From positions 17,479,501-17,543,500 of the forward strand of contig NC_092650.1 in assembly GCF_032118995.1 (NCBI RefSeq): a stretch of DNA of 64,000 nucleotides. Direction: 5' to 3'. The translations under genes were made by a program, and so were the position numbers. This document shows, piece by piece, positions 1-64,000 of this stretch. The stretch is from Asterias amurensis. Its lineage: Eukaryota; Echinodermata; Asteroidea; Forcipulatida; Asteriidae. Positions within the stretch are counted from its first letter, which is position 1. Each line of letters opens with the position of its first letter. A model generated the notes under the pieces. It made no database searches. It was not told where the DNA came from and saw only the letters and a program-made list of their open reading frames with translations.

Positions 1-180
1 ACGTATTTACCTTTTCTGGAGATATCAAATCTATACGTTATTGATACCGCTTGCAGCAAAATGAAATAGTCTGTCAATCTCTGTGTAAAATGTTCATTCC
101 GCCATCTTGGTTACGTGTGGCCATTGGAAACTCAATAGGCGTGTGTAAATCCAAATAGATTGGAGCCTTGCAACTTTGAT

Positions 181-525
181 TCGTTCATTTTGGAGAGGGT
201 TAGACTGAGGTTCAGGTTAGGAGTAAACTGAAGTTAAAGTTTAAAAAGCTGATATTTAGGGTTAGGCTGAGGTTTAAGTTAAGGCCGAGGTTTAGGTTAA
301 GGCTTAGGTTTAAGCTGGTGTGTAGGTTTAAGCTGATGTTAAGGCTTAGGTTGAGGTTTAGGCTGAGGTTTAAGGCTGAGGTTGAGGTTTAGGTTTAGGC
401 TGAGGTTTCGGTTTAAGCTGATGTTAAGGCTTAGGTTGAGGTTTAGGGTGAGGTTAAGGGCTTAGGTTGAGGTTTAGGGTGAGGTTTAGGGTGAGGTTTA
501 GTTAAGGGGTTTTAAACAGCCGGGC
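181..525. repeat. Degenerate telomere-like hexamer array
   Basis: About 345 bp of imperfect 6-bp and 12-bp units built from TTAGGC, TTAGGT, TGAGGT and TTTAGG. It is purine-rich on this strand and every unit keeps an AGG or GAGG core. It resembles TTAGGG telomere repeat in composition but is never a clean run of it, so it is better called a telomere-like minisatellite than a true interstitial telomere. Confidence 0.85.
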
Positions 526-1717
526 CGTCCCGGAGGTCCAACACTCCTTACAAAAGAGATTTTAAAGTTGTTGTACCCGCAAGTTTAGCAGTTATAGCTA
601 CTTCTTTTTTTCTCACACCATGCGAAGCTCCAAACATCACTTTCGTCATCGGTTTTCATGTGAGGTTTTTGAGGCGATACAACGATGAATGCAAGGGTGA
701 ATGCTTTCCCAAACCCCAATGATAAGACGCTGGGTGCGTCTACAATAGTAATCCATCACATTTCAGCTGATTATCAGAGACCATTCCCACAGCGTGGAGT
801 CCATTTTCTCCTTAATAAACCACTAAGCTCGATACTGTAACAATATTTTCTGTGCTACTCTGTCCCCCACCGCTGAGGAGGGGCTGCCCCCGTACGGTGC
901 GTAGAAATGACCAAAACAAACAGCTGGTTAATACGAATCTAACCAATTACAGGGGCCGTGTCTAGTGACATCGGCGAGTCTTTAGATCTCTGCGTGGAAG
1001 CACGTGCCGCAAAGGAACTTCGTGGGTGAAGTCCTACCGGGACACGGCGACTTGTTAAGGGCCAGTGTCGCTGCTACCCGTTGAGGAAGGACGAACCCCG
1101 GACATTTTTTTTTTAGGTATGCCTTAGGTATCATGATATATATTTAGACAATATTATTCCATTGCGAGTGTAACATTGAATAATCATATTCACCTGTAAG
1201 GCATACCAGCTGAGTATGTTAACTTAAGACCGTAGTTGACACTGTCATCCAACCGAGACGCTGTAGCTATGCTCGTCGGCTGCTGGCTGGGGTCCAAATT
1301 GGATACCAGAATCATTCAAAGTGAATGGTATTATATCGCGGCGGGTTCATGTTTTTACCCATTTTGGAAATGGGCCCCACTGGCATTACGTATTCTATAA
1401 CTTGTCTGAGAGAGTCTTACCGAAGTACCAATGTATAAGCATCGTATTGGTCTTGGTTGATGCGCATTTTTGGGGTATAATGGCGTTCCTTTTTGTTGAC
1501 TTGACGTTTTTCTGACAGTACATAATAATCTACAATCAAAGTGTAATAACATGAAAATCTTGTTTTCGTATTTTCAAAGATAATGCAACTCGTTTATACT
1601 TTCGTAAGTTTGTCTGTTTATTAGTTTTCGGCAACCTCTTAACGGTTTACACACTAGCTGGTTGCAGCCCATCTTGCTCATATCATACAAACATTATACA
1701 CTCACGGTATCAATTTA
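526..1717. other. Intergenic or intronic stretch with a GC-rich block
   Basis: No gene seen. Positions about 866-1104 are clearly richer in G and C than the surroundings and end in a run of ten T (1105-1114). That combination could be a small polymerase III transcript, but no A/B box or known RNA fold was recognised. The rest is unremarkable AT-rich sequence. Confidence 0.4.
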
Positions 1718-2085
1718 AATACTCCAACGGGAGCCCATCTTGTAAAGAAGTAAAATCTACCGACAGCTTCTCGTAAATCGCAAGAGGACAATTTCACAGC
1801 GTTTTTCATCATAACTAATAGCTTATTGGCTTACTTATGTTATGACTAGAAGTCTCCTTGCATTATTATGTTTTATATGAAGCTGGAGTTTAAATACTTC
1901 AATAGTTGTCCATACTTTTGATTAAGATGTAGGATCTTCGACCAACTTCTCTTAAATCGCAAGAGGATAACAATTTCAGAGTATTCCCCGCCATAACTAA
2001 TAGCTTATTGGCGATTTCTGTATGAATAGAAAGTATCCTTGCATTTATAATATGTTTGTTATGAAGCAAGGGAGTTTTTTTTTAG
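1718..2085. repeat. Two diverged tandem copies, about 180 bp each
   Basis: The segments around 1767 and 1946 share the order CTTCTC, AAATCGCAAGAGGA, CATAACTAATAGCTTATTGGC, TCCTTGCATT and GAAGC. The offset is about 179 bp. Divergence is considerable, so the duplication is old. Confidence 0.75.
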
Positions 2086-3237
2086 ACGTCTGTTGTGTGT
2101 ACCCATCAACCTGTCACACTTGACTCGCCACCCCCGTCACTTTCAACACCTCCTATGTGCCGCTCCACCGTCAGTTCCGTCTCCGGAAAAAAAATCGGTC
2201 CAGCAGGCCATCCTCAGATCTCCGTAGAGATTTCACAGTTTCTGTTTTGCTGGTGTGATTAGTGTGTGTATATTGAGGGGGTATTATTACCGTGCCAGAT
2301 TGGTCCATCGAGGCGGACGCTGTCCAGCTGCTAAGGTGTTTCGCACCATTGAAGGAAGCAGACGCCTTTCTCTATCTCTATATCTCTTGTTTGTAGATAG
2401 AAGATTCATCTGTGATGATCAAGGCAGATAGGTTTTTACGTCATTGATTTCGAGAGCCGTTTATAAGTTGTACAGTGTAAACAACACAGCATACTATCTG
2501 CCAAATGATGCAAATCGAACAATTGAGATTTTAAGAGATTGCATTCTAATTCTACATACTGTTCCCCCCAAGTTGCAACCTAGATATATATATCGACTTC
2601 TTTGTATTTAACATATTCTTATTCTCATAACTAATGATTTTGAAGTACTTGCATTCTTTCTATAGTAGTGCTTTCTCCGTATTCAAAGTTTGATGTCCTG
2701 TGTTGGTGTGTGTCCCCCCCCCCCCCCCCATAAACTTGAGTTTTAAGTATATATATTGCAATTATTTAATGATTTTTCTTGTCCTCAACTAAGTGTGGAC
2801 ATCGATATCCAGTTCCCATCTGGATATCGATACGAATATTCGAAGATGTTCGCAATTTTGTATTTTGTATTTGTATGTTCGACATGGTGTTAGTTAATCG
2901 AATCCAAACATTTGGGTGTCTCTTTGGTGAACAGCTCAGCTGGATAGGCCCGTTTTCCGATTGTTTTACCACAATCGAAGACAACAATACCCCACAAGAT
3001 CGCTGTGTAGAGGTAATAACATCATTTCCGTTCCTCGTAGCGCACCTTAAAAACATTTGAGAAAAAAGTACAGTCCACATTATGTTATACCCCTCGTGCG
3101 AAACGTGCCTTGTTCAAATTGAGCGGCGATGCGGTAATGACACGGGCAATCCCATTGGCCTCATGTGACCCTCTACACGGACAATCTGAATGCACTATTC
3201 TCTGCTGCTTCGGAGTGGCCACAACGAAGCCACCATT
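2086..3237. other. No gene seen; C16 run at 2714-2729
   Basis: Mostly unstructured AT-rich sequence with a C16 homopolymer. Overlapping open frames of about 100 codons on both strands at 2766-3080 are not supported by homology or splice sites. A small palindrome around 2800-2832 (GATATC repeated in inverted order) lies inside them. Confidence 0.5.
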
Positions 3238-3792
3238 TAAAGACAGTGGAGACTGTAATTACTCAAAATAAATGTTGGCATAACAACTTACTTGGTAATG
3301 AACAAAGAAGAGATGCTGATTATAAAACATTGTGAGAAACGCCTCCCTCTGAAGTAAACGTAGTTTTTGAGAAAGAGGTAATTTTGCACCCAAGTAATAA
3401 AAGACTTCAGCTGAAGTATTTCATTGTGTATCCGAAAGCACACAAAGTAATGCAACAAGGGCATTTTTCTGTCAGTATTCTCTTGCAACTTCGATGACCA
3501 GTTGAGCCCAAAATTTTTACAGGTTTGTTATGTTATGCATATGTTATGCCTAAATGCATAATAATAATAATAATAATATGTTGGGATACACCAAGTGATA
3601 ATGTATTTGGCCAGCCGTTGACTTCACAAAGAGTTAGGACTCGTCATATCTCAAGTTAGGACGAGTAACTCTTCCTAACTTGGGATTCATCTTAAGGTCT
3701 GCATGCTACAGTGCAGGGTTGGGACTCGTCCGAAGTCCTAAGATTAGTCATAAGTTAGGAAGGTTTTGTGAAATCGACGGCAGTGCCTTTAA
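3238..3792 (+). mobile_element. TK1 MITE with a nested P1 element
   Basis: It begins TTAAAGACAGTGGA and ends CAGTGCCTTTAA, as the family does. This copy has the subfamily-2 middle (AAAGACTTCAGCTGAAGT). A short ATA run (3560-3580) sits in its right half. The right end is interrupted by the P1 element at 3615-3780, which lies between a CAG duplicate and the final TGCCTTTAA. Confidence 0.85.
3615..3780. mobile_element. P1 palindromic MITE, old copy
   Basis: The inverted ends are CCGTTGACTTCACAAAG and the complement of CTTTTGTGAAATCGACGG style sequence. The inside is made of degraded TCCTAACTT and AAGTTAGGA blocks. It is flanked by CAG at 3612-3614 and CAG at 3781-3783, a clean 3-bp target duplication inside the TK1 terminal repeat. 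It is much more diverged than the copy at 19612. Confidence 0.8.
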
Positions 3793-5008
3793 TACGGTTT
3801 GACCGAACTACGCCATCGGACCAAACATTCACGCCCGCTATGTATCCAATCACTGCACCTTTGCGCGTTATTTGCAGTTTTGCTCATGTTACTGTTCAGT
3901 GTTTTTTCCTTCATCGTCTCGCCCCCTAAGGGTCGGTTTCCGTGGATATGACGAAAACAAATCGACCAGAGAGCACCATTAACGGAAATCGAGACGATCT
4001 CCAAGGTTTGCTTTATGGAAAAGGGTACGAACAAATACGATGATGGCAGATTTGCGACGGCACCTATTTTTAAAAATGGCGGCGGTTAGACAAAATAAAC
4101 CGGATGGCGGTTAGACAAAATAAACCGGATTCATCGTGATATGACGACAATAGATTATTTATTAAAGCTGCCTCAAACCCAAGATAGGTAATCTCAGAAC
4201 ATAATTCAAAATCGTGATATAAACCGAAGAAATTTATCACATGAACTTTGATTGGCACAAAAACGGATGTATTTCTCCACAACCACCATTTGTAATACTT
4301 CAAACTGAAATCATCCCCAGTATGCTTTATACTATAATCAAAAGGTGCTGTACTTCTATTCTAATACAAGTCAGTTTTTAAGTCAGCCAATTATTTCAAG
4401 AGGGACTACTTAAATTCAGTAAATTTACCCTTGCTCTATCTTTATCATATCACTCCTTTTCCACAAATTCCTCGTCCTTTTGTTGATAATGAAAGAACCA
4501 AAATTTCCTCAAGTTGCCACCTCTCGAGAATCACTCAGCACTCATCTCCCCGTCACTAAACCCCCCTCATCTTAACGGCACAGACACTTCTGATTAATTA
4601 AGCTGCAATGATGTGCAACCGTTTAAGACTTAGCGAGGGGGGATCAGGGGAGCGACTCTGTACATACACACCGCCCTGGGCACGGTTCCGCGAATTAATT
4701 TCGACGGGGAATCCGCGGCATATACGGTTCGTGTGAGCGATGGTCCCGTCGTCGCGAAATCACTGTCAAAAGCTACCCCCGCGATCCAGTAATACTTCAG
4801 TGTGCATATACCGTGAGGCGGCATGCTTAACAGGCGTGAAATCTGGACCACTGCTTTTAATGACAAACTCTATAAATCTTCCTGATGATTTTTTTCTTCT
4901 TCGTCATGTTTTTAATACAACCAAAATACGGTTGGACCGTGTGGGATTCGTTGTATAGCCCTTGACACTGTGTAAAGGCAGTGCGCTTTGCCTCGAGCTG
5001 GCAGATCA
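3793..5008. other. No gene seen; small tandem duplication at 4078-4131
   Basis: A 25-bp unit (CGGTTAGACAAAATAAACCGG core) is present twice at about 4083 and 4108. Nothing else recognisable. Open frames on both strands here are short and overlapping. Confidence 0.45.
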
Positions 5009-5205
5009 GGACCCAAATTCACACTGCTGCTTAAGCAGAAGATTTTTCTTAACATTTTCTGCTAAGCAAAAAGGAGCAGGATACCAGTCATAAATTTAAG
5101 ATGTCACATGGCACTTTGGCTGGTAACCTCATTCGGTAAGCATAGTTTAGTTGTGCTTAGCTACTTGTTTGCGCATGCGTAAGCAGCTCTATGAAATTGG
5201 CCCCT
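5009..5205. mobile_element. PD palindromic MITE
   Basis: The left end ACCCAAATTCACACTGC and the right end CTATGAAATTGGCCCC are degraded inverted copies of the family termini. The inner CTGCTAAGCA and GGCTGGTAACC motifs typical of PD are present. Confidence 0.7.
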
Positions 5206-5245
5206 GTAACCCTTAAGTATAGTCGGTGCATATAAAGAAAGAAAG

Positions 5246-5660
5246 CATCTAAGCGCTAAAAACTGGCTAGCACTAAACCCTTTGCTAAGGACAAATAGGT
5301 TACCAGCCAGAGTACCATTCCGTTACCATTGCTTCGACTGGTACGCCCGGTCATTCCTGGCTTAGCCAAGAAATATTCTAAGCAGAATGTTCTGCTTAAC
5401 AGCTTTATGATATTAGCCCCTGTACTTTAGTCAGTGGTTGAAGTATTGGAAAGAGCTATATGGGTTTATTTTTTATTTTAAACTACTTTGAATTCAGTTT
5501 CATACATGTGGTGGCTGGGCATGTGTGAATTTTGTGTCCAGTGCCGTGTACAAACAAAGACCGTTAGCACAAAACCGTTTGCTTTATAACAGATGATAGA
5601 TTACCATCCAGAGTACCATACAGTTACTATTGCTACGATTGGTACCCGCCCATTTTTTGC
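5246..5660. mobile_element. Two degraded PD fragments
   Basis: The first (5246-5420) ends GATATTAGCCCC and the second (about 5560-5660) repeats its middle: both carry CCAGAGTACCAT, GTTAC(C/T)ATTGCT and a GGTAC-GCCC stretch. They look like diverged copies or a local duplication. Confidence 0.55.
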
Positions 5661-5700
5661 TCCGTAAAAGCATCTCCCACTCGATGATTTTGCAGCGTCT

Positions 5701-6095
5701 TTTAAAGGGTACGTACACTATTGGTAGTTGTCAAAGACCAGTCTTTTCACTTGGTGTATCTCAACATAATGCATAAAATAACAAACCTGTGAAAGTTTGA
5801 GCTCAATTGGTCATCGGAGTTTGGAGAAAATGATGAAAGAAAAAACACCCTTGTTGGACGAATTTGTGTGCTTTCAGATAGGAATAAAAGACTACTAACT
5901 AGAAGTATTTTATTATGTTAGTAAGAAATTACCTCTATTTCAAAATCTATGCTACTTCAGAGGGAGCCGTTTCTCACAATGTTTTATACTATCAACAGCT
6001 CTACAATGCTAGTTACCAAATCAGTTTTTAAGTAATATTTGTTTTGAGTAAATATTTGTTTTGAGTAATTACCAAACGTGTACCTTCCCTTTAAA
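5701..6095 (-). mobile_element. TK1 MITE, subfamily 2
   Basis: Complete from TTTAAAGGGTACGTACACTATTGG to CCAAACGTGTACCTTCCCTTTAAA. It has the ACTAGAAGTATTTTATT middle of subfamily 2. A short internal duplication (AATATTTGTTTTGAGTAA) occurs near the right end. Confidence 0.85.
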
Positions 6096-6716
6096 CGCTA
6101 AAACATTAACTTTGCACTTTTCATCATTGAGAATGCTCCAAAGAATCCAAAGAATTCTAGACCAGTTTCATCAATTTGATGAGTATGATTGTCATGTTTT
6201 ACCACCAAGATAATTATTTCTAAAGCTCCAAGAGGTGCATATCTTCCCGTGGCATGGATTTACCAATGATTGTGAATGACATGTACTTTCCTTCCAACGA
6301 AGTGAATTACATGGACGGTTAATTGCTATAGTCACCGTGGTATATTCACTACTAAACAGCGTGGTTTTATATCTCACTCTTCCGGTCCCCCCATCATCGG
6401 TCGATTCGCATCAACTGCTTTTTGTCCGATTCGGCCGTGACTCACGAACGTCTTCTATCCCTCCTTATATCCCTCCTTACAATAAGACAATAATACCCTC
6501 TCTTGAACAATAGGATGAGTTTTGAAAGTCATCAGGTTTCATGCTTAATTCCCCCCGTGCATGCTTCACTTCATCCGGTAGGCCTGGCTTGAAACGTTCA
6601 CCAGACAAAAGACATCCACCATCATCTCAAAAAAATGTAAGATGCCAATCATGAAGTGCATCTTTACAAAGAATGCCAGATAAAATGTATTCGTACCGTT
6701 CGGCAAGAAATTTTGC
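6096..6716. other. No gene or known repeat seen
   Basis: Unique-looking AT-rich sequence between two TK1 copies. No splice-framed open reading frame was found. Confidence 0.4.
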
Positions 6717-7087
6717 TTAAAGGTACTGAACACCTTAGGCAATTGTCGAAAAACCAGTATTATCACTTTGTGTCCCAAACCTATGCATACAAAATAACAC
6801 AGTGGAAGTTCGGACTTAATATTGCTCATCGCATTTGCGAGAGAAAGGTGCAAGAAAACTTACCCTTTTTGTGTGCCTTCAGATGCCTAAAAAGGGCTTC
6901 TCTGCTGTCGGCCTAAAGGCTTTCACCAGATTTGAATATTTGAGTGAGATATGTTACATCCTTCTCAAACAATACATTTTACTTCAATGTTTTTATACTA
7001 TCAACATCTCTCCACTGCTCGTTACCAAGTAAGTTGTATAATGCTAACAATTGTTTTGCGTAACTACCAAGTGCCCAGTGCCTTTAA
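6717..7087 (-). mobile_element. TK1 MITE, diverged subfamily-2 copy
   Basis: Runs from TTAAAGGTACTGAACACC to AAGTGCCCAGTGCCTTTAA. The order of family motifs (ACCAGTATTATCACTT, GATGCCTAAAAAGG, TATACTATCAACA, CTCGTTACCAAGTAAG) is kept, but with many substitutions. This is one of the older copies. Confidence 0.8.
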
Positions 7088-7939
7088 GCGCCGCTATATT
7101 CGATGCTTCCCAAGTTCTGTGACTGAGCATCTTAATGTTTCCAAGTATTTAAGGCAAAAACAATTACGTTTGCTTTGGCGGAATCTAAATCGAACATCCA
7201 CTGCTCTGACTTCTCACTGTAGGATATCATAGATCAATAACAGTATGTACTGGCCGATCTAGCAATTAAAGAGGGTGATTGTCACCGAGCATTTAGCGGG
7301 AGGTCTTGATGAGATCGTAAATGGGGGGGTTTTAAGCCCATCGATTGACGGGAGGGATTTAGAGCGTTCAATACCTGTATCTGGTTGCTTCTGATGGCTG
7401 ACCGTCGCACCAGAATCGAAAGCAAGCCTTTTTAAAATTATTATGCGGCAGCCGTTTCTAATGCGCAAATCGTACACCGGTAGAACATAATCCAGAAAGT
7501 ATAGGCTGCATGGGCCGCTTGGAGTTTTCTTCAAACAAGCGAAATTTTCGTCATATCCTTAGGTTTTACACGCCCCCCCCCCCATCCACCACATGCCAGC
7601 CGTACTTACAGACAAAGTAAACATTTGGCGTTGGTACCGTTCAATTGTTTAATCCTTTAAATATTGATATATACAATAAGTTAAGATTGAGCGTGGTGTG
7701 GATTTCAATATGTCGGTTATTCAGTAAACACAATCTGAGAATCGTAGCCACATCACTTCGATGGTTCTCACACTGCTTTACACTATCGAAAGCTGCTGTT
7801 CTTGTGAACGAGTAAGTTTGTTTTTAATAGCTGTTAAGTTTTTGTTGCAGTGAATTTTAAGAGTGGTAACCAAACCTCCCCTTTAAATTGGTGTGTAACT
7901 TCTTGTTGTATCAATTCTTGATCATTTTTGTTCCTATCT
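7088..7939. other. No gene seen; C run near 7567
   Basis: AT-rich sequence with a short C homopolymer around 7567-7580. The minus-strand open frame of about 90 codons at 7259-7534 has no recognised domain or splice support. Confidence 0.4.
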
Positions 7940-8181
7940 GGGCCCAATTTCATAGCGCTGCTAAGCACAAAAATTTGCTTAGCATGAAATTTCTCCCTTG
8001 ATAAAAACCGGAATGCTAACCAAATTTCCAAGTGATTTTCAGGACCAGCAAACAACAGCTGAATTCCAGTAAGAAGCAACATGTAATGACTGGAAATTCG
8101 GTTGGCATTCCTGTTTTTATCAAGGAAGAAATGTCATGCTAAGCAAATGTTTGTGCTAAGCAGCGCTATGAAATTGGGCCC
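7940..8181. mobile_element. PD MITE, best-preserved copy
   Basis: A near-perfect palindrome: GGGCCCAATTTCATAG at the left and CTATGAAATTGGGCCC at the right, with inverted TGCTAAGCA and TTTTTATCAAGG blocks inside. This copy defines the family, about 240 bp long. Confidence 0.9.
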
Positions 8182-8427
8182 TGGTGCATTGCTCTTTCAA
8201 CCTTGCAAATTCGAAATCGTTGTCCAAACTGAGAATCCCATATTTTATCAGCGCTTCGAATTCGAGTTCCCGCAGTTATGAAAACAGTCTAATGAAATGT
8301 TCAATATTGATATTTTATTTTTCTCCAAACGTGCCGAGAAATCCCCTCAACGTCTTAAGTAATGCTCGCATTAAGCCAACACCCCCTCTGGGTATAGACT
8401 CTAAAATTGTACAAGACATAATGCACC

Positions 8428-8818
8428 TTAAAGGAACACGTTGCCTTGGATCGGACGAGTTGGTCAAAACAAAAGCGTTTGTAACCGTTTTTTATAAAAT
8501 GCATATGGTTGGAAAGATGTTTTAAAAGTAGAATACAATTATCCACACAAGTTTGCCTCGAAATTGCGTGGTTTTCCTTCTACTGTGCGAACTAACATGG
8601 TCGGCCATTTATGGGAGTCAAAATTTTGACCCCCATAAATGGCCGATGTGTTAGTCGACAAGGTAAAAGGAAAACCACGCAATTTCGAGGCATGTTTGTG
8701 TGGATCATTGTATTCTACTTTTACAACATCTTTCTACCCATATGCATTTTATAAAAAAACGGTTACAAACGCTTTTCAAAGACCAACTCGACCGATCCAA
8801 GGCAACGTGTTCCTTTAA
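8428..8818. mobile_element. TK2 palindromic MITE
   Basis: Begins TTAAAGGAACACGTTGCC and ends GGCAACGTGTTCCTTTAA. The two arms of about 190 bp are near-perfect inverted copies that meet at GAGTCAAAATTTTGACCC around 8617-8640. The TTAAAGGRR start matches the end signature of T2/Kolobok-type MITEs known from frogs, and TTAA is their usual target. The element has no coding capacity; RNA from either strand would fold into a long hairpin. Confidence 0.9.
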
Positions 8819-10157
8819 AGGGATTGCGTCGTTGGGTTTGTCTAAAGTCAAGGACCGATGAAGTCATTCCTTACAATTGTGTAAAAAGAATGCCAAAAAG
8901 GGGGAGGGGGCTATGACTAATCATATTGAGACAAACATTGTCGGTTGTAAAAATTATAGCTTCATTTTTGTAATAACGTTCCAAATGGACTTCGTGTACT
9001 TTCATCCCACCCTTGTTTGAAACATACCACCATAATCACTCACAATTGAACATTGCAAATATCAGTATTCATTATTAACATATAACTGCAGTCTCGTTCT
9101 GAGCACGTCTCATCAATTCGAACGCTGAGCGATGTCTACAGACAGCATCTCTTGCTCCTTATGAGTCTGGAGAGAAAAAGGTCAATCTTGTTCCTGTGTA
9201 GTTTACTCAATCAACACATTCTTTCGTTATGGAACCGTATCTGTATGATGGCATGTCGAAATGGAATTGCCTGTGTGAGAAGAAAATCGTTTGCCCTCAG
9301 GAGACACACAACTCAACTTTTCTGTATTAAAGGACTACGTGGAAGGAAAAATGTTATCATGGAAGTGTGTAAATTTTACTAAATACTTTAAAACTGCAAA
9401 TTTGATTGCTCTATCTTGTTTGGGATCTTGCTTAACCCGCAAGCATCTAGTTTTTGCCCGACGAAACAATTTATTGTGTTAACCAATACTTCACCTATCC
9501 CTCACAAGATTGTTTATTGAAAATATAAAACAGGGAATGCGTCAAAAGGGAAGTTAGACGTTTGGTATTCACTCTAAAAATAAATTAATGGTCATAAAAA
9601 CTTATGAGGAGTATATCAGCTTTCGGTAGTATTAAGCACCTTGTAATTCACTTCGATTGTTGTAATGAAAAAAGATATCAATTTTGATCCCTAAAGTGTG
9701 AATCTGAGAAACGTTACTGCCAGATACGTCTCTTAGATTGTGTATTCCAGTTAGGGATTATTCTTCCTGCATGGATATACAAAATTCGCTCTAAATTTGC
9801 GGCGATATCTCAAAGACAATACCTACTTTTGAAATGAAATTTTCACATGTTAGTTTTATTGTATACACTATCTTCAATTAAATAGGATCATAACAGTCAA
9901 CGGTCCAATAAAAAAAAATTACGAGTATACGTTCCCTTTAAGAAATATTTATAAGACGAGATGTCTTTGAATTTCACAAGAAGAATCTAAAAAGAGAAGA
10001 AGAAAAAAAAACGGAGCCAAAGAACCCAACTGCAATTTCCAATCACAGTTTTATCTCTGTGCAAATGTTGGGAGGAGCTGATTATATTAAATGTTTAATG
10101 TCACTGTTAAATTAAAGTTGAATATCTTCCGTGCGTGGGAAGACTTACACGCTGCTC
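8819..10157. other. No gene seen
   Basis: AT-rich sequence. Positions about 9885-9943 end in ACGTTCCCTTTAAG, possibly a lone end of another TTAA-type element. No convincing exon. Confidence 0.4.
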
Positions 10158-11195
10158 TTGACCACCCGCTATTTTTTGTTGCCAGTGTTTTCCATGTTTT
10201 ATCAGGGTGTGACATCCCTACAGTTCCGGCTGCTCCAGTTTTTGTTATACACGCGAGCTGCGTAATTCAGAATATCACATCCTTAAAGGCAGTGGACACT
10301 ATGGTTATTACTCAAAATAAAGTATTAGCATAAAACCTTTCTTGGTGACGAGTGATGGGGAGAAGTTGATGGTATAACAAACTGTGAGAAACGGCTCCCT
10401 CTGAAGTGACGTAGTTTTCGAGAAAGAAGTAATTTTCCACGAATTTGATTTTGAGACCTCAGATTTAGAATTTGAGGTCTCTAAATCAAGTATATGAAAG
10501 CACACAACTTCGTGGAACCATGCATGGTGCGACAAGGTTGTGTTTTTTCTTTCATTAATATCTCGCATCTTCGACGACCGACTTTCACAGGTTTGTTATT
10601 TTATGCATTATGTTGAGATACACCAACTGTGAAGGCTTGTCTTCGACAATAACCAATCGCTTCCACTGCCTTTTAGACGCAGTTCTTAGATTTTTAAAAA
10701 GCTTTTGACCACTCTTTTTTGTTATCGTTGCACTCATGTTTTTATTAGAGTGTAACCTCCCTGCAGCTCCGGTTGCTCCAGTTATACACGCAAGTTGCGT
10801 GGTTCGGCATATCATTCCGCACCATATTAATATATCGATAACATAAACAAGCGCTTAAAACTTATTTTCTTTTGACCACTCTCTGTTTTTTGCTGTCAGT
10901 ATTTCCCATCCATGTTTTAGTCGATATGACATCCCAACAGTTATAGGCTGTTCCATTTGAACAAACAAAAATCGTGCGAGCTGCGTAATGTAATTCGGAT
11001 TATCACATCTTTTAAGACACAGTTACATTTTATATGCTTTTGACCGCTATCTTTTTTTTTTTTTGCTGTCACTTTTTTCCATGTTTTCATTAGGGTGTGA
11101 CATCCCTACACTTCAAGCTGCTCCAGTTTTTTCTGCACACGCGCGAGCTCGTTAATTCAGTATATCACATCTTTAAGACACAGTTCTGTCTTCCT
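10158..11195. repeat. Four-unit tandem array, about 167-bp period, split by TK1
   Basis: Units begin near 10158, 10704, 10871 and 11039 with TTGACCAC or TTGACCGC. Each contains TGCTGTCA/TGCCAGT, TTCCATGTTTT, GTGTGACATCCC, GCTGCTCCAGTTTT, CACGCGAGCT and AATATCACATC before a TTAA. Unit 1 is separated from unit 2 by the TK1 element at 10283-10674, inserted exactly at this TTAA. Units differ by many substitutions. Confidence 0.8.
10283..10674 (+). mobile_element. TK1 MITE inserted in the tandem array
   Basis: Subfamily 1: its middle holds the inverted GAGACCTCA and TGAGGTCTC blocks. It starts TTAAAGGCAGTGGACACT and ends CTTCCACTGCCTTTTAG. The neighbouring unit at 11039 keeps the uninterrupted site (CACATCTTTAAGACACAG), which shows that TTAA was the target. 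Confidence 0.9.
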
Positions 11196-11606
11196 TCTCG
11201 AAGATGGACCGTGTGCGCTCAGGCGTGCGCACGGTGTAACAGTAATGAAATATTGATCGCCTTGTGTGTCGTACAAGTGCACTACATGTCAACTGCGAAA
11301 CCGCTACATCTCATCAAAAATCACCACTCAAGCGCAGCATCGGCGAGGAGAGGAGGGCCGGGGATCTCTCGGCTCGATTATAGAGAAGTTACGAGCGGCT
11401 CGAGTCTTCAGAAATGATCTACATCACTTTTTTTACGACAGCTTGAATTGGGATTCTTAAAGAAATCAGAGGGTGCTGTATATTTTTTTTGTATAGTAAT
11501 GTTTGATTTGTAATGATTATTTATAGATGTTGATGAAACTGTACACAAAATCAAATGGAGGACTAACTCGGTCAGATTTGGGTGAACAATGTTCGTCAAC
11601 ATTGTA

Positions 11607-11628
11607 AAAAAAAAAAAAAAAAAAAAAA
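11607..11628. repeat. Poly-A run (22 nt)
   Basis: Homopolymer directly ahead of a tandem satellite. Confidence 0.9.
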
Positions 11629-12091
11629 CCTACTGTGCGGACATGAGTCGTAAGTCCCAAAGTGTTTGAAGTTCCTACACTGTGTGAATCTCTTTTGTTT
11701 CTGAGGTCCACCTGTTCATTTTGTCGATACCCCTTGCGTCGAGGCTATTTTGTACACTAGTGGGAAAACACTGTGTGGACATGTGCTGTAAGTCCACATA
11801 GTCGTTCAAGTTCCTACACTGTGTGGATCTCTTTGCAATGGTTTATCAGGTCCACACTTTGTATGTAAAGCACAAGGTCCACCTATTAATATTGTCGATA
11901 CCCCTTGCATCGAGACTATTTTGTACACTATCGAAAAAATCCACTGTGTGAACATGTGCTGTACGTCCACACAGTGTTTCAATTCCCTACACTGTGTGGA
12001 CCAGTCTTTTGATCACAGGTGTATACTTCCAACACACAAGGTGCCTGTTCTTGTAGAGACACCTTGCGTCGTGGCCATTTTGTATGCTAGT
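11629..12091. repeat. Three-unit satellite, 135-170 bp period
   Basis: Units start near 11629, 11763 and 11932. Each has CTGTGTGGACATG, GTAAGTCCACA, TTCCTACACTGTGTG, AGGTCCACC, GATACCCCTTGC and TATTTTGTACACTA in the same order. Unit 2 carries about 30 extra bases. The CACTGTGTGGAC block also occurs inverted inside a unit. Confidence 0.8.
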
Positions 12092-13305
12092 GAAAAAGTA
12101 TCAAGGTTTTCAAAGACATTTTTTTTTCTTCTGAGGATGTTGGATTTATGTTTGCTCTTCCGCGCCGTCTGATCCGCTGCCTTCGATCCTAGCCTCCCAT
12201 GGTTATTTCCTTCACCCGTTCAAACGGAAACAGGGAAGGTCTCACCTGTGTTTTTTTATTTCTTTTCTTTTTGCCCGACCAGCACACGAGATTTCTAAAT
12301 AACATACGTGACTTGATAAACATATCCCGATATACTAAACCGTCTTGCCGGGTATTTAGAAAGCTGAGCATTTAATGACAAGTGTGGAACATACAGTGGT
12401 AGTTCTATTCGATAGAATGAATTCTTTATTCACGGAGGAGGGATTTTCCTCTCGGCACTTGAGGCTTGTGATTATTTGAAACAACCACCCTTATAATAGA
12501 AAAAATCCCAGCATCTCTTGAAGCGTTGAATGACACCTGTGCCATCTTTGTTTGATCTCCTGTGTACATGATAACAGTAGCAGCGCTTAGTATCACAAGG
12601 GACCACCCCATCAGACTCGGTTTTGGTTTCAATTGGTTAATATCGTCAATGCCTTCTGGACTCAACTTCATAGAGCTGCTCAACGGCCGATGTATTTTTT
12701 TTATATTGAACGATTTCCATTGCATATCGGTGCTAACCGAAAAGAAACGGAAATACCCGAACATTAATGACCAAACAATACACTGTGCAAAGCTTCAAAC
12801 ATCACCGTTGTATACTGTTTAGACATTTGAACCTAGATCGAAGCTGTATTGATTTTACACCAACGACTGGGTGTTTTGGGATAGTTTTAAGACAATCCCC
12901 TGGCTGGTTAGAGCGCCCACGTGGAGTTAATTCTATTTTGAAAAACAAATACAAATGGCGCCATAGTCGCCATTTTCCTTTCAGCCGTTCAAACGGTTTG
13001 CCTTCGGATAGGCACGAGTCGAAAGTCAAGATACACTGGCCTCCCATTGCCATGATATTTCGACTCAACATCAGAATCTGCTTAAGTAATGATCAACGGT
13101 TGACCCATTTAAAAAAAAAACCAAAAAAACAAAAACAGTTTATGCACGAGTCAATAATGACTTGAATTTGATATAGGTCGCCAAATAATGACTCCGTAGC
13201 CAAGATGTTTCGTTGTGTAGACCACTGTAGACAATTCATTTCAACTGTAAACACAACCGACGGCATGCAGGTCATATACTCAAAATGAAGATGGACATAA
13301 CCTTT
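12092..13305. other. No supported gene
   Basis: Several overlapping open frames of 90-130 codons occur on both strands (for example 12426-12764 minus and 12767-13165 plus). None has a recognised domain, and they overlap each other, so they are probably chance. Confidence 0.4.
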
Positions 13306-13495
13306 CGTGTCTAGGCCATTTTCGAAACCGCGGTTTCGGCTCCAGATTCGTCTTAGGCTAGCTTGGCCCCGCGGTTGTTTTGACAAATTGCGCGTGCTTT
13401 GCGTACGTGCTTAGTCAGGGCTTCAGACGAGAAACGGAGCCTGTTAAAGCCGAATCCAAAGCCGAAGCCGTGGATTCGAAAAGGGCCATACTGAT
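13306..13495. mobile_element. Palindromic element with GGCCATTTTCGAAA ends
   Basis: The left GGCCATTTTCGAAACC and right GGATTCGAAAAGGGCC ends are inverted. Inner GGTTTCGGCTCC and AGCCGAAGCCG blocks are also inverted. It may be a distant relative of the palindrome at 23276, which also starts with a GGCC-containing end. Confidence 0.5.
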
Positions 13496-13978
13496 TTGAT
13501 ATGCGTAACCCATAAGGTAAAATACAATGGTTACCGTATACTTGAGAGCATTGTGTAGGTTGGGGATAATGCAAACCGGTAATCTGTGGTTTGTACAAGG
13601 AAAATGAACACGTGCAAAACAACATGTATACACAAAGCGAGTGGACCACTCACAGTCAGAGAAATGTGTTTAGAACATCTCTATGAATAATATAATTGAG
13701 TCGCCAGAGCATCAGTGTCTGTGTATAGAACAGCTTCTGAATATAATTTGAAACCACCCAAAAAGAGTTGTTATGTAGTCGCCATAAGGTAACATCTGCT
13801 TGCAAAACAAAGTATGCACCGAATGAGCAGAAAACACAGAATATTCTGTACTTAGTCAGCCAGTTGTATGGGCATAAACAATCCAGAATATGTACAGAAT
13901 GAGCGCGTTAGGGGGGAACCTGTCAAGCAACTTGCTGACCGCCCTTGTGTTTTCTCAAAATAAGCAACCTTTCCATTA

Positions 13979-14292
13979 TTTAAAGCACGACACTATTGGT
14001 AATTGTCAAAGACCATCTCTTTTCGCTTGGCGTATCTCAACATATGCATAAAATAACGGACCTGTGAAAATTTGAGCTCAATTTTTTGTCGAAGTTGCGA
14101 GATAATAACGAAAGAAAAAACAAGTTGTGTGATTCAGATGCTTGATTTCGAGACCTCAAAATTAGATTTCAAATTCGTGGAAAATTATTTCAGAGGGAGC
14201 CGTTTCTACCTCTCCCCATAACTCGTTACCAAGTAAAGGTTTTGCGCTAATAACTATTTTGAATAATTACCAATAGTGTCCACTGCCTTTAA
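13979..14292 (-). mobile_element. TK1 MITE, subfamily 1, internally shortened
   Basis: Starts TTTAAAGCACGACACTATTGG and ends AATAGTGTCCACTGCCTTTAA. About 60 bp around the inner palindrome are missing compared with the copy at 25349. Confidence 0.85.
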
Positions 14293-14570
14293 CAACGAAC
14301 CTATCGCAGGCTCTTGTAATAAACAGAGGTTTAACCTGTGACACTACTATAAATAGCCATTTGATATTTCAAGGTGTCTGTGTGGTATTTTGATAGCAGA
14401 TGGGAAGGAGAGGGTTGCGGGGCTTGGAACCACTCTCAAGTGCCTGCTGCAAGTAGCATCTAGGCCATTAGTGGTTGGGAGATTAAATAGTCAGGTGACT
14501 TGATTGAGATAAGAAAAGATACCTCCGTGTAAGGGGTGGGAGTTATGACTTAACTGTGCGATGCAGATCA

Positions 14571-14798
14571 GGGTCCAATTTCATAGAGCTGCTAAGCATA
14601 CAAATTTGCTAAGCATGACATTTCTTCCCGGATAAAAACAGGATTACCAGCCAAATTTCCATTTGTTGCATAGTGCTTGTTATATACTGGTATTCAGCTT
14701 TTGTTTGCTTATCCAGAAAATCACATGGAAATTTGGTTGGTAAACCTGTTTTTATCAAGGAAGAAATTTCATGCTAAGCAAATTTTTGTGCTCTGCTC
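14571..14798. mobile_element. PD MITE lacking its right end
   Basis: Starts GGGTCCAATTTCATAGAGC. The right arm is readable to AAATTTTTGTGCTCTGCTC and then lost before the GGGCCC end. Confidence 0.75.
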
Positions 14799-15229
14799 AC
14801 AATATATCCACTATTTCATAATAGCTACCTGAAGAAAATTGTTTATTTTTCATCTCTTCAATTTAGCTCTTATTTGCAGTGCAGTTTACTGGAAAATTGT
14901 ATAGCATCCGAAAATATGCAATTAGTTAGATTCTCTTAGTAACGAGCTAAATTTTTTGAAAACTTATTCCTTGTTGGTAAAAAATTCCAAGGGCCTATAG
15001 TCAGATTAATTCTCGCTGATCACCCATATTAAGTTAATCAAACTGTACATCTGCTTGGTGTTTTTGTTTGTTTGCTCGTTGTTGTTAGTTTTGGAGTTGC
15101 TTTTAAGTTTAAAATTGGCTCTATATATAAAACTATTTTCTGATGTTTTTCTTATAAACACTGCAGGTTCGGCAAAATACAGCGTAACGGTGGCAAGTCT
15201 ATGCAAACGATGGTAAACACTGCGGTAAG
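14799..15229. other. No gene or repeat seen
   Basis: AT-rich sequence with a GTTTGTTTG-type low-complexity stretch near 15060. Confidence 0.4.
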
Positions 15230-15736
15230 TTTATTCCCATAGCTCAATTTCGTTCTCAATTGGTACACAAATTTCTGCTGAACAAAAATAAGAAGGAGAC
15301 CAGTCACTTATATACTGCATGCAAAATGGTATTTTGGCTGGTAACCTTATTCTGTGTTTCGGTACAGACAAAAGATTAAAAATTCACAGATTTACAAATA
15401 ATTCACAGGTTTACAGAAGGTAATGGTGAAAGACTTATCTTGACATATTATTCCATGAAATGCTTTACTTTTTGAGAAAACACTAAAACAATGTTATTTT
15501 TCGATAGCGAGAATTACGGATTTATTTTAAACACATGTCATGACACGGCGAAACGTGGGGAAACAAGGGTGGGTTTTCCCGTTATTTTCTCCCGACTCTG
15601 ACAACCGATTGAGCCTAAATTTTCACAGGTTTGTCATTTTATATATAAGTTGTGATACACGAAGTGTGGGCCTTGGACAATACTGTTTACCGAAAGTGTC
15701 CAATGGCTTTAAGCCAGCTCTATGAAGTTGTGCCCA
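15230..15736. mobile_element. PD MITE split by a TK3 element
   Basis: The left arm (15230-15356) ends in GGCTGGTAACCTTATTCTG and the right end (15715-15736) reads CCAGCTCTATGAAGTTGTGCCC. Between them lies TK3 (15357-15714). The PD copy is therefore older than the TK3 insertion. Confidence 0.65.
15357..15714 (+). mobile_element. TK3 MITE nested in PD
   Basis: The right end CCGAAAGTGTCCAATGGCTTTAA is the inverted form of the TTAAAGCCATT end seen in the partner copy at 60880-61028. The left end is truncated and starts at TTTCGGTACAG. The shared body contains CAGATTTACAAATAA and TTCCATGAAATGCTTTACTTT. Confidence 0.65.
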
Positions 15737-16479
15737 TCCGATGATTTAACGCTACCACGAAGCTCTTCTAGCTCATCTCGTCCAGTCTTCCCAGCCACAA
15801 AAGAGCTACACTATAGACGTTGGAATTTTACTAGGTCAAGCAAACGAACGCTCTCAAGTTTGATATAGAGTCCTCGGGTTTTTCAGACCGTTCAGTTGCC
15901 GGCCGATCGTGTCCATACAGCTGCGACGGGGTGGTGTTTACACTCGGCTCTTCATCATGTTGGATCGTTTCTCTCGGTTGCATCACGCTCTCGCTACAAA
16001 ATGCACCTCCAATTCATTCGAGCACGTAGTGATTTACTTATAACCGAGACACCACCCCCCCCCCCTACCTTCTTTCCGTATTATGCTGTTTTCTAAAAAT
16101 GGATGGCCAGCTTGCTAAACAACGTACAGTGGCCTCTGTTTTCGATAACCGAAGTATCCACATAATTGCATTGGGCCAACTGATATATGATCTGGCAGCT
16201 TGATCAGATGATGTGCAGTTTGTGTCTATGCGAATAGGATATGGGGGAATGAGAATGACTGTGGTTTTACGTACTCTGAGACTCCATAACTTGTCTGAAG
16301 AATTAAAATGTTACTGGCAATGTGTGCTGGCTAATAGGGCCAAAAGTCATTGAGCCGTTTATTCCCTCACAATCAGCTAGGCACACAGCAATTTTGCTTA
16401 CCGGGGTTGCCAATCAAAATCTTATTTCTTGATATTAGTCATCTACATGTCTATTTGTCTTGGCAGTGTCAATTTGTCA
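15737..16479. other. No gene seen
   Basis: Unique-looking sequence with a C run near 16056. Short open frames only. Confidence 0.4.
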
Positions 16480-16560
16480 CCATGGGCAAGTGGTTAGACT
16501 GCATGCACGACTTGCGATGATCACGAGGTTGTGGGTTCGAATCCAGCAAAGCTAACATCT
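16480..16560 (+). mobile_element. tRNA-headed SINE fragment
   Basis: A-box-like GGCAAGTGGTTAGACTGC is followed about 45 nt later by a B box GGTTCGAATCC. The sequences flanking the head do not pair as an acceptor stem, so this is a SINE head rather than a tRNA gene. Confidence 0.6.
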
Positions 16561-19288
16561 GTCTTTTTAACAGTGGTTAGAATGTTTATTGATTTGAGTA
16601 ATTCATAAGCACGGACGTAAAACCAATGTTTTTATGAGATAGATTGGCTGTTGCCATGGTGTTTATATCCATTCCCCTGTGGATGTTTTGCCGAGTTCCC
16701 TTGTTGGGAAGATCATCTAACCAAGCATGACTTATAGTGTGGCGCAGTTGGGGCAAAGGTGTGCGTGGGGACCGGTGGGGTATAAGGGGGAAAATGTGAG
16801 GGGGCAAGGGGAAAGCTCGTGCACCGAGCACTGCATTTTAGGCACCGCATTTTAGGCATAAATAGTGAATGGCCACCGTTCTCTACTACCCCCCCCCCCC
16901 CCGGTGTTCAGAACCCCCTGCACAGTGGTATTCCACGTAGCCTTTTTTTTTTTTTTTTTTTTTTAATATGATTGGATAACATTCATATCAAAACGAATTA
17001 CTCCTATAAAAAAACATGCTCGATCTTCAGCAATGCAATGGCGTCTGGTGACATACTTTTCAACAGTGAATATGTATACTTCAGCATGCTTCTTTTCTAT
17101 GGTGTTACTCGCAGTCAAGAGAATGGCAAATACGGAGACAAAGGAGCTCCACCATCAGCACTTCAAAATATGCCAGCGCATCTCCAAACTCCTTCCTCCC
17201 TCCCCTCAAAATCATAAAAATTTTCCAATAAATTTCACTGGGTAGGTACAGCGAGAGTAATGTGTCCTTTGCTCCTGTTGGTATATCCACTTAAAAGTTC
17301 TCAAGAGACGCACTTCAGCTCTGTGCTCGTCTGTGAAATGATATCGCTGAATTGCTCTTCCATTTTTTTTCTTTCCTTTTTTTCGAGAGCGATTAAATGA
17401 CCCAATCCCCTAGTGGAGCTCCATCTCTTTTCGTGCCCTCAGTCACGCCTGTAATCCGATGTTTTGGGCAAACATTGCGACGCCATTAACCCCAATATTC
17501 TGCACTTTTTCTCCCGTGTTATGGACTCTCGTTGTGCATTGGCTGTCTGCGCGAGAAGGAGACGCGTCTTTGTTGCTGGGGTTGTTGGGGGAGAGCATTG
17601 TATTGGGTGGCTTCTTTGGCTATATTGTGTGCTTCGTCATCGTTTGTCTGGTTTAGGGTTGATGCTCATGTGAACCCAAACCCCAAATTAGTACAGAGGT
17701 TCAAAGTGATACGACGTACACCATGATGACACATAACCATCATTGTCGAAATATGCTGTCATCTCGTATGAAACTGCTATGATATTTTTTGATTCTGTTC
17801 TACTCTAAAAAAGCTGACGATAAAACCCAAAGTTTGTTGACCTAAAAACAGCTATTGTCCACGAGTTTTCAAACCTTGTGTCCGTTCTAGCAGTTTCTAA
17901 AAAATTCTTAACATCACACGTCAACATGAACCGTAGGTCTTACAATAATAATGTTCTTAATAGAGCTGCAATTAAGTTCTTAACCAACCTGACGGGAAAA
18001 CCCAAAGTTTGTTGACACAAAGATTGCCTGTTTAAATGGGCAGTCAGGTCGGCTCAGGTTTTTCCCTGCCTTTCACCTATATGTGGACCCCGGTTCGAGG
18101 TGGATTGGGGTTTTCAGTCCCTACCAAACTGCGTTTTCCATTGATAGGGGGTTCCCTCCCAAGTCTAAAACTTAAAACTCTTCACTGTCTACTATAAAAA
18201 GAAAGTTGGTGAGGTGTTTCCAGACGATGCTTTGCCGGCTATAGTTCAGGTCCGGAATAAGGTTCATTATGGACATTGTGTTTTCAAACATTGTCCGTTC
18301 TATACAGTACTGTTGCAAAAATTTCGTAAGATCACACGTGAACTCCAACCGTATATTGTACGTCATAGGCAATATTATTTTCTTCTTGCTAATGCGCCTT
18401 TGTAAGCAAATGTATCTGTTTATAAAACAAGCTGGTCCGAATTGACGCTCGCATGCTGACGCTATCAAAACCTTCCGAAAACCCACAAAATACAATTCAG
18501 AAAACCAATGCACCGGCAAAACTCGGATAAAAAAAATATCGTCACGGATCGATCCTAAACCGCTGAGCAAATATTCATCCCGGACGAAGAATGTTGTTCT
18601 TTCCATATGAAATTGGGCCGGGATTCAATTCCCCGGGAATTGTTGTAGCTCGGGCCAGCACGGCTAAGCTTGACCACCGGGGTTAAATGAGGTCTCAGAC
18701 GGTACACCTGATCCCACTGGACCGCCCTTGAAAGGTCGTTGTACGAGAAAAGGCTTAGTGCCTAAGACTTATTATAAGCGCGTACAAATCCCAATGAAAT
18801 TTAAATTTTGGTCCGCACAATGGACTGTGAGTGGACATTATGTGTTCATTATCTGCGATGGTCATAATTCATAAACCTATATGCAGATTCTTATCTTAGA
18901 TATCAGTAATCAAGTTTTCACTAAATTCACTAACACGTCTGTTTCTAAACGTACACTGAACAAACTGAGGTGTTATTACACATAGACTCATTATATAGAA
19001 GCCGAAGAGCGATTCAAATTATAATTAAAATTAACACCGCCGGGTTTTAAATAACATAAAAGTACCTGTTTTCGTAAAAAATAAGTGTTACTTCAACACC
19101 CTGTGATGTAAACTTTTGTTCTCTTGAGTATCTATGGTGTGAACACAAAATAAATGATAGTTTCGGCACTTTTCATCCACGTGTCTCGGCATTTTTTATC
19201 CACGTGCGGATTTACTCGAGTTATGTGTTTTACTGATACTCGAGTTATGTGATGTCAAAGTGATACCGCAAAATGCAAAACTGTTAAC
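16561..19288. other. No supported gene; old duplication and homopolymers
   Basis: A C run (about 16889-16903) and a T run (about 16941-16964) occur. Two diverged direct copies lie at about 17850-17960 and 18270-18390; both read TTTTCAAAC, TGTCCGTTCTA, ATCACACGT and CAACCGTA/GAACCGTA in order. A 144-codon minus-strand frame (18172-18606) covers the second copy but has no recognised domain. Confidence 0.45.
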
Positions 19289-19453
19289 CAATGGGTGCGT
19301 TCGTTTAGCTCCCCTGGGTAGACCCCGGTGTGTGGCGTGGTTTGTTTTTTTCAGGACAAACGTGTGCAGATAATTACCCACGTTCGTCCCGGGAAAAAAA
19401 AAACCGCCACACACCGAGGTTGACCCAGGGAAGCTAAACGAACGCACCCATTG
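19289..19453. mobile_element. Palindromic MITE with CAATGGGTGCG ends
   Basis: Inverted ends CAATGGGTGCGTTCG and CGAACGCACCCATTG extend inward for about 55 bp (GTTTAGCT, CCTGGG, GGTGTGTGGCG). Only one copy is seen here. The superfamily is not certain. Confidence 0.8.
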
Positions 19454-19492
19454 TAGTATGCACTACCTTAAGGTGGCAAAACATTGATTTCG

Positions 19493-19794
19493 TTCTGTTG
19501 CAACTACGATGACCAAGTAAGTCGACGTTTTCGCTGATGAATTATTTTATGCATATTTTGGAACGCACCAAGTGCGAATACTGGTCTTTGACAATTACCA
19601 AAGGTGTCCAGGGGTGGATTTCACAAAGGTAGTCCTAACTTAGGACTAGTCCTAGGCAATGCTAAGAGATAGGACCAGTCCTAAGTTAGGACCAGTAACT
19701 CATCCTAACTTAGGACTGGTCCTATCTCTTAGCATTGCCCAGGACTAGTCCTAAGTTAGGACAACCTTTGTGAAATCCACCCCTGTGCCTTTAA
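19493..19794 (+). mobile_element. TK1 right-half fragment with nested P1
   Basis: Begins within the element at TTCGTTCTGTTGCAACTACGATG and ends in TGCCTTTAA. The terminal repeat is interrupted by the P1 copy at 19612-19782. The left half of TK1 is missing. Confidence 0.8.
19612..19782. mobile_element. P1 palindromic MITE, young copy
   Basis: Ends GGGTGGATTTCACAAAGG and CCTTTGTGAAATCCACCC match perfectly. The interior is an almost perfect hairpin of repeated TCCTAAGTTAGGA blocks. It is flanked by CAG on the left and CTG on the right, compatible with a 3-bp target duplication, at the same TK1 position as the copy at 3615. Confidence 0.9.
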
Positions 19795-19983
19795 CCATTG
19801 CGGTGTGAACTACACCTAAAGGTGGCGAAACATTGATAGTGTCCAATGTCACGTTTTTTGTCTGGCCTCCTTGTAGGCGACATTGCCTTTTACAAGGATA
19901 CCTTCACGCCTAGGGAGGAGGTGTGCATGAAGTTTACATGCTGGGCGATCACACATTGCAACTGAGCGTAAAACTTGTTTTCC

Positions 19984-20331
19984 TTTAAAGGCTCTTGACA
20001 CTAGTTACTCAAAATAATTGTCAGCATGAAAACTTACTTGGTAATGAGCAATGGAGAGCTGTTGATATTTTAAAACATTTTTAGAAAGAGGTAATTTCTC
20101 ACTCAAATGTTAATAGACATAAGGCCTAGCTGAAGTGAAGCCTTTTTTAGACATCTGAAAGCACAACAATTGTGCAACAAGGGTGTAATTTTTTAATTAT
20201 TCTCTTGCAACTTCGATGACCAATTGAGTCAAAATGTTCACAGATTTATTATTTTATGCATATGTTGGGTCACACCAAGTGATAATACTGGTCTTGATGA
20301 CAATTTTACCAAACGTGTCCAGTGCCTTTAA
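19984..20331 (+). mobile_element. TK1 MITE, subfamily 2
   Basis: TTTAAAGGCTCTTGACAC at the left, GTGTCCAGTGCCTTTAA at the right. A segment containing GAGAAACGGCTCCCTCTG is missing from the left half. Confidence 0.85.
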
Positions 20332-23275
20332 GGTAACATTGTCGAGACTAATTTGTAGACTGTCAGGTATACACGTTTCAAGGCAAGCCCCCGTGATGTG
20401 GTGAAAGTCTACGGCCGGGGTTTGCCGTCTTTGAACATCGCCCGCGGGTATCTCCCAGCGGTACAACACTTTCAATTCTCACAAACCAACAGACGATTTA
20501 CGAGGACATTTTCATAATAATTTCAAAACTTTCTATAATTTGGAGGGTCACATTAGTTTGAGCAAGGAGCTTTTTATAGATCCATTGTTTGAATTTGAAA
20601 CTGTTTTGCACAGGCATGTGGTATCTGTCAATAGGGGAGTATTGAACTGGTGGAAACAACAGAAGAATTATGAAAATCCAAAATAACAAGCTCAGATTTG
20701 TGACCATCCCATCTTAAAGAAGTGGCGATAACTTTAATTTTGTGTCTTACTGATTTAAAGCACCGTGCATTACTGGTATGCCTATATCATTTCTTAAAGC
20801 AGAGTAAAAATTTCCAAAGTACAGTTTGCCAAACTATCTTGAACGGAATACTTTGTATATATGCGTGCATCAACTTTGACAACACCCAAACTCTCACGTG
20901 TGAAACCTCCAAAGCATGCTGCAAGTAAGTCTCCAAGTTTAGCAATGTCTTACTCACGCATTCCTTCACCATTCCATGTCTCATACCTCACCATCGGCTT
21001 AACAATTATCGAGAAGAAACGTGTGTATAAAACAGAAGAAGGAAAAGAAATAAAAAGTAATGCTCTAAATCGCCATTATCCACTAAAAGGTACCGCGCTG
21101 TCTCGATTTGCCTCCCCGGGGGTTTCGTGAGCCAGCCACGGCTTGGTGTTCGTAGTACGGCCCCGCTCTCGCTTTGGTGTCTTAAGGCCATAAACATAAA
21201 ATGTTTAGCGTCCCCGCCCGCTTCCTTTTTAGAGGCTGCCTCCTAATATATTTTTTTCTTATAATATGAACAAAATAATAAATTTTCCTTTTTCCCTTTT
21301 TTCATACAAGGATTCTCAGACGAATTTGTATTAAAACAAACAGCCAGTTGTCTTTAAAAGTGTGTCAAGCAGCCATTAAAAAAAAAAATTCCTTCCCTTC
21401 TTTCTCCAAAAGGCAGGACGCTTAACATGTATTTGTTTTTATTTGGCTTAATATGTATCTATAGCACATGAATTTTGTAACGCCTTGGGGCAACATGTGC
21501 TGCCATTGGTCGGGATTGATGGCGGGGAATCCGATTAAGGGTTCCATGAGAGTGGTGTTCTGGCCTTCTGCGTCCATTAAACTGCATTAACAAATCTTTG
21601 CCAGTTTATTCTGTTTTGACTCGGGGTAAGTCTAACCCTAGAGTAAGGACCAACACGAAATGCAGCACGACGTTTGTGTGTGGCAGGTGAGAGCGTGGCG
21701 TCTGTGGTACAGCTCATGACGTCATCTCTGGGACTACTATAACTAAGGTCATTGCCTTGCCTCTGTTCCGCGGGATTAACATTCTGGTGGCGTAAATGGG
21801 TTAAGAGTGAGGAATGTCTTTCCGGGAGCCGGAAAATAATCTTTCCAACTCTCTCACCTTGACAAGAATACAATTTGGTTTTTACTACATATATACCGAT
21901 GTGCGTTACTCACTGCACGCCTGATACTTCACGTAGGCAGCAACGAAGGCGATTGCCTCGATGCCTCCTGGTCATTGCTTTGGTGCCCTTGGAATGCTTC
22001 TGTAGAAGTTAACATTTCTTCGTGCCCGTTACCAAGGAGAAAATACCTTGGTGTCCTTGCCCTTTCAAAAACGAAGCATACAGACATGACACCGTAAAGG
22101 CCTACACACATTACTTTCCCGAGTTCTGTGGGGAAAGATTCACAGGCAAATCACTCGTGTGGGATTCGAACCGACGACCCTTTTAAGAAAGCAAGACTAA
22201 TGTTACTGTAATTGTTACCCCACTTTTCGTACAAACTAAGAGTACTTTGTGATCATCTCTAGTCATTTTCGAAGCCTTTGCCCTTTTTTTCTTCAAACAG
22301 AATACAGACTTATGACATACCCTGATGTCATTTTATGCAAATAACAAGTGTCTGCATAGTCTGGCACAGAACGGCAACCATACGTGCCATCACGCACGCT
22401 CCTGATATATTGTCATGCATTGTCTCGTAAACAAGAGGGTCGGTGCACCAGATATTCGCTCATTCACGACCCCATCCCATTGTGATGTTGCCCCAATACG
22501 TCTGTCAAAATAAATAGAAAACTTCAAATCTTTCCCCGAAGTTAACACAACCATTTTCTGAAACGTATTCCAATTGATGAGCCCACCCTCAACCACGAGA
22601 ACCCATGCCCACTCAAACAATCCACAATGACCATTTAGGAGCCCTCCTCGTTGAGTCGTTACGGTGGGGGGATTTTAGTCCAGCAATAAGAGCAAGGAAA
22701 ACACGGGGCTTTTCTTTCAATTGTGGGCAGGGGTGGACGAGACCTTTTGAAAGTGATTGGCCGTCGGGAGGGAATTTGAATGCGAGGGCACTCGATGCTA
22801 CTCCAAGTCTCTTGAGTTCCAACACTGCCGTGACAGTGTAAATATAGACGAGCAGAGGATGTGAGACTAGAGCAGGGTGGACTATGATGGCTAAACGTAA
22901 GACGAAGAGCAGATTGAGGAACGTTTTACAGTGATTTATACCCTCTTGTTTCAGTATCTATATACCCATTTATCTTGAGTGTCTATGGTTCACTTTTTAA
23001 CTTTCTTTTTAAGCCTTCTCTTTCTCTATTTAACCCTTTTTTAACGTTGGTATTTTATATTGCTGTGTTCTGCAAACAAAACAAGGCAAAAGAAACTTCC
23101 CTTGCATTAGTTTTATTACATTGTGTTCAATTAGTTACATCACAACCGAACGAGAGACAGATTTTACTGGACACAACATGTATGGGATTTCTTCGTGGCC
23201 CTGGTTCGAACCCAGCCCCCTAACCACCATAAACGAGTGACGTCACTTTATGAATGTATCACAGTAAGGCCGTGT
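20332..23275. other. Almost 3 kb without a supported gene
   Basis: No exon-like frame. A dispersed motif CTTTGGTGCCCTTGG with CCTTGCCCTTTC lies at about 21978-22070 and recurs at 49690 and 50320. A B-box-like element (reverse strand GGTTCGAATCCCAC) lies at 22151-22180 and suggests a SINE remnant. The block at 21070-21200 is somewhat GC-rich. Confidence 0.4.
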
Positions 23276-23398
23276 CCGAAACGACGACTTCGGCTACAGC
23301 TACGTCTAGATCAGCGCGTCTACCAGTGTTGAAGAATAGGCAGACGCGCGCGATCTAGCCGTAGCTGTAGCCGAAGTCGCCGTTTCGGACACGGCCTA
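23276..23398. mobile_element. Palindromic MITE with TA-flanked GGCCGTGTCCG ends
   Basis: A nearly perfect hairpin: AAGGCCGTGTCCGAAACG against CGTTTCGGACACGGCC, then inverted CTTCGGCTACAGCTACG and GATC blocks. Its ends are bordered by TA on both sides, as in mariner-type insertions. About 120 bp. Confidence 0.85.
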
Positions 23399-23489
23399 AT
23401 AGTCCTACTTCATCTGTTAGTTTTGTATTCCCCAAAGTGCGTTGCAGGAAACTTTACAAATGCCGTCAGCGATCGTCATTTACATCCAT

Positions 23490-23650
23490 GTGAGCCAAAT
23501 TTCATACAGCTGTTAAATCTGTGCTTAACTTAATTGTTTAGCTTTTAGTAGAAGTCATGAAGAAAAATAATTCATTGGGTAATTTAGGCTGATAACTTTT
23601 AATATAATGCACAAAAAAAAATCAGTGCTAAAGCCTTTTATGCAAAATAT
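23490..23650. mobile_element. Degraded PD fragment
   Basis: Starts GAGCCAAATTTCATACAGCTG. Inner GTGCTTAACTT, GGCTGATAACTTTTAAT and a run of A are recognisable. The right end is lost. Confidence 0.45.
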
Positions 23651-24439
23651 GTGGTGTTAAAATTGACACAAGGGTGTTGTCACAATACCCTTCACGCCAG
23701 CCTATTGAAGAAATGCAAATACTGTGAACAAACAAAACAGTATAAGTATCATTCGGTTGACTGACATGTCTTTTCTTCCTTAAACCCCCTTGGTACTATA
23801 CTTGGTAAACTTTTGTCCTACACTCATCTCACTACTCACAAGAGTTACACCTGTCTTCTCCAATCGCTTTAATTTGTGTGTTTTCCTCCATAAAAATCCA
23901 GCTTTTGATCAAACGCAACTTCAGTAGTCGTTTAACTGGCGGCGCCCTGTTTTATACGAGCTCCAAACCAGTCGTATATTTTCCATTTGCAAAGATGGTT
24001 TTGCAGTTTTACAGTTTTTTAAGAGAACACCTGTGGCTTTTATGGTAAAGAACCTCGGTGGACGATAGCAAAGCAGACTTTAAAGCAGACTTCGGTTCCA
24101 CGGAATGCACCAGTCCTGTTGTTTGACTAAAATATTGTTATTTACCTTAGGTACTCAGGGTAAGCAATCCTGTCTGGGTTTTGCTCCCATTCTGCATTCT
24201 ATTTTATTCATAAGAAGAAATACACAGCGTAATCCGATCACTGGTAATCATTCCTCAACCCGAAGGCTAACCAGTGGAATCAATTTTGACGAGTTATCCC
24301 TTAAGATAGTTTGTGCGTTGGGGGAAGTAAGGATTGAAAAACTAGTCTGAGGGAACCCAAGACGATGAGTGAACCCTACTCGTAGACAGCCAGACATCTT
24401 GTTGTTGTGCTACACGTTAAAAGAGACCACCAACATTAT
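23651..24439. other. No gene seen
   Basis: AT-rich unique sequence; short chance frames only. Confidence 0.4.
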
Positions 24440-24530
24440 GGCAAGATAGCTGTTCATTTGGAAGAGCGCCGGCACGTAAATCCAGAGGTCGTTGGTTCAA
24501 ATCCCACTCTAGTCAACTTTTTTCAACCCC
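24440..24530 (+). mobile_element. tRNA-headed SINE fragment
   Basis: TAGCTGTTCATTTGGAAGAG resembles the A-box region of several tRNAs and is followed by GGTTCAAATCCCACT (B box). There is no acceptor-stem pairing. Confidence 0.6.
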
Positions 24531-24664
24531 ATCACCCGTTAAAAGAGTCACACAAGGATCAGTAAACACTGCGAAAAACTAGGGTGTTAAAGGCAATTTG
24601 CAAATTTCCATCTATAAATCGCTGCGGTACCCGCTGCTAAAATATGAAGTTCAAACTGCCATAG

Positions 24665-24830
24665 CTATACCGAGCAACCTCGATGGTCTATTGGTAAGAC
24701 ACTGCTCTGGAATTGCAAAGGTCGTGGGTTCAAATCCATCCCGAGTTATATGCTTGTGATTTTGTTTCTAAAGAGCTCGGGAAAATACTGAGTATACAGT
24801 GTATAATAATGGGTAAAACCAAAATTGACA
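24665..24830 (+). mobile_element. tRNA-headed SINE, family shared with 49445
   Basis: A-box region GATGGTCTATTGGTAAGAC, B box GGGTTCAAATCCATCC, then a body with CGAGTTATATGC, TGTGATTT and ACTGAGTATACAGTG. The same body order occurs at 49445-49560, so these are two copies of one family. Confidence 0.65.
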
Positions 24831-25348
24831 CCGTGTGTTGTCTAATCTGTAAAGATACCGAAAAAAGATTCAACATTTATACCAATATAGGCCTAAAGGG
24901 TGTTAAAAAATAACACTCGCTTCTGCCGACACAATGACACTATTGGTGTTATTAGTACACCCTGGTGTGTTAATTGCATTCTCTCTTGAGTGTGTGGTCC
25001 TGCTAGTGTGCGGTGGGCGTTTAAGTATGAAGATATGTTGTGATATGTTATTAGTTTTGATTGGCAATAATTTTCAGAGTCATTACCAAACGTATACATA
25101 GCCTACCCTTTAATAGTCTGGTGCTTGAGGCTTGCTATTAAATGGTATGAGTCCTTTGTTTAGTCAGTGACAATTGAAGGAGCGGCTTCGCATCATTCGC
25201 AATTTGAGGCAAACGTACAGGTGTGTCACGCACTGGGGGCGTTGAAGAGCTTGGGGTTGTGTGGACTCATGTACTTGACGCAACCATTAGGGAATTCTGG
25301 AAGGTGTTTTGTTCAAAGCCATCGTAGATTGCCAAACGATCACGTGGC

Positions 25349-25746
25349 TTTAAAGACACTGGACACTATTGGTAATTGTCACAGACCAGTCTTCTCACTC
25401 GGTGTATCTCAACATATGCATAAAATAACAAACCTGTGAAAAATTGTGCTCGATTGGTCGTTGGAGTTGCGAGATAATTATGAAAGAAAAAAACACCCTT
25501 GTCACACGAAGTTGTGTGCTTTCAGATGCTTGATTTCGAGACCTCAAATTCTAAACTTGAGGTATCGAAATCAAATTCGTAGAGAATTACTTCTTACTCG
25601 AAAACTACGTCACTTCAGAGGGCGCCGTTACTCATAATGTGTTATACTAGCAACCTCTCCCCATTACTCGTTACCAATACAAGTGAGCTAGGTTTAATGG
25701 TGATAATTATTTTTGAGTATATACCAATAGTGTCCACTACCTTTAA
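25349..25746 (-). mobile_element. TK1 MITE, subfamily 1, nearly complete
   Basis: TTTAAAGACACTGGACACTATTGG to AATAGTGTCCACTACCTTTAA. The inner palindrome is GAGACCTCAAATTC and its inverse. A second TTAAAGG-type end begins immediately at 25743 (AAGGCAAAGTATACC), possibly the start of another element. Confidence 0.9.
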
Positions 25747-27069
25747 AGGCAAAGTATACCTTTGGGTTTTGAAACCGTTTTGACTGTTTCAATCCTGTAT
25801 CAATATTGAGGTAAATTTTGAATCGAAATACCCAAGCTTGGTTGACTGTGGTCGACCATTAATAATTATTGAAAGCAGCATTAGGATCATGGTTTCCTCC
25901 CTGGTACCGGTACCTTTGTTTCCCGCTTACTAAAGCGCAAAAGGGAACCAGTGACACCGAAAGCAAAATGGCAGAAGGCAATGACAGTTTTTAATACCAT
26001 ACCGATGGTTGACTAGTCTTCCGAAAGTGTCGCTCGAGTGAGTAAACTGCGCAAGTGTAAGTTGCTAGTCAGTGGTGAACTCTGGGTCGACTTGGTGTGC
26101 GCACTCAAACTTCCTCCAATTAGACGCACATTTTGTACACACAGTGTCCCTTGTCTATAAGACGCCAGCATACACGTATGTTACGCACGATTGTGTCCGA
26201 CGGTGACGACTAAGTCCGAGATAATTGTTGAACCATTGTGTATAAACAATTTGACAATACACACTTGCACAACCCCAGGGTTGTAGAAGAATACATGTCA
26301 AACCATTCCATTTTACCAAGCTTGATAACTTTATTAACAAAAACTAATTTCATCAAATGCAAATCGTTCGAGCTTGTTGACAATACAGTGTTTTATAAGC
26401 GCTGCCAGCATTTCAGATCAGAGAAATCAATTAGATGAGAACCTAAGCCGACTGTGTCAAGTCTATGTTCATAATGCCACATGGGATCATTTGACTTTTC
26501 ATGTGATGAGTCTGCAACATTTAATGATGACTGAACATTGCGGATGACTGATTGTGTAAATGATTAATTTCGAGGATAACCAGACGAGACGTGGTAACCT
26601 GACCCCTGTGCGTTTCCCATTAAGTATGTTTTATGAGCAAAGGCATCTCGCGACTGTATAGAACTGACTTAAATATATTCCAAGATTGGTTTTCGACCGG
26701 ATGGAATTTACTGGAGTCTACATGGTGGAATATTTCGCATTATGGTAGAACTACAATACGTCAGGGAACAAGACTGATACACCAGGGATATACTCTGCAC
26801 CGCATTTTTTAATATTCTGCATTATGGTATAATTACAATACTTCTGGGAACAAGACTGAGGCACCAGTGATATACCCAACCTCGCTCCCATGGGCAGCTT
26901 GCCTTATCGATAACTCTAGTGCACATCAAGATATGTCGAACGCCTGCAAACGAGTCTTGGGATATTACCAGTGAGCGATATCTGCGTCGCCATACGTCGA
27001 GGAACAAGACCAAATTATCATGATGGGTCTATACAGAAGTTAGTCTACTGTAAACTAAAAAACACCTAC
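25747..27069. other. No exon seen; tandem pair at 26738-26880
   Basis: Two copies of a unit (CATTATGGTA, ACTACAATAC or ATTACAATAC, GGGAACAAGACTGA, CACCAG, GATATAC) begin at 26738 and 26820, an 82-bp period. A third partial echo (GAGGAACAAGACC) lies near 26998. Confidence 0.55.
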
Positions 27070-27232
27070 CTCATCGACATCCACTCTCCCTTGAGTCTCG
27101 GGGGAATCACCTCTGACACGCCCTCGTTGCCTTGGAGATGACGTAACTGACGCCCGCAAACTGATTCCGACAGCGCCCTCACAATCTGACTGTCCAACTC
27201 GCTATTTGGCTCCGCAGACACCATACTTAGGA
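27070..27232 (-). CDS. APCDD1: APCDD1-like gene, coding exon 2
   Basis: The minus-strand exon is bounded by an acceptor (TTTTCCCCAACAG) and a donor (GTAGGTG). Its frame reads LSMVSAEPNSELDSQIVRAL and continues with SESVCGRQLRHLQG, then PPRLKGEWMSM. This matches the start of the APCDD domain in vertebrate APCDD1, where I recall KESQCHHMLKHLHN and PPTIEGHWVS: the Cys, the L-x-HL motif, PP and G-x-W-x-S are all kept. APCDD1 is a membrane-tethered glycoprotein that inhibits Wnt signalling at the cell surface. The exon enters at codon position 2, matching exon 1 at 39018. VSA-EP looks like a signal-peptidase site. It ends inside a codon; the next exon should begin near the conserved CEVR. The rest of the gene lies outside the window. 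Homology was judged from memory. Confidence 0.75.
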
Positions 27233-27374
27233 CTGTTGGGGAAAACACATAGACTGGTTATAAGTTTTATAGCGTGCACATCCGTCATTCAGTGATGACA
27301 CTCAAGTCAAGGCGCTTTAACATACAGTATTTTCCTGCAAGGGTGGGACTGACTACGTTTGAATTATGAGACCT

Positions 27375-27640
27375 AATCTTTGCGCCATGTTTTGGCGTTG
27401 ACAAGGTGCTGCGTGAAGCAATATGCTGCCAGGAACACCGGGCGAACCCCTTCCCTTTTCGATAAGTGCACAGGGTTCTTTTGCGTGAGTTACACAACGC
27501 ACGGGACTAACAGCTTTACGTCCCATCCGAAGGACGAAGCATCATGGTTAAGTGTCTTGCTTCAAGGGCACATGTGTCACGACTGAGACTCGAACCCACA
27601 CCAGTGCTCTCAACCGCTTGGCCATGACACGCTCATTATA
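27375..27640 (-). mobile_element. Long tRNA-derived SINE
   Basis: Read on the minus strand: head GTGTCATGGCCAAGCGGTT (Leu/Ser-tRNA-like A box) with B box GGGTTCGAGTCTCAG, then a body with AAGACACTTAACCATGATGC, TTCGTCCTTCGGATGGGACG and GTGCACTTATCGAAAAG, ending near GGCAGCATATTGC. The TCGTCCTT-x-GA-x-GGGAC body motif recurs in the SINE at 48955. Confidence 0.75.
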
Positions 27641-28678
27641 TTTGTGTGTTTTTTAGTTGGCCAAGAAAATGGAGAACACGATTAAATGTCGTTTTGAAGA
27701 ACAGAGTATACACTGCTTAATACAGATCGGTGTCTTCTTTTGAAGTCCATTAGGGCGTCAGCCGTCCCGTGGTGATCCGAGATCGGTGTAAGAGAAGGAC
27801 AAAAAAACAATATTCTCTATCCCCAGTTCAAAATCAACATCTATTACACACAGCGATTCTTGATACAGACTTTTAAGTGACTTTTTCCATCAGGTGGGTC
27901 ACTTTTGGTGTAATTTATTGAACGAGACAAAACTCTCAAGATGGTTTTTGTTCTCTTGCTTAAATCGCAGGTCATCCCACGGGTCAGTCCTTTTACACGA
28001 GGCATAATGGCGTCGTTTATGACGTCACTCTCGATACCCAGCAACGCAAACAAAATACAAAATACAGAAATGCAGCATATTTCAAGATTACCATCGTCTC
28101 TTTCTTCATGTACTATATCCTTTTTATTAATTTTTTGTTTTACCCATACACCATTGTGTGTTAGCACTGTCCCCGATGCAAATTTTAACATCTCTTATAT
28201 ATCCCTTTTTTCATAAACAGAATATCCTGGACATTTGCTGCTCGATTGATCCAAAAAACAAGTTCCATCGTATTCGAGGACAAGAAAGCATTACTATATC
28301 ATCTTTCAGCCCGGGTCCGACTGACATACCCTTTCAGCTTCTCACGAACCTCTCTCGGGGGTATTTTGATAGAAAACACGGCGGAGATGTTGGGACATCA
28401 CCGGAGCGCTACGCGTGTCATCAGGTACGTGTTGGACCTTTACAAAACAGTGGTAAAGCAGGGACATTTTTATAATGCAGGGTGTTTTGTTCCTTCTTCT
28501 CATGGGTTTTGAAAGATTGTGATTGGATATCCCAAGTGAAATTAATATATTTATTTATTTATTAACCTGTATTTGAAAAGGCAAACCTAGAAGGTATACG
28601 TGATGTAGTGAAGCGGTATTTTTATGCAGACCTCACTCTCACTTTTAAAAAGAAAAGAAATTATACAAGTTTTATTGC
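27641..28678. other. No supported gene
   Basis: A 115-codon minus-strand frame (27844-28191) and overlapping plus frames (28158-28512) exist without recognised domains or splice context. Probably chance within an intron. Confidence 0.35.
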
Positions 28679-29072
28679 TTAAAGGCAGTGGACACTATTG
28701 GAAATTACTCAAAATAACTATCAGCATAAAACCTGAAGCGCAGTAACGAGTAATGGGGAGTTGATGGTACGAAACATTATGAGTAACGGCGCCCTCTGAA
28801 GTGACGTGTTTTCGAGAAAGAAGTAATTTTCCCTGAATTGTATTTCGAGACTTCAAGTTTAGAATTTGAGGTCTCGAAATCAAGCATCTGAAATCACACA
28901 ACTTCGTGTGACAAGGGTGTTGTTGTTTTTTCGTTCATAGTTATCTCGCAACTCCGACGACCAATTGAGCTCAAATTTCCACAGGTTTGTTATTTTATGC
29001 ATATGTTAAGATACACCAAGTGAGAAGGCTGGTCTTTGACAATTACCAATAGTGTCCATCAGTGTCTTTAAA
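28679..29072 (+). mobile_element. TK1 MITE, subfamily 1
   Basis: TTAAAGGCAGTGGACACTATTGG to AATAGTGTCCATCAGTGTCTTTAA. The inner palindrome (GAGACTTCAAG and inverse) is complete. A good reference copy. Confidence 0.9.
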
Positions 29073-29149
29073 CCTTTGTTGCAGAAACTCTTTAAGCTAT
29101 AGTTTGTTATTAAAAACTTATTATTGTTGACTATAAATAACCCCTGTTT

Positions 29150-29212
29150 TAGAAGGTGGCTGTTCTCTGGAATTCCCTGCCAAACCTACAAGATATTGAA
29201 AGTAAAAAATGA
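29150..29212 (+). mobile_element. Possible tail of a LINE reverse-transcriptase frame
   Basis: One frame reads VAVLWNSLPNLQDIESKK and stops. WNSLP near the C-terminus is typical of CR1/jockey-type non-LTR elements. Only about 20 residues are visible, so the call is weak. Confidence 0.3.
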
Positions 29213-29681
29213 CTCACCGTCCAACAGCAAACAAATCTGTTTACAATGTAAAAAAAAAAAAAAAAAAAGTCTCTCCATTTTTTTTAAAACACATATTCTG
29301 CACATAATACCGTCTTACAGGAATTATACATGAGTAACGAATACCACTACTCCCTAAATTGGTTTAGAAGGACGAACCTCGTCGTGTACGAAATGTTGAG
29401 TCCGGAACCGTCGGTGCGAAAGGGACCAAGGTTAATTTACCGCCGAGCTAGATTGGAAAAACATAACCTTAATTCGCGTTCGAGATGTAGTTTTCCATTT
29501 TTATTTTTTTTTTCACTTTCTATTTTTAATCACAATTTCAAACTTACTACAACTTGCAGGGACGTGACTTCTTAGGTAGCCTATATTTTTCCCTGGCCTG
29601 AAAAAATGTGTACTCAAAATTCTTCTTCGAGACTTCCAATTTACTTGACAGAGGTAAAGCAGCCACCAACGGGAAAAGTCA

Positions 29682-29865
29682 GGGACCGATTTCATACGGG
29701 TGCTTAAACAGAAAATATTGCTTGGCAGTTTTCTGCTGAGCAGAAATGAGCAGGATACCAGTCACAAATTTTACATTTTTGTACATTGTAGTTTGGTTGG
29801 TAACCTTATTCTGGTAAGCAACATTTTATTGTGCTTTTAATAGCCACTTTTTGTGACAGGGCCCT
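29682..29865. mobile_element. PD MITE
   Basis: GGGACCGATTTCATACGGGTGC at the left, AGCCACTTTTTGTGACAGGGCCC at the right. The inner GAGCAGGATACCAGTCA and GGTTGGTAACCTTATTCTGG motifs are those of the 5009 and 15230 copies. Confidence 0.7.
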
Positions 29866-30190
29866 CGTGATAGACATAGTCTGTAAACCTTGTGAAATGT
29901 AACTATGTATGGGAAGGTTCGTGGTCTAGAATAAAGGAGGGGGGCAGGCCACTGAGCAATTTTCAGGAACTTTCCAATTGGCGTCAGATCTTAACCCTGA
30001 ATTTTGACCAAGGTTTACCCTGGATTTTTTCATTGACATAGCCAGCGGGACCATTTAGCTTTTTATTTCACTGGTCCCTCGGCTTTTGCCCTTGTCAATT
30101 TTTCGTATGAAATGAGGATCAACCATTGAACTGGCCAGGACCGCTCGAAGCGATTTTTGATTGGTCCTCAGGTGGTAAAAATGCACTGGT

Positions 30191-30559
30191 CCCTATAGGT
30201 AATTACTCTAAATATTAAATAAGTTGTTGCCATAAAACCTTACTTGGTAACGAGCTATGGAGAGCTGTATAAAACATTGTGAGAAATGGCTCAATTCTTT
30301 GAAGCAACGTGTTTTTTAAGAGGTAATTTCTCACTAAAATAATAAAATACTGTCACCAGGCCTGAAGCCTTTTATTATGCATCTGAAAGCACACACATTT
30401 TGTGCAATAAAGGGTGTTTCTTCTGTCATTATTCTCGTGCAACTTCGATGACCAATCGGTTCCAAACTTTCACAAGTTTGTTATTTTATGCATATGTTGG
30501 AATGCACCAACTGAGAAGACTGGTCTTTGACAATTACAAAAGGTGTACGGTGCATTTAA
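30191..30559 (+). mobile_element. TK1 MITE, subfamily 2, frayed left end
   Basis: The left terminus is reduced to ATAGGTAATTACTC; the right reads AAAAGGTGTACGGTGCATTTAA. It has the AGGCCTGAAGCCTTTTATTA middle of subfamily 2. Confidence 0.8.
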
Positions 30560-31245
30560 CTGCATAGCATTTGGCTAGCGGAGAACTCTGTTGACGATAT
30601 CGTTCTGTTTGGTTTGATTTAAAACATTACTCACTTGTCACCTCGGGATGATGGACGGAAAATTCACTTGTAATTCATGAAGGCTGGGAAAAATCAAATG
30701 GCTATCTTCTTATTGTTAACTCACAGTAATTGCGAAATATGTTTTTGTAAGAGCCGAATAACGACTCGACTCTCCCAAAACGTCTCTTATATACATTTCC
30801 TCTATTTATTTTAAGTATACCATTTTTTGTTTTCTAGTTTGTGAGTGGAAGCCATTCCGTTTCGGTATAACCCTTTTTTTGATCAGACCCTGTTCCGTTC
30901 TTCTGTCGAGAAATACACCAAAATATTTTTTTACCCGGGCTTGTTTTTTGTTTTACAATTTATTGTGTTATCAACGTAATTACCCTTTAATTTTGAATTC
31001 ATTTTTAACTTTCCATTTAAATTTCTACAATGTATTATCATTATTTTTTTATATATTTTTTTTAACTGTTCATATCATGGGTGTGAAAATGATTTTTGTT
31101 TTAATAACCAATTTCAAATCAAATGAGTGACTTCAATCGTTTTGAAACACTGAGATGTAATTGAAAAGTCGCCAACGTCTCAGACATGTTCCATTAGGTG
31201 AACTGTGCGCGTGGGGGTGGCTCTTTAAAAAGTCAATAATCACTG
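30560..31245. other. No gene; very AT-rich
   Basis: Long T-rich stretches around 30780-31080. Open frames here are low-complexity and not credible. Confidence 0.45.
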
Positions 31246-31627
31246 TTAAAGGAACACGTTGCCTTGGATCGGACGAGTTGGTCTTTGAAAAGCGTTTGTA
31301 ACCGTTTTTTATAAAATGCATATGGTTGGAAAGATGTTTTAAAAGTAGAATACAATGATCCACACAAGTTTGCCTTGAAATTGCGTGGTTTTCCTGTTAC
31401 TGTGCGAACTAACATGGTCGGCCATTTATGGGGGTCAAAATTTTGACCCCCATAAATGGCCGACGTGTTAGTCGACGAGGTAAAAGGAAAACCACGCAAT
31501 TTCGTTTGTGTGGATCATTGTATTCTACTTTTACAACATCTTTCTAACCATATGCATTTTATAAAAAACGGTTACAAACGCTTTTCAAAGACCAACTCGA
31601 CCGATCCAAGGCAACGTGTTCCTTTAA
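31246..31627. mobile_element. TK2 palindromic MITE
   Basis: TTAAAGGAACACGTTGCC to GGCAACGTGTTCCTTTAA, same architecture as the copy at 8428 with few differences. The centre is GGGGTCAAAATTTTGACCCC. The close match among the three copies suggests recent spread. Confidence 0.9.
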
Positions 31628-31655
31628 GTGTTGTTGTGTTTTTCTTCTTTTTTTT

Positions 31656-32040
31656 TTAAGGCAGTGGACAATATTGGCAATTACTCCCAATAATTAATAT
31701 CATAAACCTTTCTTGGTAACTAGAGTTTGATAGTATAAAACATTGTGAGAAACTGCTCCCTCGAACGGACGTAGTTTTCTAGAAAGAAGTAATTTTTGAC
31801 GAATTTGATTTCGAGACTTCAGATTTAGAATTGAGGTTTAGAAATCAAGCATCTGAAAGCACACAACTTCGTGTGCCATGGTGCGACAAGGATGTTTTTT
31901 CTTTCATTGGTATATCGCAACTTCGACGACCGATTGAGCTCAAATTTTCACAGGTTTGATATTTTATGCATAATGTTGAGATACACCAACTGTGAAGACT
32001 AGTCTTTGACAATTACCAAAATAGTGTCCAGTGTCTTTAA
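31656..32040 (+). mobile_element. TK1 MITE, subfamily 1
   Basis: Starts TTAAGGCAGTGGACAATATTGG only about 28 bp after the TK2 copy and ends AATAGTGTCCAGTGTCTTTAA. Confidence 0.88.
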
Positions 32041-34159
32041 AACACCAAAGTATAACGCAGTGGAAATAACAGTCTGTTGTGAACGTACATGTACTCATGA
32101 TGTCTCCCTAAAGCTGCAGAGCCTGTACCTCCAAAGGTCATGGGTCAACTATATAGCCAGCACAATCCATTCCATATTATTTTTATTTTCATTTCATTTC
32201 TTAAACATAATGGGCCAGTATTTTCCTGTTGTGTGTGTGGTGAAAACCTTAACTCCGTAGGGCAAAACCGCAGTATGCATGCAATAGCTTGTCCCGAAAA
32301 CGTGCCGAACTGTTCCAAAAGACCAGGGACCAATTAGCTTAGCCTCGAGCACCCAGTTGGCTCAATAAAAAGACATCACCCTCGTCGTACAAGCCAGTTT
32401 CTTTCGATTGTTGGTTTTCTACATACGGAATATCGAGAACATATATATTTAGAACATAGCTCTTCGGGTGTTCTGGAAATGCACAAATCAATGAACTAGC
32501 ATTGTGGATAGGCAGCATCTGAATTGTCCCTTCAATATTTTCTTCTTCTTTTTCTTTAGAATTCTCACTGCATTCTATATTGGCCTACTCCTAATACCCA
32601 ATAGCAATATTATTTCCATATCACTGTTTTATAGATGCTAAGATTATGCAGAAGCAAGAAATGAGGTGAAAAGTTTTGACTTTTGTCCATAGGCTGGCAC
32701 CTGTGACGCATGGCCTGTTTCATGTAGCTTATGGGCATGAAATGAACTAGGAACTGTACAAAGATGGCTGCTTTGAATACGGAAACACGTTGTGATCTGA
32801 AATTCGACGAACTAATCAAGTCGGCCCTCTTGCTCAACGCACTTATACGAGCTATGTCCACCATGAGAGTCAATAATACACAAAATGAGTTGTCTCCCAA
32901 AATGGTAGAAAGGGTATATGTATACGCACTGTTGCGTTCTGCGCTGTGCCAGATGTCAATTTGGTGTATACCGTCACCCATCCATAATTTTTCTGTTCAA
33001 AATGACAGCTCATTTTGTTGCGGCATGTTAAAGAATAGCCACTTTGTTTTTTAGCTTGTTTAAAGCAAAACAAAACTTTATTTATTCATGAATTTAATAA
33101 TTTTAAAAAAATCCACCATCTGTGGATCTATATAAAAGAAACCCATGATGCTTAACCAAACTGAAGACAAGCTGTAGCCATTATTTCAAAACAATCAAAT
33201 AACAATTTCCTCTCATCACTTCACTTTAACTTACTTGTTACCCCAGCCATTACCTATTTTTTTGCTTACCCTAAACTCAACACATTACTTTCACTCTGTC
33301 AATTTTATGAGCAAGGAGGAAATCTCAATTTTGATTACAGTTCCCAACGTGTAATGCGCGCTTGGCCAAACTCTTAAAAAGCTCATAACGCAAACGGCGT
33401 GGCACAGCGGCGATAGAAAAGTACATGCATCTATGTATACGCTGACACCAACCAACGCCAAACAGAGAGTGCACAGGAAAGTGATGTAAAATGCAAATTA
33501 TTCTGATTCACTTACTTCTTTGTGCAACATCGAGCCAAGTGACACAAACTTATAATAAGCAGCCCCGTGTGCCAATCATTAAAAGTACCAATTGACACAT
33601 TTTTGTTCATTGAGGGTTACCACAATGTTGTGTCTAAAGGATGTCTTAAAAAACTGTGAACCCCTTTTGAAAATCATTCAAACTTGAAATGTGTTATTAA
33701 TAAGCGAAACAATGTCAGTTGTAATAAAGGAAGTAAATAAAAGTAAACTAAAAGTACCAATTGACACCCGGAATTGTTAATAGGTTAACCACAATGTTGC
33801 GTCTAGGGTGTTTCATAAAAATCTTACGAACTGCGAAACCCCTTTTACAAATAATTCAAACTTGAAATGTTTTATTAATAAGCGGAACATTGTCAGTTGT
33901 AATAAAGGAAGTAAATTATTACTTAATTTGATGAAAGCATGAGATTGAAACGTTGAGTTGTTGAACCACTTGGTTCTTCTCAGAAACACCACAACAACTC
34001 CATAGAGAGTATGGTGCATTCGCAAACCTGCTTATCATTGTGAAGTTACCATGCAACGTTTCAAATTCCGTAGACGGGGTCAGACGTGAGGTTGGCCGAA
34101 CCATAGAGCTAGCACCAAACGAAACAACCTTCTTTCCTCGGGTCCCCTTTCCAATACCA
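32041..34159. other. No supported gene apart from one doubtful frame
   Basis: Apart from the frame at 32764, this is AT-rich sequence. Two similar segments at about 33575-33740 and 33755-33920 share AGTACCAATTGACAC, GGTTACCACAATGTTG or GGTTAACCACAATGTTG, CAAACTTGAAATGT and GTAATAAAGGAAGTAAAT, a diverged tandem duplication of about 180 bp. Confidence 0.5.
32764..33054 (+). CDS. Doubtful small open reading frame
   Basis: ATG in a good context (AAAGATGG) opens a 96-codon frame starting MAALNTETRCDLKFDELIKS and continuing LLLNALIRAMSTMRVN. The first 60 residues have a protein-like composition with amphipathic helices. The last 30 look like chance. No domain is recognised, and a minus-strand frame overlaps it. 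It could be a first exon or nothing at all. It lies inside the inferred APCDD1-like intron. Confidence 0.22.
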   Translation: MAALNTETRCDLKFDELIKSALLLNALIRAMSTMRVNNTQNELSPKMVERVYVYALLRSALCQMSIWCIPSPIHNFSVQNDSSFCCGMLKNSHFVF

Positions 34160-34340
34160 GGGCCCAATTTCAACTCTGCACAGAAATGATCTTGGCAAAG
34201 CAAAACACGAGTTATAAGTGGGGCACCTGTCGCAACAGTAAAAACTTCGTGAAATGATGGCTGGTAACCTGTTTCTGCTAAGCAATTGTTTCGCTTGGCT
34301 TAGCAAGTTTGTTTGCGAGACAAGCTATGAAATTGGGCCA
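34160..34340. mobile_element. PD MITE
   Basis: GGGCCCAATTTCAACTCTGC against GCTATGAAATTGGGCC. The inner GGCTGGTAACCTG and CTAAGCAATTG motifs are present. Confidence 0.75.
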
Positions 34341-34870
34341 ATCTGACTAGTTTGTATTGGTCAGTGACCAGTGAGTGACCAAGTCGTCCTTGGTTTATGC
34401 AGAGATTTCAGATCAGATTCCTCCATGGGATCTCCATATAAAAAAACACTTCAAAAATGGATTGCGAAAGCAATCATACTTTGACGTTTTCCCCCAGATT
34501 TCTGACCGCTGTTCCATTTTGCAAAAGTATGATAACAGGTGTTTTTAGAAAAGAGGCCGTATTTTTATTTTGGTGTTACGACGAGAGCGGTTTTTTACGA
34601 CACAAGGCCACATCGCTAAATAGTTTCACACGAACCGAAACGCAATTGGTTCTAAAAAAAAAATGCTCACTCCTTTTCTATTATAGGCACCAGTTTGCGT
34701 TAAAAAAAAAAAAATCAATTGCAAAAGCTAAGTTTTCTTGGCGCCATAACACATTAAATTCTTATTTCACCTAACCCTGAATTCCAGTAATGGCATAATA
34801 TAGTAACAAAATAATGTTATAATATGCATTTTAGCCTTCGAGAAAGACGGCTTTTTAAGGCTCGAAGCCG

Positions 34871-35025
34871 AGGCCCAGTTTCAAAAGCTGCTGAGCAGAA
34901 AATACCGCTTGACGACTTTCTTTGCTTAGCAAATGAGTTGGCATCGGTCACAACAGTGTAAACTTAAAGCAATTTTGGCTGTAAAGCAATACATTTCTGT
35001 TTGCAACAGCAACTCTATTGTCTCA
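34871..35025. mobile_element. Partial PD element
   Basis: The left end GGCCCAGTTTCAAAAGCTGC is clear. The right end fades after GCAACAGCAACTC. Confidence 0.45.
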
Positions 35026-35077
35026 TAGTATGACCATTGCTCATATGACGTACCATTATTGAGAAAACATTAGTTTG

Positions 35078-35170
35078 ATGATGTTGTTGTTGTTTACTGT
35101 TATGTTGTTGCTGCTGTTTCTGTTTCTGTTGTTGTTTGTCAGCTTTGCTGTCGTTAATGTTGTTGTTGTG
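35078..35170. repeat. GTT-rich microsatellite
   Basis: Repeated TGTTGT, GCTGTT and CTGTTTCTG units. The open frame over it on the minus strand is a glutamine/asparagine artefact of the repeat. Confidence 0.85.
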
Positions 35171-35702
35171 TTCATTGCCGCTTTGTAACTGTTTCGTAAT
35201 GTGTACTACAATGAACGCACCCACGGATTAAACGAAATCAACCAATTTGATTTGCAATCGCTACAGTGCACATTGTTCTCTTGCATGAAATAAAACTCAT
35301 AAAAAAAACAATATAGGAATGCATTCTCTTGTACCCAACCAATAGAGATAACAGATTATTTCTGCCAAGCCATGTGTATGTGGAACCTGTGCCCTTATAT
35401 TAAAACCCATATAACCCCTGGCTACCACAAGCAAGCTCATAAAAAACAGTTCTCGCATCCAACCAGAGCTATCGTAAGTGCGCGAGGAAAAAAGCAACAC
35501 AGATGCGCGCACACAGCAGAAAATGACCAAAAATATTCAATATTGGTCGCAACGTTTGCCCACAGGGCTGTCAAATAATATGTTGGGGGGTTTTGCAATA
35601 TGCGTGTCCTATTTCCTCTACATCACCAGAGTTTATCATTTATTTACTCAGCCAGGGTTTTCTGTTCCCACTTTACAGTACATCTGGGATCATTAGCTGC
35701 AG

Positions 35703-36098
35703 ACCTTTTCACACGAGAGCAATTTAGCAGGGGTCCCTTGTTTAATTTAAGCATAGACCTTATCGCAAATACCAATGCGCAAGCGCAGACTGTTGAATGA
35801 GGTGCATTGTGGGATATATATGAATCAAATTTGTAATCAGCTAGACCACAATGCACCTAATTCCAAGCTTTACGCGCGCGCCCCAGTATTTGCGAAAAGG
35901 TCTATGCGTTGTGAAATTGTGTAAATTTCACTTAGTGTGGAACAGCAATGCTTGGACTGTTCCTGTGAAATCTTCTCAATAATTTGCCGTTCTTTATGGA
36001 CTCTTTGTCCTGTCATACGAGGTTCATTTGGTACAATTTTACAACCCCGTTAAAATTAAGCAAGGGACCCTTGTTAAAATGCTGTCGTGTGAAAGGGT
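35703..36098. mobile_element. Palindromic MITE interrupted by a second one
   Basis: The outer inverted ends are ACCTTTTCACACGA and TCGTGTGAAAGGGT. They continue inward as AGGGGTCCCTTGTTTAATTTAA against TTAAAATTAAGCAAGGGACCC. The left arm is broken after about 50 bp by the element at 35752. Confidence 0.75.
35752..35906. mobile_element. Nested MITE with CATAGACCTTATCGCAAATAC ends
   Basis: The inverted ends CATAGACCTTATCGCAAA and TTTGCGAAAAGGTCTATG are clear. The inner AGGTGCATTGTGG and CCACAATGCACCT blocks are also inverted. It sits next to a TTAA at 35747-35750 within the outer element. Confidence 0.8.
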
Positions 36099-36351
36099 AT
36101 TCATAGGAAAACAGCCAGAACCCCGTGTGGGTAGTCTCAAACTGATGACAGATCGGAATTTGATTTGACTGTGTTAGAAAATTTGAATAAGTTTCGAGGT
36201 TTTTGCTTTTGGCTTCATTTCATGGAAGGGTTAACTTTCCTCTACAGTGAGCAAAAACAGAACTATTATGGAGTTACAATCAAACCTAGCTTGGCTTTAG
36301 GCTATGTTTCGATAAAGAAACATGGTTATAAAGTTCATTCTTCTTTGTATG

Positions 36352-36722
36352 TTAAAGGCATGGACGCCTTTGGTAAATGTCGAGGACCAGTCTTCTCACT
36401 TGGTGTATAATACCAACATATGCATAAAATAACAAACCTGTGAAAATTTATGGACTCAATTGGTCATCGAAGTTGCAATGGATTAATAATAATATATACA
36501 AAAACATGTTGCACGGTGCTTTAAGATGCCTAAAAAAGGCCTCAGGCCAGAAATATTCTACCATTGAGGAAGAAAAAACCTCTTTCTCAGATTTTAAGTA
36601 CTTCAGAGGGAGCCGTTTCTCACAATATTGTATACTATCAACAGCTCTCAATTACTCGTTACCAAGAAGTTTGTATGCTAACAATTATTTTGAGTATTAC
36701 CAATAGTGTCCAATGCCTTTAA
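36352..36722 (-). mobile_element. TK1 MITE, subfamily 2
   Basis: TTAAAGGCATGGACGCC to AATAGTGTCCAATGCCTTTAA. It has the GATGCCTAAAAAAGGCCTC middle. Confidence 0.85.
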
Positions 36723-36999
36723 TATACTGATAGAATTTCCAAAATTAATTTCTATCTGATTCAAAACGAGGAGGACCTTTGCAGATGGAAATGCACTTTT
36801 TACCGAGTGAATTTACTGAATTAATTTTCACCTTTTTTTTATCTCGTTTAACGACACAGTAACAAAAATGACACACTTTCAATTATATTTTATGCATGCA
36901 TAAACAAAAAGTGCGATGCATCACACTACACGCTTAAAGTGAACTTGTTCCTAAATCCAATGACGTAGCTCAGCTTTAAAGGGGCAATCCACGGCTTAA

Positions 37000-37198
37000 A
37001 GTTACATAGGCCTACAGTTGCTTTAAAGCACAAACAGTAGCTAAGCACACACAAAATATGCTCATCAAAATAAGGTTACAAGCGCAGCTATAGCCAAACT
37101 GTGTTCATAGTCACAGGTACCATCTGTGACTGATATCCTGCTCTTTTTTGCTTAGCAGAAAATGTCTAACATTTTATTTATGTTTTAGCTCAATGAAG
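37000..37198. mobile_element. Degraded PD copy
   Basis: AGTAGCTAAGCACACAC and GCTTAGCAGAAAATG are recognisable. The ends are weak. Confidence 0.45.
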
Positions 37199-37199
37199 C

Positions 37200-37396
37200 G
37201 GGGCCCAATTTCATAGATGCGTATAGAAAGTACATAAGCATAACACAATCTTGCAACCAAAATAAGTTTACCAGTGAGCCAAAATACCGGTATATACATT
37301 TCACAGTTTGCAACTGGTAGCCTGCTAGTTTTTGCTTAGCAGGAATTAGTTAAGCAACATTCTCTGCTTACGTAGTAGCTCAAAGAAATTGGGCCG
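37200..37396. mobile_element. PD MITE
   Basis: GGGGCCCAATTTCATAGATGC against CTCAAAGAAATTGGGCC. It abuts the degraded copy to its left. Confidence 0.7.
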
Positions 37397-39017
37397 AGCT
37401 GGTCTTTGTACTTTTATAGCTCAAAAATATTACTGGACCATAACTCGTCTGGACAATCCGCACAATATACGTTCATTCTCTATTTTTATTTGATGAAGTT
37501 TGAGAAGAAGTTTTGGCCTTGAAGTGTGCAACAGTCCAATGTGTGTGAATGTCTGCTGGACTTTTTTATATACAGTAGTTGTGATCTATAGACGATGTGA
37601 CCTGTGACATCACATGTTTACAAAAAGAGCCACCAAGCCTGGACTTCCTGCAGGCACGATTTGTACACAGCACAATGGAAGAAAACATAAAATCTTATAT
37701 CTGATGGAGATTGCACTGTCCACAATTCTTATCAACTTTTGGTATGATAAAAAGGGGCACATCTCAAAACTTGTCCAGCTTTTACTTTCATAACTCTTGG
37801 ATTTATGAGGAAATTATGACACAAAATGTAAACTTTCTCATATTAACAGTACATTATCTTGCCTGCCAGACTAAAGAAAGCCAAAGAATGTACAAGGTCA
37901 CACTTAATGTAAACAAAGGTCACATTGTCTATATTGGCTCATTCATTAATATAACAAATACAATATATCCCAGTCTACATAATCATGCATTTTGCCTGAT
38001 CAGTTATTCAGGAAATTTGTTCTGGTGTCAAGTTTATAAAAAAATGAGCTTTTTAATTAATTCCCCCGCATATCCCAGCAAATTATGTAGTCTTAAGGTA
38101 ATAGGAAATGTACTCTCGAAGTCATACCAATTTCTCTATATATTAAAAAAAAAATTAAAAAAACTTAATATGAGAAAACATAATATTGACTTTGTTGGTG
38201 CAAAAACTATTCCAGCTTAGGTCATTCACCCCAGTAAACGAAAGAGACCATTCCCAAACTTAGTATCACTGCAAGTTTAAGTTCTTAGAACTTTAGTTTT
38301 GGTACTACAGGTAGGCCTAAATAAAAAGGATTTTTGTTGTTTTATTAAACCACAGCTTTGTTTAACCGTTCAATTATAATATGCTGTTGAATATTCAGCG
38401 ATCTGGTAAGATTAAACGCGCTGCTTTTTTTCCAGGTTTATTAAATTGTGATGCACCCTGAAATAGCCCCTGAGTCCAGGGCTTGCTCCCCTGGTCAGAT
38501 TTCACAGTCTCCAGTTATTTGCAGATCTGTAACCCTTTGGTTTAAATTAAATTGCCAGCAAACAGCAGTATTGTTACAGTGCTTCTCCAACCATAAGCCT
38601 ACAGGTAGAGAAAATAACTGCAAGCAAACACGTCGCGTTAATTGCCACTCTAAAATGTGTTTTACGACAAAAGAAATCACACTGGATTGTAGCGAGTGAC
38701 CTGTAGTTTTATTTTTGTATTTTTGTAGAGAGGAATATATAAAGAGCTTGGGTATTTTTCTCGTCATCGAAGTTAAGTTGTCAAACTGAATTTTCCACCG
38801 ATATGTTTCGTACAATGTCGCTTTATCTGCTGAGCATAGAGTACAGTCCTGTGACTAAAAGCTTTTTCAACCGTAAACCTATACATACATGGCCACTTAC
38901 TGAGCAGTGTTACAAGCAACCAAAACAAACCAAAAATGTTATAATGCATCCCTGAGTATTTGCGAGCTTCAGGGTTTGGCCGTGGAACCAGCGGGGGAAG
39001 AGTGGGTATATACTCAC
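37397..39017. other. No supported gene; longest chance frame
   Basis: The longest plus-strand frame of the window (37711-38220, 169 codons) lies here. It is AT-rich, has no recognised domain and ends in a lysine run, so I do not call it a gene. Confidence 0.4.
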
Positions 39018-39120
39018 CAAGGATGAGGACTAGGGCGATAAGGACTCCTCCAAGACGCCTTGAGTCCCCCGTGCCTCCTAAAAAATGCTCCCGGCACTCC
39101 ATGCAGAGTTTCTTCATCAT
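39018..39120 (-). CDS. APCDD1: APCDD1-like gene, first coding exon
   Basis: The minus-strand ATG at 39120 opens MMKKLCMECREHF, then LGGTGDSRR, then a hydrophobic run LGGVLIALVLIL, and ends one base into a codon at a strong GTGAGTATA donor. Joined to the exon at 27232, the split codon becomes Val and the run continues LVLSMVSA before EP. That gives a complete signal peptide or signal anchor of about 19 residues spanning the junction. In-phase joining plus completion of the hydrophobic core is the main evidence that the two exons belong together. The long basic and Cys-containing lead of 22 residues is unusual for a cleaved signal peptide; M2 or M7 could be alternative starts. Confidence 0.6.
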
Positions 39121-39480
39121 GTTCGTTGCCTCTTCTTATTTCGTCTTCCAACTTAATTTTCCGCCGGTTCTCGTCTCCCGGGCTCTCGCTTGTCGCCTCC
39201 AGCCGGTATTGTCCCGTACAAGGCGCCGGCTATTGTCACCGATTGTCCCGCGGAGCTTTTGTGTGAGTAATCCCCACAAAACCAGATAGATAACGCTATC
39301 CGGTCATTTCTAACCGTTGACTGCTTCTCAGAGCTGCTTAAAATGCAGAAGTATTCCAAATTGCAGGAGGGGAAATAAACCAACACAAAAAACACACACA
39401 CGTCATAAAATTTATTGCCCGAGATGTTACGACTAAACGCTGATTGCTTGCGAAACACTCACGGGGTACTGCGCTGCCAA
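39121..39480 (-). promoter_or_regulatory. CpG-rich leader and probable promoter of the APCDD1-like gene
   Basis: Directly upstream (minus sense) of the first exon, the sequence is distinctly richer in CG dinucleotides (39160-39260) than anything nearby, as often seen at animal promoters. No TATA box at a convincing distance was found. The transcription start is not determined. Confidence 0.4.
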
Positions 39481-40480
39481 ATCACCGGCAGTAAACTTGC
39501 TCTGCGACCCACCAATAAAACAAAATAAAAACCGTGATAAGTTCTTGCTCATCAAACATACAAAGATCCACACGGTACTGTCAGCTGGACACCGCGTCCA
39601 CACATCTGTAAAGTTACTCCACGTTATAAGTGTGCGTCTGGTGTAACCGATACTCCTTTATTGATAGCCGGGCATACTCTACTTCTGTCAGCAATCAGTG
39701 CTTACAAATCACGGAGGAGGGATCACAGCTTAGCAACGAGGGGTCCAATGGTGGCAACAGAGTGCTTTCTTAAGAGCAGAGATAAGATAACAAACTTCAT
39801 AGAATGCAATGCTCGGTTGTCGGATTTTTAGCAGCAGCGAGTGCCGCAATTTGCTCCGGTGGTGGTGGTGGTGCTGATAAGTTGCATCTGGGAAAAATAA
39901 TGCAGAATCACAACGATTCACTTTTCTCCAAGAGATGAACTTATTTTGTACAATCGGCTATTGTTATCCACTGGTGTAGTATCATTTCCCCTTAAAAAAA
40001 AGCTGTAAATATCAGAATATCCTTCAAGATCCAACACCACGAAATATTAATCGACGTCCTCTTAAGCAAATCCCACTACAGTCGAGAGCAGCGCAGCACA
40101 CAGCGTCCTCTACCACCACATCGCCTTGATATATCCAATATTGTAAAAAATGTAGTCCCATATCAACATTGATTGGGATTATTATTTTTTTCCCTCAGCG
40201 GCCGGCCTCTCAAAACCCATAGCCACATACAGCCCCGGCTTCAAATCAAGGGTCGAGTTAAGCTATGCTTGAATTGGTGCCACAACGTGGACGGACATGC
40301 GTAGGGTTTCGTTACGTCTCTCTATCAATGGTTCCGCGAGGGGGTGGTTCTACGCATGCACGAGAAGTTCAGTCGGTGACTTGATCACTGCGGTGTGTTT
40401 GAATGGGAACTGCCCGTGCGAACTGGGGATCTATCTAGCCCCTCGCGACAGAATGATTTACATTGTCCCAAATCGCCGTC
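39481..40480. other. No gene seen
   Basis: Sequence upstream of the inferred promoter, with a short GGTGGTGGTGGTG run at about 39859. It may hold enhancer sites that cannot be judged by eye. Confidence 0.35.
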
Positions 40481-40866
40481 TTAAAGCTAGTGGGCACTAT
40501 TGGAAATGGTTAAAGACCAGTCTTCTCACTTGTTGTATCTCATCATATACATAAAATAACAAACCTGTGAAGATTTGAGCTCAATCGGTCTTCAGAGTTG
40601 CGAGATAATAATAAAAGAAAAACACCCTTGTCACACGAAGTTGTGTGCTTTCAGATGCTTGATTTCGAGACCTCAAATTCTAAATCTGAGGTCTCGAAAC
40701 CAAAATTCGTGGAAGATTAATTATTTCTCAAAAACTACGTTACTTCAGAGGGAGCCGTTTCTCACAATGATTTATACTATCAACAGCTCCCCATTAATCG
40801 TTACCAAATAAGGTTTTATGCTAATAATTATTTTGAGTAATTACCAATAGTGTCCACTGCCTTTAA
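40481..40866 (-). mobile_element. TK1 MITE, subfamily 1
   Basis: TTAAAGCTAGTGGGCACTATTGG to AATAGTGTCCACTGCCTTTAA. The inner palindrome CTCAAATTCTAAATCTGAGG is well kept. A PD copy starts within 5 bp of its right end. Confidence 0.9.
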
Positions 40867-40869
40867 GAC

Positions 40870-41064
40870 CTGGGCACAATTTCATAGTAGACATGCCTAA
40901 GTATAAAAAGTAGCTAAGCATAACAAAGCCATGCTTTACCAGAATAAAGGTAGGCCCCTACCAGCCAGCGCAACTTACATGCTGGTACCCTGATCCTGCT
41001 CAAGCTTAGAGAAAGGACATAGTTATATTAGGCATTTTACTGCAGCTCGTTGAAAATTTGACCC
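40870..41064. mobile_element. PD MITE, diverged
   Basis: TGGGCACAATTTCATAGTAG against CTCGTTGAAAATTTGACCCA, abutting TK1. Confidence 0.65.
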
Positions 41065-41596
41065 AGCACAACCTGTATTATACATTTTGTTATAATATAA
41101 TAGTTAGCCCATGGAGGTAGAAATTAATTTCACTTTCATGTAAACCATCCAGTTTGCCTTTTGATTTTCCCGTCATACTCATATACCCAACATATCGGGC
41201 CAACCGGCACTGCTAGGCCTATTCTGTGCAGTGCAACAATCAACTTTTGATTTGGTGGTCATCATTCAATAGAATTTTCAAGAACAAAAAAGTGTAGCAA
41301 CATGTTTAAACATTGCTCTACGGTTGAGATGGTGCTCATTTATTATGTGGTAATCAACGTGGGCATGGTTTATGGGGTCTAGGCTGGGCCTATACAATTT
41401 CTTTAACTTCCTCAAGTATTTCAGACGTAAACCTATTATTATGTATTAGTGGTATGAAACCAATGATGCCTCACAAGTTAATTAGTTTACCCTCACTAAC
41501 TGGGAAACGTGTTCACTCTGCTGCCCGCAGATGGGTATTGAAACATGTGAGTGTGTGCTAATTACGTGCACTATCCTTGTACGAAAATAAATTGTG
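41065..41596. other. No gene seen
   Basis: AT-rich unique sequence. Confidence 0.4.
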
Positions 41597-41977
41597 GTAA
41601 AAGTAGTGGACACTATTGGTAATGTATTACTCAAAATAACTATCAGCATAAAACCTCACTTGGTAACGAGTAATGGGGAGAGGTTGACAGTATAAAACAT
41701 TGTGAGAAACGGCTCCCTCTGAAGTGACGTAGTTTTTGAGAAAGAAGTACATTTCCACGAATTTGATTTCGAGACCTCAAGTTAAGAATTTGAGGTCTCG
41801 AAATCAAACATCTGAGAGCACACAACTTCGTGTGACAAGTTTTTTTTTCTTTTATCTCGCAACTCCGACGACCAATCAAGCTCAATTTTTCACAGGTTTG
41901 TTATTTGATGCATATGTTGAGATACACCAAGTGAGAAGACTGGTCTTTGACAATACAATAGTGTCAAGTTTCTTTAA
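41597..41977 (+). mobile_element. TK1 MITE, subfamily 1
   Basis: The left end is slightly decayed (AAGTAGTGGACACTATTGG); the right is AATAGTGTCAAGTTTCTTTAA. Confidence 0.88.
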
Positions 41978-41995
41978 ATTGCTCAGAGACACATT

Positions 41996-42078
41996 CTGAC
42001 GAGTGGGACTCGAACCCACACTCTGTTTATCATGATGATCAGAAACACCAGGGGTTTGAGTCCGGTGCTCATCTCGGC
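41996..42078 (-). mobile_element. tRNA-headed SINE fragment
   Basis: The reverse strand reads GAGTGTGGGTTCGAGTCCCAC, a B box. An A-box-like GGCCGAGATGAGCAC precedes it at the expected side. Confidence 0.55.
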
Positions 42079-44327
42079 CAAGACGCATTGCGAATCTTCG
42101 GTTACTTCCACAGACACTGAAACTACTTTTACAAAATAACAATGAAGGAATATAAGTAGATTCGAAATAACCATCCCGCAGGCCCAACTTCAGTTTTGAA
42201 TTGACAAGGATTCAAGCAAAGGTTCTATTAGGTTCTTAGTTCGAGAAGAACAACTTCTTTATTGTAACAATATTATCAGGCATGTAATAAAATAATTAAC
42301 GAGGTATTAAGTTATCCACCGACCATAAAAGTCCTCGAACAAAATCAGAATAATGTTTACATTTCTACCACACAATGCAAATAGTTAGCACTGATTTTCA
42401 AAATCAGTGGTCCATAAAAAGAAAATGCAATAAGACAAAGAGGGCGCTGTTGAACTTTGCGATAGAATAAAAAACGGGATGCACAAACGGTATGGTCGGG
42501 TACCAGTTTAGGAATTAGTCGCATTTAAAATGCTATAAATTTAGATGGTGCCCAACAATACACACAAATACGCCTCCAAATGCTGCCCTCATCGTTCTAG
42601 CTAACCATTCGGCCAGTTGCACGTGGTTCTTCGGCGAGGTAAGACGTCCTTAAAAAGTAACGGGGCCAGAGAGTGATTATGATGCATCTTTTTCTGCCTT
42701 CAGTTTTGGATTTTGAATTATTTTGTGCTTATTCTCACTTGTGTACTTCTGCCTAAAGCTTTGTATTGTATAATTTGTTTACTGGTATGGTTTTATGGGT
42801 TTTATTTGGATTTTGGGACCATCAGTCAGTCACCTTGTCCTTGCATTTTTTCAATGTTGGATTGGAAATTGGAGTGACGCAAATTCCTTTTTTCACTTGC
42901 CAACGAACGACGAATACGCGCTGGCTTGGCTGACCTTGATTTTTTCACGATTACGAATAAGATCGGTAATTAATTGATTTTTTAGCTTTTTTATTAAATA
43001 TCCCAACCTTGGCCACATCTGGCCCACTTTTTCTTTAGCTTAGGCCTAAGTAAATGGTTGGGCATTATTTATATTTATTTTATTTATAGTTTTGTACTTT
43101 TTTGAACATGTTGATTGTTGTTGGCAGGGTCCTCCTGTTCAAAGAAATGGAAGTGCAAGGCCAGATTTTCGTCATGAGTTCAACCCTCCGCCATGTTCGT
43201 GGCCTGAAATTCCAGGCCTTGCTTTTTACTTGTAACCCTACAAAATTGGAAGAAGGTTTCCCTATTTTTATCAACAAATTGGTTGCGATCATATTGGCAT
43301 GATTGGGACATAAAATAGCGCAGTTTTTGAGTAAAAACACCTGCATGCTCATCATGGTCATTGCTCCTGTGAGTGTGAGGCTGTGTTCACAAATGGCTCA
43401 ACTTGGCTCTACTAGATAAGTTGCGATTCTGGAAGTTGTAACCCTCCTCCCGACGGCCGCCAGGCCGAAACGGAGGGTTACGAGATTCTCACGAGCGGCA
43501 AACGACAATTTGGTCCAACAAGTATAATTTCGACAGCTAGTCGCCAGATTTGCCCCATTTTTACCACTTACAAAAATCATGACGCAAATTTTAAGGGCAC
43601 GAACTTGATCCTCAACGTCTAACGAACACTCAAAACACCATTGGGAAAATACTTTTGAAGAAAAGGTACTAAAACTTAACAGATCCCATCGCTTTGAAAA
43701 TTAAATATGCTTTTTTTTGGCACCCTTTGTGAAGAGGTGAACCAACGCAGTGCGTTGGCGCCATATTATGAGTGAACGGCGGGCATTGTTAATGGACAGC
43801 TCACTGCCACTGCCTTGTAACACCCCTTTCACAGAATGGTTTAGTCCAACTTGGTGGTTGCAAAGCGATGCGACAGGTTCAAAATATAAACCTGGGAATT
43901 TGCTCCGGGATCTGACAAGTTTGCAAAATATCAATTTGCTCAAGGTTATTTATATTCTAATTTAAAATTACAGCCTTTGGGATTGCCCTCTCAAAATACA
44001 GCATCGTTGTCCCACGAGGGGGTTAACAACTACCGTGTCTACAGCTAAGCATAGACCCCTTTAATGTGACGTCACTCGCTGGGGTCAAAGGAGACAAATG
44101 ATTGGACGATTGCTGTTCTTTGTGCATGAAGACTTGCGCGTCGGTGAAGCGTTTCGCGTTATGCAAGGGGTCTTTTACCAAATGTATACAGTCTGTCTGG
44201 AGTCTGACTGAGAATGCAGCTTGCACACTTTGTCGGACTCCAGTCCTGACTCCCTTTGTATGAAGCTCACTTAACGAGCTGTAGCTGCCACATTAGATCA
44301 AGTGCATTTTACCAAGTTTTACAACAG
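42079..44327. other. No supported gene over 2.2 kb
   Basis: An inverted GTAACCCTCC and GGAGGGTTAC pair at 43438-43490 forms a small hairpin with GC-rich inner sequence. Around 43130 there is an acceptor-like TTGGCAG followed by an open frame of about 60 codons, but no donor or homology supports an exon. Confidence 0.35.
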
Positions 44328-44717
44328 TTAAAGGAACACGTTGCCTTGGATCGGACGAGTTGGTCAAAACAAAAGCGTTTGTAACCGTTTTTTATATAAT
44401 GCATATGGTTGGAAAGATGTTTTAAAAGTAGAATACAATGATCTACACAAGTTTGCCTCGAAATTGCGTGGTTTTCCTTCTACTGTGCGAACTAACACGT
44501 TCGGCCATTTATGGGAGTCAAAATTTTGACCCCCATAAATGGCCGACGTGTTAGTCGACGAGGTAAAGGGAAAACCACGCAATTTTGAGGCATGTTTGTG
44601 TGGATCATTGTATTCTACTTTTACAAGATCTTTCCAGCCATATGCATTTTATAAAAAACGGTTGCAAACGCTTTCCGAAGACCAACTCGACCGATCCAAG
44701 GCAACGTGTTCCTTTAA
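44328..44717. mobile_element. TK2 palindromic MITE
   Basis: TTAAAGGAACACGTTGCC to GGCAACGTGTTCCTTTAA, third copy, about 1 kb upstream of the snoRNA host gene. Confidence 0.9.
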
Positions 44718-45688
44718 AGGGACAGTTACAAAAAAAAACATAAGTTGAAAGCCAATTCTTCCCAGACTTCAGCTGAGTCTGGGAGAAGTCATGGTCTTGA
44801 AAGCCCTAGTGGGCTATCTGGAGCATTCTTCTATGGTTTTCTCTTCATGAATATATATATAGAAACGCAACTTGTGCGGGCCCGCTATACTAGCTTTTGC
44901 ATTTTAAGAATCCTGCTGAAACTTGAGTCTGATAAATGTCCGTCCTTTTTGTCTCCTAGATCATTTCATGACGAATAGTTTGAACATTCAAGAGTGATGA
45001 CTCCGTGCAGAATAGCAGCTGGTTTGAAAACTGCTGGAGGTTTCAAAATGATCAGCACAAATATCTGCCAGCCTGTCTATAAATCAAATGTAAGAATGTT
45101 ATTTTAAGATGATTTCAATGATGCATTTTGAGAGTTTACTTTTATTATGTATTCCAAGGAAATATCTGCCAGCCTGTCTACAAATCAAATGTTAAAATTT
45201 TATTTTAAGATGATTTCAATTATGCTTTTCTGATATGTTTTCCGAGGACCGAGCTTGTCCAACAATTTAGCGCAGCAAAAATTGTTGACTGCGCTTATTT
45301 TGTGCACACTGAATGCCAATAACAAGTAGCATATAGTAATTTTTGAGTATTAACTGACGCAGTTTTTGTAGCATTCTGCTCTGCTATACAGGGGTAATCA
45401 TTCACTATATCAGTTTTGTTTCACCTTTCAGAGATATGGATAAGCAGATATTTTTCATAAACCAACGGCAGTGTTGGTTTATGAAAATTATGCCCTTTGT
45501 TAACCTCGCCTTGTTGAATTATGTTTACTTTAAATGCAAAACACTCGGATTTCGGAGAAAAAAAAACATTTGCCTTGCAGGAAGGTTTAACAACAAATAT
45601 ATCAACTTGTGACACTAATACATATCAAAGTTCAAGCAATTAATATCAATCTTGTTTGTTTCATTTTTTGATAGGTTGTTTTTGACAG
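44718..45688. other. Upstream region of the snoRNA host gene, with a tandem pair
   Basis: Two copies of a unit beginning AAATATCTGCCAGCCTGTCTA (about 45058 and 45160; period about 102 bp) are followed by AAATCAAATGT and TTATTTTAAGATGATTTCAAT. The promoter of the host gene should be here, but its start was not identified; host genes often start in a pyrimidine tract. Confidence 0.45.
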
Positions 45689-46017
45689 TAGCGGAAAATG
45701 TCGTCGGAAGCAGCTGTTCTTTGATGTTTGCAAACGACCAACCGATAAATAATCAACATCAGAAATGACAACTCAAAGTAAGAACTTCTTTCATTTAAGA
45801 GTCTTTTTGCATGAAAATGATTCTTGAAAAATAAAGCAAAATAGTTAATGTGGAGTTGACCTGTCCCAGATTAATTAAAAGTGGCACTCTGACTTTGTTG
45901 AGACAGAATCTTGGATTGACTCTAAGATCTTGGTAGGCAACAAAACCACAGGCTTTTATTTTCTTCCGGAGTTTGTGAAGAATGCAACCTTTTCTGCTTG
46001 TTTCCGGCTCATAAGAT

Positions 46018-46113
46018 GTGGTGTTTCAGTGACGATACAAAAGCTCGCCGCTTTGAGCTTTTTGGAGCGCTGAAGACAGTTCTGTTTTTCGAAACGCCTC
46101 CGAGTTTCACCAC
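46018..46113 (+). ncRNA. Box C/D-like RNA candidate, 96 nt, copy a
   Basis: The terminal stem is GTGGTG with CACCAC. The C-box position holds GTGACGA (one off consensus) and the D-box position CCGA. An inner AAGCTC/GAGCTT hairpin follows the C box. It lies in the first intron. The weak boxes suggest it may be a decaying or non-functional copy of the element at 46449. Confidence 0.45.
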
Positions 46114-46224
46114 GATCTTTCAAATAAGAATGAAGTGCCGACGAAAAGGGGTTCAAATCATGGGTCAAAAGGTTGATCTGTTCTAAAATGCAAATTTTGT
46201 TTTCCTGTCTTCCATAATAAATAG

Positions 46225-46282
46225 GTAAATTTCTTGAAGACAAGGTTGGAAATAGTCATCCATGAAAGTTCCTCCTTAAATG
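46225..46282 (+). other. Host-gene exon from the repeated acceptor unit
   Basis: It follows CCATAATAAATAG and ends ATG before GTAAGAG. Its first 20 bases (GTAAATTTCTTGAAGAC) match the exon start at 46783 and the minisatellite between them, so these exons arose by local duplication. Confidence 0.55.
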
Positions 46283-46448
46283 GTAAGAGCCTTTTTTTTT
46301 TTTTTTTCTTGATTATTTGCTAAATGTGTTTTAAACGGGAGAAAAAAATACCACAAACTATTTGGAAAAAAAAATACCACAAACTATTTGGAAAAAAATT
46401 CACTCACTTCTTGCTAGTACTCTGAGACAAAAAATGCGTAGATAAGAT

Positions 46449-46544
46449 GTGGTGTGGCAGTGATGATACAAAAGCTCGCCGCTTTGAGCTTTTTGGAGCG
46501 TTGAAGACATTTCTGTTTTTCGAAACACCTCTGAGTTTCACCAC
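46449..46544 (+). ncRNA. Box C/D snoRNA candidate, 96 nt, copy b
   Basis: Identical layout to the 46018 copy, but with full consensus boxes: C box GTGATGA, D box CTGA, terminal stem GTGGTG/CACCAC. It lies in intron 2. At 96 nt it is longer than the guide snoRNAs nearby. I find no convincing rRNA match upstream of the D box (CGAAACACCT), so its target is unknown. U22, the long orphan C/D RNA of vertebrate UHG, is a possible analogue by position only. Confidence 0.6.
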
Positions 46545-46618
46545 AATCTTTCAAATAAGAATAAGGTCGACCAGTCAAATGGTTGATCTAGTCTTTAAAC
46601 AGAAGTTGGGGGGGGGGG

Positions 46619-46805
46619 TTCTTGTATTCCATGATGAACAAGTATATGTACTCAAAGATAAAAACATGTTTTCTTGTATTGTATGATGAATTGGTTAACT
46701 TCCTCGAAGATTAAACAAAATGTTTTCCATAATGATTAGGTAAATTTCGTCAAAGATAAAAACATGTTTTCTTGTATTCCAGGATGAACGGGTGAATTTC
46801 TTCAA
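46619..46805 (+). repeat. About 50-bp minisatellite carrying the exon acceptor
   Basis: Four imperfect units, each with TTCTTGTATTCCA or TTTTCCATAAT, then GATGAA or GATTAG, AATTTC or ACTTCC, and TCAAAGATAAAAACATG. The last unit supplies the polypyrimidine tract, AG and first bases of the exon at 46783. Confidence 0.75.
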
Positions 46806-47032
46806 AGGGAGATGATGAGATTGATGTGAAAACTTGGTGGCGCTTCCTAACATGGTAAGCCTTCGTTTTGTGTAATATTCAATATTATATGCAAAATGCT
46901 ACAGTATTTGAGTAATATTGACCTGTGGTGTAACTAACAATAGGGTTTTAATCTATATTAAAAAAAAAAGAAATAACTATGAAATCTGTGTGTTTCTCAG
47001 GCGGGTGAGCCAAAAACTTGAAGTATTGTTTG

Positions 47033-47109
47033 TTGGTCTGTGATGAATTAAAATAGACAAGCATATATCTGACAACTTGCTGCGGATGTATATTTTATTC
47101 TGAGACCAA
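47033..47109 (+). ncRNA. SNORD27: U27-like box C/D snoRNA, copy 1
   Basis: Terminal stem TTGGTC/GACCAA, box C GTGATGA (47040-47046), box D' CTGA (47069-47072), C'-like GCGGATG, box D CTGA (47100-47103). The guide ahead of D' is AGACAAGCATAT, complementary to ATATGCTTGTCT near the 5' end of 18S rRNA. Counting five nucleotides from D' puts 2'-O-methylation on 18S A27, the known U27 target. It lies in host intron 3, about 0.4 kb before the next exon. Confidence 0.9.
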
Positions 47110-47718
47110 TGAAAACAATCCAAGGTTTTCCCTTACAACTCTTTGAAATACTCTTCCACTGAACCTTCAGACTTGCTAGACTCGAGCTTCAAAACTGACC
47201 AGAAAAACCACTTGTTCAATCTGAACTTAAAGTATCGCTGAGCTGCCAACTTTTAATGAATCTTCAAAGAGCTCCCTGAAAGTTAACTAATCTTTCCATT
47301 TTCTGATGAACAAATTTGAAAATCTCTTTGGTTCTGGAATATTTTTTCTCCAGTTATGACTAAGTGTGCCACAGTACCTTGTGAAACGGATCTAGTGTTT
47401 CATTAACTTCCAAACCTGTCTTTAAAGTGTTTCCCTTTTAATTCCTTAAACACCACATTGTTGGATAAATGAGAAACTGTTGTCTAATATTCCAGTATGT
47501 TGTATTTTTTAATTGACAGGTACAACAGTTTTGTGCCGTCTGTTTCAGTAACATGTCAAAGCCTTATCAGACACTCCAGGTAAGTTTTTAGTAAGTTTTG
47601 AACTGTTTTCATTTGATTATCTATTGCAATTGATTCCAAAATGAAAAGCTAAAACGGGCTTTACTTCTGCTTGTCAGAATATCATTGTCATGGATTTGAA
47701 ATGGATTCTGAAGAAGAC

Positions 47719-47796
47719 TGGCGAATGATGATCATCGTCCTTCGACTAACTGGATGTCTGATAATTGGCTCTGATGACCTGACGCCTTTCTGAACC
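47719..47796 (+). ncRNA. Box C/D snoRNA candidate, intron 4
   Basis: ATGATGA (47725-47731), CTGA (47758-47761), TGATGAC (47772-47778) and CTGA (47790-47793) are spaced as C, D', C' and D. The terminal stem is weak. Guides ahead of D' (ACTAACTGGATGT) and D (TGACGCCTTT) have no rRNA match that I can name. Confidence 0.45.
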
Positions 47797-48140
47797 TGAT
47801 TTGTTTGTGGTGTGTTTTTCTTTGTCCGAGCACCATGTTGGTGGATATGTGTGCTATTTTAAACTCGAATGTTATTTTCAGTAAGTTACTGAAATCTCAG
47901 ACATTTTAAACCACACTTTATATTTTCCATGTTTAGGATTTGTTCTCGAAACTCCAGAGGGCCTCTGTCATCAATAATGAAGGTAATTACATTCCATCTT
48001 GCTTAGTAAATCCAGGCATGATATTTTTGTACTTGAAGCATTTACAATCAAACTGGTTGCAGTCGCATTTCACAATCAAAACACTGATTTTATCCAAAAA
48101 TGAAGGCAAATTATAATAGGACATGAGAATTAGTGAACCA

Positions 48141-48218
48141 GTACCAATGATGAACCTATTTCAAGACAAGCATATGTCTGATTTAAGACTGAAGACTTTC
48201 AAATGTGTTCTGAGGTAC
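48141..48218 (+). ncRNA. SNORD27: U27-like box C/D snoRNA, copy 2
   Basis: Terminal stem GTACC/GGTAC, box C ATGATGA (48147-48153), D' CTGA (48178-48181), D CTGA (48210-48213). The guide AAGACAAGCATATG again matches the 18S segment CATATGCTTGTCTT and points to A27. Its stem and spacer sequences differ from copy 1, so the duplication is old while the guide is conserved. It lies in host intron 5. Confidence 0.9.
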
Positions 48219-48325
48219 GGTACATCCCATCTTCCTTAGTACTTGGGGAGTGGGATTTCATTTAAAGGGTGTATGTAACTTTTGTAGGAAAGTAAATTTC
48301 ATTTTCCCTTAAATTTGTACCTTTT

Positions 48326-48345
48326 GGGTGGGTGGGTGGGTGGGA
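48326..48345 (+). other. G-quadruplex motif
   Basis: Five GGG runs separated by single T. Such single-base loops favour a very stable parallel quadruplex in the intron RNA or coding-strand DNA. Confidence 0.8.
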
Positions 48346-48674
48346 GGTGATTGTACATGTCCAATCATGTTACACACACCCTTGATTGGTCTGCGAGTTT
48401 TGCAGTTAATGAAAAGAGCACAAAATTGTTGAGTAAAATAATCTATGTGTAAAATTTTCAGCTGTCAAGTAAACTGGAGTTGCAGAAGGAACAAGACTAA
48501 GATGGATCAAAGGTAAATAAGAAAAACTTGTATTAACTAAGTGTCCATGGTGTGTTTTAAACACGAATGTCTTAAATATTCCCTCAGCTCTCCTACTTCA
48601 ATCAATATCAAGCTTTATTGAATAGTTCCCCCGTAAAAAAAGTTGTCATGTTTGGGAACTTTTGAGTTGCATAG

Positions 48675-48749
48675 TGGAGCAGTGATGAGCTATCTAGTCT
48701 CGTTCGTATGATCTACATGATTATACAAATTAACTACTTCTGAGCTCCA
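48675..48749 (+). ncRNA. SNORD28: U28-like box C/D snoRNA
   Basis: Perfect terminal stem TGGAGC/GCTCCA, box C GTGATGA (48682-48688), box D CTGA (48740-48743). The internal guide AGTCTCGTTCGT is complementary to ACGAACGAGACT of 18S rRNA and is followed by ATGA, a non-standard D' box. With ATGA as D', the target is human-equivalent A1390, one base from C1391, the site of vertebrate U28. It lies in host intron 6. snoRNA identity is solid; the exact target base is not. Confidence 0.8.
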
Positions 48750-48954
48750 ACTACTATGTTCTTCCTACATCAGTCCGATTTCAAGTTTTGGTTCCCCAAA
48801 TTGTTAATCAATTGTCTGAAAAGTCTTTTAAAGCCATGTTGGTCAGCCCGGCCTTGTACTCAGTAAATTAATATAGTAACAAGTTAAAAACTTGTTCTTC
48901 AAGGCCAAGTAGCATGGCTCCATCGAACATCCTGCAAAAATCATTGATAATAAT

Positions 48955-49125
48955 TGTACAAGTAAGCCCGTCGGGGCGGAGTGGTCACACACTCCAGAAT
49001 CTAGTGATAAGCAGAGTGTGGGTTCTAGTCCTGGTGTTGATGTATGTGTCCTTGCCCAAGACACTCGACCATTATTGCCTCGTCCTTTTGACGGGACATG
49101 AATAGCTTTTGATTGATCCTGCAAG
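48955..49125 (+). mobile_element. tRNA-headed SINE in host intron 6
   Basis: A-box region GGGGCGGAGTGGTCACAC, B box GTGGGTTCTAGTCCTGG, then a body with CCAAGACACT, CCATTATTGCCTCGTCC and TTTTGACGGGAC. The body matches that of the SINE at 27375. Confidence 0.7.
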
Positions 49126-49444
49126 TTGTGTAAAATGGACGTAGACAAACAGAATAACAAAAACAAAATCTGCAGCAGAACTGTGAAGTTGATTTTAGCA
49201 GTAACTTTTTTCATCTCCTAACAATGTTTATTCATTTCAGGGAGTCCTGTGCATCAATAATCGCCTTAAATCATCAAGTCTCGCTTAGCTTTCCTTTGGA
49301 AGGAAGTTTCATTGCCAAAGATCTCCACTTTAAGGTAACAATCTCTCAGAACGGATTACTTTAACAGAACATGGATGATAGTCCAGTTTTTCAAATAGTT
49401 TGGCCCTTGGGAAAAATGTAAAAAAATGTGATTGAAAAGCCTGA

Positions 49445-49560
49445 AAAGTGAAAAATTGCAAAGGTCTTGGGTTTGAGTCCCACCCGAGTAATATGCCTGT
49501 GACTTTTTTTTACACCGAACTAGTGTAAGTACTGAGTATACAGTGCTAACACACATCCGT
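49445..49560 (+). mobile_element. SINE fragment, family of 24665
   Basis: It keeps the B-box end (GCAAAGGTCTTGGGTTTGAGTC), CCCGAGTAATATGC and TACTGAGTATACAGTG, but has lost the A-box half. Confidence 0.6.
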
Positions 49561-49674
49561 GTATATGGGTTTTCATAATGAATAATCCTGATAAGTCCGT
49601 GGTATTCCTGTAAGGTCTGTTGAAGCCTACACCATGTTGCTCAGACCTTGTACTTTTTAAGGGCCAAAAATGAG

Positions 49675-49775
49675 GCATCAGGTCTGGAATTCTCGGCCTT
49701 GGTGCCCTTACACCAAATTCCCATAGGCTTAAAAGATTTTCCAATGGCCTTGCCCTCTCAAAGATGAAATTCCAG
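49675..49775 (+). repeat. Dispersed GGCCTTGGTGCCC repeat
   Basis: CGGCCTTGGTGCCCTTAC, then ATGGCCTTGCCCTCTCAAAG and ATTCCAGGCCTG. It shares these blocks with 50305-50420 and, more distantly, 21978-22070. Class unknown. Confidence 0.6.
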
Positions 49776-49995
49776 GCCTGAGGCATGTGAAAAGAAGTCA
49801 TTTTCTGGGTATAGACCTTTCGCTGAGACCAAACGAAGAAAATATACACCACCGCCCACAACTTTCGGTCAGTGGTAGGTCTTCTTTTACTGTGATGGTG
49901 TTTTTTTTTTGTTTTTTTTTGGGGGGGGGTGCTCGCATTAATTGTTGGAGCTTAAGAACAGCCCGCAAATGATGATCATTTCATAGACCTGTTCT

Positions 49996-50056
49996 TAAAA
50001 TCAATGATGATTTATTTTCCTGATGTGGTGACTGGTTCTAAGCTCCTGAAAACAAC
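49996..50056 (+). ncRNA. Weak box C/D candidate, intron 7
   Basis: ATGATGA (50004-50010) and CTGA (50046-50049) are separated by about 35 nt. The bases ahead of CTGA (ACTGGTTCTAAG) could pair with the CUUAGAACUGGU segment of 28S rRNA using two G-U pairs, but the predicted base is not a methylation site I know. There is no clear terminal stem. Confidence 0.3.
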
Positions 50057-50304
50057 TGTCGGTATTATTCGGGAGATGGGGTTAATCGGAAGAAAACAAA
50101 AGAAGCATTCTAAAACAAAGCCCATTAATTCCTTTCTCAGATAACATCTTTGCTGGCTGAACTCGGCTTTGGTTTCTTCCACGTGGTAAGTATTTAGCTC
50201 TGGCTTTGTATTTCTTTTATGTTTTCATGTAAGCCCTTTTCATACTGCAGAACAATGCACTGGAAATAAACGCAAGACAATTTCTGCAAATTTTATCTAC
50301 CCCG

Positions 50305-50420
50305 TTTCACTGGTCTTGGCCTTGGTGCCCCTTCAAAAATTTCCATAGACTTAAAGATGTAAGTGCCCTTTTCAAAATGAAAATGGCCTTGCCCTCTCAA
50401 AGATGAAACTACAGGCCTGG
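50305..50420 (+). repeat. Dispersed GGCCTTGGTGCCC repeat, second copy
   Basis: CTTGGCCTTGGTGCCCC, TTTCCATAGACTTAAAGAT, ATGGCCTTGCCCTCTCAAAG and CTACAGGCCTGG in order. Confidence 0.6.
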
Positions 50421-50664
50421 GTTAGTGATTCCAGGGGAACAGCAATTCCACAGAAGTTTTCTTTTTCCTGGGTTTGCAAGCAATTCAAAGTGAAAATGTA
50501 AACTACATATTCCCAGGGTTTTTATGGTGTAATTTCTCTAGTTTGAAAAGGGCTTTACTCTGGGAATGCAGGGACTTCCTGTGTTGTACTCCAGGGTGAT
50601 GGGGAGCAAGTATGGTTGGTAGAAGATTGCCAAGAGCAAAATGTTCTCCACCCACTGTACTGCT

Positions 50665-50737
50665 GGTAGACAATGATGAGTTATTATACCGCCCCAGTCT
50701 GATTTCTGTGACTGATTGGTTAACTTGCTGAGTTGCC
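50665..50737 (+). ncRNA. SNORD31: U31-like box C/D snoRNA, copy 1
   Basis: Box C ATGATGA (50673-50679), D' CTGA (50699-50702), C' TGACTGA (50709-50715), D CTGA (50728-50731). The guide ATACCGCCCCAGT pairs with 28S ACTGGGGCGGTA, the ribosomal P-loop. The fifth base from D' selects the second G of the GGGG run, equivalent to E. coli Gm2251. From memory this is the vertebrate U31 / yeast snR67 site. It lies in host intron 8. Confidence 0.85.
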
Positions 50738-51196
50738 CTCGCCCACCCCTCCCCCGAAAACACAAATAAATAAATTAACACAAGTGAAATAGGTTGACTT
50801 AAGGTTAAAACAATCTGGTTGTAAGGAGATCGCCAAGACTGGCAGCTAGAAAATATTGTACGAGGACAGCAAAAGAAAAGAAAATTTTGAGCATTATTTT
50901 GCGAGTTAAGAATGAGTTCTTCATAAGCAGATGACCTCCTTACAGAAGTCTGAATTATGAAAGTCAACCAAATCTTTGGGAAAGGGAAGATATGAAAAAA
51001 ATTATTTAAAATCAGTCCCTTATTTATTCTTGTTCCTCTCCACAGATTTCATCATTTGGTTGCTGCTGAACCGTCTTTGTTTTCCTTTACGCAGTAAGTA
51101 TTGAGCTCTGTTGAAGCTCGTTGTATTCCTGGGTGAAGGGAAGCAACTATGGTTGGTTCACATTTGCTATGAGCAAATATTTTCCATCGTACTGCT

Positions 51197-51269
51197 GGTT
51201 GACAATGATGAGTTAATATACCGCCCCAGTCTGATTGCTGTGACTGATTGGTTAACTTGCTGAGTTGCC
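51197..51269 (+). ncRNA. SNORD31: U31-like box C/D snoRNA, copy 2
   Basis: C ATGATGA (51205-51211), D' CTGA (51231-51234), C' TGACTGA (51241-51247), D CTGA (51260-51263). The guide is the same as copy 1, in host intron 9. The flanking GGTTGAC/GTTGCC can form a short, imperfect terminal stem. Confidence 0.85.
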
Positions 51270-51736
51270 TTCACCCTTATCCCACCGCTCCCCAAAAATA
51301 CACAAATAAATAAATTAACACAAGTGAAATGGGTTGACTTTAACTTATTACAGTCTGGTTCTATGGTATGGAGATCGCTAAGCCTGGCTAAAAGGAACAA
51401 GCCTAAACGAGGACGGCAAAACAAAAGAAACTCTTGAGCATGGAATTTTTGACTTCAGAATTGACTCTTTTTTTAGGCACCCACCTAGCAGTGGTCTTTA
51501 TTACAAGAGTCAACTGCATCTCGGGAAAGCGACGATTAAAAAAAAAATGTACCAGTCATCAACTTGTTCATGTTCGTCTCCACAGATTTCATCATTTGGT
51601 TGCTGCTGAACCGTATTTGTTTTCCTTCACGCAGTAAGTATTGAGCTCTCTTAAAACTCATTATATTCCTTGGTGATGGGAAGCAACTATGGTTGGTTTA
51701 CATTTGCTATGAGCAAATATTCTCCATCCTACTGCT

Positions 51737-51809
51737 GGTAGACAATGATGAGTTAATATACCGCCCCAGTCTGATTGCTGTGACTGATTGGTTAACTTGC
51801 TGAGTTGCC
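51737..51809 (+). ncRNA. SNORD31: U31-like box C/D snoRNA, copy 3
   Basis: It lies 540 bp after copy 2 and is almost identical to it, in host intron 10. All four boxes and the ACCGCCCCAGT guide are intact. Confidence 0.85.
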
Positions 51810-51825
51810 TAAACCCTCATCCAAA

Positions 51826-51987
51826 CTTGATAGAGCTGTACAACGAAATTATGTTAACGTAAAAATGTTGCCAGCTAAATTACCATTTCACACGTAGAAT
51901 CTGTGACTGGTATCCATAATCCTGCTTATTGCTGCTTAGCAGAAAGTTTCAAAGCAATGTTTTTTTAGCTTTATGACACTGGGCCCT
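51826..51987. mobile_element. PD MITE fragment in host intron 10
   Basis: The left end is decayed (AAACTTGATAGAGCTG); the right is TTTATGACACTGGGCCC. The inner CTTAGCAGAAAG and GTGACTGGTATCC are present. It lies just after the U31-like copy 3. Confidence 0.6.
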
Positions 51988-52325
51988 GCTAGTTGACCCT
52001 TGTGAATATAGAAATCTGTTACAGTAAGTTAAAAATGAAAGAGCCGAGTAAGTTGAATTTGTAGTAGATATCTTTAGAAATGGAGGACAAATTAACGCAG
52101 CATTGAGTAACAACTTTCTCTTTTGTCCTCACCACAGGTATCGTCTTTACGAAGCTGCGGATTGCGGAACTCTAAAAGCGTTTTCTTCTGGTAAGCATTT
52201 TCCTCTGGCTGCATTTCCATTGACATGTTGAACATGCTGACTTTCTCTGTTAAACTCCTGTGTGAAGAGAAGCAACTATGGTTGGTTCACATTTGCTATG
52301 AGCAAATATTTTCCACTGTACTGCT

Positions 52326-52398
52326 GGTAGACAATGATGAGTTAATATACCGCCCCAGTCTGATTTCTGTGACTGATTGGTTAACTTGCTGAGTTGCC
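52326..52398 (+). ncRNA. SNORD31: U31-like box C/D snoRNA, copy 4
   Basis: C ATGATGA (52334-52340), D' CTGA (52360-52363), C' TGACTGA (52370-52376), D CTGA (52389-52392), in the last intron. It shares TTTCTGTGACTGA with copy 1 and TTAATATACC with copies 2 and 3, so it is intermediate. Confidence 0.85.
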
Positions 52399-52900
52399 TA
52401 AACCCGAAGTCCTAGAAGTAAAATGTCTATAAAACTTAACTAAAGAAAGCTAACGTACCTATTTGAGTGCAGAGTACCGCCTCATTGGTACTTGTAAACT
52501 GAATAGTATAAGTTTGTTTTGTCCTTTGTTCATGCATTTGACATCACTAGTAAAAAGTTTTAACTCTCTCTCTCTACAGGTTGACGCACAATTGGAGAAA
52601 GTTCATGCTGAAAGAAACATTTGGTGGATTCAACTTGTAACCTGTGAAAATTTCATTTCAAAAGGTGGTTGCGTTTGTGATTTATCATCGAAAATCCTAA
52701 TTGAATGTGCCCTGCAGGAAGGAAGATTTAAAATTGGAAAACACAATCTAAGAGGCATTACTGTCCAGTTAGTCTTTTGGTGTTCAAATTTCAGGGAATG
52801 AAAACTTTTTAAAGCAAGATGAGTCTCAAAATCTTTGTACTATCCTATGGAAAACTGCTTCACTTCGAAGTTCTTAGAATCAAGTTTTTGTTGACATGTT

Positions 52901-53519
52901 TTAAAGGCACTGGACATAATTGGTAATAACTCAAAACATGTTAAAGCATAAAAACTTGGTAACAAGCAATGGGGAGCTGTTGATAGTATAAAACATTGAG
53001 AAACTGTTCCCTCTGAAGTAACATATCCTGGTGTCATGGGTTTTCAGTAGAATAACATGAAAAATTTTCGCAATCAAAAACTAAATGATTTCTTTTTAAA
53101 CAAACGACAAGAAACTTTATTCTCAGCTTGATTAAGCCTGACGAAAATACAGACCTTGAGTAAACTACAGAGCTTCTGTCACCAGTGGAGCTGCACAGTC
53201 TCACGGTAAATGGGAATCAAAGTTTGGGTTTGAAAACATGAGGGTCGATAACATATGACCCTCTTATAGTTTTTGAGGAAAAAAATTATTTCTCGGTTAC
53301 GTATTTGTTTTTGAGACCTCGGAACTTGAATTTGTGGTCTTGAAATCAAGCATCTAAAAGCACACTTGTACAACACATGCGGTTTTTTTCTTTTGTAATT
53401 TTCTCACAACTTTGAACTCAAATTTTCACAGTTAGTTTTTGGTATGCACATTATATGTTGTGATACACCAAGTGAGAAAACTGGTCTATGACAATTGCCA
53501 GAGTGTCCAGTCTCTTTAA
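52901..53519 (+). mobile_element. TK1 MITE enlarged by about 200 bp
   Basis: TTAAAGGCACTGGACATAATTGG to GAGTGTCCAGTCTCTTTAA. The left part runs to CCCTCTGAAGTAACATA near 53028. Foreign sequence fills 53029-53255 or so before the familiar TTTTTGAGGAAAAAA. It lies in or just after the last host-gene exon. Confidence 0.8.
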
Positions 53520-54199
53520 GAGTTGGTTCACCAAACACGTACATCGACTTCAATGGTATCACAAAATTCAAAACCCATTAGAGGATGCTTGGTGTAATCG
53601 CCATAGCAGTAGAGAAATGCTGGGCATAATTATTGGCAATTTGTTAATTATAATTGGTTTATTTATTTAAAAAAGTTGATGTTTGGTTGTGCTTTCGAAT
53701 GATGGACTTTGGTTTTTGTGGAGTTAAAAACTTGATTCATACAGATTTAATTTAATCCTTTCATTGGGATTGTTTCTATCAGGTAGTCACAAATGTGGCT
53801 TGCAAAATGCTTCAAAAGGGTAGAATTTAGGCACTGACAATTTTGATAAGTTCATTTCAATTATAAATTTTACCCCACAATGATATAATTTTAAAAAAAA
53901 TTTCCTCTCAATTTTATTATTTTGCTAAAATTAGACAGACGACAAGTAGTTGTTTTAAAAATAAATCTAACCAATTTTATTTCACTTGTTTCTCAAATAT
54001 CTTCTTTTTTTTTGTCTGATCTTATCCTTTCCTCTCCTGTACTTGGTTTAACTACATGTATTGGTCAATAATAATAACTGATAAAGAATCGCATGTACAT
54101 GTATTTGAGTTGAAATTCTTTTTAGTGGCTTTTGGCAATTTTAGTAAGCTATTTAATCTCCAGGTGATCTATCCTTTTTGATCGAAGGAGACCGAAACT
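53520..54199. other. AT-rich spacer between host gene and next gene
   Basis: No gene seen. AATAAA occurs at about 53960, a possible but distant poly-A signal for the snoRNA host transcript. Confidence 0.4.
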
Positions 54200-54885
54200 T
54201 AGTTCATAAAGCCACTGTATGCACAAAAAAGTATTGCCTGTTGTGACTGGCACAGAAAACTTTTGTTACCAGCCAAAAACCCTACTATTGCCGTGACTGG
54301 AACCCTACTCATGTCTTGCTTAGCAGAAATTAGCAGAACTTTCTGATGAATAGCTTCATAAAGCCACTGTATACACATAAACTTGCTAAGCACAGAAAAG
54401 TACCAGTCTTGCTCAAAGGAAGCTGGTTTCATATGTTGTTACTCGTGCCACGCCTGTAAGCACAAAAATTTGGTAAGCATAGAAAACTCATGCTTAGTAT
54501 AAATATAGCTTACCAGCCAACATTTTACCATTGATGTGACTGGAACCCTTCTCATTTAGTAGTTGGCAAAGAAATTTGCAAAGCATAACTCACTGATGAA
54601 CACAAGGGCCCAATTTCATAAAGCCACTATGTAAGCACACAAACTTGCTAGACACAAAAGAAACATGTCACCAGCCAAGACTGAATAAGTTTACATTGTT
54701 TTGACTGGTGCCTCGGCTGCCTGTAAGCACATAAAACTATTGCTTAGTAAATATAGGTTTGCATGTACTAGCCAAAATGCCTTACATTTACCATTGGTGT
54801 AACTGTGGAACCGTGCTCATTTCTTGCTTAACAAAGAAACTTGCAAAGCAGAATTAACAGCTTAATGAAATAATTGACCTAGGGC
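54200..54885. repeat. Array of PD-like units
   Basis: About five half-copies in a row: CATAAAGCCACTGTAT at 54205 and 54357, GGGCCCAATTTCATAAAGCC at about 54607, and repeated TTGCTTAGCAGAA, ACCAGCCAA and GACTGGAACCC. It lies directly upstream of the Myb/SANT-like gene. Confidence 0.7.
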
Positions 54886-55011
54886 CGCTTCAGGGACTTT
54901 TGAGAAACCATGAAGCCGAGAGAAGTTGAGATCGAGAGAGGGCGCCCTAAACCAACATTCTGCCATTTTCTAGATTGATGTAATGTGGATGAGGGGCGGA
55001 CGAGACGTAAG

Positions 55012-55153
55012 ATGTCGGGAAAACAATCTAAACTCGAGATCGAGAAAGCTATAAAAGGAATTAGAGATGATCTTGACGAATTAGAGACTATCAAAGAACG
55101 TATTACAACCCGTTTAGACTCTCTGCAAGCACTTTACACGGAAAACATGGAGG
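55012..55153 (+). CDS. Myb/SANT-like protein gene, exon 1
   Basis: ATG at 55012 (A at -3) opens MSGKQSKLEIEKAIKGIRDD, then LDELETIKERITTRLDSLQA and LYTENME, and breaks after one base of a Gly codon at GTAAGTTTTGG. An in-frame stop at 54976 lies upstream, so this ATG is the first possible start. The segment is a charged amphipathic helix, probably a coiled coil. The phase matches exon 2 at 57981. That this exon belongs to the gene below is inferred from phase, strand and order. The full protein would be 316 residues. Confidence 0.6.
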
Positions 55154-57980
55154 GTAAGTTTTGGTAGTTAGTTTTCTTCCTCCCCGGGTCGGTTGTGAAA
55201 TGTGAGGGCTGGAAACAATATTCAATAACAATAAACATGGGTAATGACTCTTCATAGTCTGATGTGTATTGCAATAGACCCAGTGACTGGGGCGCTAGAT
55301 TCATTTTATGACGGATGGCCGATGTCACTCTCAGCCAGTCACGTAGTAGTAGTTCGTAGGAGGTCCTGTTTTCGAGGTGTCCCTAAAATCGTGGCAAATC
55401 TTTTACCTCTCTGCGCGCGATGTAAACAGTCTCAAGATAAAGATTGTGTGGTTTTATTTGCCAAGCAAAGAGTCTCCTCTCCCTTGACCAAAACTTAGAA
55501 ACACGTAAGGCTCCACTGGATATTTGCACTTGTAAATGCAAAAAGTTTGGTATTTTAGGCATTTCCACAAGGTACAAAAGTATGTCATAATGTTGAGGCC
55601 ATATAAAAATATTTGCCCACCGAAAAAGTTTCATCAAACACTATTTCAATTCACAATTCATGATGATCAACTCATGTGACTGGAGCATTCTGGGAAAAAA
55701 AATACAGAAGCTTAAAGAAGCCATGTGCCTTATACCATTTTCTAATATTTTTGGAGGTTTTGTTTTTTAACCCTCCGATCAATATTATTATTTATATTAA
55801 AATTTAAACGATCAGCTTGTTGATTCAATTATCACTGTTTATTTATACGCTTTATTATAAATTTTAAGAGAAAAAAGGGGGAAAAAATAAATAAAAATCA
55901 GATTTGAAAGCCAATGATTATTCACACTTTTTATTAAATTATTTATTTTTGTTTGTTTTTGCAAATTACCATGGTAATTTTAAAATTCCATTAAAAAATA
56001 TTTTGAATAAAACGAAGACAACTGCCGGCTACAGAGTCATACACAGAGTCTCAAAGAACACTTGTAGTCACTGCAGATGTTTCTTCCATGTATGGCTTCA
56101 CCGGGAAACCATGCTTTCTTGTTTGCCGTGAAAACAGGAAAAACTCAAAACAAATGCAAATGGGGCCAGTTGAAGTCATCGAAGATCGGTGTGTAGTGTG
56201 AACATTTCAATGTCCATCAAGTTTTAATATATGTTTGCATACTTCATATTAACAAAAGAAGGTAATTAGGGCATCGGTTGATATAAGGCATCATTATTTT
56301 TTTCCCAATTCAAAGAAAAATACTAGTAGTAGGCACTACTCAGTAGAAGTATCGGTCAATACAGCAGAGTGTAACCTGTATTTCCGTTATTTTGTGTAAT
56401 AACACGAATCCACGCTGTCGCCAGATTTTATTTTCTGTGCATATAAACTAGCTAGAACTTAGAAGTTGCTGCCATGGCACGAATTGAAAACTACGATAGC
56501 TAATGCGGCCAAAACGCCTTATTACCCGCGAGACTTTGTAACGTGTCGAGAAAGAGTCTGCTCATGGAGGACGCTGTACAAATTCTGATAATTCTACGAA
56601 AAACGACAGTGCACTGAATAACGGAAATACATGTTTAGAGTTAGACTCTCTACTGAGTATAGCAAGTCCTAGCTGCCTGTCAGGCATGTAATTTGTAATT
56701 GAGGCAGAGAAGGCCATTGCCTAATATTGCTCCTGCTGGTCTTGGCCTGCCCTGCATGCCTTAGTTAGAAATGGATTAACTTTTTTTGAAAAACAATCTG
56801 CAACGATCTGCATCACAAAACTTACCGATCTAATGCCTCAGAAGTTGCAGATAGCTCTACACATGAAATTGTTCAAATATACATCACAAGTTTTGAGTAA
56901 AAATCAAGTGAATTTTGATTGTGAACTTTCCCAACGGTCTTGACAACTTGACAACGCCCACACAGTCTCATAATTAGTCGGGTTTCTTCAGTTTTAGCAA
57001 TTGACCCTACCGCGTTCATAGTAAGTATGAGACGGAACACACTACAGACAGAACAGAAGAAATCAACAGAAATTATGTATATATGCTCTACATAGTACAA
57101 GATGAAAAATGGGTTGGTTGACATTCAACTTCACAACTATGTTCAGCCCAATACCAGAGATACAAGGGGAAACAACCAAAAAATAATTCAAGTCAGTCTG
57201 AAAGAGTGTATGGCCTTCAAAGATTCATTCTTCGTGTCAACTGTTTAACTCTGGAACTCCCTATCCTCGACTGCTGTGAATAGCGCAACACTAGCTGAAT
57301 TCAAGGGACATATACCCACCAGTAGTCTATTTCCACACGTAGTGCGCAAGTTAGCGTTGATAATAAGCGGCAGGATATTTTGCTGACTGAACCAATGGAG
57401 ATGGAGATGGAGATGTATGTATAGAACAGTGGCTCCAGTCGACCCTGCATAACGCAGTCTTGGCATACACCAGACTTACTCAGTCACACTTGCTGCCGTG
57501 AACCAAAAAGTGTAAGATTTTCTGAAAATAAAATCAAGTGATTATTGTCCTATTTTGTTTTTGAAACGTTAACTTATCCACAACTTATTTCAGGCTAATT
57601 ATAATGTGCTGGTTATTTTTTTTTTAAATTCAAGTTGAAATTTAAAAAAATGTCCATCAGCTGGCACTGGCAGATTTCTCCCTTAACATCGAGAAAATGA
57701 GCCAGCATTTTTGTTTTATAGGAAAGCCTACTTTTTTTGGGGGGGGGGGGGCAAACAAGATTTGGTTTTGTTGCTATAAAATCTCACACTTGATGGTGCA
57801 AACGGGGCAATGAGCAGATGTATTGTCTAGCATCTTTGCAATATTTATTGGGCTAGGGTTGAATTGGACAACCCTTCCTAAAATAAAAATACATGACATT
57901 GAAAAAATTTATTTTCGTTTTTCTCATTTCTGCCTCTCCTTTTTTTCTAACATAAATTTGGTAATGTGTTATCTTTTTAG
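55154..57980 (+). other. Intron 1 of the Myb/SANT-like gene
   Basis: 2.8 kb from GTAAGTTTT to CTTTTTAG. It contains a LINE remnant (57195) and a G run (about 57741-57750). No other gene seen. Confidence 0.5.
57195..57380 (+). mobile_element. 3' remnant of a CR1/jockey-like LINE
   Basis: One frame reads WNSLSSTAVNSATLAEFK and then GHIPTSSLFPHVVRKLA. The W-N-S-L...V-N...T-L-x-x-F-K pattern is the usual C-terminal tail of non-LTR reverse-transcriptase frames. An in-frame stop sits two codons before WNS, so it is dead. No RT catalytic core is present. Confidence 0.65.
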
Positions 57981-58239
57981 GTTCATTTACACGAGTCAAC
58001 ATGTCAATTGGAAAACCGATCCGGTTTTACCCAGAGCTTGATATTGTCCTGTTGAAAGAAGTAGTCGCTGTCAACCCATGTCATCTTCAAGGCGCAAAAA
58101 CACACAGGAAATGGGAGACCATTTTGTCCAATGTAAATTCTACATTGCACAACAAGAAAGTATCACTTCGAGCTTGCAAAGATCGTATGAAAACTCTCCT
58201 GAAGGCACATCGACAAGCAGAAATGATGTCACTTAAAGC
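57981..58239 (+). CDS. Myb/SANT-like protein gene, exon 2 (DNA-binding domain)
   Basis: Acceptor ATCTTTTTAG; donor GTAAGGAAT. It completes Gly48 and reads SFTRVN, then MSIGKPIRFYPELDIVLLKE, VVAVNPCHLQGAKTHRKWET, ILSNVNSTLHNKKVSLRACK and DRMKTLLKAHRQ. The pattern, an aromatic start, LL-x-EV, NP, a central Trp (W92), then a basic third helix with R-x-C-K-D-R-x-x-x-L, is that of Myb/SANT-like domains found in many invertebrate nuclear proteins and in proteins paired with Harbinger-type transposons. It probably binds DNA. Met55 could be an alternative start. Confidence 0.8.
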
Positions 58240-58395
58240 GTAAGGAATTTTTTTATATTTTATTATTGGATGCTTCTTGCAGCCTAAGCCTGTTTTTTAT
58301 TTTGTTTTTCTCTGCTAATAAAAATTCAGTTTTTGTTCCCTTTTCGGTTGTTTTGGGTTTCGTTTATCAATGGCTACTAAGTAATACTGCAGTTC

Positions 58396-58763
58396 TTAAA
58401 GACACTGGACACTATTGGTAATTGTTAAAGGCCAGTCTTCTCACTTGGCATATCTCAACATATATGCATAAAAATAACAAACCTGTGAAAATTTGAGCTC
58501 AATCAGTCTTCCAAGTTGCGAGATAAATGAAAGAAAAAACACCCTTGTCACACGAAATTGCGCTCGATTCGAGACATCAAAGGTTAAATCTGAGGTCTCG
58601 AAATCAAATTCGTGGAAAATTGCTTCTTTCTCAAAAACTACATTACTTCGGCGGGAGTCGTTTCTCACAATGATTTTAAACTATCCCCATTACTCGTTAC
58701 CAAAAAAGGTTTTATGCTAATAATTATTTTGAGTAATTACCAATAGTGTCCACTGCCTTTAAA
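58396..58763 (-). mobile_element. TK1 MITE in intron 2 of the Myb/SANT-like gene
   Basis: Subfamily 1; TTAAAGACACTGGACACTATTGG to AATAGTGTCCACTGCCTTTAA. It lies wholly within the intron 58240-58938. Confidence 0.9.
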
Positions 58764-58938
58764 GAGGCTCCTACCTTGGCTCCCCTATAACTGCAATACC
58801 ACCCTCACTACCATCTCCACCACCAGTTGAAATTTCAGACCTCCATTAAATTTGGAATGGGGACCTTTTGGAAATGTCTAGAATATTTTAACTGAGTAAA
58901 AATCATCTGAATAAAAACTTTTAATCTTTTTATCTCAG

Positions 58939-59120
58939 ATCAGGCACAGATGAAGAGTATAAGGAGCGGGACCAACTTTTGACAGAAGTGGATGAGCTTT
59001 GTGCAGAGGCAAGTAGGGAGACAGAGGAGGAAAGGCAGCGAAAGGCTGATGATGAAAACAAGCAGGGGTGCAAGATCAGAGAAGCTGCCACGAAGGGCAT
59101 GAGACCTCAAAAAAGGCAAG
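58939..59120 (+). CDS. Myb/SANT-like protein gene, exon 3 (acidic coiled coil)
   Basis: Acceptor TTTATCTCAG; donor GTAATC. It completes Ala134 and reads SGTDEEYKERDQLLTEVDEL, then CAEASRETEEERQRKADDEN and KQGCKIREAATKGMRPQKRQ. The ASGT-(D/E)EE-x-x-E-x-x-x-LL-x-E-x-DEL lead followed by an E/R/K-rich helix is the usual linker after this kind of Myb/SANT domain. The exon ends one base into Gly195. Confidence 0.8.
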
Positions 59121-59195
59121 GTAATCATGTCATGTTACAGCATGCATATTATTTATACAACACAGATGAATGTTGGTCCATGAATCGGTATATTG

Positions 59196-59512
59196 GTGGG
59201 AGTAATGGGGAGAGGTTGGTAGTATAAAACATTGTGAGAAACAGCTCCCTCTGAAGTGACGTAGTTTTCGAGAAAGAAGTAATTTCCAACGAATTTGATT
59301 TCGAGACCTCAAGTTTAGAATTTGAGGTCTCGAAATCAAGCATCTGAAAGCACACAACTTCGTGTCAAGGGTGTTTTTTTCTTTCAGTTATCTTGCAACT
59401 CCGAAGACCAATCGAGCTCAACTTTTCACTGGTTTGTTATTTTATGCATAGGTTGAGATACACCAAGTGAGAAGACTGGTCTTTGACAATTTCCAAAAGT
59501 GTCCAGTGTCTT
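59196..59512 (+). mobile_element. TK1 MITE, left end missing, in intron 3
   Basis: Subfamily 1. It begins inside the element at GGAGTAATGGGGAGAGG and ends AAAGTGTCCAGTGTCTTT, with the final AA lost. It lies between exons 3 and 4 of the Myb/SANT-like gene. Confidence 0.85.
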
Positions 59513-59514
59513 TG

Positions 59515-59625
59515 CAACTGATTGAGTGGGTCCATTTGGTACAAAACTTTGCCTCTAGATTTGGAGGTCCTTAGTTCAAATCCCAGTTCAAATCCCAGGC
59601 GGGCCTACATAATTTTTTTTTTTTT
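59515..59625 (+). mobile_element. tRNA-headed SINE fragment
   Basis: GATTGAGTGGGTCCATTTGGTAC resembles an A-box region. Two adjacent B-box-like AGTTCAAATCCCAG stretches follow, then a T13 run. Confidence 0.5.
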
Positions 59626-59828
59626 ACCACTTTACCATTTTGGCTTTAAATTTTGGGTTTAAATTTTTGAGCAAGAAGAATTCCTTAATTTATGGAAGCA
59701 ATACCTGGTCAAGCAGTTTTGTGGTATATAAACTGGCCAATTGTCGAAGGCACATGTTAAAAGATCTACATTTGCAACAACATACATGTATGAAATAAAA
59801 TGTGGTATCTTGCTTTACCTTGTTTTAG

Positions 59829-60196
59829 GAGACAACATCGAGTTGAAACAGCCCAAAAAATCTCGTGCAAGCTTTTCCGAGTTGTTAGAAGTACTGAAGG
59901 AGAGGAACACTAAGGAGTCAGAATTGAAAACCGAACAGTTGAGACTAGAGCGTGAAAATTTCAAGCTGGACAAGCGTGGGAGAAGACAAAGAATGGAACA
60001 TGAGGCTGCTACGTTAGAGCTGATCCAAGAAACTGATGGAGAAACAGGGTGGAGCATCTTAGTAATAAATCCCCAGTATGAGTTATGTCATTTATGGACA
60101 TCACTTTGGGTTTGGTTGGTGAAGGATTTCTTGAGTTTTCAGAACATTCGTCTTAATGTATTATCAACAATTCAAATCCAGATAGGGGTCGGTTGA
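59829..60196 (+). CDS. Myb/SANT-like protein gene, last exon
   Basis: The acceptor TTGTTTTAG completes Gly195, then DNIELKQPKKSRASFSELLE, VLKERNTKESELKTEQLRLE, RENFKLDKRGRRQRMEHEAA and TLELIQ. This is a long coiled coil with a nuclear-localisation-like basic patch (KRGRRQR). The open frame continues for about 50 codons of non-coil sequence to a stop at 60194. In another frame the sequence right after LIQ reads KKLMEKQGGAS and stops, with AATAAA at 60064 just behind. A one-base shift near 60032, or a family variant, could explain this. The C-terminus is therefore uncertain. Confidence 0.75.
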
Positions 60197-60785
60197 GGTT
60201 GAAATGTTAAGGAAGAAGACTTATTATTGGTTTGTTGGTACTCTGGACATTGGTAACCTGGAAATGTTGGGCAGTGATGCTGAGTTATTTATTTTTATTT
60301 ATTTTATTTATTTTAAATCTTTAGACATACACAATAGTTACAAGTTGTACAGGGGCTGTCAAGGTTAAAACAAAAGTATAAAACTGTCATCAAAAGATGT
60401 GTAAAACCAGACCCCTGCCAACGATAAAAATTAAATTATACAATATAAAAAGGTGATTGCACTGAAACATTTTAGAATCACACAATAGAAATCATTAAAA
60501 CACAAGCAAAACCAGACTATTGAAAACAAAAAACTACACCCACAACAAAACACCGCAGCGATAAGAGGAAGGGACAACAATTAGAGGAGTGTCAACTTAA
60601 GTTAGAGGAGTGTCAACTTAACAACAGTTTCATTGAGTTGAAGATGTTTGCAAAAAATCCAAACAAGCCCCTTGGAAATATTATGATCATCTTAGTGATA
60701 AATCCTCAGTCATTCATGGGCAACACTTTTGGTTTGGTTGGTGGTGTATTCTTGAGTTTTCAGAACATTCGTCTTAATGTTTGCC
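60046..60785 (+). repeat. Duplicated segment after the Myb/SANT-like coiled coil
   Basis: The stretch 60050-60160 (CATCTTAGTAATAAATCC, GGTTTGGTTGGTG, TTTCAGAACATTCGTCTTAATG) recurs at 60688-60780, an offset of about 630 bp. The first copy supplies the last 45 or so codons of the open frame, which suggests that those codons are not native coding sequence. Confidence 0.65.
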
Positions 60786-60834
60786 ATAGTCATGTCTATA
60801 TACCAAATTTCCACTGAAGTTGTTATTTAGATTT
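60197..60834. other. 3' flank of the Myb/SANT-like gene
   Basis: Holds the second copy of the duplicated segment, TTATTTATT low-complexity sequence near 60290, and a direct repeat of GTTAGAGGAGTGTCAACTTAA at about 60600. No gene. Confidence 0.45.
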
Positions 60835-61028
60835 GAAAAATAATGTGATTCCAGTTGTGCCATGGCAAACAATTTTTAAATGATGTTTCTCAAAAAGTAA
60901 AGCATTTCATGGAATAATATTTCAAGAGAAGTCTTTTACCATTACCTTCTGTAAACCCTGTAAGTTATTTGTAAATCTGTGATTTTTTTGGATTTTGTTC
61001 TGTTCCGAAAGTGTATAATGGCTTTAAA
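60835..61028 (-). mobile_element. TK3 MITE fragment
   Basis: On the minus strand it starts TTAAAGCCATTATACACTTTCGG and runs through CAGATTTACAAATAA and TTCCATGAAATGCTTTACTTT, colinear with the 15357 copy. The far end is lost. Confidence 0.6.
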
Positions 61029-61320
61029 ATCAGCAGTGTACGGTAGCTGATTGTTAGGGTTGTTTTTCGGATTTAAAAACAAATTCATATAGATTATATG
61101 CAAAAGGGGGACTCAATGGTGCAAAGAATATTCTAAGGACCAGTCTTGAAATTAGAGAAAACGTTACTGTACATGAAACTAAAAATTGTAAATATCTTTT
61201 AGAAAAAAATAGAGAAAGTTTAACTGTTGAAGGTGTCCGGTTGTATTTGTATGGAATGGGGGTTGTGGAAGTGACCTTTTCCTTTCCCATTTTCTGTCAC
61301 TTGTGTAATACATTGTTCAG

Positions 61321-61547
61321 TTAAAGGCAGTGGGCACTATTGGTTATGACTCAAAATAATTATCAGCATAAATGGGAAGAGGTTGCTATAAAACATTGTG
61401 AGAAACGGCTCCCTCTGAAGTGACAATCCCATAGTTTTCGAGAAAGAAGTAATTTTCCCACAATTGATTCAAAGACCTCGAGTTTAGAATTTGAGGACTC
61501 AAAACCAAGCATCTTGACAATTACCAATAGTGTCCACTGTCTTTAAA
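61321..61547 (+). mobile_element. TK1 MITE, internally deleted
   Basis: Both ends are intact (TTAAAGGCAGTGGGCACTATTGG and AATAGTGTCCACTGTCTTTAA), but about 110 bp after AACCAAGCATC are missing. It shows that short derivatives persist. Confidence 0.88.
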
Positions 61548-62598
61548 ATGCATGTTACTATGTTTAAAAAAAATGTTTGTAATAAACAAATATTAGACAC
61601 ACACATGTATTGTCAAGTTCATTTACAACAGCTTTTTTTATTGTGTCTTAAGTTTCTCTTTCTAGTGTTTACAAGTATCTAGATGTGTTTAGTGGACAGA
61701 ATAAAGTGGTTTCAAACAAATTCTGTGCTAGCACATCTGCTTCCATGCAGTGATTTAACAATTGGGTTATTATTTCTACTAGATTTTGTTCAGCCATTTT
61801 GAAAAAAAGATATTCCAAACTGTGGCATCCAGTACTGACTTGGCAAAAAAGAAATTTGCTGTCCACATATTCATTCGGTTTTATTTTTTACGGAACCCCC
61901 AACAGGGTTAGGATGATCCATGGAACTTGGAACTTAACTCAGCAAAATTGGAAGACAGCCTAATTAAGACAGCTTAAAAGACGGCCTAATTAAACACAAG
62001 TTTTGTTTTGAAAGACCATTAAGCTGGGCCTGTGACACAACAAAGTAATTAAAATAATGCAGATACTCCTCGAGAGTGGGTGGGACAACTGCAAAATAAT
62101 GGCTGGTTTGACAACTGTAAAGACATATGTGGCAGTTTTTTAAAAGTGCACCCACCAAATAATACTTGGCCACTGGCTGAAGGAGGACTTTCAAAAGAAT
62201 TCTGAAATCTAGCAAGGCGAAAAGCGATAACATTTCACCAAATTCCAACTCCACAACTTCTCTAACAGATGACATCGATCTATTGAAATTTTGCTGTTTG
62301 CACCCTTAAATAGGCACATCGAAAGAAAAAGAAAACAAATGATATTTAGAGCTCCGTCTTGCTTTGGTTCCAAAATTATTCTGTGTGTGTGTGTGTGTGG
62401 CATCACGTCCTGGTGCAAAGATCTAGGGCAAAATGTTTTGAAAGAAAATAAGGATTTTCTCAAGATCTTTGCGTTGGGGAAATAGCAATATATCATGGCT
62501 ATACATGATAGAAAGATTGATTAAATTGCTTAGTAAAATGAAGGATACATTTGAAATAGCTCTAATTATCTGAGGTTTTATTCTTTTTTTTATTTTGT
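61548..62598. other. No gene seen
   Basis: AT-rich; a GTGTGTGTGTGTGTG microsatellite at 62383-62398. Confidence 0.45.
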
Positions 62599-62974
62599 TT
62601 AAGGGAAAGTACACTCCTTGGCAATTACTCAAAACAAATATTAACTTAAAAACTTACTTGGTAACGAGCATTAGAGAGATGTTGGTAGTATAAAACGTTG
62701 TGGGAAACAACGCCCTCTGACGTAACGTAGTTGTTGAGGAAGAGGTAATTTCTCACTAAAATAATAAAATACTTCTAGCTAGAAGTCTTTTATTCCTATC
62801 TGAAAGCACACAAATTCGCCCAACAAGGGTGTTTTTTCTTTCATCATTTCCTCGCAACTTCGATGACCAATTGGGCCCAAATTTTCACAGGCTTGTTATT
62901 TTAAGCTTATGATGGGATACACCAAGTGAGAACACTGGTCTTTGACAATTACCAAACGTGTACAGTGACTTTAA
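62599..62974 (+). mobile_element. TK1 MITE, subfamily 2
   Basis: TTAAGGGAAAGTACACTCC to CCAAACGTGTACAGTGACTTTAA. The AATACTTCTAGCTAGAAGTCTTTTATT middle is an inverted repeat specific to subfamily 2. Confidence 0.87.
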
Positions 62975-63336
62975 TAACAAATATTTTTTACCAAAACAAT
63001 TGGTGCGGCCTCTAAAATCGGGGCGGGCGGGGACGAGTAACATGTCATTTATTTTATTCGGTAACTAAGTGTAAGTTGGAAATGTGCGCATGTGGTAAAT
63101 ACGAAGACAGAGTTCTTTAGCCTGGGCCCAATTTAAAAAAGCCGAGGATAATTGAGCATTACTTGTTGTGATTTATCATGCGCTCCATCAAAATGCACGT
63201 TTCTTTTTACCAAAAATGTACCTCAACTGACAACAGGTTCCTTGTATGCGGATACTGGGCTAAGTTATTTGGTGTCGTACATTATTATTTTTTGGTATTA
63301 ATTTTGCATTTTTCACATTTTTTTTTATGTCTTCAG
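62975..63336. other. Flank and acceptor tract of the terminal exon
   Basis: Contains a PD end fragment (GGGCCCAATTTAAAAAAGCC, about 63125-63144). The end, 63290-63336, is a T-rich tract leading to TGTCTTCAG, a good splice acceptor. Confidence 0.5.
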
Positions 63337-64000
63337 CTGATATCTCCAGTCCCATCAGTGTCTTGTTAGAGTACATTCCAGGGGTAGGATCACTGTATCA
63401 AGCATCGCGCACCTTCGTTAACTCCCTGCAGTACAGCAATGATTTAGCCGTCAACCCCGTCGCATTGAGCATCATCGGGGGCACCGTTAAAGATTTTCTT
63501 CATTTCAACAATATCCACGAGGAAGGTGTAGTAGTCACTGTCCACTCCCTCTTTGAGAATTTGACCAGGGATGCTTTCGGTCGCATCCTTGACACTTTGG
63601 AGGGGCACATGGCAAACCGGGAGAAAGTTGAGTCAGTTGTGCGACGTTATCTTAGAGTGATCAACCTTAGTAAGAAGTGTTTCCTCTTGGTGCACCATTT
63701 GGAGGAAAACGACCCATTCCACAAGAGCTTCCAAGATAACAGAGTAAGGCTTGCAAAGTATGCCTTGTCTAAGGGTGCGGTTTACAATGGCCTTATTTCT
63801 TATGATAGATACGCAGACAAATCGTTAATTACTGTAAGCGTCCCACTTGGCTTCAAGGAAGGGGCCCCGGTTACGGTCTCATGGAAACTTGACCAAACTT
63901 GGGCTGGTAAGCAAAATGTTATCGTCACAACAAAGGGGACCTTTGGAAAGTGTAATATCAACTCTTCAAATCCAGACCAGCAGTCGGTTGAGATTGAAAT
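63337..64000 (+). CDS. Partial gene of unknown function, long internal exon
   Basis: After the acceptor TGTCTTCAG a frame stays open for 221 codons to the end of the window. It starts DISSPISVLLEYIPGVGSLY, then QASRTFVNSLQYSNDLAVNP and VALSIIGGTVKDFLHFNNIH. GC content and codon choice rise sharply above the flanks, as expected for real coding DNA. The exon begins at codon position 2, so an upstream coding exon is required; none is evident in the 3 kb before it. The middle looks helical (FENLTRDAFGRILDTLEGH), the end more strand-like (SLITVSVPLGFKEGAPVTVS). No family is recognised. Confidence 0.75.

Follow-up and report, generated by a model that had tools for sequence, protein, structure and literature searches.

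A candidate UHG-type snoRNA host gene in the starfish Asterias amurensis

The + strand at positions 45690-52900 of the window, the whole stretch of 64,000 nucleotides of Asterias amurensis DNA that we analysed, very probably holds a UHG-type host gene, itself non-coding, for intronic snoRNAs. In humans, the cargo of UHG consists of U22 and U25-U31 (PMC7277114; PMC6466398 Table 3), and the assignment follows from the three or four of these cargo types that the starfish locus shares. Box C and D motifs, terminal stems, guide matches, and one RNA in each predicted intron are all present, and the predicted exons carry no open reading frame (ORF) beyond chance.

Results

The small exons, GT-AG borders, and intronic box C/D RNAs at the core of the original prediction proved to be real and to lie where it had placed them. 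The + strand of 45690-52900 resolves into 12 predicted exons and 11 GT-AG introns with one box C/D RNA in each (11/11), a tally that is not independent of the selection of the introns, since these were picked by eye and then refined by splice scores; all 11 start with GTAA and end with AG. Putative exon 1 (45690-45777), whose 5' start is the placement of the original prediction, ends at the donor GTAAGAAC at 45778. As candidates for a 5' TOP start, which UHG/SNHG1 has together with an NMD-sensitive spliced RNA, the only pyrimidine runs within 45401-45780 lie at 45424 and 45493. Putative exon 2 (46225-46282; donor 8.4) has a weak acceptor, AATAG, outside the set scoring >7.5, and is followed on the same strand by predicted exons 3 (46783-46854; acceptor 11.5, donor 9.1), 4 (47520-47579; acceptor 6.5, donor 12.8), 5 (47937-47982; AG and GTAA borders), 6 (48462-48512; donor 7.7, AG/GTAA borders), 7 (49241-49334; acceptor 8.7), 8 (50141-50185; acceptor 9.0, donor 9.8), 9 (51046-51093; acceptor 11.9, donor 6.2), 10 (51586-51633; acceptor 8.4), and 11 (52138-52190; acceptor 11.0, donor 9.9). 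Exon 10 is a copy of exon 9 and lies inside a 270-nt repeat (91%). The beginning of the putative last exon (52580-52900, +; acceptor 14.8) closes the model; its 3' end is not fixed by 52900, and the first AATAAA 3' of its acceptor is found at 53960. Besides the acceptor of exon 2, some donors also gave weak splice signals. Using a simple splice matrix with a fixed threshold, we obtained six separate exon-like pairs on the + strand of the locus and one on the - strand; five of the six match model exons, and the sixth (50251-50358) lies outside the model. Eight stretches of 7.9 kb from the window returned 0-5 such pairs on the + strand and 0-2 on the - strand, the stretches with 4 and 5 + pairs being those that overlap the locus and the next highest having 3.

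A blind scan for TGATGA followed by CTGA 45-100 nt on, with a flanking stem score of at least 9, detected nine box C/D candidates on the + strand of 45690-52680. The remaining ~57 kb gave one more on that strand, and the - strand gave none anywhere in the window. The scan skips U31b (weak stem) and S1a (TGACGA and CCGA boxes), which brings the total to 11 box C/D RNAs; C box, D box, and terminal stem were thus recovered blindly in 9/11, U31b was found via Rfam, and S1a has altered boxes. An antisense element that sets an rRNA methylation site opposite the fifth base upstream of D or D' is present in 8/11 (two U27, the U25-like RNA, the A1383 guide, and four U31), and S1a, S1b, and X (3/11) yielded no convincing rRNA site in searches for which the 28S was partly available. 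With this genome's own 18S as the target, the + strand of the locus contains 409 sites resembling box D, of which 4 reached an 18S match score of at least 12, compared with 4 of 5725 on both strands of the rest of the window (Fisher p 0.001). The 11 RNAs lie on a single strand. Their folding z fell below -2 in three, and fold energy is not diagnostic for these RNAs.

Both U27 copies, U27a in intron 3 (47030-47112, +; 45.9 bits; fold z -2.97) and U27b in intron 5 (48141-48218, +; 40.5 bits), score below the SNORD27 (RF00086) gathering cut-off of 52, and they are the best SNORD27 matches genome-wide. Each contains a guide (12 nt in U27a, 13 nt in U27b) that addresses the equivalent of A27 in this genome's own 18S, as had been proposed. 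Among the known types, only U31 passes its Rfam cut-off: U31a in intron 8 (50666-50736; 54.6 bits), U31b in intron 9 (51198-51269; 58.3 bits), U31c in intron 10 (51738-51808; 54.8 bits), and U31d in intron 11 (52327-52397; 55.3 bits), all on the + strand, lie above the SNORD31 (RF00089) gathering value of 40. These four were the only SNORD31 copies in the genome-wide Rfam searches, which score best candidates only. The copies are 94-99% alike, and the sequence 11-95 nt downstream of them is 45-78% alike. All four U31 guides fit the 28S P-loop under the fifth-nucleotide rule, which agrees with the P-loop match originally claimed; a P-loop query gave no match in this genome, whose 28S sequence is N from 4713 on in the copy used, and pattern searches for 28S in viral and genome contig collections returned no match.

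The RNA in intron 6 (48676-48748, +), closed by a TGGAGC/GCTCCA stem, had been taken for U28, and this name had to be withdrawn because its guide addresses 18S A1383 rather than C1391, the target base that SNORD28 needs. The 12-nt guide pairs with 18S ACGAACGAGACT; counting back from a D'-like ATGA, the fifth position falls on A1383. Published tables assign 18S C1391 to U28, 28S A3804 and 18S 1383 (printed C1383) to U30 (PMC6466398 Table 3), and A1383 to RF00338, printed snR53 (PMC3511168 table); the A1383 target is common to SNORD53/snoZ43 and the starfish RNA. The same guide would also fit the second U30 target, 28S A3804, through a 12-nt match with two G-U pairs to a piece of human 28S. U30 or SNORD53, which we take to be the RF00338/snR53 family, would suit this RNA, the two not being separable here; human SNORD53 sits in another host. 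The best Rfam match was SNORD33 (29.4 bits, cut-off 44), and SNORD30 (RF00088) gave no match genome-wide, this locus included. The A1383-guide pattern occurs four times in the genome, and only the window copy has a D box and a stem above 7.5 (16).

Intron 7 contains a U25-like RNA (49963-50030, +) with a 13-nt guide (one G-U) to the equivalent of 18S G1490, a D' box CTTA, an outer stem spanning 49947-50046, and a fold z of -2.70. This RNA was overlooked in the original prediction. It reaches 22.5 bits for SNORD82 (cut-off 43) and 21.8 for SNORD25 (RF00054; cut-off 39); the six genome-wide SNORD25 matches all lie outside the locus with E above 2. Ten genome matches to the G1490-guide pattern were found, with D box and stem above 7.5 in the window copy only (11.5). 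The orphans comprise two types in three copies: S1a in intron 1 (46017-46107, +), which is box C/D-like and has a flanking stem in its predicted fold; S1b in intron 2 (46448-46545, +; C at 46461, D at 46531, stem score 20), which shares a 126-nt block with S1a at 92% identity; and X in intron 4 (47720-47786, +; C at 47726, D at 47779, GGCG/CGCC stem). No convincing S1 or X target emerged from 18S, from the 5' portion of 28S, from pieces of human 28S, or from E. coli 23S.

Searches of the locus for U26, U28, and U29 found none of them. Genome-wide, U26 was not found (four matches, best E 1.4), and the two pattern matches to U28 both have no CTGA box in range. The U29-like RNAs lie on another contig (C12) in an array where 11 RNAs carry the U29 guide. 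An echinoderm origin of the genome is plausible from contig 23 (16,427 bp), whose first 9,900 bases, translated with table 9, yield mitochondrial proteins identified by eye; cox1 is on one strand and nad1- and nad2-like frames are on the other, in what seems an asteroid-like layout.

Discussion

The original prediction had named U27, U28, and U31 as intronic RNAs of vertebrate UHG, and the human cargo indeed includes all three (PMC7277114). Like vertebrate UHG/SNHG1, the starfish locus has no clear coding capacity, contains box C/D RNAs only, and carries one per intron, with U31, U27, a U25-like RNA, and probably U30 common to both. It differs in having four U31, two U27, and the orphan types S1 and X, in placing U25 between the U30-type RNA and U31 instead of first, and in the three types that our locus searches did not find (U26, U28, and U29). 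The succession U27, U30-type, U31 is presumably the order of human UHG, with U25 out of order.

We consider it somewhat probable that the cargo shared with human UHG/SNHG1 reflects common descent from one ancestral host, with U31 and U27 duplicated and other cargo gained and lost since then; this is the best reading and an unproved one. A linkage older than the echinoderm-chordate split is accordingly plausible; the window cannot prove its antiquity, because snoRNAs switch hosts and because U29-like RNAs lie elsewhere in this genome. A non-coding host that served the same function may instead have captured mobile snoRNAs independently, some of them coinciding with vertebrate UHG by chance. We regard such independent assembly as a possible but rather unlikely origin. 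The mobility of snoRNAs between hosts and the fluid membership of host genes (PMC3511168) are consistent with it, as are the 3/11 RNAs of two types that have no assigned family or target, the U29-like array on another contig, and the flanks: no synteny with human SNHG1 was seen among the nine ORFs downstream of the gene, none of which was recognisable or had a Pfam match above cut-off (of 361 window frames of at least 55 aa), two giving weak matches only in a PDB comparison. However, the succession U27, U30-type, U31 in the presumed human order, U25 excepted, argues against it, and chance sharing is unlikely: under random sampling from 100 C/D types, an assumed pool size, an overlap of at least four of the six types with the eight human ones has p 0.00025 and an overlap of at least three has p 0.006, the values for an assumed pool of 60 being 0.0019 and 0.027.

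It is improbable that the exons are misdrawn here and belong to a protein-coding gene with the snoRNAs in its introns. The exon ends are predicted, the length of 6/10 internal exons, including exons 9 and 10, is divisible by three, and an ORF of 57 aa, the longest across the predicted exons, extends from exon 6 to within exon 9, but 76 of 300 shuffles matched this length. Transcription of each RNA from its own promoter is very improbable. Up to 59 snoRNA genes of C. elegans are said to be polymerase III-transcribed (PMC7277114), but all 11 starfish RNAs lie on one strand and singly between GT-AG borders, although some of these borders are weak.

Other host genes offer instructive comparisons with the UHG-type locus. 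In fly Uhg1, U27, U29, and U31 are said to be present in several copies each, as reportedly described by Tycowski and Steitz in 2001. The linkage may therefore have been recognised before, and the age given to it in the original prediction perhaps understates what is already known. Drosophila Uhg1 resembles the starfish locus in being a snoRNA host gene, said to encode 16 snoRNAs and no other potentially growth-relevant transcript (PMC4430873). In the starfish, unlike the presumed fly arrangement, the U29-like RNAs lie on another contig. Hosts of the gas5 type are likewise non-coding and contain snoRNAs duplicated within the gene (PMC2653536), and excerpts of that chicken study do not mention U27, U30, or U31. 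No published echinoderm UHG appeared among the matches listed in the open-licence literature. The cargo of gas5-like hosts presumably differs from that of the starfish locus.

Judging from the sequence, the locus would be transcribed by RNA polymerase II into an RNA of ~12 exons and spliced, and each of the 11 excised introns, once debranched, would be trimmed down to a single box C/D RNA bound by box C/D proteins, while the exons, probably without a protein product, would be discarded. The mature RNAs would guide 2'-O-methylation of 18S at A27 (both U27 copies), G1490 (the U25-like RNA), and A1383 (the U30-type RNA, perhaps also acting on 28S A3804), and the four U31 copies would guide that of the 28S P-loop (human G4166, E. 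coli G2251). The broader proposal, on which we are evenly divided, is that one ancestral UHG existed before the bilaterian split and was kept for more than half a billion years, its identity residing in the kind and order of its cargo (U27, U30-type, U31) while exons, flanks, and some cargo turned over. The presence of three or four human UHG types, out of eight, in an animal so far from vertebrates would represent stable linkage without conserved exons, and the starfish locus would serve as an outgroup for deciding which UHG cargo is ancestral. The locus also shows the growth of a host gene via duplicated snoRNA-bearing introns.

Gene model and box C/D RNAs

The putative snoRNA host gene at 45690-52900 (+) was drawn with 12 predicted exons, and all 11 of its introns start with GTAA, end in AG and carry one box C/D RNA apiece, in keeping with the original prediction of about twelve small GT-AG exons. 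Because these introns were chosen by eye together with splice scores, the independent evidence comes from two scans. When the window was scanned blindly for the TGATGA and CTGA boxes plus an enclosing stem, nine candidates fell in the locus and one on the rest of the + strand, with none on the - strand; the weak stem of U31b and the changed C and D boxes of S1a kept these two from being picked up. A splice-matrix scan returned six separate exon-like pairs on the + strand of the locus and one on the - strand; five of the six are model exons and the remaining pair (50251-50358) lies outside the model, while among the eight window stretches scanned, one without contact to the locus has three pairs on the + strand. 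The acceptor of predicted exon 2 is weak, and both gene ends (5' and 3') are putative, the first AATAAA past the last acceptor standing at 53960. The joined exons contain no ORF exceeding chance expectation, the longest (57 aa) being equalled in 76 of 300 shuffles, which makes it improbable that the snoRNAs sit within introns of a protein-coding gene, although exon lengths do not argue against such a gene (6 of 10 internal predicted exons are multiples of three).

Elsewhere in the window, 24677-24748 matches a tRNA family above the Rfam cut-off (38.1 bits; no ARAGORN call), 40658-40706 matches mir-3036 weakly (34.1 bits; cut-off 70), and 63264-63998, near the window edge, is a 245-codon stop-free frame with no Pfam match above cut-off. 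On contig 23 (16,427 bp) of the same genome, the initial 9,900 bases, translated with table 9, encode mitochondrial proteins, and nad1- and nad2-like frames run on the strand opposite to cox1; the starfish assignment is based on this asteroid-like arrangement together with the earlier echinoderm reading.

Identity of the intronic RNAs

The locus holds six cargo types: S1, U27, X (47720-47786, intron 4), a guide to 18S A1383, a U25-like RNA and U31. The four U31 RNAs (introns 8-11) exceed the Rfam cut-off for SNORD31, and the genome search (491.5 Mb, 23 contigs) gave no further copy at E up to 0.001, such counts being lower bounds. Their guide places a base equivalent to G2251 of E. coli 23S, in the P-loop, and fits human 28S. 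The copies share 94-99% identity, compared with 45-78% at 11-95 nt downstream and 35-88% at 97-181 nt upstream; a 270-nt exon-intron repeat (91% identity) contains U31b and U31c. The ~95 nt directly 5' of each U31 (50571-50665, 51103-51197, 51643-51737, 52232-52326) are 71-89% alike across the four introns, and the preceding stretch 35-51%, save U31b vs U31c (88%). S1a (46017-46107) and S1b (46448-46545) share a 126-nt block of 92% identity, in which S1a has a T to C change in each of its boxes, C (TGACGA) and D (CCGA); these changes may reflect decay or paired change.

Guides were compared with 18S from the same genome, with human site numbers transferred through sequence context instead of an alignment to human 18S. 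Of the 409 box-like sites on the locus + strand, 4 have a match scoring at least 12, compared with 4 of 5725 in the rest of the window. Around the A27 equivalent, U27a (47030-47112) and U27b (48141-48218) pair over 12 and 13 nt; both fall under the Rfam cut-off and rank as the top two among 10 SNORD27 genome matches. U27a pairs only from guide position 3, and also matches SNORD121A (35.4 bits; cut-off 44). The RNA at 49963-50030 pairs over 13 nt (one G-U) such that the base five positions ahead of its CTTA box faces the G1490 equivalent, which makes it U25-like. The RNA at 48676-48748 pairs over 12 nt, placing the A1383 equivalent ahead of ATGA, and would pair over 12 nt (two G-U) with the A3804 site of human 28S.

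For SNHG1-hosted guides, Table 3 of PMC6466398 lists U25 at G1490, U27 at A27, U28 at C1391, U31 at G4166, and U30 at 28S A3804 and 18S 1383 (printed C1383). The predicted A27 and P-loop targets held. The U28 reading of 48676-48748 is ruled out, its guide lying at A1383 and the listed U28 site at C1391. U30 fits, and this RNA is probably of U30 type; a table in PMC3511168 assigns A1383 to RF00338 (printed snR53), an alternative that Rfam scores do not separate (snoU30 20.1, snoZ43 20.6, SNORD33 best at 29.4 bits; all under cut-off). Genome-wide, the A1383 and G1490 guide patterns have 4 and 10 matches; the window copies have a D box and stem scores of 16 and 11.5, and the other 12 matches show CTGA within range in four, with stem scores of 5 to 7.5. 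The Rfam model of SNORD30 found no match in the genome and that of SNORD25 six outside the locus, every E above 2. Both assignments rest on guides and context.

Comparison with UHG and descent

According to PMC7277114, the snoRNAs of human UHG are U22 and U25-U31, every one of them of box C/D type, and NMD degrades the spliced host transcript; fly Uhg1 encodes 16 snoRNAs (PMC4430873). The starfish gene most likely works by analogy with UHG: polymerase II would transcribe it, splicing would release one RNP per intron, box C/D proteins would methylate rRNA, and the exons would be thrown away. Judged from sequence, three of the six cargo types can be assigned to UHG: U31 firmly, and U27 and U25 through their guides and context. 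The U30-type RNA is probably a fourth. If the pool is assumed to hold 100 types, sharing at least three by chance has p 0.006 and sharing at least four p 0.00025; for 60 types the values are 0.027 and 0.0019. The human order is U25-U26-U27-U28-U29-U30-U31-U22, with which U27, the U30-type RNA and U31 are collinear and U25 out of line.

U29 is probably housed in a separate array. A SNORD29 search (E up to 10) gave 21 genome matches, all under cut-off. Contig C12 holds 11 of them, clustered at 7.91-7.93 Mb, and the other 10 are spread across ten contigs. In 39.6 kb around the C12 group, all 19 C/D candidates (7907.8-7931.7 kb) lie on the - strand; 13 of them match SNORD29 (28.0-39.1 bits; cut-off 48), and most others are related among themselves. 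Eleven contain CCTAGCTCACT. This guide pairs over 13 nt (one G-U) with a piece of human 28S near the U29 site, and over 11 nt with position 2576 of E. coli 23S. U26 was not found in the genome search, a genome pattern search for U28 gave no convincing match, and U22 was sought solely by Rfam scans of the window.

Nine downstream ORFs scanned for synteny showed no recognisable family. The proposal that the linkage predates the echinoderm-chordate split remains the best reading. The cargo of fly Uhg1 was reportedly described by Tycowski and Steitz in 2001 as including U27, U29 and U31. In that case a bilaterian linkage had been recognised before, and the starfish gene would be a further example of a known gene type.
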